A DNA stretch of 64,000 nt, taken from Hasllibacter sp. MH4015 (GTDB taxonomy: Bacteria; Pseudomonadota; Alphaproteobacteria; Rhodobacterales; Rhodobacteraceae). A program made the translations under genes and the position numbers. The stretch spans positions 2,229,875 to 2,293,874 of the forward strand of contig NZ_JAHTBK010000001.1 of assembly GCF_020177575.1 (NCBI RefSeq), read 5' to 3'. Below, piece after piece: positions 1-64,000 of this stretch (position 1 is the stretch's first letter; every line of letters begins with the position of its first letter). The notes under the pieces are model-generated. The model worked only from the letters and a program-made list of their open reading frames with translations. It had not been told where the DNA came from and did no database searches.

Positions 1-933
1 GTCGGCCTGGCCATGGGTGCGCATCAGATCCTCGAGGATCGGGATCAGCGTGTCGCGGTTGACGACGCGGGCGGAATTGGTGGCGAAACGCGCGTCATCG
101 GCAAGGTCCGGCCGCCCGAGGAAATCGCAAAACCGCGTGTATTGCAGGTCGTTGCCCACGGCGACGAGGACATGGCCATCGGCGCATTCGAAGGTCTGGT
201 AGGGCACGATGGTCGCGTGCTGTTGCCCCCGGCGCGGGCGCGGCTTGCCGGTGGTCAGATGCGCCACCCCTTCGTTGATCATCCACGCCACCGATGCATC
301 GACGAGCGAGAGGTCGATATGCTGCCCCTGGCCCGTCCGGGTGCGATGATGGAGCGCCGCGAGGATACCGGTCGCGGCATACATACCGGTCATAACGTCC
401 GCGATGCCGACGGCCACCTTGGCCGGGGGGCCATCGGCCTCCCCCGTCAGGGACATGATGCCGGAATATCCCTGCGCCATCAGGTCATAGCCCGGCTTTT
501 CGCGGTTCGGCCCGGTCTGCCCGAAGCCTGAGATCGAGCAATAGATCAGGTGCGGGTGGCGCGCGCCCATGGTAGCGTGATCCAGCCCGTATTTGTCCAA
601 TCCGCCGGGCTTGAAATTCTCGATGCAGATGTCGGCACGGGCGGCGATGTCGTGGATCACCTGTTGGCCCTCAGTCGTGGCGATGTCCACGGCGACCGAC
701 AGCTTGTTGCGGTTGGTGCACATGAAATAGGACGACAGATCGGTGCGTTCGCCATCCGTGCCGGTGGCGAAGGGCGGGCCCCAGCCGCGGGTGTCGTCGC
801 CCCGTCCGGGATGTTCGACCTTGATCACGGTGGCGCCCAGGTCGCCGAGCGCCTGGGTGCAGGTCGGCCCGGCGAGGATGCGGCTGAGGTCGAGGACGAT
901 TATCCCGTCAAGCGGTCCCTTAGATCCGTCCAT
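1..933 (-). CDS. CaiB/BaiF family CoA-transferase, 3' end outside window
   Basis: The frame starts at the ATG at 933 and stays open to base 1, so only the first 311 residues are visible. The N-terminus (MDGSKGPLDGIIVLDLSRIL, then AGPTCTQALGDLGATVIKVE) is the typical opening of the type III CoA-transferase family, which moves CoA between carboxylic acids in the cytoplasm. The start overlaps the end of the upstream TPP-enzyme gene by 14 bp, so the two are probably co-transcribed and translationally coupled. The pairing suggests degradation of an organic acid: one enzyme decarboxylates or ligates a 2-oxo acid and the other handles a CoA ester. The substrate cannot be read from sequence. Confidence 0.85.
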   Translation of the reverse strand, partial: MDGSKGPLDGIIVLDLSRILAGPTCTQALGDLGATVIKVEHPGRGDDTRGWGPPFATGTDGERTDLSSYFMCTNRNKLSVAVDIATTEGQQVIHDIAARADICIENFKPGGLDKYGLDHATMGARHPHLIYCSISGFGQTGPNREKPGYDLMAQGYSGIMSLTGEADGPPAKVAVGIADVMTGMYAATGILAALHHRTRTGQGQHIDLSLVDASVAWMINEGVAHLTTGKPRPRRGQQHATIVPYQTFECADGHVLVAVGNDLQYTRFCDFLGRPDLADDARFATNSARVVNRDTLIPILEDLMRTHGQAD

Positions 934-2539
934 CGTATCCTCCTCGGTCGATATGGGCGTCGATCACGGTGAACGTGTCGGCAATCAGTGCGGCGTCGAT
1001 CGCCACGCGCAGCTCCGCCCGGTTGGTGACGGTCACGCCGACCCCGCCCATGGCGCGGCCCATGGCGGCGATGTCGTGGCGGATCGGGAAATCGACGCCG
1101 GCATTCGTCAATTGCCGCTCACGCTGTTTCTTCTCGATCAGGGACAGGGAGGCGTCGTTGAGCACGATGATGATCGGTTTCAGCCCCATCTCCGCCGCCG
1201 TGGTCAGATCGCCCGGCATCATCAGGAAGCCGCCATCACCCAGGAACGCGACGGCGGGGCGGTCGGGATCGGCCAGCGCGAGGCCCATGGCCATCGGAAT
1301 GGCGCAACCCATGGTGCAGAGGCCGGTGGATTGGATGATCGTGCGCGGGGTGTGGGTGGTCCACATCTGGGACAGCAGGATGCGGTGGGCCCCGGAATCG
1401 ACGCTGATCGCGGTCGCCTCAGGCAGGGCCGCGCGCGCCTCGGCAATCACGCCGGCCGGTCCCCATTCGGCATCATGGGGGAAGGCTCGCGTCAGGGCGG
1501 CATTGGTGGCGGCGGGTTCGCCCCCGGGCCAGCGCGGGGCGGCCGGTTCGGCCTCCATCAGGGCGCCGAGCGTCGCGCCGATGGAACAGGTGAAGCTGAG
1601 GGTCGCCTGGTGCATGTAGTGGCGGTTCTCGACGGCCTGCAGATCGACGACATGTTGCGCGGATGGGTCCCAAGGCTCCCGCCAGCCGGGGCGCATCTCG
1701 ATCGGGTCGTAGCCCGCAAGAAGGATCAGGTCGGCCTGTTGGACAAGCGGCAGGAGGTGCCGGTCGGCGAGCGGGGACAGGCCCGCGCCGCCCATCGCGA
1801 GCGGATCGGTTTCGGGCAGCACGCCCTTGGCCTTGTAGGTGGTGATGACGGGAATTTCGAAGTGTTCCGCGAAGGCGGCAAGGGCGGCGGGGCCGTTTGG
1901 TTCTGCGAGCACGTCCAGCCCGGCAAGGATCAACGGGCGTTCCGCAGTGCCGATCCAGTCGCGCAGGAGCTTGGCCTTGTCGCCCCCCGGCACGGTCACG
2001 CCCAAGGGTGCGCGGCAGCGGTGCTTGCGTTGTGATGGCGCATCTGCGACGGCGATCGGCACGTCGATCAGGACAGGTCCGCCGCGCGGCTCCGTCGCGA
2101 TGGCGATGGCCTTGTCGGCGATGGTATCGGCCTCCCCCGCGCTGAGGGTGAAGGTCGCCTTGGTGATCGGGTCCAGCACGGCGCGGTGATCGAGCACCTG
2201 GTGGGTGTAGGTCAGCGCCTCGTCCGCGTCGATGCAGCCGGTCAGAACCACCATCGGCACGCGATCCTGTTCTGCATTGGCCACCACGTTGACGGCGTTC
2301 ATCAGGCCCGGCCCGACGGTTGCCACCAAAACCACGGGCGCGCCATCGACATGGTGCACGCCCTCGCCCATAAAACCGCCCGCGTTTTCGTGTTTGACGA
2401 GGTGGAAGGCGATGCCGGCGCGGGTCAGCGCGTCCACGATGGTCAGGACCTCGCCGCCGGGCATTCCGAACGCATGGCGGCACCCGGCCTCGAACAAGCG
2501 CTGCGCGACGGCGTCGGCGGCGCGTATCTGTTGTGCCAT
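920..2539 (-). CDS. Thiamine diphosphate-dependent enzyme of the acetolactate synthase family
   Basis: A 539-residue protein with the three-domain layout of TPP enzymes. The N-terminal Pyr domain has the activating glutamate in KHENAGG (E51). A central domain follows, and the C-terminal PP domain has the Mg-TPP motif GDGGFL...VLND from about residue 434. I start it at the second ATG (2539) because GGAGG lies a few bases upstream; an in-frame ATG at 2557 has no such site. It could be an acetolactate synthase-like or 2-oxo-acid decarboxylase paralogue. The neighbouring CaiB gene rather than ilvH argues against a biosynthetic IlvB. Confidence 0.85.
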   Translation of the reverse strand: MAQQIRAADAVAQRLFEAGCRHAFGMPGGEVLTIVDALTRAGIAFHLVKHENAGGFMGEGVHHVDGAPVVLVATVGPGLMNAVNVVANAEQDRVPMVVLTGCIDADEALTYTHQVLDHRAVLDPITKATFTLSAGEADTIADKAIAIATEPRGGPVLIDVPIAVADAPSQRKHRCRAPLGVTVPGGDKAKLLRDWIGTAERPLILAGLDVLAEPNGPAALAAFAEHFEIPVITTYKAKGVLPETDPLAMGGAGLSPLADRHLLPLVQQADLILLAGYDPIEMRPGWREPWDPSAQHVVDLQAVENRHYMHQATLSFTCSIGATLGALMEAEPAAPRWPGGEPAATNAALTRAFPHDAEWGPAGVIAEARAALPEATAISVDSGAHRILLSQMWTTHTPRTIIQSTGLCTMGCAIPMAMGLALADPDRPAVAFLGDGGFLMMPGDLTTAAEMGLKPIIIVLNDASLSLIEKKQRERQLTNAGVDFPIRHDIAAMGRAMGGVGVTVTNRAELRVAIDAALIADTFTVIDAHIDRGGYDGRI

Positions 2540-2727
2540 TGTGATCCTCCTGCACACCCCTGCCCGGCGTAGCGCAAAGCGCGCGCCGCTCCAAGCGGAT
2601 GTGGTGACACAAGGCTGTGTCCCGGGTCGCCACCGGGGGCCGCCATGCCCGCCACCATTGCGCCGCGCCGCCCGCCCGCGTTAGACGTGGGGACAAGGAC
2701 GGCAGCACGCCGCCGGTGCGGGGACAG

Positions 2728-4971
2728 ATGGCACAGAGTTCTGACACGGAAAGCCGCAAGCTTCTTTCGCGCTTGCAGGCTGTCATGGCCGACGCCGATG
2801 CGGGCCAGGAACGGCTTGACCGGATCGTGCATCTGATCGCGGATTCGATGGGGACTGAAGTCTGCTCCGTCTACCTGCTGCGCGACGCTGACACGTTGGA
2901 ATTATGCGCCACCCAGGGCCTCGCGCCCGAGGCGGTCCATGTCACGCGGATGCGCCTTGGCGAGGGGTTGGTGGGCCGCGTGGCCAAGTTCGCCCGCGCG
3001 ATCAACACCGCGAACGCGCCCGTCGCCAAGGGCTTCCGCTACATGCCGGAGACGGGGGAGGAGGCATATTCCTCGTTCCTCGGCGTGCCGATCCAGCGCC
3101 TGGGGGAGCCGATGGGCGTGCTGGTCGTGCAATCCAAGGACGAGCGCGAATATTCCGAGGACGAGGTCTATGCCCTCGAAGTCGTCGCGATGGTGCTGGC
3201 CGAGATGACGGAGCTTGGGGTTTTCGTGGGTGAAGGCGCGGCGCTGAGCGCGCGGCATACGAGCCAATACATGATCCGGGGCACCTGCGCACAGGAAGGG
3301 GCCGCGATGGGCCAAGTCTGGCTGCACGAGCCGCGCGTGGTCGTCACCCGCCCCGTCGCCGATGACCCCGAGGCCGAGCGCAAGCGCCTGAACGAGGCCA
3401 TCGACCAGCTGCGCACCGATATCGACAAGATGCTGACCCGCGCGCCGAGGGGAGACAAGGAGCAGGCGGAGGTGCTGGAAGCCTACCGGATGTTCGCCCG
3501 ATCCCGCGGCTGGATGCGCCGGATGGAGGAGGATATCGCCCGCGGCCTGTCCGCAGAGGCCGCCGTGGAAAAGGAACAATCGAGCGCGCGCGCAAGGATG
3601 CAGACCGTGCCCGACGCCTATCTGCGCGACCGGCTGCATGACCTTGACGATCTGTCGAACCGGCTTTTGCGGCTGCTGACCGGACAGGGGCGCGATACAG
3701 GGGCGGAATTGCCGAAAAACCCGGTGCTTGTCGCGCGCAATATCGGGCCTGCGGAATTGCTTGATTACGGGCGCAAGCTGAAGGGTGTGGTGCTGGAGGA
3801 AGGCTCCGTCGGGTCGCACGCGGCCATCGTGGCGCGCGCGCTTGCGATCCCGTTGGTGATCCATGCCAAGCGGATCACGACGGAGGCGCTGAACGGCGAT
3901 CCGATCCTTGTCGACGGGGATCAGGGCATCGTCCACCTCCGCCCCGAGGATACGGTTTCGGGCGCGTTTCAGGACAAGATGGCGATGCAGGCGGAGGCGC
4001 AGGAGCGCTATGCCTCGATCCGGGACAAGCCCGCGCAGGCCCTGTGCGGCACGGTGGTGAGCCTTCAGATGAATGCGGGCCTGATGGCCGATCTGCCCTC
4101 CCTCCCCTCCTCTGGGGCCGAAGGGGTGGGGCTTTTCCGGACCGAATTGCAGTTCCTGACCCGCGCGCGTGTGCCACGGCGGGGCGAATTGGCGAAGCTC
4201 TATTCCTCCGTCATGGATGCGGCGGGCGACAAGCGCGTGGTGTTCCGCACGCTCGATATCGGGTCTGACAAGGTGCTGCCCTATATGAAGCCGCAGGACG
4301 AGCCGAACCCGGCCCTTGGATGGCGCGCGATCCGCGTGGGCCTCGACAAACCGGGCGTGATGCGGATGCAATTGCAGGCGCTGATCCGGGCGGCGAACGG
4401 GCGGCCCCTGTCGGTCATGTTCCCGTTCATCGCCCAGTTCGACGAATTCACCGCCGCGCGCGATCACCTGATGAAGGAGATCGACCGGGAGGCCGCGTTG
4501 GGCCATGTCCTGCCCGCCGACCTGAAGGTGGGCGCGATGCTGGAGACCCCGAGCCTTGCCTTCGCGCCGCGCCAGTTCTTCGAGATGGCCGATTTCATCT
4601 CCATCGGGGGCAATGACCTGAAGCAATTCTTCTTTGCCGCCGACCGGGAAAACGAACGGGTGCGCCGCCGCTATGACACGCTCAACGTCAGCTTCCTGAC
4701 CTTCATGGAGCAGATCGTGCATCGCTGCGCCGAAAGCGACACGCCCTTGAGTTTTTGCGGGGAGGATGCAGGTCGCCCGGTGGAGGCCGTGTGCTTCGCC
4801 GCCATGGGCCTGCGCAACCTGTCGATGCGCCCCGCCTCCATCGGGCCGGTGAAATCGCTGCTGCGCCGGGTGAACCTGGACGAGGCCCGGGCCGTCATCA
4901 CCGACGCGCGGGGCAGCGGTGCCCAAAGCGTGCGCGGGGCGGTGATGGACTGGCTGAAGCGGCAGGGGTGA
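2728..4971 (+). CDS. ptsP: Phosphoenolpyruvate-protein phosphotransferase PtsP (EI-Ntr)
   Basis: A 747-residue first enzyme of the nitrogen phosphotransferase system. It transfers phosphate from PEP to its own histidine and then to NPr, linking nitrogen and carbon status to regulation of potassium, PHB and other processes. Domains in order: N-terminal GAF (about 20-165), the swivelling phosphohistidine domain with the active His364 in GSVGSHAAIVARA, and a C-terminal PEP-binding TIM barrel ending with GEDAGRPVEAVCF and RNLSMRPASIG. The ATG at 2728 gives the expected length; the open frame extends further upstream but with unlikely protein. It is transcribed divergently from the TPP/CaiB pair. 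Confidence 0.95.
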   Translation: MAQSSDTESRKLLSRLQAVMADADAGQERLDRIVHLIADSMGTEVCSVYLLRDADTLELCATQGLAPEAVHVTRMRLGEGLVGRVAKFARAINTANAPVAKGFRYMPETGEEAYSSFLGVPIQRLGEPMGVLVVQSKDEREYSEDEVYALEVVAMVLAEMTELGVFVGEGAALSARHTSQYMIRGTCAQEGAAMGQVWLHEPRVVVTRPVADDPEAERKRLNEAIDQLRTDIDKMLTRAPRGDKEQAEVLEAYRMFARSRGWMRRMEEDIARGLSAEAAVEKEQSSARARMQTVPDAYLRDRLHDLDDLSNRLLRLLTGQGRDTGAELPKNPVLVARNIGPAELLDYGRKLKGVVLEEGSVGSHAAIVARALAIPLVIHAKRITTEALNGDPILVDGDQGIVHLRPEDTVSGAFQDKMAMQAEAQERYASIRDKPAQALCGTVVSLQMNAGLMADLPSLPSSGAEGVGLFRTELQFLTRARVPRRGELAKLYSSVMDAAGDKRVVFRTLDIGSDKVLPYMKPQDEPNPALGWRAIRVGLDKPGVMRMQLQALIRAANGRPLSVMFPFIAQFDEFTAARDHLMKEIDREAALGHVLPADLKVGAMLETPSLAFAPRQFFEMADFISIGGNDLKQFFFAADRENERVRRRYDTLNVSFLTFMEQIVHRCAESDTPLSFCGEDAGRPVEAVCFAAMGLRNLSMRPASIGPVKSLLRRVNLDEARAVITDARGSGAQSVRGAVMDWLKRQG

Positions 4972-5060
4972 ATGGCAAGGGGCTTATCACGGTTGATAAG
5001 CGACATTAAGCCATTGATTCTAAATCAAAATCGAATTCCTGTTAACCGTTTCTTAACCCG

Positions 5061-5687
5061 TCACGTGCTCCGGCGCAGGGTGGCCGTCAGCACGCCCATG
5101 GCGATCAGCGTGGCGCCGCCCGCGCGGGTGAGCCATGCGATGACGCCGGGACGCGAGAGGCGGTTGCGCAGGCTGCCGGCCAGAAACGCATAGGCCAATG
5201 CATTGAGCGTGGCGATGGCAACGAAGGTTCCGATCAGGATGGCGAATTGCGGGATCAGCGGTGCCTCTGGCGTGATGAATTGCGGCACGAAGGCGATGAA
5301 GAACGCGATGCTTTTCGGGTTGAGCGCCGTCACCACGGTGGCATGGCCGAAGGTGCGACGGGCGGTGACGGCCTGCGCCTCGGGCAGGGCGAAAGCGGCG
5401 GAGCGCGCGCCGAGGATCATCTTGATCCCGAGATAGATCAGGTAAACCGCGCCGACCCATTTCAGCACGGTGAAAAGCGTCGCCGAGGCCAGGACCAGCG
5501 CGCCCAGGCCGGCCAGCGAGGCGGTCATGGCGATCAGATCGCCCACGGCCACCCCGGCGGCGGTCGACACGGCAACCCGGCGGCCCTGGCTGATGGCGTA
5601 GCTGAGCACCAGCAGCACGGTGGGACCGGGGATCAGCACCAGGAGGGTGGAGGCGGCGGCGAAGGCAAGCCAGGTGTCGAGGGGCAT
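5061..5687 (-). CDS. LysE family amino-acid exporter
   Basis: A 208-residue inner-membrane protein with about six hydrophobic segments. It carries the family signature IPGPTVLLVLSYAISQGRR near the N-terminus, where RhtB/LysE proteins have their conserved PGP motif. The family exports amino acids such as lysine, homoserine or threonine by proton antiport; the substrate here is unknown. The start at MPLDTW is chosen because GGAG lies about 7 bases upstream; a longer frame begins at 5711. It ends about 90 bp from the convergent ptsP stop. Confidence 0.88.
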   Translation of the reverse strand: MPLDTWLAFAAASTLLVLIPGPTVLLVLSYAISQGRRVAVSTAAGVAVGDLIAMTASLAGLGALVLASATLFTVLKWVGAVYLIYLGIKMILGARSAAFALPEAQAVTARRTFGHATVVTALNPKSIAFFIAFVPQFITPEAPLIPQFAILIGTFVAIATLNALAYAFLAGSLRNRLSRPGVIAWLTRAGGATLIAMGVLTATLRRST

Positions 5688-5711
5688 GGTGGGACTCCTT
5701 TTCCGTGACAC

Positions 5712-6188
5712 TCAGCCCCAAAGCGGCGGCTTTGTCACCATCAACCAGAATATCACGATGAGTGCCACAAAGGCGGGCCATCCCAGCGCGAACCAGATGC
5801 GGTAGGCGCGCGTCGCTTCCGGCGGTAAAGGCTGGTCCTGCGCCACGGCCTCCGCCGCCAGATCACGGATGCGGATTTGCAGGCGCACGACCGGAAGCCA
5901 GCAGGCGAAGGCGAGACCATAGAGCGCGTAGGTCAGAAGCAGCCAAGGCTCCGTCAGGGACCAGCCTTGCAGCCAGATCAGCCAGAGCCCGCTGGCCGGT
6001 TGGACCAGGCCCGCAGGTGTGGTGAAGAGCCAATCTGCCACGACCACGCCCGACGCAACCCCGTGGACCTGCCCCGGCACGGCGCGGCGCATGGCCCAGA
6101 CCATCTGGAACGCCGTCCCGATGCCGGTGCCGAACAGAACCGTGCTCGACAGGATATGGATCCATTTCGCCAGCAGGTACGGGTCCAT
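5712..6188 (-). CDS. DUF2269 family membrane protein
   Basis: A 158-residue protein with four predicted membrane helices and the opening DPYLLAKWIHILSSTVLFGT, characteristic of DUF2269. The conserved WIHI segment with its histidine is a family feature. No biochemical role is established. Its start touches the stop of the upstream SDR-DoxX gene (1-bp overlap at 6188), so the two form an operon. Heme-binding membrane proteins look similar, but I see no evidence for cofactor binding beyond the conserved histidine. Confidence 0.8.
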   Translation of the reverse strand: MDPYLLAKWIHILSSTVLFGTGIGTAFQMVWAMRRAVPGQVHGVASGVVVADWLFTTPAGLVQPASGLWLIWLQGWSLTEPWLLLTYALYGLAFACWLPVVRLQIRIRDLAAEAVAQDQPLPPEATRAYRIWFALGWPAFVALIVIFWLMVTKPPLWG

Positions 6189-7447
6189 CAGCGTTCATCC
6201 TCCAACACCATCCAGGTCACGATCAGGACAAGGATGGGCAGGTTCTTGAGCAGCCCGCCGAGGGGGAGGAGCCACAGGAACGGCGCCAATAAAGTGAAGG
6301 CCAGGGTGTACGCGCCAACAAGCGCCAGTTGCGCGAGGCCCGTCAGGCGGGGGCGCCAGTTGCGGATCAGCGCCAGCGCGATGGCAAGATCGGCCAGCCC
6401 CCCACCCCGCGCCAGCGCGATCCAGAGCGCATCGGGCAGGTCCAAATGAGCGGTCATGGGCAGAAACGTCTCGGCGGGCAGGAACAGGCCCAGAAGGCCC
6501 GAGGCGATCCAGAGCAGCGCAAGGGTCAGTCGGATCAGCGGACGCAGCAGGAACAGGCGTGCGTGCCACAGGTCCTGAGTGCCAGCGGGGCGGTGGGTCA
6601 GAAATTGTTCAATCCCGCGCGGTTTGGCGGTGAGTTGATCCACCAGTGGGGCTTCCGCCGTTTCCACCCCCTGCTCGATCTGCGCCACTGCCGTACGGGA
6701 AATCGGGCCGAGGTTCAGCGCATCGCCCACCGCGCCCCCGATCCGCGCCACCGCAGGCGACATCGGCAGCGCGCGCGCCGGTGGCAGGCCAAGCCAGCCG
6801 CGCAGGTCGCGTAGCAGATCGGCCTGGGTGATCCGGGTCGGACCGCCGATGTCATAGGGCTGGCCCGGTTTCGGCGCGTCCAGGCACTCGCCCACCACCC
6901 GGGCCAGATCCTCGGCATGGATCGGATTGAAGACCTGATCCCCCTGCCCCACCATCGGCGTCACGGCGGGCAACGCGGCCAGGGCGCGGAGAAGCGACGT
7001 GCCGCCATAGGACGTATCGGCCATGACGAGGCCGGGGCGCAGGATGGTGATTTTGGCGGCGGCGGCCACATCCTCCCCCGCGCGGCGCCACCGGGCGAAT
7101 GGCGTGTCCGCCTCGATCCCCACGGCGGAGATCAGAACACCGCCATCGGCGTTCGCGTAGGCGGCGGCGGGGGCTTTCACATGGACGGCTTCGAACCGCG
7201 CATCGCTGGCCGTCAGAAGCCCCGCGGCATTGACGATCTTGCGCCCCGTGGCAACGCCCGCCCAGAACGCGGGGTCATGGGTTTGGGGATCGGCCAGATC
7301 GGCAGTGAAGCAGGCAAAGCCCATCCGCGCCAACCGGGTCGTGCGGCGCGCGGAGGCCACGACGTCCCAACCTTCCGCCCGCAGGTGAAAGGCGATGTGG
7401 CGCCCGATGAACCCGTCGGCACCGAGGATCAGGACCTTGCCGGTCAT
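6188..7447 (-). CDS. NAD(P)-binding SDR-like protein fused to DoxX-like membrane domain
   Basis: A 419-residue fusion. Residues 1-280 are an atypical short-chain dehydrogenase fold with a nucleotide-binding loop GADGFIGRH at the very N-terminus. The last 120 residues hold four hydrophobic segments of the DoxX-like type (LTLALLWIASGLLGLF onward). This architecture is known as a stand-alone fusion family whose function is not established; a redox role at the inner membrane is likely. It is the first gene of a two-gene operon with the DUF2269 gene. Confidence 0.82.
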   Translation of the reverse strand: MTGKVLILGADGFIGRHIAFHLRAEGWDVVASARRTTRLARMGFACFTADLADPQTHDPAFWAGVATGRKIVNAAGLLTASDARFEAVHVKAPAAAYANADGGVLISAVGIEADTPFARWRRAGEDVAAAAKITILRPGLVMADTSYGGTSLLRALAALPAVTPMVGQGDQVFNPIHAEDLARVVGECLDAPKPGQPYDIGGPTRITQADLLRDLRGWLGLPPARALPMSPAVARIGGAVGDALNLGPISRTAVAQIEQGVETAEAPLVDQLTAKPRGIEQFLTHRPAGTQDLWHARLFLLRPLIRLTLALLWIASGLLGLFLPAETFLPMTAHLDLPDALWIALARGGGLADLAIALALIRNWRPRLTGLAQLALVGAYTLAFTLLAPFLWLLPLGGLLKNLPILVLIVTWMVLEDER

Positions 7448-7629
7448 GGGGAGGGATTGCGTCGCGTCGTCATTCTATGCACACAGAGCCTGAAACGCGG
7501 GGCGATGTCATGGGAAATCCGGTCCGCCGTGCTGAGCTGTGCCCACAAATGCGGAAGATGCCCCCGGAGCCGCGCACCGGCACGTCCGCGACTCGCCGCA
7601 AAGGGGCCCTTCATGATATGCTTCGCCCC

Positions 7630-8043
7630 ATGTCAGAGAGCCGGAAGCCGACCCATTCATCGAGCACCAATCCCTACATCCCGAAAGGTGATGGCGACGG
7701 GCCGGTACAGGCCTATATCGCCGCGATGCCAGGCTGGAAACGCGACGTGGGTCGGCAGATCGACGCGACGGTCGTGGGGACCTTTCCAGATGTGCGGAAA
7801 CAGGTGCGGTGGAATACGCCGTTCTACGGCAAAGACGACGGCTGGTTCCTCGCGCTTTACTGCTACAAATCCTACGTCCAGATCTCGTTTCTGACCGGGT
7901 CCGCCCTTGATCCGGTGCCGCCCAAGGCGTCCAAGGTGGACAGGACGCGCTATCTGGACATCTTCGAGGACGACACGCTCGACACCGCGCAGCTAATCGA
8001 ATGGGTGCGGCAGGCGATGGCGTTGCCGGGGCAGAACCTTTAG
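7630..8043 (+). CDS. DUF1801 domain protein
   Basis: A 137-residue cytoplasmic protein. The core ...QIDATVVGTFPDVRKQVRWN followed by TPFYGKDDGWF matches the DUF1801 (YdhG/YdeI-like) fold. Its members are small alpha/beta proteins related to frataxin-like folds, without a firm activity. The ATG at 7630 is preferred; the open frame runs further upstream but the extra residues are low-complexity and unlike the family. It is a single-gene unit, transcribed away from the SDR gene and towards the sensor-kinase gene. Confidence 0.75.
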   Translation: MSESRKPTHSSSTNPYIPKGDGDGPVQAYIAAMPGWKRDVGRQIDATVVGTFPDVRKQVRWNTPFYGKDDGWFLALYCYKSYVQISFLTGSALDPVPPKASKVDRTRYLDIFEDDTLDTAQLIEWVRQAMALPGQNL

Positions 8044-8123
8044 GGCGTTCCAGACTTGGCGGGCGCGCTTTCACGCGAGGGGCGCGATCAGATGTCGGTC
8101 CGCGTCGGCCCGATCTCAAGGCT

Positions 8124-9068
8124 TTATTTGAACGTGTCCGCCCCGACCTCTCGTGCCGCGTTGCCGTTCAGCTGGCTTGGAATGATTGTGGTCAGCAGCA
8201 TCGTGCCGTAGCCGGTTTTCTCCGCCGGTTCCGCGACCTCGATCCCGGTCTCTTCCCAGGTCAGCAGACAGCCTTCGGATGGCAGCACGGTCCACGTCAC
8301 CGATACCGCCCCGCCTTCTTGCCCGATCGCGCCATATTTCAGGGAGTTGGTGGCAAGTTCGTGGATCGCCATGGCCACGGCCTGGGACTGGAGCATCGAC
8401 AGCGAGTAATCATCGCCGGACACGGAAATCCGGTCCAGCACGTCGGGGCCGTAGACCGCAAGCTGGTGGTCGACGACCGCCGCCATACTCTCTTCTTGCG
8501 TGACGTTCGATCCGCCAAGTTGCTTGTTGAGGGAGACAAGCGACCGCAACCGCCCCTCGAACATAGACAGGAAATCGGGGATGGTCGCGGCGGTGCGCCC
8601 GACCTGCCGCGCCAGGGCGAAGACGATGGAGAACGTATTGCCCATACGGTGCTGCAACTCTCCCATCATGGCGTTGCGCATTTCCCGCATCCGCACCTGG
8701 GCGGAGACATTTTCGCTGAACTGGATCAGGAACGGCTCCCCCGACGGGCCGCTTTGCAGGCTGGCATGGCGGACGGTCCACCATTCCTCCTTCGACACGC
8801 CCTTCACGGTGATGCGGAACGGAACCTCTTCCAGCACCGTCTCCTCACCCTCAAGGGTCGCTTCGAAGAGGGATTTCATCGCGCGCACGCGATCCTCCGC
8901 CTCGGGGAAGGCATCGAAGACGTAGGTGCCGTCCAGATCGTCCCAGGTCCGGCCCACCATTTTCAGGTAGGCCGGGTTCGCCGCCACGAAGCGGAGTGAC
9001 TTGTCGAGGATCATCGTGGGGGCGGGCGAGCGTTCGAACAGAACCTGAAAGTCGATCTTGTTGAGCAT
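8124..9068 (-). CDS. PAS-domain sensor histidine kinase of the HWE/HisKA_2 type
   Basis: A 314-residue soluble kinase. A PAS domain (about 1-120: FERSPAPTMILDKSLRFVAA...) is followed by a dimerisation box ELQHRMGNTFSIV with the phosphoacceptor histidine. An ATPase domain follows, with the N-box AIHELATNSLKYGAIG and a G-rich GTMLLTTIIP segment. Such kinases in alphaproteobacteria usually act on single-domain response regulators or on the general stress response. No regulator gene is adjacent. There is no membrane segment, so the signal is probably cytoplasmic (redox, light or ligand at the PAS). Start at MLNKIDF; a longer frame begins at 9131. Confidence 0.85.
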   Translation of the reverse strand: MLNKIDFQVLFERSPAPTMILDKSLRFVAANPAYLKMVGRTWDDLDGTYVFDAFPEAEDRVRAMKSLFEATLEGEETVLEEVPFRITVKGVSKEEWWTVRHASLQSGPSGEPFLIQFSENVSAQVRMREMRNAMMGELQHRMGNTFSIVFALARQVGRTAATIPDFLSMFEGRLRSLVSLNKQLGGSNVTQEESMAAVVDHQLAVYGPDVLDRISVSGDDYSLSMLQSQAVAMAIHELATNSLKYGAIGQEGGAVSVTWTVLPSEGCLLTWEETGIEVAEPAEKTGYGTMLLTTIIPSQLNGNAAREVGADTFK

Positions 9069-9302
9069 CGTCCGTTCCTTGCACACGCATTCGCCGATCC
9101 GCGGGCCAATATTGACGAAGGGGACCGACAAACGCTTCGCGATGCGCGGCTGCGATCTTTATTCCCCCCGATCGGCATCCTCCACAGCAAAATGGGGAAT
9201 CCGTCAAGGGGCAAACAATCTTGTAAATGCAAGCATCGCGGGCCGTGGGGCTCGGCGTGGAGGCGCGACTTGCGGGGCGAGCGCGGGCCCACCCACGCGC
9301 GG

Positions 9303-10193
9303 TCAGTTGCCCGCGTGCAGAACACGGCCCGCCACGGCGTCCAGCCGCGCGATCATGTCCGCATCCCGCGCCCCGGGCGCTGTCATGATCGCGTGGTCGA
9401 GGGCGCGGTCGCACCCGGCGTCACAGGCGGAGCGGTCGGGCGACAGGGCTTTCGCAATGCCCAAAACCATCGCGCGGGCCGCGGCGGCGTTGCCATGGAG
9501 CGTTTCGATGATGGCGGTGATGTCCACCGCGCCGTGGTCGGGATGCCAGCTGTCGTAATCGGTGATCATGGCGACGGAGGCGTAGCAAAGCTCCGCCTCG
9601 CGGGCCAGTTTCGCCTCGGGCATATTCGTCATGCCGATCACGTCACAGCCCCAGGCGCGGTACATCCGGCTTTCGGCGAGCGAGGAGAATTGCGGCCCTT
9701 CCATCGCAAGGTACGTGCCGCCCTTGTGGACGGTCACGCCCGCGTCCCGCGCGGCAGCCTCGGCCACGTCAGACAGGTGCGGGCAGACCGGGTGGGCGAC
9801 GGAGACATGGGCGACGCAGCCGCTGCCGAAGAAGCTCTTGTCCCGCGCGAAGGTGCGGTCGATGAATTGGTCGACGATCACGAAATCGCCCGGCGCCATC
9901 TCCTCCCGGAAGGAGCCGCAGGCGGAGACCGAGACGACATCGGTCACACCGATCCGCTTGAGCGCGTCGATATTGGCGCGGTAGGGCACGTCGGTGGGGG
10001 AATGGACATGGCCGCGCCCGTGGCGGGGCAGGAAGCTGAGCGTCAGGTCTCCCAGCCGACCGGTGAGGATCGCGTCGGACGGCGTGCCGAAGGGGCTCTC
10101 GACCTCCTGCCACGCGGCCCCTTGCAGCCCGTCGATCTGGTAAAGACCCGATCCGCCGATGATTGCCAGATGCCTGTCCATGCGCGCCCCCAT
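9303..10193 (-). CDS. mtnP: S-methyl-5'-thioadenosine phosphorylase
   Basis: A 296-residue enzyme of the PNP/MTAP family. It cleaves methylthioadenosine with phosphate to adenine and methylthioribose-1-phosphate in methionine salvage. Visible signatures: N-terminal IIGGSGLY, phosphate-binding FLPRHGRGH, VSVSACGSFREEM, and the nucleoside site EGPQFSSLAESRMYR with MTNMPEAKLAREAE. The released adenine would be recycled by the apt product encoded 4 kb away. The start could also be the second ATG at 10181; AGGT upstream of 10193 favours the longer form. Confidence 0.93.
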   Translation of the reverse strand: MGARMDRHLAIIGGSGLYQIDGLQGAAWQEVESPFGTPSDAILTGRLGDLTLSFLPRHGRGHVHSPTDVPYRANIDALKRIGVTDVVSVSACGSFREEMAPGDFVIVDQFIDRTFARDKSFFGSGCVAHVSVAHPVCPHLSDVAEAAARDAGVTVHKGGTYLAMEGPQFSSLAESRMYRAWGCDVIGMTNMPEAKLAREAELCYASVAMITDYDSWHPDHGAVDITAIIETLHGNAAAARAMVLGIAKALSPDRSACDAGCDRALDHAIMTAPGARDADMIARLDAVAGRVLHAGN

Positions 10194-10388
10194 TTGACCT
10201 CACACAGCGTCGCACCGGCAGAGCGGTGACGCAATGGCGCCGATGCGCGCCCCTTGCCGCACGGCGGCATAGCAAGTATGCGCAAGAATACCGTGACTTG
10301 GGCGGACAAGCCCCGTAGGTCGTCGCGGAGAAATTCGACGGCGGAGCACGCGTGAACCTTCGCCCGATTGCCCTGATTTGAGGTGAGT

Positions 10389-12062
10389 ATGACCCGCATC
10401 CTGATGGCCGCGGCCAAGAACCGTTTGTCGCCCGAGCTGACCAATATGGGCCATGGCTGGGGCGCGAACCGGATGAAGATCGAGATCCTGGCGGGTCTGA
10501 CCGTGGCGCTGGCGCTGGTGCCCGAAGCGGTGGCGTTTGCCTTCGTGGCGGGCGTGCATCCGTTGGTGGGGCTCTATGCGGCGTTCATCGTGGGCCTGAT
10601 CACGGCGGTGATCGGCGGGCGGCCCGGCATGATCTCGGGCGCGACGGGGGCGCTGGCGGTGGTGATGGTGGCGCTGGTGGCCGAACACGGGGTCGAATAC
10701 CTGTTCGCGACCGTCATCCTGATGGGGCTGATCCAGATTACCGTGGGCGTCCTGCGATGGGGCAAGTTCATCCGGCTGGTGCCGCATCCGGTGATGCTGG
10801 GCTTCGTGAACGGGCTGGCCATCGTGATTTTCCTGGCACAGTTGAGCCAATTTCAGGTGCCGGGATCGGCGGAGGCGTCGGGCCATGGCATGGCGGGCGG
10901 CGACTGGCTGCCCGGCCCGCAACTGGCGATGATGCTGGCGCTTGTGGCGCTGACCATGGCGATCATCTGGCTGTTGCCCAAGGTCACAACGATCATCCCT
11001 GCGCCGCTGGCCGGCATCGGGATCACCGCGGCCATCGTGCTGGTCTTTTCCATCGACGTGCCGCGCGTGGGCGACCTGGCGGAGATCGCGGGCGGCTTCC
11101 CGGCCTTCCACATGCCCTTCAGCTTCAGCGGCGAACCCACGGCGGGGCTTTACGGCGACCTGCTGGCCCCCTTCACGATGGAGACGTTCTGGATCATCCT
11201 GCCTTACGCGCTGATCCTGTCGGCCATCGGCCTGATCGAGAGCCTTCTGACCCTGAACCTGGTGGGCGAGATCACGGGCGAAAAGGGCGGCGCGTCGCAG
11301 GAATGCGTGGCTCAGGGCGTGGCCAACACCGTCACCGGCTTTTTCGGCGGCATGGGCGGCTGCGCGATGATCGGGCAGTCGATGATCAACGTGAAATCGG
11401 GCGCGCGGACCCGTATCGCTGGGATCGCCGCGGCGCTTTTCCTTTTGTCCTTCATCCTGATCGGCGCACCCCTGATCGAGCAGATCCCGCTGGCCGCACT
11501 TGTCGGCGTGATGTTCATGGTGGTGATCGGGACCTTCGCCTGGAACAGCCTGACGATCCTGTTCAAGGTGCCGCGCACCGATGCGATTGTCATCATCCTT
11601 GTGACCGTCGTGACGGTTGCCACGGACCTCGCCACGGCGGTGGTCGTGGGCGTCATCGTCTCCGCCCTCGCCTATAGCTGGCAGAACGCCACACGCATCC
11701 ACGCAATCACCCGCGACAGCGCGACGGAGAAGGGTGCCAAGGTCTACGAGATCCAAGGGCCGCTATTCTTCGGCTCCGCCGACGGGTTCATGGAATTGTT
11801 CGAGATCGAAAGCGACCCCGACACCGTGATCGTCGATTTCAACGGCAGCCGGGTGGTGGACCAATCGGCGCTTCAGGCGATCGAGGCGGTGGCCGGCAAA
11901 TACGAGGCCGCGAACAAGCGCATCATGCTGCGCCACCTGAGCCGGGATTGTCATCGCCTGCTGTCCAAGGCGGGCCACCTGATGGTCGATAGCGACGATG
12001 ACCCGGATTACGAGATCGCCACGGATTACTCGGTTCGCACGGGGATTTTGGGCGACCATTGA
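10389..12062 (+). CDS. SulP family anion transporter with STAS domain
   Basis: A 557-residue inner-membrane carrier. About ten to twelve hydrophobic helices occupy residues 25-430 and a C-terminal STAS domain begins near residue 440 (GAKVYEIQGPLFFGSADGF). Family members move sulfate, bicarbonate, C4-dicarboxylates or other anions. This subtype with ALVPEAVAFAFVAG and GGMGGCAMIGQSMIN is often annotated as sulfate permease, but the substrate cannot be assigned. The ATG at 10389 has GAGGTG directly upstream. It runs convergent to the flavin-reductase gene, whose end lies 19 bp away. Confidence 0.9.
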   Translation: MTRILMAAAKNRLSPELTNMGHGWGANRMKIEILAGLTVALALVPEAVAFAFVAGVHPLVGLYAAFIVGLITAVIGGRPGMISGATGALAVVMVALVAEHGVEYLFATVILMGLIQITVGVLRWGKFIRLVPHPVMLGFVNGLAIVIFLAQLSQFQVPGSAEASGHGMAGGDWLPGPQLAMMLALVALTMAIIWLLPKVTTIIPAPLAGIGITAAIVLVFSIDVPRVGDLAEIAGGFPAFHMPFSFSGEPTAGLYGDLLAPFTMETFWIILPYALILSAIGLIESLLTLNLVGEITGEKGGASQECVAQGVANTVTGFFGGMGGCAMIGQSMINVKSGARTRIAGIAAALFLLSFILIGAPLIEQIPLAALVGVMFMVVIGTFAWNSLTILFKVPRTDAIVIILVTVVTVATDLATAVVVGVIVSALAYSWQNATRIHAITRDSATEKGAKVYEIQGPLFFGSADGFMELFEIESDPDTVIVDFNGSRVVDQSALQAIEAVAGKYEAANKRIMLRHLSRDCHRLLSKAGHLMVDSDDDPDYEIATDYSVRTGILGDH

Positions 12063-12081
12063 GCCGCGGGCGGCTGGCCTT

Positions 12082-12687
12082 CTATTCCCCCGGGCGGTTC
12101 AGCGAGAAGACCTCGCGCACGACGGAATAGTCGCGGTATCCCAACCGGGTCAGCGGGTTGAAGCGGGTCACGTCGAAGATACCGTCGACCAGGCAATCGT
12201 CGCGCAGATGGACGCCCACGACCTCCCCGAAGACGGCGAAATTCGCCTCGCCCGGCAATTGCACGATTTGGCTCAGGCGGCATTCGAGGTTGGCGGGCGC
12301 GTCTGCCACGCGGGAACACGCGATCTCGGCGCAGTCCTCGCGCCTGATCCCGGCATCGGTGAATTCATCAACCTCCTTCGGCCAGGGACCGGAGGTTTGG
12401 TTCATCGCGTCCCGGGCGGCATATTCCACGATGTTCACGCAAAAGACGCCCGTGTCGCGGATATTGGCGACGCTGTCTTTCGTATCGCCCCGATCCTCCT
12501 TGGCGGAGGTGGAGGAAAACATGACCTGCGGCGGCACGTAGGCGACGGCGTTGAAGAAGGAATAGGGCGCGAGGTTGTCCTGCCCGTCCGCGCCCCGGCT
12601 GGAGATCCAGCCAATCGGGCGCGGCGTGACGACGGCGTTGAAGGGATTGTGCGGCAGGCCGTGGCCATCGGCGGGGCGGTAATACAT
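12082..12687 (-). CDS. Flavin reductase family protein (FMN-binding split barrel)
   Basis: A 201-residue protein that begins MYYRPADGHGLPHNPFNAVV followed by TPRPIGWISS, the usual opening of the flavin reductase-like/DIM6-NTAB family. These bind FMN and reduce it with NAD(P)H or serve as the reductase of two-component monooxygenases. No monooxygenase is encoded nearby, so the partner is unknown. The ATG at 12687 starts the recognisable domain; a much longer upstream open frame overlaps the divergent GNAT gene and is not believed. Confidence 0.85.
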   Translation of the reverse strand: MYYRPADGHGLPHNPFNAVVTPRPIGWISSRGADGQDNLAPYSFFNAVAYVPPQVMFSSTSAKEDRGDTKDSVANIRDTGVFCVNIVEYAARDAMNQTSGPWPKEVDEFTDAGIRREDCAEIACSRVADAPANLECRLSQIVQLPGEANFAVFGEVVGVHLRDDCLVDGIFDVTRFNPLTRLGYRDYSVVREVFSLNRPGE

Positions 12688-12780
12688 GGAAGGCGCACCT
12701 TTCGTCGTGGTTTGGCAAAGACCTAGCCCCATGCTACGCCCATGGCCAGAGGCAGCGCAGGTCCAGACGACCCCCGGCAG

Positions 12781-13269
12781 ATGTACCAGCTCAGACGTGA
12801 AACCGACGATGACCGCGCCGAGGTGGAGGCGCTTTTCGACACCTGTTTCGCGCCGGGGCGCGAGGCGCTGTCGTCCTATCGCCTGCGTGACGGGGTGCCG
12901 CCGATTGCTGAATTGTGCGTCGTGGCGCGCGACGACCTGCACATCGTCGCGGGCGCCGTGCGGTTCTGGCCGGTCCTGGTCGGCCGGAGCGAGGCGTTGC
13001 TGCTTGGCCCCATCGCGGTCCATCCCACCCGGCAGGGGGAGGGATTGGGCGCCCAGATGATGGAGGATGGATTGGCACGCGCGCGGGCGGCCGGGTGGGC
13101 CCGCATCTTGTTGGTGGGCGATGCGCCTTATTACGCACGCTTCGGTTTCGCGCGGCTTGCGGGTGTTGAGATGCCGCCGCCCACCAACCCCGACCGCATC
13201 CTGGGTGCGGGTCCGTGGGACGGCATCACCGGGCGGGTTCGCCGTTGGGGCGGGTCCGGACACGACTAA
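12781..13269 (+). CDS. GNAT family N-acetyltransferase
   Basis: About 162 residues with the acetyl-CoA binding motif A (LLGPIAVHPTRQGEGLGAQM) and the C-terminal APYYARFGFARL loop typical of the YhbS-like branch of GNAT enzymes. It transfers acetyl from acetyl-CoA to an unknown amine. I place the start at MYQLRRETDDD because the domain begins there; an in-frame ATG at 12742 would add 13 residues. It is transcribed divergently from the flavin reductase. Confidence 0.82.
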   Translation: MYQLRRETDDDRAEVEALFDTCFAPGREALSSYRLRDGVPPIAELCVVARDDLHIVAGAVRFWPVLVGRSEALLLGPIAVHPTRQGEGLGAQMMEDGLARARAAGWARILLVGDAPYYARFGFARLAGVEMPPPTNPDRILGAGPWDGITGRVRRWGGSGHD

Positions 13270-13347
13270 AGCAAGCGCGCAACAGGTGGCGGCCAATGCG
13301 CGCATCCGACTTGATCCAGCGCCGGAGCCGCGCCATCAATTTGCGCG

Positions 13348-14046
13348 ATGTGGCGTCTGTATCTCCTCTCCCTCGTCCTGCTTGCCCTGCCCGCGCCGCG
13401 TGGCGGATCGGCGCAGGAATTCCTCGTGGTGCCGGACCTCGTCTCGGACGAAGCGTTCTATCGCATGGTGGCCTGCGCCGCGCCGCCCGGGGGCGAATGC
13501 GGCAAGCCCTTCATCTTCTGGCCCGAAGAACAGCGCCTGAACCTGCGGGTGGGGATCGCGACCTCTGCCGACAGTTTCCCCGATTACAAGCTCGACCTCG
13601 TGGATGCTGCCATCGACGCGGCCATCGACGAGATCAACGGGGCGGGCGCGCACCTGTTTCTTGAACGGGTCTACGAGGGGGAGATGGATATTCCGCTGCA
13701 CCTGGTCGAAGCGCCCCAGGGCGGGGTTATCGAAGGCACCGGCGTGGAGGAGCTGGACGGCTCCTCCATCGCCATTGGCCGGGTCGCGATCCGCTCCCGC
13801 GGGGCGGACATCGTTGCGGCCACAATCGCCATCAGCCAGGATATCCGGCGGCGCGAGATCGCGTCGGTCGTGCTGGAGGAACTGGTGCAATCGCTCGGCC
13901 TTGTCACGGACATCGCCTCCCCCGCCTACGAGGATTCGATCTTCGCGGAGAACGGCAACAACATGACCCGCCTGCGCGGTCAGGATGCCGCCGCCCTGCG
14001 CCGCCATTACCCCCGCCCCGGCGTGCCCGAGCGCGGGTCGGACTAA
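13348..14046 (+). CDS. Secreted DUF2927 family protein
   Basis: A 232-residue protein with a clear signal peptide (MWRLYLLSLVLLALPAPRGGSAQ, in two parts: charged start, hydrophobic core, AQ cleavage site). The mature part matches the DUF2927 family common in Rhodobacterales. Segments such as VVLEELVQSLGLVTD with the following NGNNMTRL are the conserved C-terminal block, resembling a degenerate metalloprotease helix, but no HExxH is present. Likely periplasmic or exported; function unknown. It lies 30 bp upstream of apt and may be co-transcribed with it. Confidence 0.8.
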   Translation: MWRLYLLSLVLLALPAPRGGSAQEFLVVPDLVSDEAFYRMVACAAPPGGECGKPFIFWPEEQRLNLRVGIATSADSFPDYKLDLVDAAIDAAIDEINGAGAHLFLERVYEGEMDIPLHLVEAPQGGVIEGTGVEELDGSSIAIGRVAIRSRGADIVAATIAISQDIRRREIASVVLEELVQSLGLVTDIASPAYEDSIFAENGNNMTRLRGQDAAALRRHYPRPGVPERGSD

Positions 14047-14076
14047 GCCCCCATCGCCGGCAAGGAGCCCGCAGAC

Positions 14077-14616
14077 ATGATCGCCCAGAAAAGCGTCCGA
14101 GATTACATAAGAACGATCCCGGATTTCCCTCACGAGGGCATCTTGTTCCGCGATGTCACCACGCTGTTCCAGGACCCGAGGGGGTTCCGGCTGGCCGTCG
14201 ACCAATTGCTGTCACCCTTCGTGGGCGAGACGATTGACGCGGTTGCAGGGCTGGAGGCGCGCGGCTTCATCCTGGGCGGCGCGGTGGCGCACCAGCTGTC
14301 CAAGGGCTTCGTGCCGGTGCGCAAGAAGGGCAAACTGCCCGCCGCCACGATCGAGCAGGCCTACAAGCTGGAATACGGCGAGGCGGTCGTGGAGATCCAC
14401 GACGATGCCGTGGCCCCCGGCGACAAGGTGCTGATCGTCGACGACCTTCTGGCCACCGGCGGCACGGCGGAGGCGGGCATCAAGCTGATCGAGCGGCTGG
14501 GGGCCGAGGTGATTGGATGCGCCTTCGTGGTCGACCTGCCCGATCTGGGCGGGCGCGCGAAGCTGGAGGCGATGGGCGTCCCGGTCCACGCGATCTGCAC
14601 CTACGAGGGGCTTTGA
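14077..14616 (+). CDS. apt: Adenine phosphoribosyltransferase
   Basis: A 179-residue cytoplasmic enzyme that converts adenine and PRPP to AMP. It has the usual family length, the N-terminal [17 protein letters not shown] block and the PRPP-binding signature [14 protein letters not shown]. It works downstream of the mtnP product, which releases adenine. The start is preceded by AAGGAG. It is the last backbone gene before tRNA-Leu and the integrated element. Downstream, the 12-mer CGTTAACCGTCC occurs twice (around 14640 and 14653), in what is otherwise an empty 215-bp spacer. Confidence 0.96.
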
Positions 14617-14831
14617 GCGCGCGTGCGGTAACGCTCCGTCGTTAACCGTCCTTCGTTAACCGTCCATTAAGGGATTTCCCCGTAACGTTCGGCATCCGCC
14701 GCCTGGTCGGCGGACTTCTGTGCTTGTGTACCCAGATGCTGCACGTCCCGACCCCAATCCGGGGCGTGCAGCTACGGCGCGGGGCTCTTCCATTGTCATC
14801 CCTGCCCGGCCCCGCTACCGATAGGCGCGAT

Positions 14832-14919
14832 GCGGGCGTGATGGAATTGGTAGACATACCAGACTTAAAATCTGTTGGGCCTTGTGCCCGTGCGGGTTCA
14901 AGTCCCGCCGCCCGCACCA
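14832..14919 (+). tRNA. tRNA-Leu (anticodon TAA), integration target
   Basis: The 88-nt sequence folds as a type II tRNA. The acceptor GCGGGCG pairs with CGCCCGC, the anticodon loop CTTAAAA contains TAA, a long variable arm (GGGCCTTGTGCCC) follows, and the T arm is GCGGGTTCAAGTCCCGC. The 3' CCA is encoded. The last four bases plus the next two belong to the 8-bp core GCACCATT, which recurs at 36906, and the serine recombinase gene ends inside the T arm. The element therefore preserved the tRNA when it inserted. Confidence 0.95.
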
Positions 14920-16454
14920 TTCTTCAAAACAGACCCCCAATCCCCCTTCAACGCCTTGAAGGGCATGGATATTTCGGGAGTTCTAGGTCCTTGATTTCGG
15001 TCATATGCGACGGGCCCCTGGAAGGCCAGTTTCAGTACCAATCGTTGTATGCTGGCCTGCCCGCTTTCCCAGAGTTTCCAAGGGTTTGAGAGGAATCGTA
15101 AGGCGAGTTCTAGTTTTTCATCGAAGGCGCGTTGCGGCGGTTGCTCTTTGAGCGCCGTTTCACTCAATCGAGCCTTGTCATACTCGAGCTTGGCGATTTT
15201 ATCTTCGTATGCACGGATGACGGCGCTGTTGCTGGCTTCCACAATCCGACCAAGCAGCTGATCAATCTCCGTCTCGACCTTCGCCATTTGACGCTTCGCA
15301 GCTTGTACTTTGGCCTTGGCTTGTTCGGCCCGCATGGCCCATGCGTCCTGGAACATACGCGTTGTAATCGCGATGAGCCCCCCCGTTGGCTGGAGATCTT
15401 TGATGATCTCGCCAACTTGTGCCTCCAACCGATCCCGAGGAATCGACTTCCCGTAGGCCTCGCAGCCTTTGGTCTGGCAGAGATAATAAGCGTAGCGCTT
15501 GTACTTGCCCTTCGACCAGCTGGAGCGCAGCGGCGCATCACAGCAAGCGCAGGTGGCGATGCCGCGCAGCGCGAAGTCATTCCCGATGTTTTTGCGCTGG
15601 GGCGCGTGAGACGCTCCTAGGCGACGCTCTTGCACCTTTTCAAAGATATCCATGGAAACCAAAGGCTCATGCTGGGCCTTGATCCAATTCAGCTTGTAGC
15701 GCTCGGAACAAATGTACCCGGCATAGATTGGATGTGAGAGAATATCGGCCACACGCTGACTGGTCACCGCGCCGTGTCTGTTGCGGGGGAAGTCAAGAAA
15801 GCTCGCAAAGAAGCGTTGAACTTCCGCCTGAGTTGCAAAGCGCCCAGACGCGAACCCCTCAAATCCTTCACGCACAATCGCATCGAATGGTGGATTGGCG
15901 ACAAGCACTTTCCCCCGGCCCTTGATGGTCTGATACCGATAGCCGATGGGCGCGGTGTGGATCCAATAACCATTCTCCATCCGCGCCTGCATCTTCTGGG
16001 CCACCTGACGGCCATTCTGTTTGCGCTCCAGCTGCCCTTGAGCGGCGAGGATGGTCTCGATGAACTCGCCCTCAGGCGTGTCTTCAAAGTTGAAGTTCAG
16101 GCACTCGACCTTGGCGTCCCGCTCGCGGAAGGCATCGCGCAGGCGAAAGTGGAAATCACGGTCGCGCGCGAAGCGCTTGAGATCGTCGAAGATCACCACA
16201 AACCGCTCATCAGGTTGCGCATCAAGGAACGACAACAGCGCAACCATCCCAGGCCGCTTCATGAAGTCTCCGCCGCCGGTGATGGTATCTGGAAAGACGG
16301 CGGCAACGTCATAGCCCTTGGAGGCCGCGTATTGCCGACAGCGCGTCTCCTGGCTCTCCAGCCCATGACCCTCAGATTCCTGAGCTTTCGAGCTCACACG
16401 GCAATAGATCAGGGCCTTGGTACATCCTGTTTGTTGCTCATCTACTTGTGCCAT
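14898..16454 (-). CDS. Large serine recombinase (integrase of the element)
   Basis: A 518-residue recombinase. The N-terminal resolvase-like catalytic domain has the nucleophile in ALIYCRVSSKAQES (S21 or S22) and the arginine-bearing FDDLKRFARDRDF. It is followed by a recombinase domain, a zinc ribbon (CACC...C...C, about residues 310-350) and a coiled coil near 370-440. It would catalyse integration and excision at tRNA-Leu. The last five codons and the stop are antisense to the tRNA. In the circular element the frame would bypass this stop and continue for 50 further residues (see findings). It overlaps the upstream small gene by 13 bp. Confidence 0.92.
   Translation of the reverse strand: MAQVDEQQTGCTKALIYCRVSSKAQESEGHGLESQETRCRQYAASKGYDVAAVFPDTITGGGDFMKRPGMVALLSFLDAQPDERFVVIFDDLKRFARDRDFHFRLRDAFRERDAKVECLNFNFEDTPEGEFIETILAAQGQLERKQNGRQVAQKMQARMENGYWIHTAPIGYRYQTIKGRGKVLVANPPFDAIVREGFEGFASGRFATQAEVQRFFASFLDFPRNRHGAVTSQRVADILSHPIYAGYICSERYKLNWIKAQHEPLVSMDIFEKVQERRLGASHAPQRKNIGNDFALRGIATCACCDAPLRSSWSKGKYKRYAYYLCQTKGCEAYGKSIPRDRLEAQVGEIIKDLQPTGGLIAITTRMFQDAWAMRAEQAKAKVQAAKRQMAKVETEIDQLLGRIVEASNSAVIRAYEDKIAKLEYDKARLSETALKEQPPQRAFDEKLELALRFLSNPWKLWESGQASIQRLVLKLAFQGPVAYDRNQGPRTPEISMPFKALKGDWGSVLKNGAGGGT
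14914..14921 (+). repeat. Candidate attachment core at the tRNA end (GCACCATT)
   Basis: Eight bases covering the encoded tRNA 3' end and two more, repeated identically at 36906-36913. Serine recombinases normally use short cores, so a short repeat is expected. On the minus strand the core lies inside the recombinase gene (codons AAT GGT GC). Confidence 0.6.
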
Positions 16455-16753
16455 GTCTCGTCCTCCTCGCGCGCCGTTTGATCTGCTTCTTCTTGTGCCA
16501 ACAAGGATAGCAAATCCGGGGGATCATCGGACAAGGGATCGGCGCCTTGTCCACAGATTTGACGGACAGGATCGAGATCAAAGCCCATATCCACAAACAT
16601 CACGACGATGGACCAGAGCGTCTCAATCAGTTCCCGCTGCTGCTCAATCGGACGATCGCTCTCTTCTAACATGGCGGCATAGAGCTCCCAATCAACGGAG
16701 AGGCTTGGGATCTTATCTGTGGTTTGGTCACGGGGTGTCAGTGGCTGGGACAT
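16442..16753 (-). CDS. Small protein co-encoded with the recombinase
   Basis: A 103-residue acidic protein that I do not recognise. It contains a helical middle section (EQQRELIETLWSIVVMFVDM) and an acidic C-terminal tail. Its stop overlaps the recombinase start by 13 bp, so it is the first gene of the recombinase operon. That position suggests a recombination directionality factor or a regulator of the recombinase, but no DNA-binding motif is evident. The 170 bp upstream (16754-16926) is the divergent promoter region shared with the next gene. Confidence 0.7.
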   Translation of the reverse strand: MSQPLTPRDQTTDKIPSLSVDWELYAAMLEESDRPIEQQRELIETLWSIVVMFVDMGFDLDPVRQICGQGADPLSDDPPDLLSLLAQEEADQTAREEDETWHK

Positions 16754-16926
16754 GGCCGGTCCTTTCTTGTTTTTAGTTGTTGGGGGTCATGCTTGTTTTG
16801 CTGTCTGGCCTACAGGCGGACGCAATTGGAACAAATATAGAACAAACATGCCACACCTCGCGTGTCAGCGCAAGAATAATTTACAATGATCCTAGACGCT
16901 TAGCCTGTCTTTAGCATGGCGAACCG

Positions 16927-17754
16927 ATGACGTTCTTGGGTGATGCGGGGGTGAAATCGGGTGAAGAAATCATCGTTTGCACAGCTCAACGAGCGCAGTA
17001 TCACACCAGTATGGATGGCAAAGAAATTGATTGGATGGCTCTGTCATCGGAAGAGCGGCAAGGGCCGACAAAGCAGCTCTACGTAGTATTACGGGCGCTC
17101 CACAAAAAAATAGGTGGGCGGTTTGACCTGTTGCTGGAAGAGGCTCAGGGCAGCCCCTTGTCGACGACGGCAGACCCGTTCTCAAATATCAAGCGCGGCG
17201 TCTACGATAAGACGAAAACGCAAGCCATCCATGAGTGGATCGCTCGCAATCACTTTGAGTTTGGTCAGCGAAAAGCCCCGAAGCTTTTCCAGTATCGGAG
17301 GGTTTCGGAGTGGGACCAATTTATCAAGCAGTACGAGGTTGAGGGTGGTGTTACAGCCGTTCCACTTGGGCAGCTTGGTATTGCTCGCCGTTCGCCGCCG
17401 GACGACGGTGCAGCGCGGTTTCGGCTTGGGCAGCCGTATGGATTTCAAGTGGAAGTGCCTGAGCCTTGCTACATCGTTGCCTATGAAGGTGTGAGAGAGG
17501 CATGGCACCTGCTAGCCTTAGGTGAAGGAAAGCGTAGCTATCTTGTAAAGCTTCGGCCTGGCACGGCGGCGTTGCCGCAAACGTCGGACGGCACACCCAT
17601 CGAAATCGCCGAATATGACGATCCCAGTTTGCACACATTTGTATTCGTGCTGTGCTTTGGTCCAAAACCGCTCATCGATCAGAACAGTCTCATCACATAT
17701 GCCAAAGAGTATGTGGCAATTGTCTACACGCTGGAAGTGAGGTTCATCACCTAG
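16927..17754 (+). CDS. Hypothetical protein with DUF4384-like C-terminal half
   Basis: A protein of up to 275 residues. The C-terminal half (about 165-260: RLGQPYGFQVEVPEPCYIVA...EAWHLLALGEG... ...DDPSLHTFVFVL) looks like the beta-rich DUF4384/caspase-associated type of domain. The N-terminal half has an all-helical region (residues 35-120) of the sort found as adaptor domains in conflict systems. This assignment is by pattern only. A later ATG at 17011 is an equally good start. It is divergent from the recombinase operon and sits where cargo usually lies. Confidence 0.6.
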   Translation: MTFLGDAGVKSGEEIIVCTAQRAQYHTSMDGKEIDWMALSSEERQGPTKQLYVVLRALHKKIGGRFDLLLEEAQGSPLSTTADPFSNIKRGVYDKTKTQAIHEWIARNHFEFGQRKAPKLFQYRRVSEWDQFIKQYEVEGGVTAVPLGQLGIARRSPPDDGAARFRLGQPYGFQVEVPEPCYIVAYEGVREAWHLLALGEGKRSYLVKLRPGTAALPQTSDGTPIEIAEYDDPSLHTFVFVLCFGPKPLIDQNSLITYAKEYVAIVYTLEVRFIT

Positions 17755-17986
17755 TAGTGGCTGAGTTACGACAGATGCCGCATTTCATCCTATGGCTGCT
17801 CCGAGCGCGCTCCTACCAAGTTTCTGCAATGTCGCGAATGGCGACTTTCGGGTCTTGCATCTGGATTTTACCTACGAGGGACTATGCGTCTCACAGCTCG
17901 TTAAACTGAAACCGTTTTCTTCAATCAAGACGATTTCCTTTTCTCTTGCAACAATCTATGATTAGATATCAATAGGGAGTTTTTTT

Positions 17987-18322
17987 GTGGGTTTTGGATT
18001 TCGAAAATCATTTAAGATCGCGCCGGGTGTCAGAATTAACACTGGTAAGAGGGGCGCTTCAGTTAGTCTTGGAGGGAAAGGCCTAACTACAAATATCAGT
18101 AACCGCGGTACGCGTGTTACTGCTAGCATTCCCAAAACCGGCCTTAGCTACACTGCCACTTCCAGTGCGAAGCCAAAAGCCAAGGCTGCGTCAAAGCGGC
18201 GTTCAGAAGTAAGCCATCCTGCCGAAGTTAAGCCGGTCAAAAGGTCTATTCTTGGTACGATCTTCATGTGGATCGGGATATTTACAGTGGGACTCCTGAT
18301 AGTTGGTGCGTTGGCTGGCTAA
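17987..18322 (+). CDS. DUF4236 domain protein with C-terminal membrane segment
   Basis: A 111-residue protein starting at GTG. The first 50 residues (GFGFRKSFKIAPGVRINTGK with ASVSLGGKG and TASIPKTGLSY) are a clear DUF4236 domain, a short beta-rich unit of unknown function found in many small phage and mobile-element proteins. A lysine/alanine-rich linker and one transmembrane helix near the C-terminus follow (ILGTIFMWIGIFTVGLLIV). It probably faces the cytoplasm, anchored in the inner membrane. The 230 bp before it hold no recognisable gene. Confidence 0.75.
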   Translation: MGFGFRKSFKIAPGVRINTGKRGASVSLGGKGLTTNISNRGTRVTASIPKTGLSYTATSSAKPKAKAASKRRSEVSHPAEVKPVKRSILGTIFMWIGIFTVGLLIVGALAG

Positions 18323-18527
18323 CACCGCGCTATCCTTCACAACCAAAGGAGCTTTGGTGCGTACGTTATCACTTGTGCACCGGTTTAGAACCTCACCAAC
18401 ACGCACAACCTTTGTAATAAGTGTATTTAACGCAAATCGCGGGCTTAGGAACTGCTGCGCATAAAAAGCGGCCATCTACACCAACAATTTCTACGTCGGC
18501 TTCGTCCGAACAACTGACTTTGCACAT

Positions 18528-19547
18528 TCACGCATCGCGGATCATTTGAAGCAATCGGTCGTTGAGTGGCTTGAGTTCTGCCCATTGTTTTGCGCCGTCG
18601 GTTCGGAAGGCCTTGGACGGTTGATGGCCATTGGTGAGGACGTTTTCGATATCTGCGAAGAAATCTTCGGCTCCTCCGAGCTTGTCCCAGGCATCGGGGA
18701 TGCCGACCGCTTCGGCGAATATTTGTGAACTTGCAAAGACGGGTTCAAGAATTGCCTCGCGATAACCGTCGATTTCTTCCGCACTTGGGAGATACGCATC
18801 TGGGATATGCTCTAAACCCTCGTGGTGGGCGAGTTTGTAGGCTGGGATGTAGGGGAGCTCGGTCAGATAGGCCAAGAGCTGGTACAGCCGTGTTGCTGCC
18901 ATTGGATGTGTCCGGCTACGCTCCTCATATTGCTGGTCTTCGCGTTCCAGGATGAACATCACAGGCAGGATGCAGGTTGCGTAATAGCGGTAGAGTGGCC
19001 AGTTCTCAGCGGCGTAGGCCCCCAGCACAATCTCGGTCGCATCCTGGTCAGTTTGCAATTCCAGACACGGCGAAACCATGTCTTGCTCTTCCTGTGGCAG
19101 AGCTTTGATATCGATGCATGGCTGCGTGCGCCGTGACGCAACATCGAATACAACAGGAGGACCCGCATCCGAGATGCCCGCCGAGCCAGTGATCTTGAAG
19201 TGCCCAATGGCGAAGTGGTTGAGCTCGTGTTGCATGAGCCATCTTAGGGACATGTCCGCCGCGTGTTCCGGGCGGCCAAGCAATTGGATCTGGCGGTGCT
19301 CGGGCAATTCCGCCGACAGCGTAAGAGCTTTGTGCCACGCCTCTATGATCTGAACTGCTGCGCCAGAGCTGACGTCAATCCCTAGCCCATCACCCAATGG
19401 GAAAACGTGGGCGCGGAAATCGTCGTTTGGAACAACCCGAAACGATGGAGATGCCGAGAACGGAACTTCGACGCGTTCATCGTAACGATCCAAGGCAGCT
19501 TCCAGCGCAGCCAGTAGTCGCTCATCGTTTGAGATTGGCTCCGACAT
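18528..19547 (-). CDS. Putative zinc metalloprotease-like protein (HExxH)
   Basis: A 339-residue protein with a metal-binding helix LRWLMQHELNHFAIGHF (HELNH fits HExxH). Further downstream an acidic helix DQDATEIVLGAY could supply the third ligand, and HPMAATRL resembles the C-terminal histidine-proline block of M48-like peptidases. No signal peptide or membrane helix is seen, so it is probably cytosolic. It is not recognised as a named family member. Flanking intergenic DNA suggests it is transcribed alone. Standalone proteases of this sort occur as cargo on defence islands, but nothing here proves such a role. Confidence 0.65.
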   Translation of the reverse strand: MSEPISNDERLLAALEAALDRYDERVEVPFSASPSFRVVPNDDFRAHVFPLGDGLGIDVSSGAAVQIIEAWHKALTLSAELPEHRQIQLLGRPEHAADMSLRWLMQHELNHFAIGHFKITGSAGISDAGPPVVFDVASRRTQPCIDIKALPQEEQDMVSPCLELQTDQDATEIVLGAYAAENWPLYRYYATCILPVMFILEREDQQYEERSRTHPMAATRLYQLLAYLTELPYIPAYKLAHHEGLEHIPDAYLPSAEEIDGYREAILEPVFASSQIFAEAVGIPDAWDKLGGAEDFFADIENVLTNGHQPSKAFRTDGAKQWAELKPLNDRLLQMIRDA

Positions 19548-20072
19548 CGCTACTCCACAATCGGCGATCCGCTGTGGCTTAAGTCGTGTATATCCACAAG
19601 GTCAATTTCGGTTCACTGACCCAGTTCTGCGTCATTTGTCTGCATAAGCGCTATCGCAAGATGTGTGTGGTCGTACCGTCGCACACCTCTTGGCAAGGGG
19701 GCCCATTCCGTCACTGTCGTTCTTGCATGCCCCCGTTGCATCCCCCCGGCCCATGGCGACCATCCAGGCATTGAGCCGATGTATGGTGCGCCAGAAGACC
19801 GTATCGCCGGTCAGTCACTCGTAGGGGACCTTTAGACCCCCACACCCCCAACCAGGAGGGAGATGCCATCTCTCCCTCCATGGACCACCCATAGGCCAAA
19901 GGCGTGCCGTCCTTTGCAAACCCGCCCGAGGAGATGTCGCTCTCCTGGACCATCGACTTGGACGGCGTTCCTACCCCCAAGACCCCTGACCATTCCATGG
20001 AGGCCAACCGGCGTCGGTTGAATTGACGCCAGCGGGACGCCGCTGGACCCGATACTGTTGCGCCATTTTGGC
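19548..20072. other. 525-bp stretch without a convincing gene
   Basis: No reading frame here has protein-like composition. The part at 19820-20000 contains two related segments, one around 19880-19895 (CTCCATGGACCACCC) and one around 19940-19955 (CTCCTGGACCATCGAC), and several runs of C. This could be a decayed repeat, a small RNA or an origin-like region. Nothing specific is recognised. Confidence 0.4.
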
Positions 20073-20270
20073 CTAGCCAGGAGGCTGTGGCCTGAAGAAG
20101 CGCTGCATGATCACATGGTCGATGTTCTTCAGCGATGTGGTGATCAATGACCGTGCTTCATGATTGTTGTCCGCCAATTTTTCCAGAAGCTCTCTCAGCT
20201 CACATCTAAGTTCTTCAAGCTGTTTGGTTGTGAGCGTTCGTAGCTCTTCGATGGTGTATAGATTGATCAT
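20073..20270 (-). CDS. Small helical protein of unknown function
   Basis: A 65-residue protein, almost entirely helical by composition: YTIEELRTLTTKQLEELRC then ELRELLEKLADNNHEA. A leucine-heptad pattern is consistent with a short coiled coil. A purine-rich GGATTCC lies just upstream of the ATG. It is not recognised. It stands opposite the ardA gene and is separated from it by about 460 bp that hold no gene I can support. Confidence 0.5.
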   Translation of the reverse strand: MINLYTIEELRTLTTKQLEELRCELRELLEKLADNNHEARSLITTSLKNIDHVIMQRFFRPQPPG

Positions 20271-20728
20271 GGAATCCTCCGTCTCGGTTCATTGAGACCC
20301 GCTTAAGTGCTGGTCTTTCTCGAGGGAGGGATCGCCTCAGGTCCGATGACAAGGACACCGTATGGGCGCAACGCATGTGAAGCAGGGCTTTCCCTTGGCC
20401 TTCCAGATCATTGGCCTGTGGCAAAACCGACGATGAGATATCCATCACTTCCAATGTGGTCGCGAGACGAGAAGCGGATTGCTTTGATCGGCATACACGC
20501 CACAAAAGAGCAATTCGGTTCAAACGGCACGGAGCCTTACTTGGGGCTGCTGCCCCTGGCGCGCGACAAGGGGTGGGTCCTCGCCATGCGCGCTTCAGTC
20601 GTTTCTCTCCTTGCAGCTGTGCGTGGCTCTGGTCCCGGCTGATGCCGCCCTTGTCCCTTGCACCCCCGCTCTTCGCCAGAGGGGCAGACGGTTGCATGCG
20701 CAACCCGTCAGGAGAAAGGACAACACAC

Positions 20729-21235
20729 ATGACAAGGATCTACGCTCAACCCTATGACCTTTCAGCCACCGGCTTCTTTTTTGAAAGTGCCGAGGAGTAT
20801 CACGCTAAGGTTTCGGCCCTTCGTAACGACTACGGTCAAGAGGTTGAAGAGTTTGAACTTCAATTTATTGATGGCGAGGCTATTGACGCAGCTCTCGCAG
20901 AAGCAACTGGATTATACCAGGGGAGCATTGAGGGATTTTTTGAAGCAGTTGAGGAATGGGCAAAAAAACAAAAGCAACGGGTTATTGTAGCTGTTGGAGA
21001 GTGTGGCTATTCGTTTGAGTATGGTAAAACGTCTCCCGATGACTTTGACGTTGATATCTATCATCTCGCATCGATGCGGACTTTGGCGATTGAGTTTGTT
21101 GAAGAGGGGCTCATGGGTGATATTTCCGAGGCCATGCGTATCTACTTCGACTATGACGCCTTAGCCCGAGACTTATCCGTCGATTATACCGAGACAATTA
21201 TTGCAGGTGAGTGTTTGATATATCGGTGTGGATAA
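20729..21235 (+). CDS. ardA: Antirestriction protein ArdA
   Basis: A 168-residue, strongly acidic protein. ArdA proteins mimic about 42 bp of bent DNA and occupy type I restriction enzymes, protecting incoming mobile DNA. The N-terminus RIYAQPYDLSATGFFFESA and the acidic run EVEEFELQFIDGEAID fit the family, as does the length. The ATG at 20729 has AGGAGAAAGG upstream. It overlaps by 8 bp an upstream extension of the H-NS gene, so the two may be co-transcribed. Its presence fits an element that moves by conjugation. Confidence 0.85.
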   Translation: MTRIYAQPYDLSATGFFFESAEEYHAKVSALRNDYGQEVEEFELQFIDGEAIDAALAEATGLYQGSIEGFFEAVEEWAKKQKQRVIVAVGECGYSFEYGKTSPDDFDVDIYHLASMRTLAIEFVEEGLMGDISEAMRIYFDYDALARDLSVDYTETIIAGECLIYRCG

Positions 21236-21332
21236 TCAGCAAGAGTTGGCGGCTTTGCCATCTTTGAATATGCCTTCTTGCGTGTCGGTGAAAGGCATCA
21301 TAGGCAGAGCCGTCACTATGAAGGAAAAGGGT

Positions 21333-21656
21333 CCAATGGCGAAAAAGCTGGATTTGGAGAAGCTCTCACTTGAAGAGCTCAAGGCACTACAAAAAGAAAC
21401 GGCGAAAGCTGTCGAAGGATATGAAGAGCGCAAGCGCGCCGAGGCCATCGCAGAGCTTGAAGCTGTTGCTGCAAAGCACGGCTATAAGCTCAAAGACCTA
21501 TTGGGTGGTAAGCCAACCAAGACAAAGGCCAAAGGCGAACCCAAATATCGCCATCCAGAAAACCCCGCCAAGACTTGGACTGGGAAGGGCCGTCAGCCTG
21601 CTTGGATTAAAGAAGGGCTGGAGGCCGGAAAGTCGATTGAAGATTTCGCCATCTAA
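21333..21656 (+). CDS. H-NS family nucleoid protein
   Basis: A 107-residue protein. The N-terminal helical oligomerisation region (KLDLEKLSLEELKALQKETA) is followed by a basic linker. The C-terminal DNA-binding block is YRHPENPAKTWTGKGRQPAW with IKEGLEAGKSIEDF, the standard H-NS/HvrA core. Such proteins silence AT-rich DNA. On this element a likely target is the AT-rich ATPase operon at 23318-25935. I choose the ATG at 21333 because the family typically begins MAKK; ATGs at 21318 and 21228 are in frame. Confidence 0.88.
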   Translation, partial: PMAKKLDLEKLSLEELKALQKETAKAVEGYEERKRAEAIAELEAVAAKHGYKLKDLLGGKPTKTKAKGEPKYRHPENPAKTWTGKGRQPAWIKEGLEAGKSIEDFAI

Positions 21657-21741
21657 GCATTCGCTGTTCTGAAACCTGAAAGCGCCGCCAGTCTGATTGA
21701 CCGGCGGCGCTTTGTTGTTTGCAGGGGTGTGCCTCTCACGA

Positions 21742-22089
21742 TCAGGCAGGGTCACGTTTGGGACTGGCGATGACGATGACCAAGCCGACACCAGCCAGAA
21801 CAATGCCGAGATAGGTGAGGAGGGCTACATTGCCCGACATCGGACATTGCGAGCCTCCGGGAACAATAGCGCAGGTCATGCGCTGAGAATTCTCACGGGC
21901 GATGACGGTTTCCATTTGCCTACTATAAACCTCAAGGCCCTGACCTTGCCCCCAGGTGGCATAGTTGGTCCTGAGCTGCGCATCGGTGAATGGCGGTCGA
22001 AAGGATGAGACAGTGACGGCGATAGCGATGGCTGCAAGGAGACCGCCAATGGCCATGAGGCCAATGCCGAAGATCTTGATATTAAACAT
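21742..22089 (-). CDS. Small membrane protein with two helices
   Basis: A 115-residue protein with an N-terminal membrane helix (IFGIGLMAIGGLLAAIAIAV) and a second near the C-terminus (VALLTYLGIVLAGVGLVIVI). They enclose a loop of about 50 residues with two cysteines (CAIVPGGSQC) that would be periplasmic. The family is not recognised. It is followed at 45 bp by the next gene on the same strand, so the pair may be an operon whose promoter lies in the palindrome-flanked interval upstream of the resolvase. Confidence 0.6.
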   Translation of the reverse strand: MFNIKIFGIGLMAIGGLLAAIAIAVTVSSFRPPFTDAQLRTNYATWGQGQGLEVYSRQMETVIARENSQRMTCAIVPGGSQCPMSGNVALLTYLGIVLAGVGLVIVIASPKRDPA

Positions 22090-22134
22090 GACGATGAAGA
22101 CTCTTTGGTAAGACAGCGATAAAGGGAGAGGGCC

Positions 22135-22554
22135 TTAGGAGACGATCGTGTCGTCCATTTGCATCATCTCGCCGGTTTCATGGCGGGCGAGATGCCCCTG
22201 TGCGGGACGCCAGGCACAGACACATCGTGCGCTTGGCTCCATCCGTTCCAATGTCCATGTGGTTGGAATGGACTGAGATGCGATCTCAGAGTCGGCTTTC
22301 TCCACCCTGAAATACTGCTCGCGTTTTTCTTCGTTCGAATATTCCACAAGCACTTCGTCATCCGCCAAATCGAAGTGTTTGTGGGTCAGATGCAGCGCAA
22401 AGCGGTCCAGCTTACCGTGCTCGACAAGGACAGCACGGATGGCTTTCATACAATCAAGGTCGCTTTGATCGAGTGGGGCGGTGTCTTCCAAGTCTTTGGT
22501 TCGTGCCCATTGCATAACTTCGAGCACGAATTGATTGGGTTTGGGGTGATGCAT
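22135..22554 (-). CDS. Hypothetical protein divergent from the resolvase
   Basis: About 139 residues from MHHPKPNQFVLEVMQWARTK; an in-frame upstream start at 22587 is possible. It appears to be a soluble alpha/beta protein with a CVCAWRPAQGHLARH segment holding two cysteines and two histidines near the C-terminus. That could bind zinc, but the spacing fits no named finger. It is not recognised. It is transcribed divergently from the resolvase, and both promoters must lie in 22588-22742, between the two copies of the inverted palindrome. Confidence 0.55.
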   Translation of the reverse strand: MHHPKPNQFVLEVMQWARTKDLEDTAPLDQSDLDCMKAIRAVLVEHGKLDRFALHLTHKHFDLADDEVLVEYSNEEKREQYFRVEKADSEIASQSIPTTWTLERMEPSARCVCAWRPAQGHLARHETGEMMQMDDTIVS

Positions 22555-22594
22555 GATGGTGGACCTCTCAGGCGTTGCCCATGTCACACCGGCT

Positions 22595-22614
22595 GCAAAA
22601 GGGGTCCCTTTTGC
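22595..22614 (+). repeat. Left copy of a paired palindrome, centre GT
   Basis: GCAAAAGGGGTCCCTTTTGC: two perfect 9-bp arms around an asymmetric GT. An inverted copy lies at 22714-22732. Arms flanking a non-palindromic dinucleotide are the format of serine recombinase crossover sites; they could equally be operators. Confidence 0.75.
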
Positions 22615-22655
22615 TATTCATACCAGACTGCACCACCGATTTTCGCAAAGGCCTG

Positions 22656-22664
22656 TTATCCACA
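22656..22664 (+). promoter_or_regulatory. Perfect DnaA box between the palindromes
   Basis: TTATCCACA matches the DnaA consensus exactly. It is a single copy, so by itself it does not define an origin. Its position midway between the two inverted palindromes and upstream of the resolvase may reflect a plasmid-derived replication or control region. Confidence 0.5.
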
Positions 22665-22713
22665 GTTTTTTGAGCAAAGACAGGCCGATCAAACCCAGCC
22701 CAAGCGCCGCTTT

Positions 22714-22732
22714 CAAAAGGGACCCCTTTTGC
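22714..22732 (-). repeat. Right copy of the paired palindrome, centre AC
   Basis: CAAAAGGGACCCCTTTTGC is the exact reverse complement of 19 of the 20 bases at 22595-22614. It ends 10 bp before the resolvase ATG, next to the ribosome-binding GAGGAG, so a bound protein would block resolvase expression. Confidence 0.75.
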
Positions 22733-22742
22733 AAAGAGGAGA

Positions 22743-23309
22743 ATGGCCATGAAAGCGGCTTGTGCGACAGAAGGACTCAGGCAGCCTGAGGATATGGAGG
22801 AGAAACCAAAGGGCCGGAAAATCGGCTATGTGCGGGTGTCGGATGCAGATCAGTCCGAGGCTCTACAGGTGGATGCACTGAAGGCTGCAGGATGTGATGT
22901 GATCTATGGGGACTTGGGTGTCTCTGGAGCGATCAAGGATAGGGCGTCACTGGAAAGCCTACGCCGTGAGCTTAGCAAAGGTGACGTGCTTGTTGTTTGG
23001 AAGCTGGATCGGCTTAGCCGATCTATGCTCCATCTGCTACAAATCCTCGATGATCTTCGACAAAACGGGGTGGACTTCATTGCGTTAACCCAAGGCATAG
23101 ACACGACGACCGCCGTCGGGCGGATGCTCTATGGCCACCTGGCGGTGTTCGCCGAGTTTGAGAGGGAACAGATAAGTGAACGGACCAAGGCGGGGATGGA
23201 GGCAGCAAGAGCGCGCGGGGTCCATATCGGTAGACCAAAAAAGACCCAAAAAGGTGTATTCTCCTCCTTAAAGAAGAAGGCGAGAAAAGGTCTGGACACA
23301 GCCGAGTAA
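22743..23309 (+). CDS. Small serine recombinase (resolvase/invertase), C-terminal HTH reduced
   Basis: A 188-residue recombinase of the Hin/resolvase class. The catalytic serine is in GYVRVSDADQS (S33), the catalytic arginines in KLDRLSRS, and the long E helix in EFEREQISERTKAGMEAAR. The family normally ends in a helix-turn-helix of about 45 residues after GRP. Here only about 24 lysine-rich residues follow (KKTQKGVFSSLKKKARKG), so the DNA-binding domain is truncated or replaced. GAGGAG precedes the first ATG. Its probable sites are the two flanking palindromes upstream. Confidence 0.85.
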   Translation: MAMKAACATEGLRQPEDMEEKPKGRKIGYVRVSDADQSEALQVDALKAAGCDVIYGDLGVSGAIKDRASLESLRRELSKGDVLVVWKLDRLSRSMLHLLQILDDLRQNGVDFIALTQGIDTTTAVGRMLYGHLAVFAEFEREQISERTKAGMEAARARGVHIGRPKKTQKGVFSSLKKKARKGLDTAE

Positions 23310-23317
23310 CTCAAGCT

Positions 23318-23707
23318 TCATTGGATAAATGGTATCATACTAGTTACTCGGAAGCGCCTAATGCGCCTTCTTGAGAGACTTGCCACCCTTTGCCAAGTAT
23401 CACCTGGTGCATCTACGTTCTCATCAAGGTTGTGTGACGCCTGTACAAGCTCCTCATCTGGTTGCACACGGCTCCTAATGAGCAGCTGCTCGATCTGCGC
23501 CTTCGCCACGGACCTGGATAAAGAGCTACGTGGCACAATGTTGTCATGAGCTAATTGGTGGACCTTCTTAAGTTCTTCCAATCTATTCCTTCTTTCCGAA
23601 AGTCTTTCAGCTATATCCTTTCTCAGCAGAAATGTAACTATAGCTGCAACTGTTGTAATAATAAATAAAACCATTCCAACAATAGAGTTGAAGGCAAGAT
23701 TTGTCAA
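23318..23707 (-). CDS. Small membrane-anchored partner of the ATPase
   Basis: A 129-residue protein with one N-terminal membrane helix (SIVGMVLFIITTVAAIVTFL). A charged coiled-coil region (ERLSERRNRLEELKKVHQLA) and an arginine-rich C-terminus (SLSRRRIRRFRV) follow. Its start overlaps the stop of the upstream ATPase gene in ATGA, so the two are translationally coupled and probably make one complex at the inner membrane. It is not recognised as a named family. AT content is far above the flanking genes. Confidence 0.65.
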   Translation of the reverse strand: MTNLAFNSIVGMVLFIITTVAAIVTFLLRKDIAERLSERRNRLEELKKVHQLAHDNIVPRSSLSRSVAKAQIEQLLIRSRVQPDEELVQASHNLDENVDAPGDTWQRVASLSRRRIRRFRVTSMIPFIQ

Positions 23708-25935
23708 ATTGAATATACCTTGTTCAAATCAGATTCGAATTCATCGAGAATCGTACGATTTATATTTGGGTTGAAAAATTTTCTAACCGTACGCGCAAGC
23801 GTATCCGCGTGATGCGTTTCGATCTGTGGCGCTAACCATTTCCAAGAATAGCCCTCTTTACGTTCTAATTTCTCGATTTGTCGGACGTGCTGCAAGAGCA
23901 AGAAACTATTTACCAGCGAGGCACGCGCCCAATATCTCGGCGACGTACGATCTCTCTCATACGCTCGTATTGACGGATCGCGAACATGCGAGGGAAGTGC
24001 GATGTGTGGAAAAACGTGCTCTATGTACTCAGTTTTATGACAAAGATGATCTATGCAGAGCATACCCAAAGGTTCAGCCTGAAAAAATACGGAACCATTT
24101 TTGAAGCGCGTTTTGAGCAAACCAGTCCGACACATCACGGCTAATGTGCGATCGTAGTCCGTGCTGTACGATTGTCCAAGTTTGGACGCTATTTCCACAG
24201 CAGTCAGTGGAATGCGCCTAACAAGTTCACAAATACGAATTTTTGAGAGGAGTCCCAGGGGAGCTTGATTCTTCTCATCATAGTTATAAACATTGTCAAT
24301 GTAGTTTCCAACGCCCTCCAAGTCCATAATTCCGTTTGGTCCCATTTCTCCATCTGCAGGCAGGGCAATTGAGTTTCGAAACGTCGATCGGTTCTGGCAC
24401 AATAGGATCCCTAATAATCTATATTGTTTTTGTCGAATGCGCCTACGAAATTCTGGATCTCCAGCCACCGAGAACAAGTTCTCAACCGAATCCGTATAAG
24501 AATTTTTTGGATCTGCAATAATCTCAAGAACAATAAATTCAATTATGAGTTTGAGGAAGTTGAGCTCTTTTCTCGCATTTCCATTGAATAGGTTGAGGGG
24601 TACAAGTGGGTTTGATTTCTCGTTTTCATTGTTGCCTTCTGAAGTGGCTTCTGTGTCACCTTTAATGATTACCTCACGGATAGTCTTGCGCATGAATCGA
24701 TCAAATTCAAAGAGATCGGCTGAAACATCAGGCAAATTGTTTTCGTCACATACTCGAGCAATAGCCCTTGCCACCAAAGCTTTAGAGCTAGGGCCAATTA
24801 TGCGAAAATGCTTTCGATTGTCTATCTCATCTAGTCCCGGGTTGCGTTCGAAGAACCGTGCGTAAGTGACGTCGCGCATCACAAAAACCTGATGAAAATC
24901 CAAGTGGGAACCGATGCGGTCCAAGAGTGGGAACTTCGAAGATCCTTTATAAACGGAATTCAACGAGGCTATTTGCTCGCTGTTCGAAGTGGAATAAAGA
25001 TAATCCGCGGCGGTAATGTAATCAAAGCCATCGAATATCGATACAAAGCTGTATCCGAGATGTTGCGTGACGTAGTGTATCGTCAACTCTTTGAAGGTGT
25101 CATCTGAGTTCCGCACCTCCATTTTTCTATCTTCTCTACTAAGTGTGATGAAGCGCTTTGCTTTTGCGATTTGGAAATCCGCAAAATCCTCCGCAGCTTT
25201 TTGTCGGTTTTCGAAGTTCTGCCCGTCTCCGATATATAATTTTCGATCTATGATATAGCGTCGAAACTTTTCGAATTCCCCGTTCTCAAAGAAGCTTGTT
25301 TTCCTTACCTCATCGCTAAATAGGTGATGAATTTCTCTATAGAACGAGTCGATAATCGCCCTGCGGAGCATCTCTAGTTTTCGGGTTTCATCGGATGGTG
25401 AAGATCTGCTAATCTTCGAGAATTCAATTCGCGCTGGAATAATTTTGGATTCTAGAAATAATTTCTGATTTTTACGAATGGTTCTTTTGAAGAATGTGGA
25501 TTTTCCGGTGCCTATTTCACCTGTTACAAAGAACCTGATGTATTTATCTTTTTCCGCTTGCTTTGAGCTTTGAAGTAGGCTTCGGACCCAGCCCTCGTTT
25601 TGCTCTGTGCTATCGTTAATTACAGGTGGCTCTGTTCCTTTCGTAAGATTGAATTGGTCCGTCCAGCGACTCAATGAGTCTGGTCTCACGTAATCTTCAT
25701 CCCACTTTCGGGACGGTGTTCGAAGAAAATCAAACTTTTCCGTAATTCTATGAAGAGAGCGAAAAAATGGTGATATATTTGGAAAATCTCTGAGTGCGTA
25801 CTCGGAGTCAAGAAAGTTCGGTGCATCGGGGGTCCGACGATCCAGCCGAGAAGGTTGAAGTGTTTTCGGCTGCGGTATTTCTCTTTCGTAGTAAGGGGAA
25901 AATGGGTTTGTATTGTAGGCTAGGTCGTTGGTCAA
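23704..25935 (-). CDS. Large P-loop ATPase, candidate defence protein
   Basis: A 743-residue protein beginning at TTG (no upstream ATG fits). A Walker A loop VTGEIGTGKSTFF lies near residue 145, a Walker B-like SIFDGFDYITAAD near 300, and a C-terminal half has winged-helix-like stretches. This resembles STAND/KAP-like NTPases that act as switches in phage defence, but I cannot name the family. Base composition is markedly AT-rich (around 60% AT) on a GC-rich chromosome, pointing to recent transfer from another lineage and to likely H-NS silencing. It is coupled to the downstream membrane protein gene. Confidence 0.7.
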   Translation of the reverse strand: MTNDLAYNTNPFSPYYEREIPQPKTLQPSRLDRRTPDAPNFLDSEYALRDFPNISPFFRSLHRITEKFDFLRTPSRKWDEDYVRPDSLSRWTDQFNLTKGTEPPVINDSTEQNEGWVRSLLQSSKQAEKDKYIRFFVTGEIGTGKSTFFKRTIRKNQKLFLESKIIPARIEFSKISRSSPSDETRKLEMLRRAIIDSFYREIHHLFSDEVRKTSFFENGEFEKFRRYIIDRKLYIGDGQNFENRQKAAEDFADFQIAKAKRFITLSREDRKMEVRNSDDTFKELTIHYVTQHLGYSFVSIFDGFDYITAADYLYSTSNSEQIASLNSVYKGSSKFPLLDRIGSHLDFHQVFVMRDVTYARFFERNPGLDEIDNRKHFRIIGPSSKALVARAIARVCDENNLPDVSADLFEFDRFMRKTIREVIIKGDTEATSEGNNENEKSNPLVPLNLFNGNARKELNFLKLIIEFIVLEIIADPKNSYTDSVENLFSVAGDPEFRRRIRQKQYRLLGILLCQNRSTFRNSIALPADGEMGPNGIMDLEGVGNYIDNVYNYDEKNQAPLGLLSKIRICELVRRIPLTAVEIASKLGQSYSTDYDRTLAVMCRTGLLKTRFKNGSVFFQAEPLGMLCIDHLCHKTEYIEHVFPHIALPSHVRDPSIRAYERDRTSPRYWARASLVNSFLLLQHVRQIEKLERKEGYSWKWLAPQIETHHADTLARTVRKFFNPNINRTILDEFESDLNKVYSI

Positions 25936-25997
25936 AAGTGGCTTCCGGTTGCTGATCTCCAGTGCTCAACGAATGTGTGATCATTCAGATTTTTTTT

Positions 25998-26357
25998 TCA
26001 AGCTCTATGTTCATCATTCGCCGCCATCCCGTAGGGCTCATACCCCGCGGGCGGCGTGTCTGATCGTGTTGCCATCCCTCTACGATGCCGCCCACACTCA
26101 TCCGCCCAAAGCCAGTACATGAGCAACTTGGACAGTGGCCAGTCTTCAAAGGGTGTTCGGATGCAGTGTGTGACCCAAGAGGCAAAATCCCCACCTGGGG
26201 TCTCTTCGAGCCAATCGACGTAGTTCTATGAGCTTTGTGGAAGCTGCACCATGACCTCAGCGCCGTTTCCGTTCGGATAAAGGCGTGTCTGGATGTCTTG
26301 TCCTGGGTGTTGCTCTTCCTGCTCTCTGAGGAACCTCATAAATTCGATTTGGCTCAT
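25998..26357 (-). pseudogene. Reading frame split by an in-frame amber codon
   Basis: On the minus strand an ATG at 26357 opens MSQIEFMRFLREQEEQHPGQ... and runs 43 codons to a TAG at 26228-26226. The same frame then continues without interruption for 75 codons of clearly protein-like sequence (NYVDWLEETPGGDFASWVTH, later WPLSKLLMYWLWADECGR) to a TGA at 26000-25998. The most likely reading is a gene of about 118 residues inactivated by one point mutation. The alternative is two short genes or stop-codon readthrough. It is too short for routine gene calling. It lies upstream of the AT-rich ATPase and has mobile-element composition. Confidence 0.55.
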
Positions 26358-26405
26358 ATGAGCAGGATAGCACAAAACGCACTATCCCGCCCTAGGAGCG
26401 TGTTC

Positions 26406-27293
26406 CTATCGCTCCATGCCTTGGGTTTTGTCCTGACCCTTATCAAACCCTTTGAAGGACTGTTGTGGCGTATCATCGAGCCCATTGCGAATGCGCTGTA
26501 GGGCTTCTCGCATCTCTGTGTCTTGAGGCGCTATATCCCATCCCCGATCATAGTGAGCGACCATCTCTCCATCCTTGCGGATATCGAGCTTCGAGATCTT
26601 GCCGCCATCAATGCCGTGCGGTGAGGGTTCATCGAAGACCTTCGCTTGGAAGGTGTACCCAGGCATGGAGGTCACCCGTCCATCGATCCACGGGCTATCT
26701 GGTTCGCCATGATCCGTCGCAATACCAGCCTCTTGGATGGGATCCGAATGAATGGCTCTATCGTCTTCCGGTATCAGGTCTTTCTCTCGAGGGGGGAGCT
26801 CGCGTTCCGGTTCTAGTGCTCCTCGCAATTCATGAAGAGCTTCTTCATGGCCGTGCCCGTCCTCTCCAATCCATTTGCCATGATTGTACCGTGCGACGGT
26901 TTCATCCTCGAATTTCAGGACAAGCTGTTCGATCCGACCCTCATCCAACCCATACGGAGTGGGTGTGTCATTCACACGGGCGAGGAACGAATAACCCGGC
27001 ATCGTGGGCATATCACCGGTGTAGTAGCGCTGTGGGTCCACAGTGATTGCGCTGGTAAAGGTGAGCTTCGCCTCTGGATCAAGCGGTGGGCGATCATCCT
27101 GTTGCTCTCTTGATTGTCCCAGTCCTGTCCGAAGCCCCATCGCACCACCTGGTGCGAGGTTTGGGGCAGGCTGCGTGTAACGCATCTGCGGCTTGAACTG
27201 AGGGGCGTCATTGTCTTTGTCGCGCAGGGGCGAGCCATCGGGATTGGTGATACTATTGAAGGCATCTTTGCTGTCATCTCTATCGTTGGACAT
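26406..27293 (-). CDS. Protein with two tandem DUF7678-like units
   Basis: A 295-residue hydrophilic protein containing an internal duplication. Residues about 98-160 (MPGYSFLARVNDTPTPYGLD...) and 210-270 (MPGYTFQAKVFDEPSPHGID...) are copies of one roughly 60-residue beta-rich unit, of the DUF7678 type found on plasmids and integrative elements. The N-terminus is a disordered, proline-rich linker. The start at 27293 is preferred because GAGGAG is 7 bases upstream. It lies in the mobilization-side cluster below virD4, with a short gene between them. Function unknown. Confidence 0.65.
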   Translation of the reverse strand: MSNDRDDSKDAFNSITNPDGSPLRDKDNDAPQFKPQMRYTQPAPNLAPGGAMGLRTGLGQSREQQDDRPPLDPEAKLTFTSAITVDPQRYYTGDMPTMPGYSFLARVNDTPTPYGLDEGRIEQLVLKFEDETVARYNHGKWIGEDGHGHEEALHELRGALEPERELPPREKDLIPEDDRAIHSDPIQEAGIATDHGEPDSPWIDGRVTSMPGYTFQAKVFDEPSPHGIDGGKISKLDIRKDGEMVAHYDRGWDIAPQDTEMREALQRIRNGLDDTPQQSFKGFDKGQDKTQGMER

Positions 27294-27304
27294 GTTACTG
27301 CTCC

Positions 27305-27574
27305 TCAAAAGCTGTCATCGGTGATGAAGGGCGAGGGATTGTCGAAGATGTCTTCGAAGCGCAGATCGCCAATGGCGATATGCGCGCCGAAGGCTGCAGC
27401 TTCACGCAGAGCGGCTCTCAAAGCGCGATCACGCTGCGTGCGGTGCCACATATCCACCATCAGGCGTTCATCGATTGGCATGCCGCCCAGGCGCGCCATT
27501 TTGAAGGTATCGGTGGGGCCAAGCGTCAGATGAACAATCGCCCAAGAATTTTGCGGGGCCATGTATAGGGTCAT
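27305..27574 (-). CDS. Hypothetical protein between virD4 and the DUF7678 gene
   Basis: An 89-residue protein, possibly starting at the second ATG (27562). The helical middle ERLMVDMWHRTQRDRALRAA and an acidic C-terminus are visible. The family is not recognised. It lies 12 bp upstream of the DUF7678 gene and 84 bp downstream of virD4, on the same strand, consistent with one transfer-related operon of three genes. Confidence 0.55.
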   Translation of the reverse strand: MTLYMAPQNSWAIVHLTLGPTDTFKMARLGGMPIDERLMVDMWHRTQRDRALRAALREAAAFGAHIAIGDLRFEDIFDNPSPFITDDSF

Positions 27575-27658
27575 GGAAAAACCTCATGCGGTACGGGAGT
27601 GGGAAGATGTGCGGTGCGCCCTCCGGCGGCGTATGCCACCGAAGGGTCTTGGTTTGCG

Positions 27659-29467
27659 TCAGCTGTCGTGGGTGTTGACGCCCTTGGCTGAGAGCTCTTC
27701 ATCCTCAAACCACCGGATCTTCTTCGCCATGATCGGATCCATGTTTTCGATGAGAAGAAGTTGGCGATCGAGCGGGAGACGGCGCAGCTCATCTGGATAG
27801 GCCAGATTGCGCTGTGATGCCGCTCGATTGTCCGAATAGGTCATGGATTTGCCCGACGAGCTTCCGCTGCTGCCCGCATTGGTGTTGAAGGCATTGGAGA
27901 CAGCCGAAGAGAAGTTCCACACGGTTGTGGTCCCACACGCCGCAGAAAAATACTCCGTCGAGGTTTTGTCCGGCGATCCAAAATACGCCACAGCCCCGGA
28001 GTTGGCGATGAAGCTCTCATAATCCTCGCCATAGACCCGGCGCAGCTGGCAGAGGTCCTGGGTGATACCCCAGAGCTGGATGCCAAACCCTGCCATGAGA
28101 CCATAGGCCTGCTCCACCATCGCCAAACGCCCCAGAGCGGGCATTTCATCGAGGATGAAGAGAACAGGCTTTGCGGGCTTATCTTCGATATTGCGTGCAT
28201 TGACCGTGATGGCCTGTTGCACTTGCAGGCGCAGCAGTTTGTTGAAAGCCTGCAGCCGATCAGCGGGCAGGATCATATAGATCGACACCGCTTTCTTCTT
28301 CAGATCGGCAAAGTCGAAGTCTGATGCGGACAAAGACTCTCGGATACGGTCACTATCCAGCATATGCGTCTCAGCCTGCGCAGAGGCCATGACGTTGGCC
28401 ATCAGCTTTGGCTCTTTTTGCAAACAGCGAGAGCCCGTGCTGCGCACCAAATGATGCGGAGAGTTCGCCATATACCGGAACAGCTCTTCAAGCTGATCCC
28501 CATCGAGCAACAACAAATCCCGCACAGTGCCGAGATTGCGTTTGCCATTATACGTTTCATCAAAGGCCACGAGCAAGATCAGGCCTTGAAGCAACGCCTT
28601 GGCTTCTTCGAGCCAGAACGTATCGGTCTTGCTGTTATGCTCGACCAAAGCGTCAGCCAGCAGCATGGCGTTTTCTGTGGCATCTGGATCGGTCAGTTGG
28701 ATCCAATCGATTGGATTGAACCGGGCAGGGGTCATCTCCAGCTGATGGGCTGCGATGTTCCAAGGATCGATCAGGTGAACCGTTTGCCCCATATCTTGAC
28801 GGGCTTTGGCGGTGATCAGGGCGTTTTCGCCTTTTGGATCGATGACCAAAACTGAGCCCAGATAAGTGAGCAGGTTCGGAACAATATGGCTGATGCCCTT
28901 CCAGGCCCGTGTAGGCGCAACGGTCAGGATATGCCGATCACCCTGGTAAAAGATCCGCGAGAGCTTCTCTCCGTCATGGGCAAGGCCTAAGAGAATGCCG
29001 CCCGTATTGAAGAGCTTGTTGGCGATCAGGTGTGCGGCTGTAGCCCACCGGGAACTGCCGAAAGTCTCTGGCACTTCGGCCATGGCTCTGATCGTTTGAC
29101 CAGCCCAAAAGCCAAGCCCCCAGACAAATCCAACGACTGCCATGACAAAGGCTGTGCTCCAGCCGAGCCATCCGTGATTGGTGCCAGCAATGATCACTGC
29201 TGCAATACCAGCCAGGATCGCAATCGTGGCTCTAAATTGCGCGGCATAGGGTGAGAGAAACCATCCCAGGCCAAAGCCGAAGCCCGTGGCAAGGATGATC
29301 ATACCCACGCGCATCATGGCGAGTTGGGCTAGCAGCTGTTGTTGATAGCGTCGGGCATAGTCGCTGCCATCGGTGTAGAACGATTGCGCCATGGCGTCGC
29401 CCACCCCGAGGCCTGTAAGCCCTGTGGCCAAAGCCATAGCGCCGATGAAGATTGGAACATGTCTCAT
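27659..29467 (-). CDS. Type IV coupling protein, VirD4/TraG family
   Basis: A 602-residue inner-membrane ATPase that would bring the relaxase-DNA complex to a mating channel. Several N-terminal membrane helices (residues 5-125) precede the nucleotide-binding domain. The Walker A region reads VAPTRAWKGISHIVPN (lysine 190), where the family usually has a glycine at the tryptophan position; Walker B is VLFILDEMPALGRL. The conserved DPKGEN block is present. No VirB pore genes accompany it, so a helper element must supply them. I start it at MRHVPIF, with GAGGTG just upstream. Confidence 0.88.
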   Translation of the reverse strand: MRHVPIFIGAMALATGLTGLGVGDAMAQSFYTDGSDYARRYQQQLLAQLAMMRVGMIILATGFGFGLGWFLSPYAAQFRATIAILAGIAAVIIAGTNHGWLGWSTAFVMAVVGFVWGLGFWAGQTIRAMAEVPETFGSSRWATAAHLIANKLFNTGGILLGLAHDGEKLSRIFYQGDRHILTVAPTRAWKGISHIVPNLLTYLGSVLVIDPKGENALITAKARQDMGQTVHLIDPWNIAAHQLEMTPARFNPIDWIQLTDPDATENAMLLADALVEHNSKTDTFWLEEAKALLQGLILLVAFDETYNGKRNLGTVRDLLLLDGDQLEELFRYMANSPHHLVRSTGSRCLQKEPKLMANVMASAQAETHMLDSDRIRESLSASDFDFADLKKKAVSIYMILPADRLQAFNKLLRLQVQQAITVNARNIEDKPAKPVLFILDEMPALGRLAMVEQAYGLMAGFGIQLWGITQDLCQLRRVYGEDYESFIANSGAVAYFGSPDKTSTEYFSAACGTTTVWNFSSAVSNAFNTNAGSSGSSSGKSMTYSDNRAASQRNLAYPDELRRLPLDRQLLLIENMDPIMAKKIRWFEDEELSAKGVNTHDS

Positions 29468-29637
29468 AAAAAGCACCTCATTTGTTCAAGTGGAAAGGTG
29501 CATTCCAAGTGAACCAAATCTGGGCGCTTGTGTGAGGTGAAGTGGGGGTGAGTAAGGGTGAAGGGTTCAGTCTGGTTTAAGGCTGACCGCAGGATTAGGA
29601 TCGAAATGTAACGAAAACCAAATCCAGAAGAGCAGAC

Positions 29638-30147
29638 ATGACGTTGATAGAAATTCTTGGCGCACTTGAGCCGTATCAAACGACGATCGTGGGCGCTCTA
29701 GGTTTCATTGGTGTGATTTGGACGTTGCGGACCAATGCGCGTCATGCTGCAGCCGCGCACGAAAGAGAGATCGATACCCGTCGTCGAGCCCTGCGGCGGG
29801 TGCTTGCCGCTGAGTTCCGAAATGACGCTCGGGCTTTACGAGAGAACAGCGAACGTAAGGTGCCACCTGGTGAAACAATCTCAGTTGGTCGAAGTGAACG
29901 TGCAGTCTCAAATGCACTCGATGCCGATATCGGATTGCTCGATCTTGATGAGATTGATGTTGTGATGAACGCGATCATCAGCCGCGCCGGAATGAACCAT
30001 CTGCTGGAGAATATGGCCGTCGTACAAAGCAACGGGCGGTTTGTTTTACCAGCGACTGCCTTTGATGACTTCTGCGATGTGGCATCGACAACTGCAAAGG
30101 CTATGGAGTTGGCTGTGCAGGCGTTGGAGTATTCAGGCGATGCGTAA
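29638..30147 (+). CDS. Membrane-anchored protein upstream of the CBASS operon
   Basis: A 169-residue protein with one N-terminal membrane helix (TTIVGALGFIGVIWTL). A charged helix rich in arginine (EREIDTRRRALRRVLAAEFR) and a soluble C-terminal part follow. It is not recognised. It is 170 bp upstream of the CD-NTase gene on the same strand, but the gap and its own ribosome site suggest a separate unit. It could be accessory to CBASS or unrelated cargo; no conserved effector motif (nuclease, phospholipase, TIR) is visible. Confidence 0.55.
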   Translation: MTLIEILGALEPYQTTIVGALGFIGVIWTLRTNARHAAAAHEREIDTRRRALRRVLAAEFRNDARALRENSERKVPPGETISVGRSERAVSNALDADIGLLDLDEIDVVMNAIISRAGMNHLLENMAVVQSNGRFVLPATAFDDFCDVASTTAKAMELAVQALEYSGDA

Positions 30148-30319
30148 CGAGCGGCCCTTAGGAGACCTTTAGCGTGCTGGTCGATTGCTGCGATCGCAAT
30201 CCGCATTGCTGACATTCGCTGCGGCTATGATGTAAGCTGAAATTTAGTCCCTTGAGAGATTGTAAATGTGCCGCGGCATCATCACTTAAAGTTGAACAAC
30301 TAAAGAATAAGGAGTTTTG

Positions 30320-31555
30320 ATGAATAGGCATTCTGACATTGGATACGGGTACAACATAGCGATTGAAAAACTGGCAGAGGAGCTGGCAGTACCACAAGAT
30401 CGATTTGATCAGGCCGAAAGTCGCTACAAGGACCTTGGTGGATTCCTACACCGCGCCGACTCCAAGGTGCGTGAATTCGATCCAGACGTTTATGTTCAAG
30501 GTTCCTTTGCCTTGGGGACCCCAATTAAACCCGCCTCTTCAGACGAGGACTATGATCTGGACATCGTCGTTGCATTCCGGTCCTTGAACAAAATGTCGAT
30601 CACGCAAGCTGATCTGCGTGGGCTTATGAGGAATGAGCTCAAAGCGTATCGAAAAGCTCGCGGTATCAGTAACGAGGTGGGAGAGTCCCGCAGATGCTGC
30701 ACATTGGTCTATGCCGACGGAGCGCAGTTTCACATGGACGTGCTGCCCGCTGTGCCGAACGAAGCAAATATGCGTTTGCTTTTGTCTTCATACATGGCCG
30801 ACGAAGCCCTGGCTGAAGGGGCAATTGCCATCACTGATTCCGACGAGACAGCCACATACAACGTCATCACAGACGACTGGCCTCGTAGTAACCCACGAGG
30901 CTTTGCTTCCTGGTTCAAATCGAGACAAATCGAACAACTGAATGAAAGGCGTCGTGCGTTCTTGGATGCGCAAGGCAAAGTGACCGCCAGTGTGGAGGAT
31001 GTGCCTGTTTTTCGGGTCCGGACGCCTCTCCAGTCTTCGATTATGATCCTCAAGCGGCATAGAGACGAATGGTTCGCTGAGAGGGATCCGGATTTGAAGG
31101 TGATAAGCATCATCTTAACGACGCTGTCCAGCCACGCGTACTCCGGTGAAAACAGAGTATCAGATGCAATAGCGAAGATTCTTCGCGACATGCATCTCGC
31201 TATAGAGCAGCGAGGTAGCATATCTTGGATCCAGAACCCGACCGACCCTTCTGAAAACTTTGCTGATCGCTGGGAAACGTACCCAGAGCGGCGGACCGCT
31301 TTCTTCAAGTGGTTGGAAGCAGCTCGGCAAGATTTCGGCGCGGTGCAAAAGTTCTCTGATGCAGGCATCGTCTTGAATGAGCTTGCGCGTAGCCTCGGGA
31401 ACCCATTGACGGAAGCAACCCGATCAAGAGTCGCGTCGTCAGCTGGATCGCGCGCGGCAACAGCCGCACCAGCTGTCGCGGGCGGTGCCTCCGCTCCTGG
31501 CCTTGTGTTTGGTGAAGAAGAACGCAGACCAACGGAGCCCAAGGGCTTTGGTTGA
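30320..31555 (+). CDS. CBASS CD-NTase (cyclic oligonucleotide synthase)
   Basis: A 411-residue nucleotidyltransferase of the cGAS/DncV-like class that would make a cyclic di- or trinucleotide on phage infection. Active-site signature GSFALGT (G61, S62) with the metal-binding acids in YDLDIV (D79, D81) and in FHMDVLP (D140). A helical OAS-like C-terminal domain and a flexible tail follow. The very C-terminal residue is glycine (PTEPKGFG), as needed for conjugation by Cap2. The ATG at 30320 has GGAG 5 bases upstream. It is the first gene of a four-gene operon; the next gene starts within its stop codon (TGATG). The product nucleotide cannot be inferred. Confidence 0.9.
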   Translation: MNRHSDIGYGYNIAIEKLAEELAVPQDRFDQAESRYKDLGGFLHRADSKVREFDPDVYVQGSFALGTPIKPASSDEDYDLDIVVAFRSLNKMSITQADLRGLMRNELKAYRKARGISNEVGESRRCCTLVYADGAQFHMDVLPAVPNEANMRLLLSSYMADEALAEGAIAITDSDETATYNVITDDWPRSNPRGFASWFKSRQIEQLNERRRAFLDAQGKVTASVEDVPVFRVRTPLQSSIMILKRHRDEWFAERDPDLKVISIILTTLSSHAYSGENRVSDAIAKILRDMHLAIEQRGSISWIQNPTDPSENFADRWETYPERRTAFFKWLEAARQDFGAVQKFSDAGIVLNELARSLGNPLTEATRSRVASSAGSRAATAAPAVAGGASAPGLVFGEEERRPTEPKGFG

Positions 31556-33273
31556 TGAGCCTCGCCCAGAATGAAGAGCGGCTAGTTCGAGAGTGTGAAG
31601 AGCTTTCGGCGCTAGAAGGGCTTTCAGATTGGCTCCAGGATGGTAGTTTTGGCCAAGATAGAAATGGCCTAGTCTGTTGGTCATTTACTTTGTTGACAAA
31701 GGACAGGCGAGTTCCTTTGCGCATGGTCTTCCCGGTACTTTTTCCAGATTTGCCACCTTTTGTGGTTCCGGCAGATGACACCATTACGCTTTCCCAGCAC
31801 CAATATGGAGCGGGTGGCGAGCTTTGCCTCCAATACAGATCCGACAATTGGCATCCGGATTGTAATAGTACAGATGTGGTTCGAAGTGCCAAAGCGCTCA
31901 TCGAGGCCACGCCCGCCAACGACGCCGTATCTGATGTTGAGAGTGCTCATCCAACCGATCTACCGACGGTGCTTGCAGCATATCCATTGCGATTCATGCT
32001 GCCACCAAAGACCGCAGACCTACTAAGGGTTCGGTTGGCTGGGCGCGCAACCGAACTTCGCCTAACCGTAGAGCACAGGTTGGGAACAATGGAAACGCAG
32101 GTTGCACGCGTTGCCTCCATTGGGCATGACCAGGGATTGCGAGTTCCAGCCGATGGCCCAGGGGTTGGAGGCAAGTGGGTTCGAGGGGTCCTTTACCGCT
32201 TGCCAGGCATTCAGAAGATTCCCGATCTCACTGCGCATGACGCCGAGGAGCAACTTTTTTTTCTTTTGCCCTATTGGTTGCGAGCATGGATCAACAAACA
32301 TGAGAGTACGCTGGTCGTTCTTTCAAACGGCAGACAGGAGGTTTTGTTCCGTGTTTGGTATGCCGACAACGACAGGAAGATTGACCTTTTTCTTACCTTC
32401 GCCCCGCCCCAGGCAAAGGAACGTAGGATTCATGGACTGACATTCAGAAAATCCAGCGTTTGTATTATTGGAGCAGGGTCTCTCGGTTCCAAGGTTGCCG
32501 CAAGCCTAGCGCGCGAAGGTGTCGGGCAATTCATGTTGCTCGATAACGATGTCCTTTGGACCGACAACTTGGTTCGAAATGAATTGGACGAGCTGGATGT
32601 TGGACATCATAAGGCAATGTCGCTCCAGCACAGGCTGCTTCGCATAAACCCAAATGTCCTAGTCTCCGCGCTCGGTATGAGCCTAACATCACAATCAACT
32701 GTTCAGAACATCTCGAAGCTTGGCGAGATCGTCAGTTCTTGTGATCTTGTTATCGACACAACGGCTGATAGCAGCGTGTTTCGTATGGCAGCAGCAATCT
32801 GTACGCAGAAGAGAAAGCCACTGGTTTGGGCACGCGTCTACGCTGGCGGAATTGGTGGGCTGGTTGCACGCAGCGTTCCGAACGAAGACCCGGCTCCTAT
32901 GATTGCCGCTTCTCAACTACAGGCTTGGTGTGATGCCAAAGGCGAAGCGCCGCCGGAAGGAGAACAGCGCAATTATGGCCTTCATGAGGAGGGCCAAGAA
33001 CAACCACTATTCGCCTCCGATGGCGACGTGGGAGCGATCGGAAGTAGATTGGTTCGCCATGCGCTGGATGTGCTCTCGCCTCCAGAAATGAGGATCCATC
33101 CCGAGCCTGCTTATTTCGTCGGCCTTCGGAAAGGATGGATTTTTGAACATCCGTTCGACACGCATCCCGTTGTCTACAGCTCAAATGCTGGTTGGGGCGA
33201 CGGGGAGGCTGGCGACAATGGTCTTTCTTCAGAAAAGGTCTTGGACCAGCTGGGGGTCAATTATGGCCCTTAG
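31555..33273 (+). CDS. cap2: CBASS Cap2, E2-E1 fusion
   Basis: A 572-residue ubiquitin-transfer-like enzyme. The N-terminal E2 domain has its catalytic cysteine in GGELCLQYRSDNW (C91). The C-terminal E1 adenylation domain has the Rossmann loop CIIGAGSLGSKVAAS (about 303-316) and FMLLDNDVLWTDNLVRNEL. In type II CBASS, Cap2 conjugates the C-terminal glycine of the CD-NTase to cellular targets, priming it for higher activity. The start shares one base with the CD-NTase stop, and the end overlaps the Cap3 start by 11 bp. The domain order matches other bacterial Cap2 proteins. Confidence 0.92.
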   Translation: MSLAQNEERLVRECEELSALEGLSDWLQDGSFGQDRNGLVCWSFTLLTKDRRVPLRMVFPVLFPDLPPFVVPADDTITLSQHQYGAGGELCLQYRSDNWHPDCNSTDVVRSAKALIEATPANDAVSDVESAHPTDLPTVLAAYPLRFMLPPKTADLLRVRLAGRATELRLTVEHRLGTMETQVARVASIGHDQGLRVPADGPGVGGKWVRGVLYRLPGIQKIPDLTAHDAEEQLFFLLPYWLRAWINKHESTLVVLSNGRQEVLFRVWYADNDRKIDLFLTFAPPQAKERRIHGLTFRKSSVCIIGAGSLGSKVAASLAREGVGQFMLLDNDVLWTDNLVRNELDELDVGHHKAMSLQHRLLRINPNVLVSALGMSLTSQSTVQNISKLGEIVSSCDLVIDTTADSSVFRMAAAICTQKRKPLVWARVYAGGIGGLVARSVPNEDPAPMIAASQLQAWCDAKGEAPPEGEQRNYGLHEEGQEQPLFASDGDVGAIGSRLVRHALDVLSPPEMRIHPEPAYFVGLRKGWIFEHPFDTHPVVYSSNAGWGDGEAGDNGLSSEKVLDQLGVNYGP

Positions 33274-33787
33274 TCTGAGAATTCCCCCTGCACAATGGAA
33301 TGCGATGCGAGGGTGCCTCGAAACAGGTGGTCTCCGAGAGATCGGCGGTTGGTTGGCTGCAGAACAGCTTGCGCCCGGGAAGTTTGAACTGGTCGGTTTT
33401 ACAGTTGACCTGGACGTTGGAACGCACAATCGCTTCGCCAGTCTTCCTACCACACATGGCGTCCAACTAGATGGCATTTTAGCTGCGAATGCGGACAGAA
33501 ATGGACGAGTGGATTATTTAGGTGAATGGCATTCGCATCCGACTTTCCCGCCTGTACCCAGTGACATCGACGTGGCTGCAATGACGACGATGGTTGAGGA
33601 AAGTGGGCCATCGTTCGCCACGTTGCTCATTGTTCGCCTGTTGGGTGTGGGGGTGCTCCAGGCCACAATCACAACTTTCCAACGTGGTCTACCACCTGAA
33701 CAAGGACAGTTGATCATCGATCACGCTCGCCTGACACCGGTGCTTCCTGGGATGGATTTGACCGACAAAAATGGGAGGCACAGCTAA
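33263..33787 (+). CDS. cap3: CBASS Cap3, JAB/MPN isopeptidase
   Basis: A 174-residue zinc peptidase. The JAMM motif is complete: E26 in REIGGW, then HSHPTFPPVPSDID supplying H90, H92, S100 and D103. Cap3 removes the CD-NTase from its conjugates and so counteracts or recycles Cap2. The start at MALSLRIPP (33263) overlaps the Cap2 end by 11 bp; a longer in-frame start would lie deep inside Cap2. Its stop shares one base with the Cap5 start (TAATG), so all four proteins are translationally coupled. Confidence 0.92.
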   Translation: MALSLRIPPAQWNAMRGCLETGGLREIGGWLAAEQLAPGKFELVGFTVDLDVGTHNRFASLPTTHGVQLDGILAANADRNGRVDYLGEWHSHPTFPPVPSDIDVAAMTTMVEESGPSFATLLIVRLLGVGVLQATITTFQRGLPPEQGQLIIDHARLTPVLPGMDLTDKNGRHS

Positions 33788-34929
33788 TGTCGAACAGAGG
33801 GAAGCAACTGAGCGAAGTTACAAAGCTGCTGGTTTGGGGGCGTGCCGCTGGTCGATGCCAATTCAAAAACTGCGAAAAAACCCTCGACCATGACCTGATT
33901 GCTGGAAAAGCGGAAATCAATGCTGCTTATCTGGCCCATGTCGTCGCTTCTTCGCCGAAAGGCCCGAGGGGGCACCCCACGCGGTCGCACCAGTTATCGG
34001 ATGATGCATCAAACATTATGCTCATGTGCGATGTCCATCATCGCATAATCGACGGCAAAAGGACCTGGCAGGACTTCCCAGAAGAGCTGTTGCTGCAGTG
34101 GAAAAAGGAGCATGAGGAGTGGGTCGATCTGGCCTTGTCTTCGGGTCCAGACAGCCGCTCCCATATTCTACAGTTCTCCGCTCCGATTGGTCCCAACGAA
34201 ACGGCTGTACCATTTGACGACTGCGTTTCTGCGATCATGCCGGATCGGACGCCTGCGGAAAAGAGATCAATTGAGATTAAGGTGCGCGGCATGCACTTCC
34301 AGGACAGCGAAGAGTCTTACTGGAACGTGCAACCTGAAACACTAAGGCACGGCGTCTCACAGAATGTACGGGGTAGGTTTGAGAGCGGTGACATCCGCCA
34401 TCTTTCGATTTTTGGCTTAGCCCCGATCCCGCTCCTGATGGAACTTGGTCGTCTTGTCTCCGACATTTCGGATGTTGATGTGTACGAACGCCATCGTGAA
34501 CCTGCTCAATGGAAATGGCCTGAAGACGGGCCCGAAGTGAGTTTCTCGCGCACTAAAGGTCGAGAGGGCTCGAAGAATGTGGCGCTAAAGCTTTCGGTTA
34601 CATCGAAAATAACAGATGATCGCGTTACAGAGGTACTTGGTGACGAAGTATCGATTTGGAATATTTCAAGTGATCCACAAGCTCATGGCGTGATCCGCCG
34701 TAAAAGCGATCTAAGCCGATACAGATCCATCGTCCGAGCGACGCTTGATGAGATCAAGAACGCGCACGGGATGGATGTCACACTATCCATATTTCCCGCT
34801 GTACCTGTTTCCTGTGCAATCGAATTTGGCAGGGTTTGGCAGCCAAAGGTGCACCCTGGTATTGAAATTTTTGATCAAGTTCGCGGGAAAGGCTTCACAC
34901 ACAGATTGTCATTCACCCCCTCCTCTTAG
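33787..34929 (+). CDS. cap5: CBASS Cap5 effector, HNH endonuclease with SAVED domain
   Basis: A 380-residue effector. An N-terminal HNH nuclease (residues 10-95: CQFKNCEKTL ... HVVAS ... NIMLMCDVHHRIIDG) would cut double-stranded DNA. The C-terminal SAVED domain (about 160-380) senses the cyclic nucleotide; SAVED binding drives oligomerisation and activates the nuclease, killing the infected cell. Family knowledge: HNH-SAVED effectors are usually paired with Cap2 and Cap3, as here. It is the last gene of the operon; the relaxase gene converges on it about 165 bp downstream. Confidence 0.9.
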   Translation: MSNRGKQLSEVTKLLVWGRAAGRCQFKNCEKTLDHDLIAGKAEINAAYLAHVVASSPKGPRGHPTRSHQLSDDASNIMLMCDVHHRIIDGKRTWQDFPEELLLQWKKEHEEWVDLALSSGPDSRSHILQFSAPIGPNETAVPFDDCVSAIMPDRTPAEKRSIEIKVRGMHFQDSEESYWNVQPETLRHGVSQNVRGRFESGDIRHLSIFGLAPIPLLMELGRLVSDISDVDVYERHREPAQWKWPEDGPEVSFSRTKGREGSKNVALKLSVTSKITDDRVTEVLGDEVSIWNISSDPQAHGVIRRKSDLSRYRSIVRATLDEIKNAHGMDVTLSIFPAVPVSCAIEFGRVWQPKVHPGIEIFDQVRGKGFTHRLSFTPSS

Positions 34930-35094
34930 TAGCTCAAATGACAGAGAACACTACGGCCATTGCTGAACATCCTACGCATCACTTTATGCGATCAACCGGT
35001 TGCAGCATTTACCGCTCGCGTTGACGTATTGAACGTCCGCTTTTTCGGAAACTTGTGCGATGCTCACGGTTGCAGCGAAGGTCGGCTTCCCGCC

Positions 35095-36372
35095 CTATCT
35101 ATCGAACGCTGGACCACGATATCGTCGCCGTTCTTCATCGCGTCGCTGGTGTTGGGTTGCAGCGGCCCGTTGTAGAAATTCGTTGACGGTTTTTGCCATG
35201 TGTTTGCGCTCAGCGCCTTGTCTGACCTTCTCCTGCTTGACCCGGTCTTGGAGTTCCATTCGTTCCAATATCTGAGCCTCAATCAGCGTAACTCGTTGCT
35301 CTTTATCACGCTGAGTACATGACAATGCTTCTGCTTCGTTGCGTTTGATTGTCTGACGATGTGACCCGGTTAGGCGATCAAAGAGACCTCGAAGTCCCTT
35401 GTTGAGCCGTCCCATGCGAACATGTGTCTCGTCTTTCCAACGCTGTTCCTGTTTCGACTTGAGGATTGCCCGCTCTCTGCGCTGCGCAGTGACCATGGCA
35501 GTTCGTTCATCCAGATACGGTCGCAGCTGCTCGGTATGCTTATCTTTCACTTGCTTGATGTAGCTGAGAACTTGGGCATTGACCTTAGATCGAACAGTTT
35601 TCCGAACATCATCTGCGCTTTGTAGTTTTGATGCCTCCCCCAGGCGGGCTTTGACATCTTTCGATTTTTGCCCAGTCCATCGGGCCACTGAGTAGGTGTT
35701 TCCCTGGACGTCTATAGCGATAAACCCACGTCGATCTCCCTTGGCTAGATACAAGCCTTTGTCCTCAAGGGCCGCTTGATACGATGCTAAGTCATCCGAT
35801 TGTTCCCAGGCTGCGCGAAAGAGCTGTTTCATCTCCCTAGGATCAATGCCTGTGCGTTGTGCTTGCTGCCACTCAGCCAGTGTGAAGTTCAGAGGGTTCT
35901 TTCGATCGTAGGTTTGTAAACCCTCCGGCAATTCCCATCCATGGTCTAGGAATATCTCTTTGGACAGATCACGCAGTTTGGTTTTGAAATGCGGAAGGTT
36001 GATGGCCTTCATGGTGTCAGCATCAATCCGTGAGACAACCAGATGCGCATGACGCCGTCCGTTTTTCTCATGAATGATCAGCGAGTAGGGTTGTTCTTCC
36101 AGGCCGAGTTTCTCAGCGACACGTTCCGCTGCGTCTCGAAAGCCATCATCGGTGACCACCACGCCCTCAGGTGGATTGAGGCTGCAAGAAAACAGAAACT
36201 GCGTGCACTTCGTTGCTCTGGAGACAGCGTAGGCTTCTTGCAAAGCACCATGCAGATCCTCAGCCATGAAGCCGGATTGCTCAATAACTTCGATATGATC
36301 GTTGTCTCGATCATTCATCAAATGATCAGCCAAGGCAGCAGCGCCCGATCGTTGAGATGCAACTAGGATCAT
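35095..36372 (-). CDS. Relaxase (mobilization nuclease)
   Basis: A 425-residue protein that would nick oriT and lead the strand during transfer. The N-terminal relaxase domain shows the histidine triad region IIHEKNGRRHAHLVVSRID (H101, H108, H110) typical of MobA/VirD2-like enzymes. The C-terminal 200 residues are strongly charged and helical. I start it at MILVASQRSG because that ATG overlaps the upstream mobC stop (ATGA at 36369-36372). No nearby structure is a convincing oriT, although oriT usually lies just upstream of mobC. Confidence 0.88.
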   Translation of the reverse strand: MILVASQRSGAAALADHLMNDRDNDHIEVIEQSGFMAEDLHGALQEAYAVSRATKCTQFLFSCSLNPPEGVVVTDDGFRDAAERVAEKLGLEEQPYSLIIHEKNGRRHAHLVVSRIDADTMKAINLPHFKTKLRDLSKEIFLDHGWELPEGLQTYDRKNPLNFTLAEWQQAQRTGIDPREMKQLFRAAWEQSDDLASYQAALEDKGLYLAKGDRRGFIAIDVQGNTYSVARWTGQKSKDVKARLGEASKLQSADDVRKTVRSKVNAQVLSYIKQVKDKHTEQLRPYLDERTAMVTAQRRERAILKSKQEQRWKDETHVRMGRLNKGLRGLFDRLTGSHRQTIKRNEAEALSCTQRDKEQRVTLIEAQILERMELQDRVKQEKVRQGAERKHMAKTVNEFLQRAAATQHQRRDEERRRYRGPAFDR

Positions 36373-36755
36373 AACTTCACCCCAAGCGCTTGCATCAGCG
36401 TTGTTCGCATCCACGCGACATCAACGACGGCTTGTTGAAGATCTTTTGCCAACTCTTCATCGATTACCAACGTGCCTTGGTTCAGATGCTTAGCGATTTG
36501 GTTGAGATTGTTGGCGGAGCGGGATGCACCCAACCGTGCGAGGATCTCTGCGAGTAGCTTTTGGTCGGCTTCAGGTGCAGGGCGACGTTTGCGATAAGTG
36601 GGTGATTCATCAGAAAGCACCACAGACTTCACATACGAGGACAAGGGCATGGAGCCAGCCTTTGCTTCGAGAGCTGTGCGTTCAGCATCGGACAATCGCA
36701 TGGAGAAGGGCGGTTTACGCTTTGCTGGTGATTTATGCTGAGCAGGATCCATCAT
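36369..36755 (-). CDS. MobC-like relaxosome accessory protein
   Basis: A 128-residue protein. The basic N-terminus (PAQHKSPAKRKPPFSMRLSD) starts a ribbon-helix-helix-like DNA-binding region, followed by a MobC-type helix (LGASRSANNLNQIAKHLNQG). Such proteins bind oriT and help the relaxase. Its stop overlaps the relaxase start. Its own start (36755) overlaps, in ATGA form, the stop of a reading frame that comes from the element end and that joins the recombinase gene when the element is circular. Confidence 0.85.
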   Translation of the reverse strand: MMDPAQHKSPAKRKPPFSMRLSDAERTALEAKAGSMPLSSYVKSVVLSDESPTYRKRRPAPEADQKLLAEILARLGASRSANNLNQIAKHLNQGTLVIDEELAKDLQQAVVDVAWMRTTLMQALGVKL

Positions 36756-36905
36756 GGTCGAGGTCCTCGCAGATGGGGCGAGGTTGGTGGCAGCTTCCGA
36801 AGATGCTCCACAGCCTCGTCATCGGCCTCAATCATCTCCGCCCAGTTTGCTATTTCAGAGAGGCAATTATCGAGATCAGAAAGTTCTAGGTTACTCCCCT
36901 GGGGT
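36752..36905 (-). other. Orphan coding segment: predicted C-terminus of the recombinase in the circular element
   Basis: On the minus strand, reading from the core repeat, the frame AAT GGT GCA ... stays open for 53 codons (helical stretch LELSDLDNCLSEIANWAEMI, then EADDEAVEHLRKL) and stops at TGA 36754-36752, overlapping the mobC ATG. It has no start codon near the core. It is in phase with the recombinase frame if the two core repeats recombine. In the integrated state it is probably untranslated. Confidence 0.6.
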
Positions 36906-36913
36906 GCACCATT
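36906..36913 (+). repeat. Candidate attachment core at the far end (GCACCATT)
   Basis: Identical to 14914-14921. Sequence to the right (36914 onward) should be the DNA that followed tRNA-Leu before insertion. It includes a GC-rich hairpin CCGCCCTTCGGGC that might have been the tRNA terminator. Between here and 37083 I see no gene. Confidence 0.6.
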
Positions 36914-37083
36914 TCTTATTTGGCCTACCGCCCTTCGGGCTACTTGAGGCCGAATTGCCGGTTCTAGGCTCCGCTACACCATCCGCAGGTTACAGCGGTT
37001 TCGAAGGAACCGCGAGAGCCCTTGGCTGCAATCTATCCACCGCCGACGCAGTTTCCGTCCTGCCAGACCGGTCGACCGCCCCC

Positions 37084-39402
37084 TCAATCCTTCGCTTTCA
37101 GGCCCACGATATTGGCCATCAAGCGATACGCTCCGGGCACCAGTTGCGGCAATTGATGGTGCAGGTTCAGTGCGACGTGGGCATGGGTTCCGCGCCCGAT
37201 CCGACCCACCAGGAGCCCGCCATCCAGCGGCTGCTCATCGGGATCGGCCATGCGCAGCAGTGCGGTGTAGTCCGGGGACCAGTCTTTCGCGAAATAGAGG
37301 CCCCGTTCCTTTTGCCAGCCGTCCCAGTCGGACGCCGTGATCGAGTTGGGTGTGGCGAAGACCGGGTGGTCGGGGGCGAGCATCGTCACCTCCGCGTCGG
37401 CATCGGTGATGCGCCATCGCAGGGATGGCTGGCCGATCTCGATCCGGGACGGCGGTGTGGCCTCAGGGTCCCAATCGTCGCGGGGGCGGTGATAGAGCGT
37501 GACAAGCGTGCCGCCCGCCGCGACCCACGCGTTCAGCCGCGCCACCATCGGCTTCAGAGCCGGGCGGAAGCGATAGGCGAACACGCCGACCAGCACCGTG
37601 TCGTAACCCGCAAACGGGTCGGCGCCCGACAGCGCCGCATCGTCCAAGTCTGTCACGTCGAGCCCGGCGGCGCGCAGCCACTCCGCCACGCTATCATTGC
37701 CCGCGCCGATATAGGCGATGCGCGCCTCGGGCACCTCCAGCCGAGCAAGGCGCAGGGTCAGGGTCGCGGGCCAGTGGTTCATCACCGGGCGGATGTGGTC
37801 GTGGTCGATGATGCGTGTGGCCGTTGCGGGCGCGCCGTTGACCAGCAGGGGCAAGACGTGAAGCCCCTCCCCCGCATCCTCGGGCAAATGCAATGTCACT
37901 TCGCCGCCGCTCCAGTCCTGCGACCAACCGTTGGGCAGATCGAAAGACAGCTCTGCGCCCTCCGGCCCTGAGGCTGACAGGGTCAGGCCTCGCGCCGGTT
38001 CGTTGAGGTTGAGAAACGCCTTCGCGGTGGAAAGCCGCGCCTGCCGGGCCGGGTAGACATGCAGGGGGTGGTCCATCGCCACGCGGGACCGGCTTGTCAC
38101 ACCCTCCAAAGTGACGGTCACATCCAGCGCAGGTGCGGGCGGGATCAGGGGATCGAAGCTGTCGGGATAGGGATCGCGGGGCGCGGCGTCGGGCGCGGCC
38201 TCGATCCGGCCTGCCGAGGCCTGCAGGCCCGCGCCGGGGTCGAGGGCGACGTCCACGTCCACTTCATTCGGATGGGACATCTCCACCGTGACGGGCGTCC
38301 CCTCGCCCGGTCGAAGTGCCTTGCGCGCGGCATGGGCGCGGATGGCGACACCAGACGTCAGGCGGATAAGACGGGAGAGTTGCGCGGCCTTGCGGGTGAC
38401 ACGGTGGCGATGCTCCGCCGCGACGGATGCGTCGTCCAGAAGCGTAAGGGCCTTGGCCGCCAACCCTGCCATGGCTTCCATATCGGGGAAGGCCGCAAGC
38501 GTCGCGTCGACGGCGGATTGCGCCTCCTCCATTCCCAGATCAGCCAGGGTGAGCGGCAGATTGTCGGTGACACGGCCTGCATCCGCACCCACACGCGACC
38601 ACGCCAGGTGCAACGGCCAGTCCCTCTCCTCACCTGGGGCGATCCAGTGACCCATGCCTTGGGTGCGGTGGAATTGCCGGGACCATTGGCCGATCACCTC
38701 ATACCGCATGCCGAGCATCGGATCGCCGCCCTTGGCCTCCACAATCAGCGTGGCGGGCGGTGGCGGCACCTCATCATCGTAAGAGCCACCCGCCCCGGAA
38801 AACGCGGGCAAGTAGAGCTTGGAGACCTGCCAGACCGGCAAATCGCAGCCTGGATAGGTGGGATCGGCGGCAGCCTCGATCACGTCATGGGCGGCCTGGG
38901 TCATCGCGCGGTGGTGCCCGTGCTGGCCCGGAATATCGAGGAAGGTTGGACACAGGATATCGGGGCGATCCGCGCGCACGATCTGCACGAACCGGTCCAT
39001 CAGGCGCTCCCGCCCCCAGATGCCGATCGTTTCTTCCCGCGACTTGGAGAAGCGGAAATCGCGGATCGTGTCGTCGGCCGATTGCCCGTGCCAGTAAAGC
39101 CGCATGTCCAGCACATCCGCCGCCCGCTCCATCTCTGCCGTGCGGAGCGCGCCGAGATCCGCGCCGGTCTCCGTCCCGATGTCGTTTTGCCCGCCTTCAC
39201 CGCGGGTGGAGCAGGCATAGGACAGGTTCACGCCGTCGCGCAGCCACAGGGCGGCCAGCATTGCCGTCGTCTCATCATCGGGATGGGCGCCGGAGTTCAT
39301 GAAGGTCACGCAGGAACGCAGCCCCGCCATGGCGCGCCAGACGCGGGCGATCAGGGGGTCGTGGGCTTCGGACAGGATGCGGGTCTGGATCTCGGTGGCC
39401 AT
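37084..39402 (-). CDS. PIG-L family deacetylase with long C-terminal extension
   Basis: A 772-residue protein. The N-terminal 270 residues are a LmbE/PIG-L zinc deacetylase with the motif NSGAHPDDETTAML and the STRGEGGQND block. These enzymes remove acetyl groups from N-acetylglucosaminyl-type compounds. The remaining 500 residues form beta-rich domains and a class-I glutamine amidotransferase-like segment (VAEWLRAAGLDVTDLDD... DTVLVGVFAYRF) of unknown role. The start at MATEIQ follows the ROK gene stop by 13 bp, so both form one operon. Context suggests processing of an imported acetylated aminosugar compound. Confidence 0.85.
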   Translation of the reverse strand: MATEIQTRILSEAHDPLIARVWRAMAGLRSCVTFMNSGAHPDDETTAMLAALWLRDGVNLSYACSTRGEGGQNDIGTETGADLGALRTAEMERAADVLDMRLYWHGQSADDTIRDFRFSKSREETIGIWGRERLMDRFVQIVRADRPDILCPTFLDIPGQHGHHRAMTQAAHDVIEAAADPTYPGCDLPVWQVSKLYLPAFSGAGGSYDDEVPPPPATLIVEAKGGDPMLGMRYEVIGQWSRQFHRTQGMGHWIAPGEERDWPLHLAWSRVGADAGRVTDNLPLTLADLGMEEAQSAVDATLAAFPDMEAMAGLAAKALTLLDDASVAAEHRHRVTRKAAQLSRLIRLTSGVAIRAHAARKALRPGEGTPVTVEMSHPNEVDVDVALDPGAGLQASAGRIEAAPDAAPRDPYPDSFDPLIPPAPALDVTVTLEGVTSRSRVAMDHPLHVYPARQARLSTAKAFLNLNEPARGLTLSASGPEGAELSFDLPNGWSQDWSGGEVTLHLPEDAGEGLHVLPLLVNGAPATATRIIDHDHIRPVMNHWPATLTLRLARLEVPEARIAYIGAGNDSVAEWLRAAGLDVTDLDDAALSGADPFAGYDTVLVGVFAYRFRPALKPMVARLNAWVAAGGTLVTLYHRPRDDWDPEATPPSRIEIGQPSLRWRITDADAEVTMLAPDHPVFATPNSITASDWDGWQKERGLYFAKDWSPDYTALLRMADPDEQPLDGGLLVGRIGRGTHAHVALNLHHQLPQLVPGAYRLMANIVGLKAKD

Positions 39403-39415
39403 GGGCAGCCCTTTT

Positions 39416-40588
39416 TCAATGCGTGGCGACAAGGCGGGGGGAGAGGGCCGTATTCACCACATGGGCCGCCGCCCCCAACGTGGCGGCCATGCGCCCGGCA
39501 TTGCCCGCAATCAGGCGGGGATGGGTCCGGTCGGGGCGGTTGGCGACGGAATGCGCGGGCAAGGTGATGGCCTGCACGAGGTCTTGCAGGATCGCCTCGG
39601 GCATGGCGCCGGTAATCAGGATCGCTTGCGGGTCGGTCAGGTTTTCGAGGATCTGGATCGCGGTGCCAAGCGCGTCACCCGCCGCGTTCAGCCAACGCAG
39701 ATAGGCCGGAGGGCGCGTGGCCTGTATCGCGGCCAGGTCCTCGACCGTCTCGACATGGATGCCGTCGCGCGACAGCGCCGCGACAAGCGCCATCCGGCTG
39801 GCTACCTGTTCGAGCGGTTGCGGACCGTCGGCGGTGTGAACCGGGATATGGCCGATTTCGCCCGCATTCCCGAAGGCCCCGCCATTGACGGACCCGCCGC
39901 TTACCAGCCCCAGGCCAAGCCCAGCCCCGAAATAGAGGCAGGCGAAGGTCTCCAGATCCCGCGCCGCGCCCAGCACCATCTCGGCCATTGCCGCCGCGTT
40001 GGCGTCGTTTTCGACCGTCACCGGCAGATCGAGCGCGCGGGCGATTTCCCGGTCCGCGGCGATCTGGCCCCAGCCCGGCAATTCCGTCGCCTGCCCCGAC
40101 ACGCCGGTGATGCCAAACGGCCCCGGCATGACGACGCCCGCACCGATGACGTGATCCGCGGCGATGCCCGCCCCGTCCCCCCGACCCGGCAGCGCGCGCA
40201 GAAGGGGCAGCACGCAGTCCGGCGAGGAGGCCCTGAGCTGGAACCGTTCGGTGTGCAGAACCTCCCCGCCCAGATCGATCCACGCGGCCAGAAGCGCGTC
40301 GGTCCGGATCTCGATCCCCAGCGCGGCCCCGGCGGCGTGGCGGATGGCGTAGGTCACCGGCGGCTGGCCGCGTTGCCCGGTGCGGCGGCCCGTTTCCTGC
40401 ACCCAGCCGTCGGACAGAAGGTCGGAGATGATGTTGCTGACCGCCTGGATGCTCAGCCCCACGGCGCGCGCGATCTCGGCCCGGCCCGCACTGCCGGCGC
40501 GGCGCAGGTGGCGCAACACCAGCCCACGATTATAGAGCCGCGAGCGTTCCGCGTTGGATCCGGGCGTGGAGATGCTGTGCGCGGCCAT
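39416..40588 (-). CDS. ROK family transcriptional regulator
   Basis: A 390-residue repressor-type protein. The N-terminal winged helix (YNRGLVLRHLRRAGSAGRAE with ARAVGLSIQAVSNIISDLL) is followed by a ROK sugar-kinase-like domain (LGIEIRTDALLAAW ... VENDANAAAMAE ... AGEIGHIPVH). The cysteine cluster CxCGxxGC that usually follows GEIGH is absent, so zinc binding and kinase activity are doubtful; a regulatory role fits. It is divergent from the ABC transporter operon and probably controls it, with operator sites in 40589-40717. Confidence 0.85.
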   Translation of the reverse strand: MAAHSISTPGSNAERSRLYNRGLVLRHLRRAGSAGRAEIARAVGLSIQAVSNIISDLLSDGWVQETGRRTGQRGQPPVTYAIRHAAGAALGIEIRTDALLAAWIDLGGEVLHTERFQLRASSPDCVLPLLRALPGRGDGAGIAADHVIGAGVVMPGPFGITGVSGQATELPGWGQIAADREIARALDLPVTVENDANAAAMAEMVLGAARDLETFACLYFGAGLGLGLVSGGSVNGGAFGNAGEIGHIPVHTADGPQPLEQVASRMALVAALSRDGIHVETVEDLAAIQATRPPAYLRWLNAAGDALGTAIQILENLTDPQAILITGAMPEAILQDLVQAITLPAHSVANRPDRTHPRLIAGNAGRMAATLGAAAHVVNTALSPRLVATH

Positions 40589-40717
40589 ATCCCCGATTAA
40601 CTCAAGTCACTTGATGGTTCAACGATGCTCCGCTAGCGTCGGGTGCAGAGCCCACAAACACTGCTTCAACCGGGCCGCGAACCGCCACGCATTTGCACCG
40701 TACCAGGGAGATCCTCC

Positions 40718-41977
40718 ATGACACGAACCTTTCGAACGACGCTTTTTGCCCTTGCCACATCGGCCGCCGCCCTGTCGGCGGGTGCCGCGCAGGCCCAGGA
40801 AGTGACCATCGAATACTGGCAGTATTTCTTCGAGGCGCGCGTCAACGCGATGGAGCAGCTGATCGAGAATTTCGAAGCTGCCAATCCCAATATCAACGTG
40901 GAGATGACCCATTTCCCCTATGCCGATTATCGCACCCGGACCGCCGTGGCCGTGCCTGCGGGCGAGGGGCCGGATATCGTGCAGCTGTTCTACGGGTGGC
41001 TGAACGATTACATCGACGCGGAGCTAATCCAGCCCCTGCCGGCGGAGGCGTTCCCCAACGAGATGATCGAGGCGGAATTCTTCCCCATGGTCAGCGCGAT
41101 GGAGCGCGACGGCCAGTATTTCGCCCTGCCAACTGCCGTGCGTTCGCTTGCACTGTTCTACAACAACCGCCTGCTTGAGGCCGCCGGTCTGGACGGCCCG
41201 CCCGAAACACTGGACGAACTGATGAGCCATGCCGAGGCGATGACGGAACGCGACGGGGCGGGCAATATCACGCAAGTGGGCCTGACGACCGGCATGACGG
41301 GGCAGGATCACCATTGGTTCCGCGAAGTCCTGATCCGCCAGATGGGCGGGGAGCCTTACACCGACAATTACCAGACGGTAAACTACGACACCGAGGCCGG
41401 GCGCGCGGCGCTGGATTACTACCTGGGCCTGGAAGAGGCGGGCGTGACGCAAGTGGGCTTCATGGACGAAGCGCAAGCCGCCTTCCGCGCCGGGCGCGCG
41501 GGTTTGCATATCGACGGCTCCTTCCGCATCGGCGCGCTCAACGACAGCCGCGGGTTGGATTGGGGCGTGACGGAGCTTCCCGCAGGTCCCGACGGGACCC
41601 GGTCGAACTATTCCTCCTACTGGGTGAACGCGATCACGTCGTCCGCCGAAGGGGCGGAATACGACGCGGCGGTCCTGTTCATGCAATACATCACCTCGCC
41701 CGAAGCGATGCAGATCTGGCTGGACACGGTGGGCGAACTGCCCGCCCGCCAGGAGGTCGGCATGACCGAGGAAAACGCCAATGACCCCGTCTTCGGCCCC
41801 TTCATCCGCGGGCTGGAATACGCCAACACCACGCTGTTCGCCGATGAAAGCGCACAGCGTCAGGTGCTTGTCGATATGGTGGAACGGGTGCAACTTCAGG
41901 GTCAGGATCCGGGCGAAAGCCTGAGTGCCGCGGCAGAGGCCGAACAGGCGATCCTTGACGGATATTACGGCGACTGA
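40718..41977 (+). CDS. ABC transporter sugar-binding protein
   Basis: A 419-residue periplasmic binding protein of the CUT1/family 1 type. It has a signal peptide (TRTFRTTLFALATSAAALSA...AQA) and a mature start at QEVTIEYWQYFFE, then the usual GEGPDIVQLFYGW and SYWVNAITS blocks. It captures a sugar or sugar derivative for the permeases encoded next. The start has GGGAGAT upstream. A strong 11-bp stem at 41997-42022 lies between this gene and the first permease and may keep the binding protein in excess. Confidence 0.9.
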   Translation: MTRTFRTTLFALATSAAALSAGAAQAQEVTIEYWQYFFEARVNAMEQLIENFEAANPNINVEMTHFPYADYRTRTAVAVPAGEGPDIVQLFYGWLNDYIDAELIQPLPAEAFPNEMIEAEFFPMVSAMERDGQYFALPTAVRSLALFYNNRLLEAAGLDGPPETLDELMSHAEAMTERDGAGNITQVGLTTGMTGQDHHWFREVLIRQMGGEPYTDNYQTVNYDTEAGRAALDYYLGLEEAGVTQVGFMDEAQAAFRAGRAGLHIDGSFRIGALNDSRGLDWGVTELPAGPDGTRSNYSSYWVNAITSSAEGAEYDAAVLFMQYITSPEAMQIWLDTVGELPARQEVGMTEENANDPVFGPFIRGLEYANTTLFADESAQRQVLVDMVERVQLQGQDPGESLSAAAEAEQAILDGYYGD

Positions 41978-41996
41978 CCCCGGGCGCCGCGAAACC

Positions 41997-42022
41997 GGGG
42001 CGGGCCAGCGATGGCCCGCCCC
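41997..42022 (+). terminator. Stable hairpin after the binding-protein gene
   Basis: A perfect 11-bp GC stem (GGGGCGGGCCA, loop GCGA, TGGCCCGCCCC) followed by C-rich DNA, not a T run. It is a partial terminator or mRNA-stabilising element separating the binding protein from the permeases, common in such operons. Confidence 0.6.
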
Positions 42023-42060
42023 CCCCCAAAGAACCGACCTTCCCCGCAAAGGCGCAAGCC

Positions 42061-43002
42061 ATGGCGAGCATCCCATCCCCGGACAAGGCCCAGACACCCG
42101 CCGCCCCGCAGGGTGCCTATAGCCGTCTGAGCATCACCCAGAAGCGCACGCTCTGGGCGTGGGGGTTCCTCGCCGTGCCGATCCTGTTCTACGTGGTGAT
42201 CCGCTTCTACCCCACCGGCAACGCGATGGTTCTGTCCTTGCAGGAATGGAACCTATTGGGCGATCGCACCTGGGCGGGGTTGGAGAATTACCGGGTTCTG
42301 CTGAGCGATCCGGTCTTCTGGCAGGTCTTCCGCAACACGTTCCTTTATCTGCTGCTGGGCACGCCCATCAGCCTCGTGATCTCGTTCATCATCGCCTACC
42401 ACCTGGACCAGGTGCGCTTCATGCATGGCACGATCCGGGCGCTTTACTTCGTGCCGTTCATGACCTCCGCCGTGGCGATGGCGTGGGTCTGGCGCTGGTT
42501 CTACCAGGACGTGCCGATTGGCCTTTTCAACAACGCGCTCGCCTCCATCGGGATTGCGCAGATCGATTTCCTGGACAGCACCACCAACGCCCTGCCCTCG
42601 GTGCTTGCGCCCGCGATCTGGGCGGGTCTCGGCTTCCAGATCATCATCTTCATGGCCGGCTTGCGGGCCATCCCGCGCACCTTTTACGAGGCCGCGAAGA
42701 TCGACGGCGTGTCCACCTGGACCGTGCTGTGGGAGATCACGCTGCCGCTTCTGCGTCCCACGATCGTGTTCATCGTCGTGCTCAGCTCCATCGGGTTCCT
42801 GCGCATCTTCGACCACGTCTTCAACATGACGACGAACAATCCCGGCGGGCCGCTCAACGCCACCAAGCCGCTGGTGCTGATGATCTACCAGACCGCGTTT
42901 GACAGCTTCGACATGGGCTATGCCGCGGCGCAGACGGTCGTGCTGTTCGTCATCCTTCTGATCGTCAGCCTGATCCAGCTGCGCCTGTTGAGGGATCGCT
43001 GA
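42061..43002 (+). CDS. ABC sugar transporter permease (MalF/UgpA type)
   Basis: A 313-residue inner-membrane protein with six hydrophobic segments. The EAA loop that docks the ATPase is EAAKIDGVSTWTVLWEITLP, close to the C-terminus. It pairs with the second permease, whose start follows its stop by one base. The first 30 residues are a hydrophilic cytoplasmic extension. It belongs to the CUT1 class, which handles di- and oligosaccharides or glycerol-phosphate-type substrates. Confidence 0.92.
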   Translation: MASIPSPDKAQTPAAPQGAYSRLSITQKRTLWAWGFLAVPILFYVVIRFYPTGNAMVLSLQEWNLLGDRTWAGLENYRVLLSDPVFWQVFRNTFLYLLLGTPISLVISFIIAYHLDQVRFMHGTIRALYFVPFMTSAVAMAWVWRWFYQDVPIGLFNNALASIGIAQIDFLDSTTNALPSVLAPAIWAGLGFQIIIFMAGLRAIPRTFYEAAKIDGVSTWTVLWEITLPLLRPTIVFIVVLSSIGFLRIFDHVFNMTTNNPGGPLNATKPLVLMIYQTAFDSFDMGYAAAQTVVLFVILLIVSLIQLRLLRDR

Positions 43003-43003
43003 G

Positions 43004-43888
43004 ATGGCCGCCACCGACGATCTGGCCGTGCGCGCCTCCTCCGAGGCGCTGTTGACGGCGAAGGCCCCACCCAAGAAGCGCAACATGGCGCAATTCATCC
43101 GCTGGATCTTGCTGTTCGCGGGCGGTGTCCTGATGGTGATGCCGCTGGCCTACATGATCTCCACCTCCATGAAATGGCCGTGGGAGGTCTACAATATCGG
43201 GCTGATCCCCGAGGAACCGACGCTGGAGAATTACACCTACGTGCTGGAGGACGGGCGTTTCTTCAGCTGGTTCCTCAATTCGGTCATCATCGCGGGCATC
43301 ACCACGATCTCTGCGCTCTTTTTCGACAGCCTCGTGGGCTACACCTTGTGCAAGTTCAAGTTCCGGGGCCGCTACATCGTCTTCATCGCGATCCTGTCGA
43401 CGCTGATGATCCCGACGGAGATGCTGGTGATCCCGTGGTACATGATGAGCCAGAGTTTCGGCTGGCTCGATACCTATTGGGGGATCATGTTCCCGGGCCT
43501 GATGACCGCGTTCGGCGTGTTCCTGATGAAGCAATTCTTCGAGACGGTGCCCGACGATTTCCTGGAGGCGGCGCGGATCGACGGGTTGAACGAATTCCAG
43601 ATCTTCTGGCAGGTGGCCCTGCCGATGGTGAAACCGGCGCTGGCCGCCCTGGCGATCTTCATCTTCCTCGGCAACTGGACCGCCTTCCTGTGGCCGCTGA
43701 TCGTGACCACGGACACCTCGCTTTACACGCTGCCGGTGGGCCTGTCGTCCTTCGGGGACGAGGCCGATGTGGCGTGGGAGCTGATCATGACCGGCGCGGC
43801 AATTTCCACCCTGCCCACCCTGATCTTCTTCCTGATCTTCCAGCGCTTCATCATCCGGGGCGTGGTCATGGCGGGTTTGAAGGGATGA
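43004..43888 (+). CDS. ABC sugar transporter permease (MalG/UgpE type)
   Basis: A 294-residue partner permease with six membrane helices and the EAA motif EAARIDGLNEFQIFWQVALP. The N-terminal 30 residues are cytoplasmic. It forms the channel with the preceding permease. Its stop overlaps the VOC gene start in ATGA, tying transporter and enzymes into one translational unit. Confidence 0.92.
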   Translation: MAATDDLAVRASSEALLTAKAPPKKRNMAQFIRWILLFAGGVLMVMPLAYMISTSMKWPWEVYNIGLIPEEPTLENYTYVLEDGRFFSWFLNSVIIAGITTISALFFDSLVGYTLCKFKFRGRYIVFIAILSTLMIPTEMLVIPWYMMSQSFGWLDTYWGIMFPGLMTAFGVFLMKQFFETVPDDFLEAARIDGLNEFQIFWQVALPMVKPALAALAIFIFLGNWTAFLWPLIVTTDTSLYTLPVGLSSFGDEADVAWELIMTGAAISTLPTLIFFLIFQRFIIRGVVMAGLKG

Positions 43889-44289
43889 AGCTGGACCATG
43901 TCCACCTGCCCTGCCGCGACCGCGACGCGATGACGGAATGGCTGGGGCAGGTCTTCGGACTTGCACCCGATCCGCAATTCGCCGTCTGGGACGCCGATGG
44001 CGGGCCAAGGTTCCTCCGCAATCCCGACGGCCCCGCCCTTGCCCTGTTTGAGGGCGATTGGGACGCCGAGGCAGCCCAGGACCACACGATCGCCTTCCGC
44101 GTCGATGCGGCGGCCTTCGACGCCTTTCACGACCGCGCAATCCGCCTGGGGTTGCGGGACCGGTTCGGGGCCTTGGTCGCGGAGAAGGGCACGACGGACC
44201 ATATGGGGCTTGCGACGTCCATCTATTTCGTGTCGCCCGAAGGGCACCGGTTCGAGGTCACGACCTATCCCGATGGCAACGCCGCATGA
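43885..44289 (+). CDS. VOC family protein (glyoxalase/dioxygenase fold)
   Basis: A 134-residue protein of the vicinal oxygen chelate superfamily: KLDHVHLPCRDRDAMTEWLG at the start and EGHRFEVTTYP at the end with the likely metal-binding His and Glu. Members isomerise, cleave or bind small molecules; the substrate is unknown. Both ends overlap neighbouring genes by ATGA (permease upstream, lyase downstream), so its function is almost certainly linked to the transported compound. Confidence 0.8.
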   Translation: MKLDHVHLPCRDRDAMTEWLGQVFGLAPDPQFAVWDADGGPRFLRNPDGPALALFEGDWDAEAAQDHTIAFRVDAAAFDAFHDRAIRLGLRDRFGALVAEKGTTDHMGLATSIYFVSPEGHRFEVTTYPDGNAA

Positions 44290-45773
44290 CCGATACCTCC
44301 ACTTTCCCCGACCCCACCTATCGCGACACGGTGCTTGCCCCGTTGTTCGAGGGCGTCAAAACCCATTTCGCCGATCACATGGATGCCATCAACCGCGCGC
44401 ATCTGGTGATGCTGGTGGAAACGGCCATCCTGTCGCCCGGTGACGGCAAGGCCATTGCAGACGCGCTTGACGTCATCGCGGCGGAGACCGACCGCGACGC
44501 GCTCAGCTATACCGGCGAGCATGAAGACTGGTTCTTCTTGGTTGAAGCAGAACTGAAGAACCGCCTCGGCGATCTGGGGGGCGCATTGCACACCGCGCGC
44601 AGCCGCAACGACATGGATCACACCATGTTCAAGATGGCGTTGCGCGACCGGGCGGAGCGTGCGCAGGCGCAGATGCTGAGCCTCGCCCAAGCGCTGCTCG
44701 ACAAGGCCCGCGCAGAACGGGATACGCTGATCGTGGCCTATACCCATGGCCAACCGGCGCAGCCGTCGACCTTCGGCCATTACCTGGCCGCCGTGATCGA
44801 GGTTCTGCTGGCCGATGCCAGACGCTTCGACGCGGCCATCGCGCCGCTTGACCTCTGCCCGATGGGGGCGGCCGCGATCACCACGAGCGGCTTTCCCATC
44901 GACCGCGCCCGCATGGCCGAATTGCTGGGATTCACCGGGCCCCGCGTGAATGCCTATGGCTGCATCGCGTCGGTGGATTACGTCACCGGGCTTTATTCCG
45001 CGCTGAAACTTCCGATGCTCCATCTGGGCCGCGTGGTGCAGGACATGGCGTTCTGGTCGGCCTTCGAGGTCGGGCAGCTCTATGTCCCGCGCAGCCTTGT
45101 CCAGATCTCCTCCATCATGCCGCAGAAGCGCAATCCGGTGCCGATTGAACATCTGCGGCACCTGGCCTCCGTGGCGGCGGGACGCTGCGATACGATGGTC
45201 AACACGATGCACAACACGCCCTTCACCGACATGAATGACAGCGAGGGGGAGGTGCAGCAGGCAGGCTATGGCGCGTTCGACCATGCGGGCCGAGTTCTCG
45301 ACCTTTTGACAGCCTTCCTGCCCGCCTGTTCGATCAACGCCGAGCGGGTGGCGGCCACGTCCGACGCCGCCTGCATCACCATAACCGAACTGGCCGACAC
45401 CCTTGTGCGGGAGGAGGGTTTGAGCTTCCGCCAAGCCCATGATGTTGCCGCCACCACCGCCCGCGCCGTGATCGCATCCGACCAGCCACTGCGCGCGGGA
45501 TATCCGGCCTTTGCCGATGCGTTCACCGCCGCGATGGACCGACCCCCGGCCTTGACGGAAGACAACTTCGCCACCGCCGTGGATGCCCGCACCTTCGTCA
45601 ACCGCCGAGACCGGATCGGAGGGCCAGCCCCCGCAGCGCTGGACGCGGCCTTCGCGGACTACGCCGTGGCGCTTGACGCCCTCAAGGCAGAACAGACCAC
45701 CCGCCTGACCCGTCGGGCGCAGGCCGCAACCCGCCTGACCGACGCATTCGACGACCTGAAAGGGCAAAGATGA
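44286..45773 (+). CDS. Argininosuccinate lyase-like enzyme (fumarase/aspartase superfamily)
   Basis: A 495-residue enzyme. The superfamily signature SSIMPQKRNPVPIEH is intact, and TARSRNDMDHTMFK and YTHGQPAQPSTFGHYL match the argininosuccinate lyase subgroup. It is embedded in a sugar-type ABC operon, between a VOC gene and the transporter ATPase, not with argG. So it is more likely a catabolic C-N lyase acting on an imported compound (for example an aspartate- or succinate-linked amine) than the arginine-pathway enzyme. Stop and start overlap with the next gene in ATGA. Confidence 0.85.
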   Translation: MTDTSTFPDPTYRDTVLAPLFEGVKTHFADHMDAINRAHLVMLVETAILSPGDGKAIADALDVIAAETDRDALSYTGEHEDWFFLVEAELKNRLGDLGGALHTARSRNDMDHTMFKMALRDRAERAQAQMLSLAQALLDKARAERDTLIVAYTHGQPAQPSTFGHYLAAVIEVLLADARRFDAAIAPLDLCPMGAAAITTSGFPIDRARMAELLGFTGPRVNAYGCIASVDYVTGLYSALKLPMLHLGRVVQDMAFWSAFEVGQLYVPRSLVQISSIMPQKRNPVPIEHLRHLASVAAGRCDTMVNTMHNTPFTDMNDSEGEVQQAGYGAFDHAGRVLDLLTAFLPACSINAERVAATSDAACITITELADTLVREEGLSFRQAHDVAATTARAVIASDQPLRAGYPAFADAFTAAMDRPPALTEDNFATAVDARTFVNRRDRIGGPAPAALDAAFADYAVALDALKAEQTTRLTRRAQAATRLTDAFDDLKGQR

Positions 45774-46831
45774 GCAACCTGATCCTGCGCGACCTCGTCA
45801 AACGCTACGGCGATGTGGAGGTGCTGCATTCCATCAACCTCGACGTGGCGGAGGGGGAATTCGTGGTGCTCGTGGGTCCGTCGGGCTGCGGCAAATCCAC
45901 CACGCTGCGCATGATCGCGGGGCTGGAGGAAGTGACGGACGGCGCCGTGGAAATCGGTGGGCGCGTCGTCAACAATCTGGAGCCCAAGGAGCGCAACATC
46001 GCGATGGTGTTCCAGAATTACGCGATCTACCCCCACATGTCGGTGCGCCGGAACATCGGCTTCGGCCTGAAGACCGCGAAGGCCACCAAGGCGGAAAAGA
46101 ACGCCCGCATCGACGAGGTTGCCGGCATCCTTGGCATGACGGAGCTGTTGGAGCGTAAGCCCGCGCAGCTGTCAGGCGGGCAACGGCAGCGGGTGGCCAT
46201 CGGGCGGGCCATGGTGCGCGACCCGGCGGTGTTCCTGTTCGATGAGCCGTTGTCGAACCTTGATGCGCAATTGCGCACCCAGATGCGGCTGGAGATCAAG
46301 AAACTGCACAGCCGCGTGGGCAAGATGATGATCTTCGTCACCCACGATCAGGTGGAGGCGATGACGCTCGCCGACCGGATCGTCATCATGCGCGACGGCC
46401 ATATCCAGCAGGTCGGCACACCGGCAGAGGTCTATCACAGCCCCGCCAACACGTTCGTTGCGCAATTCATCGGCGCGCCCGCCATGAACCTTCTGGCGGC
46501 GGAGGCTTCGGGCGACACGATCCGCCTGTGGAACGGGGCGGAGGTTGCCGTGCCGGGCGTCACCTTGGCGGACGGGCGGAAGATCCAGCTTGGCATCCGG
46601 CCCGAGGATCTGACCGAAGACCCGGGCGGCGCGCTGGAAGGGCGCATCACCGTGGCCGAACCGCTTGGCGCGGAGACACTGGTTTACGTGGATGTGGGCG
46701 GGCAGGAGATCACCGCAACCGCATCGGGCCGCAATCCCCCCAAGGCGGGCGACATGATCCGGCTTGGCCTGTCGGGGACCGACGCGCATCTGTTCGACGC
46801 CGATAGCGGGATCAGCCTGCGGCAAGGCTAG
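45770..46831 (+). CDS. ABC transporter ATPase (UgpC/MalK type)
   Basis: A 353-residue ATPase that powers the two permeases. Walker A GPSGCGKST, signature LSGGQRQRVAIGRAM, Walker B VFLFDEPLSNLDAQL and the switch histidine in FVTHDQVEAM are all present. A C-terminal TOBE domain begins near residue 240. It is the last gene of the operon. The gnd gene converges on it with only 12 bp between stops and no obvious terminator. Confidence 0.93.
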   Translation: MSNLILRDLVKRYGDVEVLHSINLDVAEGEFVVLVGPSGCGKSTTLRMIAGLEEVTDGAVEIGGRVVNNLEPKERNIAMVFQNYAIYPHMSVRRNIGFGLKTAKATKAEKNARIDEVAGILGMTELLERKPAQLSGGQRQRVAIGRAMVRDPAVFLFDEPLSNLDAQLRTQMRLEIKKLHSRVGKMMIFVTHDQVEAMTLADRIVIMRDGHIQQVGTPAEVYHSPANTFVAQFIGAPAMNLLAAEASGDTIRLWNGAEVAVPGVTLADGRKIQLGIRPEDLTEDPGGALEGRITVAEPLGAETLVYVDVGGQEITATASGRNPPKAGDMIRLGLSGTDAHLFDADSGISLRQG

Positions 46832-46843
46832 GACAGGCCCGGC

Positions 46844-48235
46844 TCAGTCGTCCGCCCAGGGCCCGTGCTGGTCCGTCTTTCCGTTGTCCAGCCGCACGAA
46901 GCCGTGCAGGCCGAAATAGTCACGCTGGCCCTGGATCATGTTGGCCGTCCCCCGCGCCCGGCGCATCGTGTCGAAATAGCCCAAGGCAGCAGCCATCGCA
47001 GGCACCGGCAGCCCCGCGCCACTGGCCGTCACAACGACGTGCCGCAACGCGCCGATGGTCTGCGCCAGCAAATCCGCGAAATAGGGCGCTTCCATCAGGG
47101 TTTTGCCGGGGGCAACCTCGAACGCCTCGGCCATGTCATCAAGCATGGCGGAGCGGATGATGCAGCCCGCGCGCCAGTTCCGCGCCACATCTTCGCGCAT
47201 CAATGACCAGTCGAAGGCCTGCGCCGCCGCGCGCAGCATGTCGAAGCCTTGGGTGTAGCACAGGACCTTGCCGCAGGTCAGGGCCGCCTCCAGCATGTCC
47301 ATCGACAGATCTACCCGTTCTTCCGTGCCGAAGCGCGCGGCCAGCGTCGCGCGCAGGTCTCGCTGCGCCGACATGTTGCGTGCCGCAACCGCAGCCTCGA
47401 TCACCGGGATCGGCGTGCCTAGATGCTGCGCCTCGATCGCCGTCCACCGTCCGGTGCCCTTCTGACCCGCCGCGTCCACGATCACGTCCAGAAGCGGCCC
47501 GTCCGTGGCCGCATCGTGGGCCGCGGCCACTTTCGCCGAGATCTCGATGAGATAGGAGGCCAGCCGCCCGTCGTTCCAGCCCGCGAAGACCGGCGCGATA
47601 TCGGGCGCGGCCATGCCAATCCCGTCCCGCATCAGACCATAGGTCTCCGCGATCAACTGCATGTCGGCGTATTCGATGCCGTTATGGACGGCCTTGACGA
47701 AATGCCCCGCACCGTTCTCCCCCAGACGGGCGGCGCAGGGGGTGCCTTCGTACTTGGCGGCGATGGCAGTGAGGATCGGCGCGACGCGGTCCCAATGGGC
47801 TGCCTCCCCCCCCGCCATGATCGCGGGGCCGTGGCGCGCGCCTTCCTCCCCGCCCGAGACACCGACGCCCAGGAACGGGCGGTCCAGCGCCTTCATCCGG
47901 CGCATCGTATCGCGGAAATTGGCGTTGCCCGCGTCGATGATCAGATCCTCGGCGTCCAGATGCGGGTCGAGCGCCCGGATCTGCTCATCCACGGCGTCGC
48001 CTGCGGGGACCATCAAGATGATCGCGCGGGGGCCTTTCAAGGCCTCGGTCAGCGCCTCCAGCGTCTCGCAGGGGACCACGCGCGCGGCCAGGTCGCCCGC
48101 CTCCTCCACGAAGGCGTGGGTCTTGGCAGTGGTGCGGTTGAAGACGGCGACGGTAAATCCCTTCTCCGCGATGTTGAGCGCCAGGGCCGAGCCCATGGTC
48201 CCAAGCCCGATCAGCCCGATATCCGCGTTTGCCAT
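46844..48235 (-). CDS. gndA: 6-phosphogluconate dehydrogenase (decarboxylating)
   Basis: A 463-residue enzyme converting 6-phosphogluconate and NADP to ribulose-5-phosphate, CO2 and NADPH. Rossmann loop DIGLIGLGTMGSALALN at the N-terminus, the substrate signature GVGVSGGEEGARHGPAIMAG, and HFVKAVHNGIEYADMQLIAE with the catalytic lysine. Length is normal for the long form. The start has GGGAGG upstream. It is downstream of the DUF6280 gene but separated from it by a strong terminator. Confidence 0.95.
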   Translation of the reverse strand: MANADIGLIGLGTMGSALALNIAEKGFTVAVFNRTTAKTHAFVEEAGDLAARVVPCETLEALTEALKGPRAIILMVPAGDAVDEQIRALDPHLDAEDLIIDAGNANFRDTMRRMKALDRPFLGVGVSGGEEGARHGPAIMAGGEAAHWDRVAPILTAIAAKYEGTPCAARLGENGAGHFVKAVHNGIEYADMQLIAETYGLMRDGIGMAAPDIAPVFAGWNDGRLASYLIEISAKVAAAHDAATDGPLLDVIVDAAGQKGTGRWTAIEAQHLGTPIPVIEAAVAARNMSAQRDLRATLAARFGTEERVDLSMDMLEAALTCGKVLCYTQGFDMLRAAAQAFDWSLMREDVARNWRAGCIIRSAMLDDMAEAFEVAPGKTLMEAPYFADLLAQTIGALRHVVVTASGAGLPVPAMAAALGYFDTMRRARGTANMIQGQRDYFGLHGFVRLDNGKTDQHGPWADD

Positions 48236-48305
48236 CCAATCCTCCCCATCATTTGTGCCGATGAAGGCCGACAACGGGGCGGTTGTAAAGCGGTCCCCCC
48301 AAAAC

Positions 48306-48337
48306 GAAAAACGCGCCCTGCAGAGGGGCGCGTTTTC
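48306..48337 (-). terminator. Bidirectional rho-independent terminator
   Basis: An inverted repeat AAAACGCGCCC ... GGGGCGCGTTTT with A and T runs on both flanks. It lies 30 bp after the DUF6280 stop and 70 bp before the gndA start, ending the DUF6280 transcript. Confidence 0.85.
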
Positions 48338-48366
48338 GAAGCTGGCAGCTTGTCGTTCGGTGCGAT

Positions 48367-48677
48367 CAGGCGGCTTCGGCCTGACTGCGGCGTTCGCTTT
48401 CCTCGCGGCTGAGCGCGACGGAGGTGCGCACACCGTTGGCCACGAACGCCATCAGGCCGTTCACAACCCGTTCGTTCGGGTCGATGCCGGCGCAGGACAG
48501 CACTTCGCGTCCATCGCGCGAACGCGCCCACCGGGCAATCTGCTCTGGCCCGTTTCCATATTTCTTGTCATCGGCGATTGCATCGTCCAACGCCGCCAGG
48601 ACCACTGCCGCGAAAAGCTTCCGCGCCCGTGTTCCCTGTTCGAAGTTGAAGGCTGTGCCGTCAACGAAATCCCGCAT
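48367..48677 (-). CDS. DUF6280 family protein
   Basis: A 103-residue cytoplasmic protein with [20 protein letters not shown] at the start and an [17 protein letters not shown] core. This is a strongly conserved small protein of Rhodobacterales whose function is unknown. The gene is monocistronic: the terminator lies directly downstream, and efp is divergent upstream. The promoter is in 48678-48891. Confidence 0.85.
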
Positions 48678-48891
48678 GCGGTCGTCCTTTTTTTGCTCTT
48701 GCGTTTTTTGGCGTAGGAGCCCTTATGCCCGGATTCTGTGCGCAACAGCGATGCGAATTTTGCATATGTGGTATTCGCCAGATGCAATGCTCGGCGATTT
48801 TCCGCACTTTTTCCGGTGTATGGACACCCCTCCAACGCCCAGATATAGGTCGCGTCAACGAATTCTCAAGGTTTTGCCAAGGTTTTGCCAC

Positions 48892-49455
48892 ATGCCAAAA
48901 ATTAACGGGAACGAGATCCGGCCGGGCAATGTGCTGGAGCACAATGGCGGTCTGTGGGCCGCCGTGAAGGTTGACCACGTCAAACCCGGCAAGGGGGGCG
49001 CGTTCGCACAGGTCGAGCTGCGCAACCTGCGCAACGGCTCCAAGCTGAACGAACGGTTCCGGTCCGCCGACAAGGTGGAGCGTGTGCGGCTGGAGCAGAA
49101 GGACCAGCAATTCCTTTACGAAAGCGACGGAATGCTCACGTTCATGGATGCGGAGACCTATGAGCAGATCGAATTGCCGGCGGAACTTCTGGGTGAGCGT
49201 CGGCCGTTTCTGCAAGACGGCATGACCATCGTGGTGGAGTTTTACGAGGAAGAGGCGCTGAACGCGACGCTGCCTCAGAAAGTCACCTGCAAGGTGGTGG
49301 AGACGGAGCCGGTGGTGAAAGGCCAGACAGCGGCCAATTCCTTCAAGCCCGCGATCCTCGACAATGGCGTGAAGGTCATGGTGCCGCCCTTCGTGGGCCA
49401 GGACGAGGATATCGTCGTGAACACCGAGACGATGGAGTACTCGGAACGCGCTTGA
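48892..49455 (+). CDS. efp: Elongation factor P
   Basis: A 187-residue translation factor that rescues ribosomes stalled on proline runs. All three beta-barrel domains are recognisable: [36 protein letters not shown] with the lysine tip that is normally modified, and the C-terminal [19 protein letters not shown]. The start follows a long leader (48678-48891) that contains the promoter and the repeat AAGGTTTTGCCA. Just after the stop a 28-bp stretch resembling the gene end is repeated. Confidence 0.97.
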
Positions 49456-49509
49456 CGCGCGAACGCCCCTCCGGGGCGATAGAGTATTCCGAACGCGTCT
49501 GAGCGCGCG
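49435..49509 (+). repeat. Imperfect tandem copy of the efp 3' end, with hairpin
   Basis: The last codons and stop region of efp (49435-49461) recur at 49482-49509, 47 bp downstream. In frame the copy still reads IEYSERV-stop. Between them lies the small hairpin CGCCCCTCCGGGGCG (49464-49478), a possible terminator stem without a T run. Confidence 0.6.
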
Positions 49510-49523
49510 CGGCACGATCACCG

Positions 49524-50378
49524 TTACCGTCCGCCCGACCACGGCCCCCGTGGCCCGCGCCGTTGCCCCGCGCGCGGCACACGGGCGATGTCGGCCAGGG
49601 GCCTGTCCGCCCCGCGCGGGCTGCGCACCCGCCGGACCCGCGGAATGGGGGAGCGGTCGCGCCGCTCCACCCGGTATTCCACTTCCTCATGGGGCGGTTT
49701 GCCGCCATGGACCGCCCAATATTGCGTCCCGCCTCGCCGCAGCCAGATCGGCAAGGCAAGGATTACGCCCGCAAGGAACCCGCCCGCATGGGCCCAGTAT
49801 GCGACCCCGCCCCCCACAAGGTCCATCGACAGCCCGTTGACCAATTGCAGGCCGAACCAGAGCCCCAGCATCAGCCAGGCGGGAATGGTGAAGACCTTGA
49901 TAATGACGACAAGGATCACCAGCACGTCGATCCGCGCCCGGGGAAAGATCAGCAGATAGCCCCCCATCACGCCGGCGATGGCACCCGACGCGCCGACCAT
50001 CGGGATGGGCGATCCCGGATCGGCAAGGATCTGCCCCGCCGCCGCCGCGATACCCGATGCAAGGTAGAACAGCGCAAAGCCCAGATGTCCCATCAAATCC
50101 TCGATATTGTCCCCGAAGATATAGAGAAACAGCATGTTGCCGATCAGGTGCATCCACCCGCCATGGAGGAACATGGACGTCACCAGCGGCCGCAGGGAGC
50201 CGCCATTCGTCACCTCCCCCGGGACCAGGCCCCATTCGCGGAAGAACGTACCCAACTCCGCCTCGTTGCCGGACAGGGCGGGGAAATAGGCCAGGAAGAT
50301 CGCGACATTCGCCACGATCAGCGCCCAGGTCACGAAAGGCGTGCGGTCGGAGGGGTTGTGGTCGCGGATCGGGAACAT
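49524..50378 (-). CDS. Rhomboid family intramembrane serine protease
   Basis: A 284-residue membrane protein with six helices. The catalytic serine is in PMVGASGAIAG and the histidine in YWAHAGGFLAG. The L1 segment SMFLHGGWMHLIGNMLFLYIFG carries the conserved HxxxN. A basic, arginine-rich cytoplasmic tail of about 60 residues follows the last helix. Rhomboids cleave membrane-protein substrates within the lipid bilayer; the target is unknown. It is convergent with efp and divergent from nothing nearby. Confidence 0.92.
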   Translation of the reverse strand: MFPIRDHNPSDRTPFVTWALIVANVAIFLAYFPALSGNEAELGTFFREWGLVPGEVTNGGSLRPLVTSMFLHGGWMHLIGNMLFLYIFGDNIEDLMGHLGFALFYLASGIAAAAGQILADPGSPIPMVGASGAIAGVMGGYLLIFPRARIDVLVILVVIIKVFTIPAWLMLGLWFGLQLVNGLSMDLVGGGVAYWAHAGGFLAGVILALPIWLRRGGTQYWAVHGGKPPHEEVEYRVERRDRSPIPRVRRVRSPRGADRPLADIARVPRAGQRRGPRGPWSGGR

Positions 50379-50480
50379 GTGCGAACCGTCCCGCGCCGCC
50401 CCCGGAACGTCAAGGGGCGGGACGGGATGTGCTATGGGTGACGGTGCCCTGTACGGGTCGGGATCGGACGAGGCCGTGGA

Positions 50481-51584
50481 TTATTCGAGGTCTTCGGCCG
50501 CCAGCGCAAGGCGCACTTCGCGGCGCACCATCTTGCGGACGTTGCGCGTGATGCGCTGGCCCAGGACGCCCTGAAGCTCCTCGCGCACGACATCGACGAT
50601 GATCTCGCGCAGGGTCTCCTCGTCCAGCACGCCCTCTTCTGGATCGGGGAAGGTGAAGGGGGACGGGTCATCGCCCAGATCCTCCGCCTGCGGATCATCT
50701 TGGGCAAGGTTGTCCTCCGCCTCTGCCGCGTTTTCCGAGATCTCGCCCGTATCTTCGGCGGTCACATCCTCCGGCGCATCGGCTTCCGCTTCCGGGGCGT
50801 CCTGCGCCGCCTCCATGGCATCGTCCTGCGCCATCTCCGGCGTCTCCGGCACGTCGGACGCAACCTCGGCCGAATGGTCCTCCGTCGCGTCATCGTCCAT
50901 CTTCGGCGCGTCGGTCAGGTCGGCATCCGCGTCGGCGTCGGGATCGCGACGGGCGACGAGGGTCATCAGCGCCGATGGGGCCCCGGCACTCGGCCAATTG
51001 TCGTCGCCGGTCTCGGATTCGAAGGCGTCCTCTTCCCCGCCCTCCGCGGCGAAGGCGTCCGCGCCGCCGTCCAGCACAACCAGATCGGCAAGGTCTTCGT
51101 CAGTGATGGAATCGTCGCCCGGGTCTTCCACCGGGTCGGTGTCGGCATCCGCCCCAACGTCATCGAATTGCGCAAGGCGATCTTCCGGCTGCCACGCGGC
51201 GCTTTCGTCCTCGTCCGGCATGTCGGTATCCGAGCCCGCGTCTTCCGTGGCCCCTGCCCCGACCAATTGAGAAATCAGGCTTTCCGGCACCTCGCCCGTG
51301 TCTTCGTCCGAGTCTGAACGATCCGCGTCCGCCTCATCCGTTTCGGCGGCTTCGGCCACCGGCGACCACGGATCTTCCGGATCGCTGACGCGGAAGGACG
51401 GGGTCAGGACAAGGCGGTTATCCACCGGACTGTCCGGCGCGATGGGCGGCGCAGCGGCAGCCTCTTCCTCCGCTGCAATGGGCTGCATGGAGCCATCGGG
51501 CGCCGGGCTGTGATCGGATACAAGCCTGCGGATGGATGCCAGGACATCCTCGATCTCCTCCGGCGATTTCGCGGGATCGGACAT
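50481..51584 (-). CDS. Acidic, disordered protein with PopZ-like ends
   Basis: A 367-residue protein. A short N-terminal helix (KSPEEIEDVLASIRRLVSDH), a very acidic disordered middle of about 270 residues (runs of D, E, A, P) and a helical C-terminus (DEETLREIIVDVVREELQGV followed by a basic RKMVRREVRLAL). The same layout (IxxVLASIRR-type N-helix, acidic linker, C-terminal helices) characterises PopZ/DUF2497 pole-organising proteins in alphaproteobacteria. It is therefore a candidate polar scaffold; the similarity is architectural only. The gene is just upstream of tolC in the opposite gene-end order, on the same strand. Confidence 0.65.
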   Translation of the reverse strand: MSDPAKSPEEIEDVLASIRRLVSDHSPAPDGSMQPIAAEEEAAAAPPIAPDSPVDNRLVLTPSFRVSDPEDPWSPVAEAAETDEADADRSDSDEDTGEVPESLISQLVGAGATEDAGSDTDMPDEDESAAWQPEDRLAQFDDVGADADTDPVEDPGDDSITDEDLADLVVLDGGADAFAAEGGEEDAFESETGDDNWPSAGAPSALMTLVARRDPDADADADLTDAPKMDDDATEDHSAEVASDVPETPEMAQDDAMEAAQDAPEAEADAPEDVTAEDTGEISENAAEAEDNLAQDDPQAEDLGDDPSPFTFPDPEEGVLDEETLREIIVDVVREELQGVLGQRITRNVRKMVRREVRLALAAEDLE

Positions 51585-51803
51585 TCATGCTCTCCTCAGA
51601 TACGCGGGCCAAACGGGCCATCGTCGCACCAAAATGCAGCCCTTGGGCGGGCCGTTCTGCTCAACTACTGGGGCGCAGGATAGCCAAAACCGCGCCATCG
51701 CACAACAATTCCCGCGTGCGATGCCATTCGGGTTTTCGCAAAAAGCCAGATATTGCGGCCCCTTGGCACGGGGCCGCCCGATGGAGTGGCGCACACGACG
51801 CGA

Positions 51804-53189
51804 TCAGTTGCGCCCGATCCGCTCCAATATGGAATCCAACTGCTCGCCCTGCGGGCTGTTGAACCGGCTCGGCGCGTTGGAGAACAGATCGGCATAGGCG
51901 GCCGGGTCATATTCCGGGACGTTGAGGTGCAGATTCTCCACCGTCAGAAGCCCCGCTGCGGCAAGCAGCTGGTAGCACGACAGGTAAAGGTCCGTCTGCG
52001 CTTCGATCCGGCTGATCCGCGCGTCCAGCACGTCCTGTTCGGCATCCAGCACGTCAAGGGTCGTGCGCGCGCCAAGCGATGCTTCCTCCTGCACACCCTG
52101 GAAGGCCAGCGTCGCGGCCTCGATCCGCTGATCGGCGGCCTGGATCTGGGCGGCGGCGATGTTCATGCGCGCCCAGGCATTGCCCACGGCCTGAAGGTTG
52201 AGCCGCACCTGCTGGCTCAATCCCATCCGCACGGCGGAGGCCTGCGCCCGCGCCTGGCGTTCCAGCGACAGAAGCTGGCCACCGCGATAGATCGGCTGCG
52301 TCAGCGTCATTCCAAGGGTGGCCGACCCGCCTTCTTGCAAGGGGTTGGGGGCGACGAAGGTTTCCGTCAACCGGCCCTCAAGACTCAATTGCGGGCGTCG
52401 CCCGGCCTCCGCCTGTTGAATGCCGAGTTCCGCCGCCCGCACTTCGTGCTGCAGCGCGATGATGGCGGGATGTTCCTGCCGGGCCAGCGCCTGTGCCGCG
52501 GCCTCGCTGCGGGGCACGTTGGGGATCGCGCCCGGCCCGCTCAACCCGTTGGGATAGCGCCCGACGGCAAGGTTGAAGAGCTCGCGGCTGATGTCGAGCG
52601 CACCTTGCGCACCGGCCAATTGCGACCGGGCGGTGGCCAGCTGCGCCTCCGCCTGGGCGACATCGGTGCGGGTATCCTCCCCCACCTCGAACCGGTCCTG
52701 GGCGGCGCGCAATTGTTGGGTGATGACGCGGACATTGCGTTCGCGGACGCCCACGACCTGCATGTCGCGCCAGACATTCATATAGGCGGTCACGGCATCC
52801 AGAAGCACCTGCTGCTCCAGGCTGACAAGCTGCTGACGGGTGGCCAGGACGGTTTCCTCCGCCGCCTCGATCGCGAAATGCCGTGCGCCGCCATCCATGA
52901 TCAGCAATTCCGCCACGAGAGAGGCGGAGGCATTCGTCGTATCGTTCACCAATTCGCGGCTTGCCGTGGCGATGAAGGTGATGACCGGGCGTAATTGCGC
53001 GACCGCCTGGGCCACGCCCTCATCCTGCACCCGCAACAGGTATCGGTTCTGTTCAAGAAGATTGGAGTGGCGATAGGCGTCCACCATCACGTGACGCAAC
53101 GAATCCGCCTGTCCCGGCGTCGCAATCGCAAGCGCCATAACGCCCGCCGTCAGCGCCCGACGCGCCCGTATCTGCCAGCCCGTTGCCAT
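51804..53189 (-). CDS. TolC family outer-membrane efflux protein
   Basis: A 461-residue outer-membrane channel that links inner-membrane exporters to the outside. Signal peptide region RRALTAGVMALAIATPGQA; the tandem coiled-coil outer-membrane efflux domains are visible as ALEQ/AQLATARSQLAGAQGAL-type repeats and a second copy near the C-terminus. I start it at MATGWQIRAR (53189) because that begins a normal signal peptide; the open frame continues upstream into the PCMT spacer. It is the second gene of a PCMT-tolC pair. Confidence 0.9.
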   Translation of the reverse strand: MATGWQIRARRALTAGVMALAIATPGQADSLRHVMVDAYRHSNLLEQNRYLLRVQDEGVAQAVAQLRPVITFIATASRELVNDTTNASASLVAELLIMDGGARHFAIEAAEETVLATRQQLVSLEQQVLLDAVTAYMNVWRDMQVVGVRERNVRVITQQLRAAQDRFEVGEDTRTDVAQAEAQLATARSQLAGAQGALDISRELFNLAVGRYPNGLSGPGAIPNVPRSEAAAQALARQEHPAIIALQHEVRAAELGIQQAEAGRRPQLSLEGRLTETFVAPNPLQEGGSATLGMTLTQPIYRGGQLLSLERQARAQASAVRMGLSQQVRLNLQAVGNAWARMNIAAAQIQAADQRIEAATLAFQGVQEEASLGARTTLDVLDAEQDVLDARISRIEAQTDLYLSCYQLLAAAGLLTVENLHLNVPEYDPAAYADLFSNAPSRFNSPQGEQLDSILERIGRN

Positions 53190-53296
53190 GTCTTCGGCCC
53201 CCTCATGCCTGTGGGTCTTCACTGCTCTGCCCTCATGCGCGGCCAAATTTGCCTGTGCCGCGCCAACGTCCGGTCCGGGCGGGGGAACCCCCCGCT

Positions 53297-53953
53297 TCAG
53301 AAGACGAAATCCGTTTCCCGTGCGAAGCCCGGCAGCACCGGGGCGGTGGCATTGAACACCATCCGCCACGAAATGCGCCCGTTCGACTTCACGCCAAGGC
53401 GTGCCTCGCCAAGGGGACCTTCCATGAAGATCGCGGCGATCTTGCCGCCCTCCTTGAGTTGGTCCTGTATGGCCTGCGGCACCATTTCGACGCCCGCGAA
53501 GATCACGACCGCGTCGAAGGGACCGTGCTTGGCACTGCCCTCCGCAATCGGTCCCTCGACGATGGCGGCATTGTCCACGCCCTGCTCGGCCAGCGTCGCC
53601 TCGGCGTCGCGGGCAAGCGTCGCGTCTTCCTCCACCGCGACCACCGCCTCGGCGAGATGCGCCAGAAGCGCGGTTCCGTATCCTCCGCCCGCGCCCAGTT
53701 CGAGTACCAGATCGGCGGGCGTGGGCTCCAACGCGTCGAGGAGTTTGGCGATCGCGCGCGGATCAAGCAATTGCCGACCGCCGCCCAGATCCACCGGAAT
53801 GTCCATATAGGCAAGGTCACGCTTGTCGGCAGGCACGTAGGCTTCCCGCGGGACAGAGAGCATTGCATCGAGGATCGGGAACTTGGTCACATCGGACGGG
53901 CGCACCTGTGTGTCGACCATCGTAACCCGGCGTTGCGTGTAATCAGCCATCAA
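53297..53953 (-). CDS. Protein-L-isoaspartate O-methyltransferase family protein
   Basis: A 218-residue SAM-dependent methyltransferase. The SAM-binding motif LELGAGGGYGTALLA follows a characteristic RVTMVDTQVRPSDVT opening. The family repairs isoaspartyl residues, but this shorter Rhodobacterales form directly upstream of tolC is less studied, so the exact substrate is uncertain. The start is ATGATG; either is possible. The spacer to tolC is 107 bp. Confidence 0.85.
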   Translation of the reverse strand: MMADYTQRRVTMVDTQVRPSDVTKFPILDAMLSVPREAYVPADKRDLAYMDIPVDLGGGRQLLDPRAIAKLLDALEPTPADLVLELGAGGGYGTALLAHLAEAVVAVEEDATLARDAEATLAEQGVDNAAIVEGPIAEGSAKHGPFDAVVIFAGVEMVPQAIQDQLKEGGKIAAIFMEGPLGEARLGVKSNGRISWRMVFNATAPVLPGFARETDFVF

Positions 53954-54095
53954 ACTGAACCATTTCGTCTAGTTTTCTGAAATGGTCTTCGCACATAGCC
54001 CTGCGCCGCGCAACAGTGGCCTTTCTCTCGGCGCCAAACTGCCGCGCCAGGGCGACAGGTGGCCCCGCGATTTGGGGTTGCCCGTGGAGGGTCGC

Positions 54096-54275
54096 TCACC
54101 TATTGAAACGTCGCACCACGCGAGGCGAGTTGGCGGAGTGGTTACGCAGCGGATTGCAAATCCGTGTACACCGGTTCGATTCCGGTACTCGCCTCCATTT
54201 GTTTTCAAGCACTTGCGCCCCACTGTCGCTTGCGCGGCCTGCGCCGTTTACAGGTGCGTTTACAGTTTTGTTCAC
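54096..54275 (-). CDS. 5' part of a gene that spans attP, truncated by integration
   Basis: A GTG at 54275 overlaps the integrase stop as GTGA, with GGGGGTG a few bases upstream. In the integrated state the frame reads VNKTVNAPVNGAGRASDSG..., passes through the attL core and ends at a TGA in host DNA (59 residues in all). In the circular element the same frame runs through the core into 63857 and on to the stop at 63365, giving a 205-residue protein. The two halves are in phase (67 + 551 bases = 206 codons). Whether the GTG is used needs experiment. Confidence 0.5.
   Translation of the reverse strand: MNKTVNAPVNGAGRASDSGAQVLENKWRRVPESNRCTRICNPLRNHSANSPRVVRRFNR
54124..54197 (+). tRNA. tRNA-Cys (anticodon GCA), integration target
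   Basis: A 74-nt tRNA with acceptor GGCGAGT pairing with ACTCGCC, anticodon loop TTGCAAA containing GCA, T arm CCGGTTCGATTCCGG, and encoded CCA. From the anticodon loop to 11 bases past its CCA the sequence is repeated exactly at 63858-63915, so the island integrated here and left the tRNA whole. Confidence 0.95.
54151..54208 (+). repeat. attL core (58 bp, overlaps tRNA-Cys)
   Basis: Identical over 58 bases to 63858-63915. It covers the anticodon loop to the CCA end of tRNA-Cys and 11 bases beyond. Confidence 0.93.
54245..54265 (+). repeat. Two direct CGTTTACAG repeats beside attL
   Basis: CGTTTACAG occurs at 54245-54253 and 54257-54265, spaced 12 bp. A matching CGTTTACA lies at 63766-63773 and a variant GTTTACC at 63820-63826 on the other side of the core. 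In the circle they would flank attP, as expected for integrase arm sites or excisionase sites. Confidence 0.55.
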
Positions 54276-55321
54276 GATGCACCCCCTTTTGCATGGGCGA
54301 GTTTCACAAGAACGGCGTCGGTTTCATCGGGCGAGACCCGAGCATAATGCTCGATCACATTCGCCGCGTAGCGAACCGACCAACCCATGTGATTTGCGAT
54401 CTCCGCAAGCGAAAGACCGGCGTTCAATAGCCGCGTTGCAGCTGTGCCGCGCGCATCGTTGAGGCGCAATTCATCCGACAGCTTGGCCTTGTCGCGCCAC
54501 TGGCGAACACCTTCAGACGCGCGGTGCAGGGTCAGGGCGTTGCCGCTGGCATTTGTCAGGATCAGCAACCGGCCAGGTGGGGTTGCATCAATCACCTGCG
54601 CCAGCGCTTGCGTGATCGGGATATGGGCCAACCGCTTGCGCTTGTTCGTCCTGACACGGAGGCGGCGACCGAGCGGGGTCTGTTCGACGTGGGCCGAGGT
54701 CAACTTGATCAGGTCAGCCGGACGCAAGCCGGTTTCACACGCTACGCAGAGAAGGCGAGAAACCCATTCGGGGGCAATCGCATCAAACGCTTCACGGTCA
54801 GCTGGAGTCCAGACGATCTCGGAGCGATCCACCTCATAGAGCCGGTGGAGTTTGTGGCAAAAATGCTCGGACAGCTTGCCCTCCTGGACCGCCCAATTGA
54901 GGATGCGGACTGCGTGGGTGCCAGCCATGTCGTGTTGCTTGGGCGAGTGCCTCCAAAGCGCCCGCCATTCGTTGACCTCGCCCCTTGCACCACGCTCCTC
55001 AAAGATGACGGCAGGCGCATCCTTGAAGTGGTCCGCGAAACGCAGGCCCCACTTGCGAATGTCAGCACGGGATCGCTGGCCTTTCGGCATCGCGGTGCTG
55101 GACAGAAAGTCATCCACCAATTGCGGCGTCATGTAATGCGACGGCTTAGGGCGCTCCACCGCATCCGCAAACGCCAGATAGAATGCAGGATCACCCGGTT
55201 TACGATGGTCATCCTCCCAAAATTTGGGACCTCCGCGCCATGCGTAAAAATGGAACCGGCTTTTGCCGCTTGCCAAACGCCGCCGAACGCGATGAACGCC
55301 TTTGGGCAGATCAGCCGCCAT
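54272..55321 (-). CDS. int: Tyrosine recombinase (integrase) of the island
   Basis: A 349-residue phage-type integrase. The catalytic arginine R200 in CETGLRPADL, the lysine in RTNKRKRLAHIPI, the second basic block RLNDARGTAATRLLNAG and the nucleophile Y326 in IEHYARVSP are in the right order. The canonical HxxR histidine position holds an asparagine (NDAR). The N-terminal 90 residues form a core-binding SAM-like domain. It lies beside the intact tRNA, pointing towards it. Its stop overlaps the GTG of the attP-spanning frame. Confidence 0.92.
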   Translation of the reverse strand: MAADLPKGVHRVRRRLASGKSRFHFYAWRGGPKFWEDDHRKPGDPAFYLAFADAVERPKPSHYMTPQLVDDFLSSTAMPKGQRSRADIRKWGLRFADHFKDAPAVIFEERGARGEVNEWRALWRHSPKQHDMAGTHAVRILNWAVQEGKLSEHFCHKLHRLYEVDRSEIVWTPADREAFDAIAPEWVSRLLCVACETGLRPADLIKLTSAHVEQTPLGRRLRVRTNKRKRLAHIPITQALAQVIDATPPGRLLILTNASGNALTLHRASEGVRQWRDKAKLSDELRLNDARGTAATRLLNAGLSLAEIANHMGWSVRYAANVIEHYARVSPDETDAVLVKLAHAKGGAS

Positions 55322-55517
55322 GTCGGTCAGCCTTCCACTTTTCGAGCGGCGTCATATCGGCTTCGCCAGTCTCTGCGTTGCGGCGCGCGGTGATCTTCAT
55401 TCGGTCGCCGCCCGGTATTGGCGCATCCACTGAGACTTCATCCCACCCGGCTGCAAACGCAGCGTCAAAGGCAGGTGTCAGATCGGATTTGCGAATGACT
55501 GCAGGGCGACGTTCCAT
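55311..55517 (-). CDS. Small protein upstream of the integrase
   Basis: About 68 residues from MERRPAVIRKSDLTPAFDAA. This short-protein type commonly sits between regulator and integrase in Rhodobacterales phages and islands. Its end overlaps the integrase start by 11 bp, so it is co-transcribed. The role is unknown; a directionality factor is possible. The start is uncertain because a longer frame begins at 55556. Confidence 0.6.
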   Translation of the reverse strand: MERRPAVIRKSDLTPAFDAAFAAGWDEVSVDAPIPGGDRMKITARRNAETGEADMTPLEKWKADRHGG

Positions 55518-55524
55518 CTGAGTA

Positions 55525-55986
55525 CTAGTCCTCCGGTCCGATAATGGAGCGCTCAATCTCAGTGTAGTGCGCGATCAGCTTACGGAGTTTGGAGACATTG
55601 AACGTCCAGACCTGCCGGACATCGGTGTCATGCATGGACGGAATCTCCCAATCCTCGGGAACCTCAGAAAACGGGCAAGCATACCCGCTCGGTGAAGCGA
55701 ACCAATCAAAGACGTAGCTGATCTGCTTAACGGAGGGATTTTGCCGTGCGGCTTTCGACACTTCGCAAGCGATGTGACCGGCAGCACGGGCGTTCAACCC
55801 ATCTTCAAGCAGATCCCGGAATAGCCGAAGGGCAATCATGTCTTTCGGTTTGAAATACCGCGACCGGCCCGGCACCGTCGCGGGTGCGCAGGTAAATGCG
55901 CCGGATGCTACATGTTCGTTAAATCGATCACGGTTTAACTGAGCGACCTTACATGCGGCTGCAGTCGTGAGGCGGGGTTCGACCAT
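55525..55986 (-). CDS. MerR/excisionase-like DNA-binding protein
   Basis: A 153-residue protein. The N-terminal helix-turn-helix region (LTTAAACKVAQLNRDRFNEH with RSRYFKPKDMIALRLFRDLL) has the MerR/AlpA-like pattern. AlpA-type proteins control excision and induction of phage-inducible islands, so this is the best candidate for that switch here. AGGAGG precedes the ATG at 55986. It is followed closely by the small gene and the integrase, forming a three-gene operon. Confidence 0.65.
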   Translation of the reverse strand: MVEPRLTTAAACKVAQLNRDRFNEHVASGAFTCAPATVPGRSRYFKPKDMIALRLFRDLLEDGLNARAAGHIACEVSKAARQNPSVKQISYVFDWFASPSGYACPFSEVPEDWEIPSMHDTDVRQVWTFNVSKLRKLIAHYTEIERSIIGPED

Positions 55987-56055
55987 GATGACCTCCTGAT
56001 TTTTTCCAGAGGTATATTTGCCTTTGGGAAAAATCAAGAGCTTTTTGGTGTGGAG

Positions 56056-56250
56056 TTAGTCGCTAACTGCGTCGGCCAATGCGCGAATCTCAAATTGGAC
56101 GAGCTCACATAGGCGCTCGAGCAACGGCTGGTCTTGGTGATCCGCGATTTCAACTGCACAGGTAGCAAGGCTTTCGATGTGGAGAAGTCGTTCATAGACC
56201 GTTTCACCGCGGATGGCAGCGGCATGGGTATCAGCAAGTTTTTGCGACAT
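56056..56250 (-). CDS. Small hypothetical protein divergent from the repressor
   Basis: A 64-residue protein (MSQKLADTHAAAIRGETVYE then RLLHIESLATCAVEIADHQD). It is helical and acidic, and I do not recognise the family. GGAGAA lies upstream of the ATG at 56250. It is transcribed divergently from the Xre gene across a 63-bp interval that holds the palindrome TGCACATGTGCA, a typical lytic/lysogenic switch layout. Confidence 0.6.
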   Translation of the reverse strand: MSQKLADTHAAAIRGETVYERLLHIESLATCAVEIADHQDQPLLERLCELVQFEIRALADAVSD

Positions 56251-56281
56251 TGTCGGATTCTCCAAAATTTGTTATGACATT

Positions 56282-56293
56282 TGCACATGTGCA
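56282..56293. promoter_or_regulatory. Palindromic operator TGCACATGTGCA
   Basis: A perfect 12-bp palindrome in the divergent promoter interval between the 64-residue gene and the Xre regulator. It is most likely the binding site of the Xre protein encoded just downstream. Confidence 0.6.
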
Positions 56294-56313
56294 TTTAGCA
56301 CAAGGATGGACTT

Positions 56314-56538
56314 ATGACAAGCGCACAAGTTCGGGCCGCTCGCGGGCTCTTGAATTGGACGGTTAGAGACCTCGCGGAGCGCGCAAGCGTTCATCGAAAC
56401 ACCGTCACAAACATTGAGACGGGTCGATATTCCGGAAGTGCAGATGCCCTATCGGCCATTCGTTCTGCGATCGAGTCCGCCGGTGTTCAGCTGATCGCGG
56501 AAAACGGCGGGGGTGCAGGAGTGAGGTTTAAGAAATGA
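56314..56538 (+). CDS. Xre-family helix-turn-helix regulator
   Basis: A 74-residue repressor-like protein that is almost only a DNA-binding domain: AARGLLNWTVRDLAERASVH then RNTVTNIETGRYSG. It probably keeps the island quiet from the palindrome at 56282. Its stop overlaps the next gene in ATGA. Confidence 0.85.
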   Translation: MTSAQVRAARGLLNWTVRDLAERASVHRNTVTNIETGRYSGSADALSAIRSAIESAGVQLIAENGGGAGVRFKK

Positions 56539-56771
56539 CGAAACGCGAGTTGGAGCGCCGGATCGAAGAGCTCGAAGGCAAGGTCGATGACCTGCAGAGA
56601 CTAGCCCAAAATGCCGACCTGATCTTGGCCGCGATGGTCGGTCGGCTGGCGCATGAAACAGACGGTCACTTCGACATTGGTGTGCCCGACTCAGTGATTG
56701 GGACTGATGAGGATCGTTGGCTCATGGCAGTCATACACGGCTTCAATCGCGCGTCTGAGGGACAGGGCTGA
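56535..56771 (+). CDS. Small coiled-coil protein coupled to the repressor
   Basis: A 78-residue protein. The first 35 residues are a coiled coil (TKRELERRIEELEGKVDDLQ), followed by a more polar C-terminus. It overlaps the Xre gene by 4 bp. It may be a partner or anti-repressor; there is no recognisable family. The 126 bp between its stop and the convergent portal gene holds a GC-rich inverted repeat but no clear terminator. Confidence 0.6.
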   Translation: MTKRELERRIEELEGKVDDLQRLAQNADLILAAMVGRLAHETDGHFDIGVPDSVIGTDEDRWLMAVIHGFNRASEGQG

Positions 56772-56897
56772 AAAAATCGCGCGCCGCGCCCTTATGGAAA
56801 AAGGCCGCGCGCTGTCGGGGTTGTTACGGCACTCACCGACTGAACCGGGATGTTGTGGGCTAAAGATGTGAAAGAAAAAGCCCAAGGCACATCCTGC

Positions 56898-57962
56898 CTA
56901 TTTCTCCCAATCAACCATGCGCATGGCCCCTGACACCGCTCCTGGCGGGATGCCTGCCTCTTTCGCCTCGGCAATCGTTTTGACAATCGCGGACAACGCG
57001 CGGGCGCGCCCCCCGGCGTCAAAGGCCTGCAGTGGCCGGATCGTGTCGATCTCCACTAGCCCACCGAGTTTGGTGGCTGCCTCCTCGGCCAAGAGCGCGG
57101 CGATGGGTTGCAGGGTCCAGATCGCAAGCTGGCGCTGAGCCTCGCGGACTGCCGGGCCAGTAGCCGCACGGTTCACCAGCGAGGGCAGAACGCCATAAGC
57201 CATCAGGATACCCTCTCGTGCGGCTGCCAACGTCTCTGCCGTCATACTCTTGGAAAGATCCGGCGAAATCTGGTCCGGGCTCTGGCCGATCTGTGGGTTC
57301 ATGCCCGCCGCCGTCGCCTGTGCCACGCCCTCGATCACCAGCGTCGAGCCCCGCCGTCCCCGGAACGCATCGCGCATCGACGCCATGTCTTCCGCCCCTG
57401 TGTCGGGCAAGGGCACAATCTGCGATCCGAGGGGGGCATTCTCGAATGTCTCGCTGAGCGCAGATTCGACCGCGTAGAGCATCGCCCCGGTCAGGCTGGA
57501 CCGGCGAAGAGGGGCGGTGCCGATCCACGGGGTCAGGTTGTCGGTTCCGATCCGAAGATGCAACACCTCAGGGGCAAGTGCAGTGACCGTGCGTCCACCT
57601 CCCGCCTCGGGGATCGACAGACGATAGGCGCGCGGCTTGCCGTCTTTCGTCGTCACTTCCCAATCGGTTACGGGGACCAAGCCGAGGTCGGTGATCAGAT
57701 AGACCGCTTCGCCATTCAACGCGACGGCGCGGGCGATCATCGCCATGGTCTGGCGCGTCAACAGGTCGGTACCCGACACATCAGCCATCGCAAAACCCCC
57801 TTCCCACAGACTTACGCAGCTTTGCACCGTCGCCGTCAGTTCGGCCACGCCGCGCCGACCACTGATGAAGCTGTCCCGCGCCGCCATGACCTGGGCCGTG
57901 TAGCCAGTACCGCTGGACCTTGCCTCTATCGGGCGCAACTTGTTCCTGAGCCATCCGAGCAT
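56898..57962 (-). CDS. Phage portal protein (HK97 family)
   Basis: A 354-residue portal subunit, the dodecameric ring through which DNA enters the head. Typical blocks: LVPVTDWEVTTKDGKPRAYR, TPWIGTAPLRRSSLTGAML, SDQISPDLSKSMTAETLAAA-like helix and NRAATGPAVREAQRQLA. The start at MLGWLRNKLRP has GGAGGT upstream; an ATG four codons earlier contains that site. It is the last gene of the head operon, after the protease. Having the portal last is unlike the usual HK97 order. Confidence 0.9.
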   Translation of the reverse strand: MLGWLRNKLRPIEARSSGTGYTAQVMAARDSFISGRRGVAELTATVQSCVSLWEGGFAMADVSGTDLLTRQTMAMIARAVALNGEAVYLITDLGLVPVTDWEVTTKDGKPRAYRLSIPEAGGGRTVTALAPEVLHLRIGTDNLTPWIGTAPLRRSSLTGAMLYAVESALSETFENAPLGSQIVPLPDTGAEDMASMRDAFRGRRGSTLVIEGVAQATAAGMNPQIGQSPDQISPDLSKSMTAETLAAAREGILMAYGVLPSLVNRAATGPAVREAQRQLAIWTLQPIAALLAEEAATKLGGLVEIDTIRPLQAFDAGGRARALSAIVKTIAEAKEAGIPPGAVSGAMRMVDWEK

Positions 57963-57964
57963 AA

Positions 57965-58543
57965 TCACCTCCAACGCAGCGCGGCGGGGCGATGCGTCAA
58001 GCGGCTCACTACCTCGCCAATGGGTTGCCAGTTCCGGGCTTCGATCTGGGCTTGCGGATACGCGGGTTTCGTGACGGCGCTGATCTCGATCAGGTCAGCC
58101 GCATTGATTGTCCGAAGGATCGCGCCCTCGCGCTCCTCGACCTTTTCCCCACCCGGTTGTACCCGGAACCCGGGGGAGAGGCCGCGCACAAGGCCCGCCG
58201 CATGGGCACTCAGGAAGTCGCGCACGTAGCTGACTTGGTTCATGTCGGCGCCAATTCTCGCCTCGACCGTCAAAGCCTCATCGGTTTCCGACAGGAAGAG
58301 CGTGCCGGCAGACCGCGAGGCAAGCGGCCTGTTAAAGTCGTGGCCGGACAGGAAATGCACATCCTCATCGCGCTCGATACGATCTGCGAATGCGCGCGGA
58401 GCAATCACCTCTCGCCGTTCACGCCCCATTGCGCCCGCCTCGGCCAGTACGGTTTCCCGGCCATAGGGAAAGATTGCCCGAAGGCGGGTTTCCCCGCCCT
58501 CGGTGCGCAGCTCAAGGCTGCCGATGTGTCCCCCCCAGTACAC
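57965..58543 (-). CDS. HK97-type prohead protease
   Basis: A 192-residue protease that matures the procapsid. The catalytic histidine lies in FLSGHDFNRPLA and the catalytic serine in VRGLSPGFR. It starts at a GTG that shares its first base with the last base of the capsid-gene stop (TAGTG at 58543), so translation is coupled to capsid synthesis. It ends 3 bp before the chosen portal start. The assignment is clear from the motif pair and the position. Confidence 0.88.
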   Translation of the reverse strand: MYWGGHIGSLELRTEGGETRLRAIFPYGRETVLAEAGAMGRERREVIAPRAFADRIERDEDVHFLSGHDFNRPLASRSAGTLFLSETDEALTVEARIGADMNQVSYVRDFLSAHAAGLVRGLSPGFRVQPGGEKVEEREGAILRTINAADLIEISAVTKPAYPQAQIEARNWQPIGEVVSRLTHRPAALRWR

Positions 58544-59814
58544 TACGCGGCTTCCAGTTCGAGGCCGGTCAACAGTTCGAGTTGGGCCGGGCGCGCCACG
58601 GTAACATCCATCGTCGCCAACGCCGTGATCCTCAACCCACCGGACTGTGCATCGCTGTAGGGGTCGCGGATCATGTCCACCGCCCCCCATGCGCCCACGA
58701 AAATCGGCGCGACACCGCCCGCCGTCGTGGTCAGAAGCGCCGAGGTAGCGGCGGGCGTACCGGACGGGGCGGCAAGCGCGTTGCTTGTCATGGCGATGTT
58801 GCTTGCCGGGATGTTCTTCAACAGCCGGTCCCATTCAGACAGGTCCGGCAGTATGGACTGCTTACCTTCCATGTAGTCCCACAGTTCCGGGCGCACCAAC
58901 GCCCGCACCTGGCCGGGGGCATTGGCCGCATTCGCCGTCATAAACCGGGTCACTCCCGCCCGAAACGCAGCCCATTCCGCCAGCGCATCTACCGCCGTAG
59001 ACGTGATGCCGTAGGTCGCCGCGCCCGTGATGACACCAAGCGGTTGGCCGTTGGCCCCGGTGCCAAGGAAAACCGCCTGATCCATGGCCGCGCCCATAGC
59101 CCCGCTCATGTCGCGCCGCACGGCCTGTTCAAGCGCCGTGCCAGACTGCTTGAGGGTCTTGCGGGTGATGCGCATCTGAATGCCGAGGTTGTGGTCGGGC
59201 GACATAGCGCGGTCGGTGGTCGCGTAGGTGGTCGGCCCGGCGACATTCGCCGTCTCGCCGTCCGCCCATCCCGCCGTGACGGCCGAGGTGGTCACAGGCC
59301 ATTCCACCGCCCCTGAGGCGATGCTGATCATTTGAGCCCCCATGCGCGCCGCCACGCTGTCCGGGAACAGCCGGTCAATGATCGGACGGGTCTGGATCGG
59401 GTTCGGAGTGCCACTCGCGACAGTTTCACCGTCCCGTACTTCCAGCGCCTGCCACGGCACGGGGATGCCCCGAAAGCCGCCCTGTTCGCGCAGTTCGGAT
59501 ACGATCTCTGCCGTCTGCCCCTCCAACGAACGACCTTCATCAAGGGCCAGCGCGACCTGGCGCATCTCGAACCCGGCCATGAGATTCACCCATTCCTGGG
59601 CGGAGCGGGTTTCCAGTTCCTCGCCCGCATCACGGCGTTCGGTATCTTCCGCGATCAGGGCCGCGCGATAGCGCGTTTCGTTCGAACGATACTCTTCATC
59701 GAGTTCGTCCATTTCCTCGACCTCTTCCTCGGTCGGCTTTTCCTTGTTCGCCATCTTCGCGAGTTTCTGGCGGATTTCGCTTTGCCGCCGGGCGATCTTC
59801 ACAGACTCGAGCAT
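58543..59814 (-). CDS. HK97-type major capsid protein
   Basis: A 423-residue capsid precursor. The first 130 residues are a helical, charged scaffold-like delta domain (EKPTEEEVEEMDELDEEYRS), removed by the protease in this family. The rest is the HK97 fold: TRPIIDRLFPDSVAARMGAQ, QMRITRKTLKQSG, LEQAVRRDMSGAMGAAMDQA and IFVGAWGAVDMIRDPYSDAQ. The element thus builds its own shell. It begins 4 bases after the HNH stop. Confidence 0.92.
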   Translation of the reverse strand: MLESVKIARRQSEIRQKLAKMANKEKPTEEEVEEMDELDEEYRSNETRYRAALIAEDTERRDAGEELETRSAQEWVNLMAGFEMRQVALALDEGRSLEGQTAEIVSELREQGGFRGIPVPWQALEVRDGETVASGTPNPIQTRPIIDRLFPDSVAARMGAQMISIASGAVEWPVTTSAVTAGWADGETANVAGPTTYATTDRAMSPDHNLGIQMRITRKTLKQSGTALEQAVRRDMSGAMGAAMDQAVFLGTGANGQPLGVITGAATYGITSTAVDALAEWAAFRAGVTRFMTANAANAPGQVRALVRPELWDYMEGKQSILPDLSEWDRLLKNIPASNIAMTSNALAAPSGTPAATSALLTTTAGGVAPIFVGAWGAVDMIRDPYSDAQSGGLRITALATMDVTVARPAQLELLTGLELEAA

Positions 59815-59817
59815 CGT

Positions 59818-60156
59818 CTATCCTTTCTGCTCAATTGGGTTTTTGCCGGGCCGCTCAAGCGACCCGACTGCATTCCGCCATGCCTGGCGGTCTTCTCGGG
59901 GCGGGGGATGCCCGCACTCGATCCGGGTTTTTCGGGAGTGGCACCCTGGGCAGAGCGCCTGCAGGTTGCGCGGGTCGTAGGACAATTCCGGGTGAGTCCT
60001 GACCGGTTTGATGTGATCGACCTCGAGCCGCCCGCCGCAGCCACAGGACCGACAACGGTAGCGGTCCCGCTCGAGGATCTCGGCCCGCAGCGCCTTCCAG
60101 CGTTTCGTCCGGGTCACCTTTTTCGAGTGCCGTTCGTGATCCTTCCGAACACTCAT
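59818..60156 (-). CDS. HNH endonuclease (packaging-associated)
   Basis: A 112-residue HNH nuclease: YRCRSCGCGGRLEVDHIKPV, then NLQALCPGCHSRK with the zinc cysteines and the HNH histidines. In HK97-like cos phages an HNH protein encoded beside terminase helps DNA cleavage for packaging, and that is the likely role here. It starts within the stop of the adaptor gene (ATGA at 60153-60156). Confidence 0.88.
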   Translation of the reverse strand: MSVRKDHERHSKKVTRTKRWKALRAEILERDRYRCRSCGCGGRLEVDHIKPVRTHPELSYDPRNLQALCPGCHSRKTRIECGHPPPREDRQAWRNAVGSLERPGKNPIEQKG

Positions 60157-60497
60157 GGCAGATCATCCGACTTGGCCGTGATCTCAAGGAAGCCGCGGTT
60201 GTCCGGCACCTCCTTGATACCGTCGATCTCGAAGGTGACGCCTTCATGGATCAGGCGGTCGGTGCGTTGAATGCTGCGGCCCGTGGCGCTGGCCCGGATC
60301 ACAAATCGGGTGACCAGGACGTTGTCCCATTCTGCAGCGTTCAAGCGTTCCGCGTCAGACACGTCGCGTCGTTGCGCGAAGATCAGTGGCCCAAAATCCT
60401 GCCATCCGCCCATCTGTCCGCCGAAGCCATCGGTACCGATCTGGACGAACCGCCGGACCTGAATGCGCCGGTTCAGGTTTGCCGAGTTCAGAACCAT
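60153..60497 (-). CDS. Head-tail adaptor protein
   Basis: A 114-residue protein of the phage head closure/adaptor type: LNRRIQVRRFVQIGTDGFGG then WQDFGPLIFAQRRDVSDAER and a beta-rich C-terminus. It would seal the portal and receive a tail. Since the island has no tail genes, the tail must come from a helper. The start at MVLNSANLN overlaps the terminase end by 10 bp; a longer frame lies inside the terminase gene and is not believed. Confidence 0.82.
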   Translation of the reverse strand: MVLNSANLNRRIQVRRFVQIGTDGFGGQMGGWQDFGPLIFAQRRDVSDAERLNAAEWDNVLVTRFVIRASATGRSIQRTDRLIHEGVTFEIDGIKEVPDNRGFLEITAKSDDLP

Positions 60498-62206
60498 GAC
60501 ATCCTCGCTTTCGTCTGCGGGGCCGCTGCGATGCGCGCGCCTTGGGCAACGGCAAGCACGGACGCCGCCGCTGCGTCGATCCGGCCCGTCGATCGAGCCT
60601 TCGCCAGTTTCAGGTTGTTGGCCGGATCGCGGAGACACACCGCGTCCGCGAAAGCAGATCGCAGCAACAGGGACGGGCGGGCTTTGACCAGGCCGTCGAA
60701 CGCGGCGCGGCGGAACCTTTCGCAATCCTCGCCACCGTCGCGGAAGCCCTGCCCTCGCCAGACGCAGGGAGCGCGGACACCCGCCCGATTCAGCGCCTCG
60801 GAAAGTTCAGCCTGCTTGTAGCGATCCATGGTGATCGCAATGACCTGCTGGCCATCGACCTGACGCATGACCTCGGCCAGCCACGGGGCTACGGGCACCG
60901 TCTTGTCGCCGAGGACGGTTAACTCGCCCCGCTCCTGCATCTCGACATACCGACCAGCCACGCCATCCGACTGGCCCCGGTCCAACAGGGACGGCATGGT
61001 CGGGAAGGTGCCGAGGCATTCAAGCCGCCCGGTCTGGGGCCAGTAGAACGCGGCGGCGGTCATTGAGGCAGAGCCGCCCAGGTCGATGCCGATCACCACC
61101 CCGCCTTCACGCGGAGGCAGGATATCGGTCTCGCAATTCAGCCATTCATCGAGCGTGATTAGTAGATCGCGGGCTTCGCCAGACACGCGCTCGTTTCGAT
61201 TGTAGAGGCGGAAAGACGTGAGGCTCGATCCGCCGCGCGCAATCGCGCGCTTCGCCTGAGCTTTCAGCCATTCCAGCGATCCACCGATGCCGTGCGGTGC
61301 GCCGGGGTTAGCGATCAACAGGCTTTCCGCGTCATCGGCGGGCAGGCCCGGCGCGGGCCGATGTTCCTGCACGTAGGAGCCTGGCAAAGGGTCATCGATC
61401 CACCGCGAAAACGGATGCGTGTCGTCGCTGGCAGAGGTGCTAATCAGGAAAGCGCGGCCATCCCGCTTGCCGAGGCCGGACAGCAGGGCGTGTTCGAGCT
61501 CGTCGCCTCGATCGAGCGCCCAATGGCCGCGCTCGTCCAAGATCGCCATGGTGGGCGCGCCGCCGAGGGCTGACTTGCCATCAGCTGCGATGACGCGAAG
61601 GACATGCCCACCGCCGTCACCCTCAAACTCGATTTCAAGGCGCGGCGCACGGCGGTAGATCAGACGGCTTTGAAGATCGGGCGGAAGGGTGGCAGCGAAG
61701 CCCGCGACAAAATCCCAGATGATCCGGCCCTGATCCCGCGTCCTGGCAGCGGCAATGATCTCGCGCCGGGGCTGACGGTCCCAGACACCCAAGAGTCCGC
61801 CGAGCGCAAGGCCCGCCGTGATAGCCGACTTGCCATTGCCGCGCCCAATGCTGAGAACCGCGTTCGCGGTGTCATCGGCCATCGCGCCTTCAATGAATTG
61901 GCGCTGGAAGGGTGCGAGATTCACCGGTTTTCCGGCATTCGGCCCCTCGGGAATTCTGAGGCCATGCATAAAGTGCATAGCTCTTTCCGCCGGGGTCCCG
62001 TTTTTCAGTTCAGGCCGTTGCGCGAAAATTGAAAACTCTCCTTCACGCTCCTCTTTGCCTGCCAAAGTCGCGGCATTGGGACCATTACCGAAGAGGTCGC
62101 TGTCGTAGCGATCTTGCAATGACTGGGCAGGCGCGCCGACGCGATTGAGTTTCGACCCATCGGCCCTTCGCCACTGTCGATTACCTGTCTTGTCCGCCTG
62201 CTTCAT
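60488..62206 (-). CDS. Terminase large subunit
   Basis: A 572-residue packaging motor. The ATPase Walker A variant SIGRGNGKSA is near residue 115 and the nuclease domain starts with VIGIDLGGSASMTAAAFYW and ends with DRYKQAELSEALNRAGV. It would package island DNA into the island's own heads. The start at MKQADKTGNRQW is uncertain; the frame is open to 62305. A small terminase is not recognisable among the neighbours. Confidence 0.9.
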   Translation of the reverse strand: MKQADKTGNRQWRRADGSKLNRVGAPAQSLQDRYDSDLFGNGPNAATLAGKEEREGEFSIFAQRPELKNGTPAERAMHFMHGLRIPEGPNAGKPVNLAPFQRQFIEGAMADDTANAVLSIGRGNGKSAITAGLALGGLLGVWDRQPRREIIAAARTRDQGRIIWDFVAGFAATLPPDLQSRLIYRRAPRLEIEFEGDGGGHVLRVIAADGKSALGGAPTMAILDERGHWALDRGDELEHALLSGLGKRDGRAFLISTSASDDTHPFSRWIDDPLPGSYVQEHRPAPGLPADDAESLLIANPGAPHGIGGSLEWLKAQAKRAIARGGSSLTSFRLYNRNERVSGEARDLLITLDEWLNCETDILPPREGGVVIGIDLGGSASMTAAAFYWPQTGRLECLGTFPTMPSLLDRGQSDGVAGRYVEMQERGELTVLGDKTVPVAPWLAEVMRQVDGQQVIAITMDRYKQAELSEALNRAGVRAPCVWRGQGFRDGGEDCERFRRAAFDGLVKARPSLLLRSAFADAVCLRDPANNLKLAKARSTGRIDAAAASVLAVAQGARIAAAPQTKARMSWF

Positions 62207-62592
62207 CTCGCGTCTTCGTCCACTTGTTTTTCCCAATCTGCCCCACCCCTGCTCACTGGTGAGGGTCGTTGTGACGGTCAGAAAGCGGGTTACTGCGACG
62301 AGCATTAAGACCCGTCTCCCGCCCTAACCGTCGCGATCTTGCCTGCTCACCGGAGCCGGGCCGCCGCTTAGGCCAGACCTGCCTTTCCCTCGGCTCGGTC
62401 CGCTCTCCCATGTTCACCGCCGCGAGGGTGGCAGTGGGGCCTTAGGGCCTGGAGAGACCGCGTGTGCGGAATAGCTGCCCTTGTGCTGTGGCCCGTTACC
62501 CGGTAGCACTGTGATGCGGTGTCCCCGGCTAACCCTTGAAAGCCAGACGCTGCATGAGCCCGCCGTTGCACCGGCGGGCTTTCTGTTTCAGA
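62207..62592. other. 386-bp gap upstream of the terminase, with hairpin
   Basis: No convincing gene of normal length. A strong hairpin AGCCCGCCG TTGCA CCGGCGGGCT followed by TTCTGTTT (62556-62588) would terminate plus-strand transcription. A 52-codon minus-strand frame (62411-62253) starting MGERTEPRERQVWPKRR is basic and could be a small protein. Several further GC-rich stems suggest a structured RNA or a packaging (cos) site. The identity is unknown. Confidence 0.45.
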
Positions 62593-62823
62593 TCACCCCT
62601 CAATCACTTGAAAATCGTCGTCTGGCGTTGTGCCCAACTCGGAGACCAGTCGCCGCATGATCTGGGCCTGCTTCGCCGATGGATGCCAGGCAGAGCGCTT
62701 TCCTTGCCGGGCGATGGACTGGACAAAGCCCTTAAGCCAATCGTCCGACCCATCTGCCATCACTCGCCGAATGACCTGTGGCCATTGAAGCGTCAGGATC
62801 TCATCAAGCTCGCTGTCGGTCAT
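62593..62823 (-). CDS. Small protein between connector and terminase
   Basis: A 76-residue protein (MTDSELDEILTLQWPQVIRR ... GKRSAWHPSAKQAQIMRRLV). It starts in the stop of the connector gene (ATGA at 62820). The helical, tryptophan-containing sequence is not recognised. Its place directly before the terminase could suit a reduced small terminase, but it lacks a helix-turn-helix I can identify. Confidence 0.6.
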   Translation of the reverse strand: MTDSELDEILTLQWPQVIRRVMADGSDDWLKGFVQSIARQGKRSAWHPSAKQAQIMRRLVSELGTTPDDDFQVIEG

Positions 62824-63368
62824 GCCTGCACCCCGCGATACCGCGCGCCCACACGCGCCATGTGGGGAGAGGTGGTCAGGCTCTTGGCGTCCATCGGGGA
62901 CCGGCCATCGAAGTGCAGCGCAGCTTGATCCATGAGGGCTTGAGCGAGGTCAGGCGGAATGTCAGCTGCGTCATTACCGAACCCCGCCTGATACTCGATC
63001 GTCAGTTTCTCAGGGCTGAGGTTGAAGAAATCGGGAGACCAATGGATGTATGGCCTGATGCCGCCCGCAAAGTCGAATGAGGTGGACGCCTCGCCGTCAA
63101 CGGTTACGGACGGAGTGCCATCATCGGCGACCGGGCCAATGGGGAGGCTCAAACCGCAACCGGGGGCAGGATTGAATACTGTGACCCGGATCGATTGTGT
63201 CAGCAGCGCGATCTGCGCAAATTGCTCGATCTCAGCTGCCGCCGTTCGCCCGATGTTCTGGATCGCGTTATCTTCCGCGTTATCCGAGACCCGCAGGTGC
63301 AGCTTGAGTTCATCAATGTCGAAAGGCAGTCCAGCGCCTTCTGCTATCCGCTGAACGAGTATCTTCAT
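62820..63368 (-). CDS. Head-tail connector protein (gp6-like)
   Basis: A 182-residue protein of the phage gp6/YqbG-like head-tail connector family: LKLHLRVSDNAEDNAIQNIG, TAAAEIEQFAQIALLTQS, IEYQAGFGNDAADIPPDLAQ. This last block (GF..ADIPPDL.QA) is the family hallmark. It forms a ring under the portal. It overlaps both neighbours by 4 bp (ATGA), so it is part of one tight operon. Confidence 0.87.
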   Translation of the reverse strand: MKILVQRIAEGAGLPFDIDELKLHLRVSDNAEDNAIQNIGRTAAAEIEQFAQIALLTQSIRVTVFNPAPGCGLSLPIGPVADDGTPSVTVDGEASTSFDFAGGIRPYIHWSPDFFNLSPEKLTIEYQAGFGNDAADIPPDLAQALMDQAALHFDGRSPMDAKSLTTSPHMARVGARYRGVQA

Positions 63369-63706
63369 ACCGCCACCTCCATTTCACTGATGTGCTGGAA
63401 GAACGCCGCCTGATCTTTGCGGCTCATGGCCTCGAACGATGCAAGAGCGAAGGCTTTGCGCTCGTCGCGGCTGGCACGTACTGCCCACTGCCGCGCTTCA
63501 TCCATTTCGCCGAGAAATGCGGGCAGTGGGCCGCCAGCCGAACCAATTGCCGCTGCTGCCGCAGCCTGGGCCTGATCCGGGTTCAGGGACCGAAGGGCCG
63601 AAAATGCTAGCGAAAGACGTTCGGCCTCAGAGAGGCGGGCGGCAGCTACGATGCTAAAAGCCGCCCAAGCATCAAACGATCCGACCATCAGCGAATAGCC
63701 GAGCAT
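63365..63706 (-). CDS. First gene of the head operon, 3' part of the attP-spanning frame
   Basis: From the first internal ATG (63706) this is 113 residues: helical, alanine-rich, SIVAAARLSEAERLSLAFSA ... RKAFALASFEAMSRKDQAAF. The same frame is open upstream, with protein-like content (SKIGRFIDSEHKRISR directly before that methionine), through the attR core to a stop near 63920, but contains no ATG, GTG or TTG there. In the circular element it connects in phase to the GTG after the integrase, giving 205 residues. It is not recognised; the position suggests a head or packaging factor. It overlaps the connector gene by 4 bp. Confidence 0.65.
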   Translation of the reverse strand: MLGYSLMVGSFDAWAAFSIVAAARLSEAERLSLAFSALRSLNPDQAQAAAAAAIGSAGGPLPAFLGEMDEARQWAVRASRDERKAFALASFEAMSRKDQAAFFQHISEMEVAV

Positions 63707-63857
63707 CCTCGAAATGCGCTTATGTTCAGAGTCGATGAAGCGGCCAATTTTGGATCGGGGCTTTCCGTTTACATTTGCCCTGTAACCGTTTGATTTTTCG
63801 GCACCCTCCGAAGGGTAATGTTTACCGCTTTGTGGTGGGTTTTCAGAGGCATCCGGA

Positions 63858-63915
63858 GGATTGCAAATCCGTGTACACCGGTTCGATTCCGGTACTCGCC
63901 TCCATTTGTTTTCAA
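63858..63915 (+). repeat. attR core (58 bp partial tRNA-Cys copy)
   Basis: Exact copy of 54151-54208. It contains only the anticodon loop to 3' end of tRNA-Cys and therefore is not a working tRNA. DNA from 63916 to the window end has no visible gene. Confidence 0.93.
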
Positions 63916-64000
63916 TAACTTATGATCTGCTCTGCTCATTGGGGTATCACCTCGGGTATCAGTTTCTCGTTCTGTGCCGGTTCTGTTTTTTGCGATTTTC

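Follow-up and report, generated by a model that had tools for sequence, protein, structure and literature searches.

Mycobacteriophage BPs and its relatives display integration-dependent immunity, with attP located within the repressor gene 33; upon integration the repressor loses 33 C-terminal residues carrying a degradation tag, and it is the prophage form that is active (PMC4557955). In Tn916, operon expression depends on circularisation of the element and transcription is coupled with an antiterminator (PMC11658703), which makes it, by analogy, a precedent for circle-dependent operon expression. In the SSV-type suicidal archaeal integrases the integrase gene itself is split, with attP inside it (PMC8371274). 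None of these accounts (PMC4557955, PMC11658703, PMC8371274) describes a structural operon split between start codon and body. A gene spanning attP is not described for cf-PICIs in PMC11389934 or PMC10803314, and Rhodobacteraceae are absent from the cf-PICI hosts given in the latter.

Here, we analyse the window, a 64,000-nucleotide stretch from Hasllibacter sp. MH4015 (Rhodobacteraceae), in which a small, virus-like island is integrated in the chromosome of a marine bacterium. Judged by its gene content, the element is a capsid-encoding phage satellite akin to cf-PICIs. We consider it highly likely from the sequence that the head operon's first gene contains attP within its coding sequence, and that excision assembles this operon and thereby licenses it. 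The features of the island and its borders, in window coordinates, are as follows:

54151-54208, attL core, 58 bp: 3' part of tRNA-Cys (54124-54197) plus 11 bp
54209-63915, the island, 9707 bp
54209-54275, minus strand, 5' part of the leader frame, from a GTG (54275) overlapping the int TGA
54272-55321, minus strand, tyrosine integrase (int), 349 aa, PF00589
55311-55556, minus strand, 81-aa ORF overlapping int, no family
55525-56037, minus strand, 170-aa ORF without a Pfam or PHROG match
56056-56265, minus strand, 69-aa ORF, first gene of the integrase operon
56314-56538, plus strand, XRE-type helix-turn-helix protein, PF13560/PF01381, divergent from the integrase operon; probable repressor
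56535-56771, plus strand, 78-aa ORF directly after the XRE-type gene
56898-57974, minus strand, portal protein, PF04860, last gene of the head operon
57965-58560, minus strand, prohead protease, PF04586, from a provisional start; the ORF spans 57965-58834
58543-59814, minus strand, HK97-type major capsid protein, PF05065
59818-60156, minus strand, HNH endonuclease, PF01844
60153-60497, minus strand, head completion protein, PF05521
60488-62305, minus strand, terminase large subunit (TerL), PHROG 9; matches of relatives begin at residues 4-70
62306-62592, minus strand, non-coding gap before TerL, 287 nt
62593-62823, minus strand, 76-aa ORF, common to both satellite types (see below)
62820-63368, minus strand, gp6-like head-tail connector, PF05135
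63365-63706, minus strand, first head-operon gene, the body annotatable when integrated, 113 aa
63707-63766, minus strand, conserved N-terminal 20 codons (GKPRSKIGRFIDSEHKRISR), under purifying selection and without a start codon
63767-63857, minus strand, right attP arm, an unconstrained linker with GTAAAC arm-like repeats, open in frame
63858-63915, attR core, 58 bp, right end of the island: exact repeat of the attL core

The int gene is intact and ends 63 nt before the core, so attP is outside int. TerL is about 28-30% identical to its counterparts in HK97-type phages, GenBank phages include no close record for the island, and the head module is complete, while there are no tail genes among the island's genes. 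In the gap before TerL, the blocks CGGGTTAGC, AAGGGCAG and CCGGCTCCGnTGAGCAGG are conserved in 16 relatives, and the gap is a possible packaging (cos/pac) site. A consensus promoter scan of the whole island could place no promoter anywhere and is uninformative on a head-operon promoter. The right end of the tRNA-Cys core (63858-63915) is also found with 47/47 identity on the Rhodobacteraceae plasmids NZ_CP021410, CP081101 and NZ_CP123585, perhaps in other elements using the same tRNA-Cys site.

When the circle is made in silico by joining 54209 to 63915, a minus-strand GTG (54275-54273) that overlaps the int TGA (54274-54272) opens a frame of 618 nt, free of internal stops, that runs through attP and on into the head operon's first gene, as a sequence-only reading of this DNA had claimed; it ends with a TGA (63365) as codon 206, which gives a product of 205 aa. 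Upstream of the GTG lies AGGGGGTG, with a Shine-Dalgarno (SD) duplex energy of -14.6 kcal/mol, and the left arm (54209-54275) contains two in-frame TGTAAAC repeats, read GTA AAC, which are probably integrase arm sites. In the integrated right part the frame is open back through the core, and no ATG, GTG or TTG occurs upstream of ATG 63706, again in agreement with that reading; a non-canonical start (ATT, ATC) may lie inside the conserved N-terminus of the window's copy. The circle has 4-nt overlaps at the int/leader, leader/connector (the ATGA that the same reading had correctly picked out) and connector/76-aa ORF junctions, and its 13 genes in one direction, interrupted solely by the 287-nt gap before TerL, form one apparent operon. 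The other two forward frames of the interval contain 3 and 5 stops, and dinucleotide shuffling gives P of about 0.05 for the interval being open by chance, so that one island is only suggestive.

Searches with TerL and the first protein yielded about 270 loci, from which later int-anchored loci were kept separate. Both att copies were located in 42 islands, 35 of them non-redundant, and the ends were joined in silico; short att repeats (13-15 bp) are possibly misplaced in single islands. Among these 35 islands, which are phylogenetically linked and not independent draws, and for which the first-protein tree is poorly resolved, the interval from the int stop to the first gene is stop-free in the gene's frame in 27, and in the other two frames in 2 and 0, where dinucleotide shuffles predict 2.9 of 35 open. 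The 27 open frames are far beyond chance, and chance openness of anti-tRNA sequence is ruled out by the frame counts and shuffles. The start of these 27 fused islands overlaps or lies close to the int stop in nearly all cases (ATGA, ATGAATAA, GTGA); in two further islands, L159 and L063, it sits between the int stop and the core. A single tRNA-Cys core is used in three different frames, depending on the island (WRRVPESN, LEASTGIEP, GGEYRNRTG), so that the frame is set by the element. Stops in related islands, which the sequence-only reading had named as counting against it, close the interval in six of the 35 (L042, L045, L055, L165, L169 and L174), and exactly these six have their own start codon and a strong SD within the island. 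They serve as natural controls, arguing that the missing start and SD of the fused islands are not a gene-calling accident; since they work with their own start, the coupling is not indispensable.

Alignment of the first protein reveals a conserved N-terminus, xSxLSxFMKPEHKRMSR, directly before the window's Met, present in the window as SKIGRFIDSEHKRISR and without a start. Codon analysis in two att groups gives a dN/dS of 0.27-0.33 for the last 17-20 codons before this Met and 0.97-0.99 for the linker, which is yet kept open. The sequence-only reading had described the right part as protein-like and proposed to check homologous islands for conservation and purifying selection of the frame; openness (27/35) and the last ~20 codons before 63706 bear this out, whereas the att-proximal leader, at a dN/dS of about 1, is unconstrained. 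By this contrast, the conserved N-terminus is protein and the att-proximal leader is open, free sequence with arm-like repeats (TGTAAAC in the window's group, in frame as GTA AAC). In an AlphaFold model (pLDDT 85), the first long helix spans residues 13-28 with Met 63706 (residue 21) at its centre; the conserved codons before this Met supply one half of the helix, and an internal start there would be predicted to cut it.

The mean SD duplex energy is -8.1 kcal/mol for starts at the int stop (29 islands) and -11.2 kcal/mol for the starts that the six closed islands supply themselves, while internal Mets reach a mean of -1.7 kcal/mol; translation from an internal Met is disfavoured by the SD scan and by selection. 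The best circle start is stronger than the best integrated start in 26 of the 27 fused islands (Wilcoxon p 8e-6), and the window offers no integrated start at all for the conserved N-terminus of the first gene.

These data bear on three alternatives. The frame across attP could be kept only to let ribosomes trail RNA polymerase past int and on into the head operon (preventing polarity, with coupled re-initiation), the fused peptide having no role and the protein restarting inside; the linker, with its dN/dS of about 1 and a sequence that varies freely between islands, would suit such a role, but purifying selection acts on the last 17-20 codons as protein, the internal starts are nearly without SD, and the window has no ATG, GTG or TTG for the conserved N-terminus, so that we regard this explanation as unlikely. 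Less likely still is expression of the gene when integrated, from a start in flanking host DNA or in the core, whereby integration would swap N-termini with no silencing: some islands (e.g. L039, L047 and L086) do have a GTG or ATG in or beside the core, with the frame entering host DNA, but the integrated start is the weaker one in all but one of the 27 fused islands and is lacking in the window. That anti-tRNA sequence and integrase arm sites leave the frame open incidentally, with no translation of it, is very improbable, for although anti-tRNA-Cys is open in several frames and the arm repeats constrain the DNA, openness is confined to the head gene's frame (27/2/0 of 35), the same tRNA is read in different frames between islands, the int-stop starts have good SDs, and the closed islands combine stops with a start of their own.

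The first protein has no match in Pfam, PHROG, PDB or BFVD and no match to a helix-turn-helix family. It also leads satellites with an unrelated head module and is therefore not tied to one capsid type; the earlier label of "head protein" is doubtful for this reason, and the protein may not be a head component. In the second satellite type, recognised with Pfam in L160 and L166, the same leader precedes a lambda-type gpA terminase, a lambda-type portal and a Phage_capsid_4/Mu-like capsid, and the 76-aa ORF is present as well; L158 and L162 were placed in this type by their similar gene layout. By this comparison, head modules appear to be swapped behind a constant leader gene. The integrases of the 35 islands fall into 11 clusters at 40% identity (<40% between clusters), and fused islands occur in 10 of the 11, at many att sites. 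L048 carries the first protein closest to that of the window together with an integrase of a different cluster and a different att site, which suggests that the frame is kept or re-made through integrase exchange. The frame, the position of start and SD, the conservation, the selection and the gene order are established at the level of sequence. It is likely that a widespread group of Rhodobacteraceae satellites, spanning two unrelated head modules and no fewer than 10 integrase lineages, uses the att site as a coding-sequence switch: the translatable leader of the head operon would be disabled by integration and re-created by excision, which would license the particle genes in both translation and transcription.

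Several loci depart from this layout. An int ends directly upstream of a leader gene within the chromosome in L304 (12380-12980), L190 (4224-6133) and L034 (7219-8868), probably as tandem islands sharing one core; the hybrid int/leader junction is open in L190 and out of frame in L304, which fits a matching of frames solely inside each island. As a candidate circular attP junction L304 was rejected, its int/leader junction being chromosomal, and so were L205 and L208, in which int adjoins the leader gene out of frame or divergently. L218 and L119 are contigs of ~10 kb with identical ends and the same head genes, possibly plasmid-like satellites; lacking an integrase-profile match, these terminal-repeat contigs are uninformative as attP evidence. 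L310 (G051:C4) could be a mini-island: its tRNA-Cys cores are only about 3.1 kb apart, and an in-frame fusion of 228 codons through the core still links int to a partial leader protein. In L303 (G311:C29) a WIN-type integrase and head genes are present, and the frame from the int-stop GTG leads through the core to an unrelated ORF of 113 codons that has no first-protein match. A strict fused-protein query and two attP pattern scans of IMG/VR returned no assembled attP junction of a fused-type island.

Under the proposed licensing of the head operon by excision, the integrase operon (69-aa, 170-aa and 81-aa ORFs and int) would continue unbroken into the head operon in the excised circle. A ribosome ending int would re-initiate at the GTG that overlaps the stop, translate both arms and the core between them as a neutral linker, and then enter the conserved first protein, whose gene overlaps that of the connector by ATGA. 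Integration would cut the leader gene in the core, so that the ribosome-binding site and start remain with int at attL, and the gene body, devoid of a usable start for its conserved N-terminus, sits 9.7 kb off at attR beside the remaining head operon. Excision would thereby license the head operon: translation of the first gene at the least, and probably transcription as well. The central claim of the sequence-only reading, that the gene is made whole by excision, which also connects the head operon with the integrase operon, is strongly supported by comparison of the islands. Its further claim that heads form only after excision stands as a prediction, as does transcription of the operon from the integrase promoter alone. 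We infer that transcription reads through from the int promoter and that the integrated operon is silent; the same applies to the biological timing.

If true, this would constitute a simple physical control of a late operon, in which recombination assembles a gene and no separate late regulator is needed, and the silencing of satellite capsid genes in the chromosome would become testable through one attP point mutation. Gene callers are predicted to misplace the start of the first gene wherever the island is integrated, and the tail of the integrase gene, attP and the head leader to evolve as a single reading frame even across integrase swaps.

Among known systems, the island resembles cf-PICIs in being small and integrated and in encoding an HK97-type capsid, protease, portal, HNH, terminase and connectors of its own but no tail proteins; its 9.7 kb compares with about 14 kb for cf-PICIs (PMC11389934, PMC10803314). 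As in cf-PICIs, there is a tyrosine integrase with flanking att sites. Mobilisation by a helper phage that provides the tails is a further trait of cf-PICIs. An AlpA-type regulator and a primase are typical of PICIs; unlike these, the island yielded neither AlpA nor primase (no Pfam match for the 170-, 81- and 69-aa ORFs). As with the SSV-type integrases, integration splits a gene holding its own attP, but here the integrase stays whole and it is the downstream gene that is split (PMC8371274). Compared with Tn916, the island additionally joins a reading frame and a ribosome-binding site across the attachment site (PMC11658703); the Tn916 arrangement of a promoter upstream only in the circle fits the island's gene order, while the consensus scan placed no promoter. 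Finally, the island shares with BPs an attP within a reading frame that is whole only when unintegrated, and a product altered by integration (PMC4557955); unlike in BPs, the gene appears to lose its 5' part with start and SD, it is the leader of a head operon, and the free form is the one proposed to be active.
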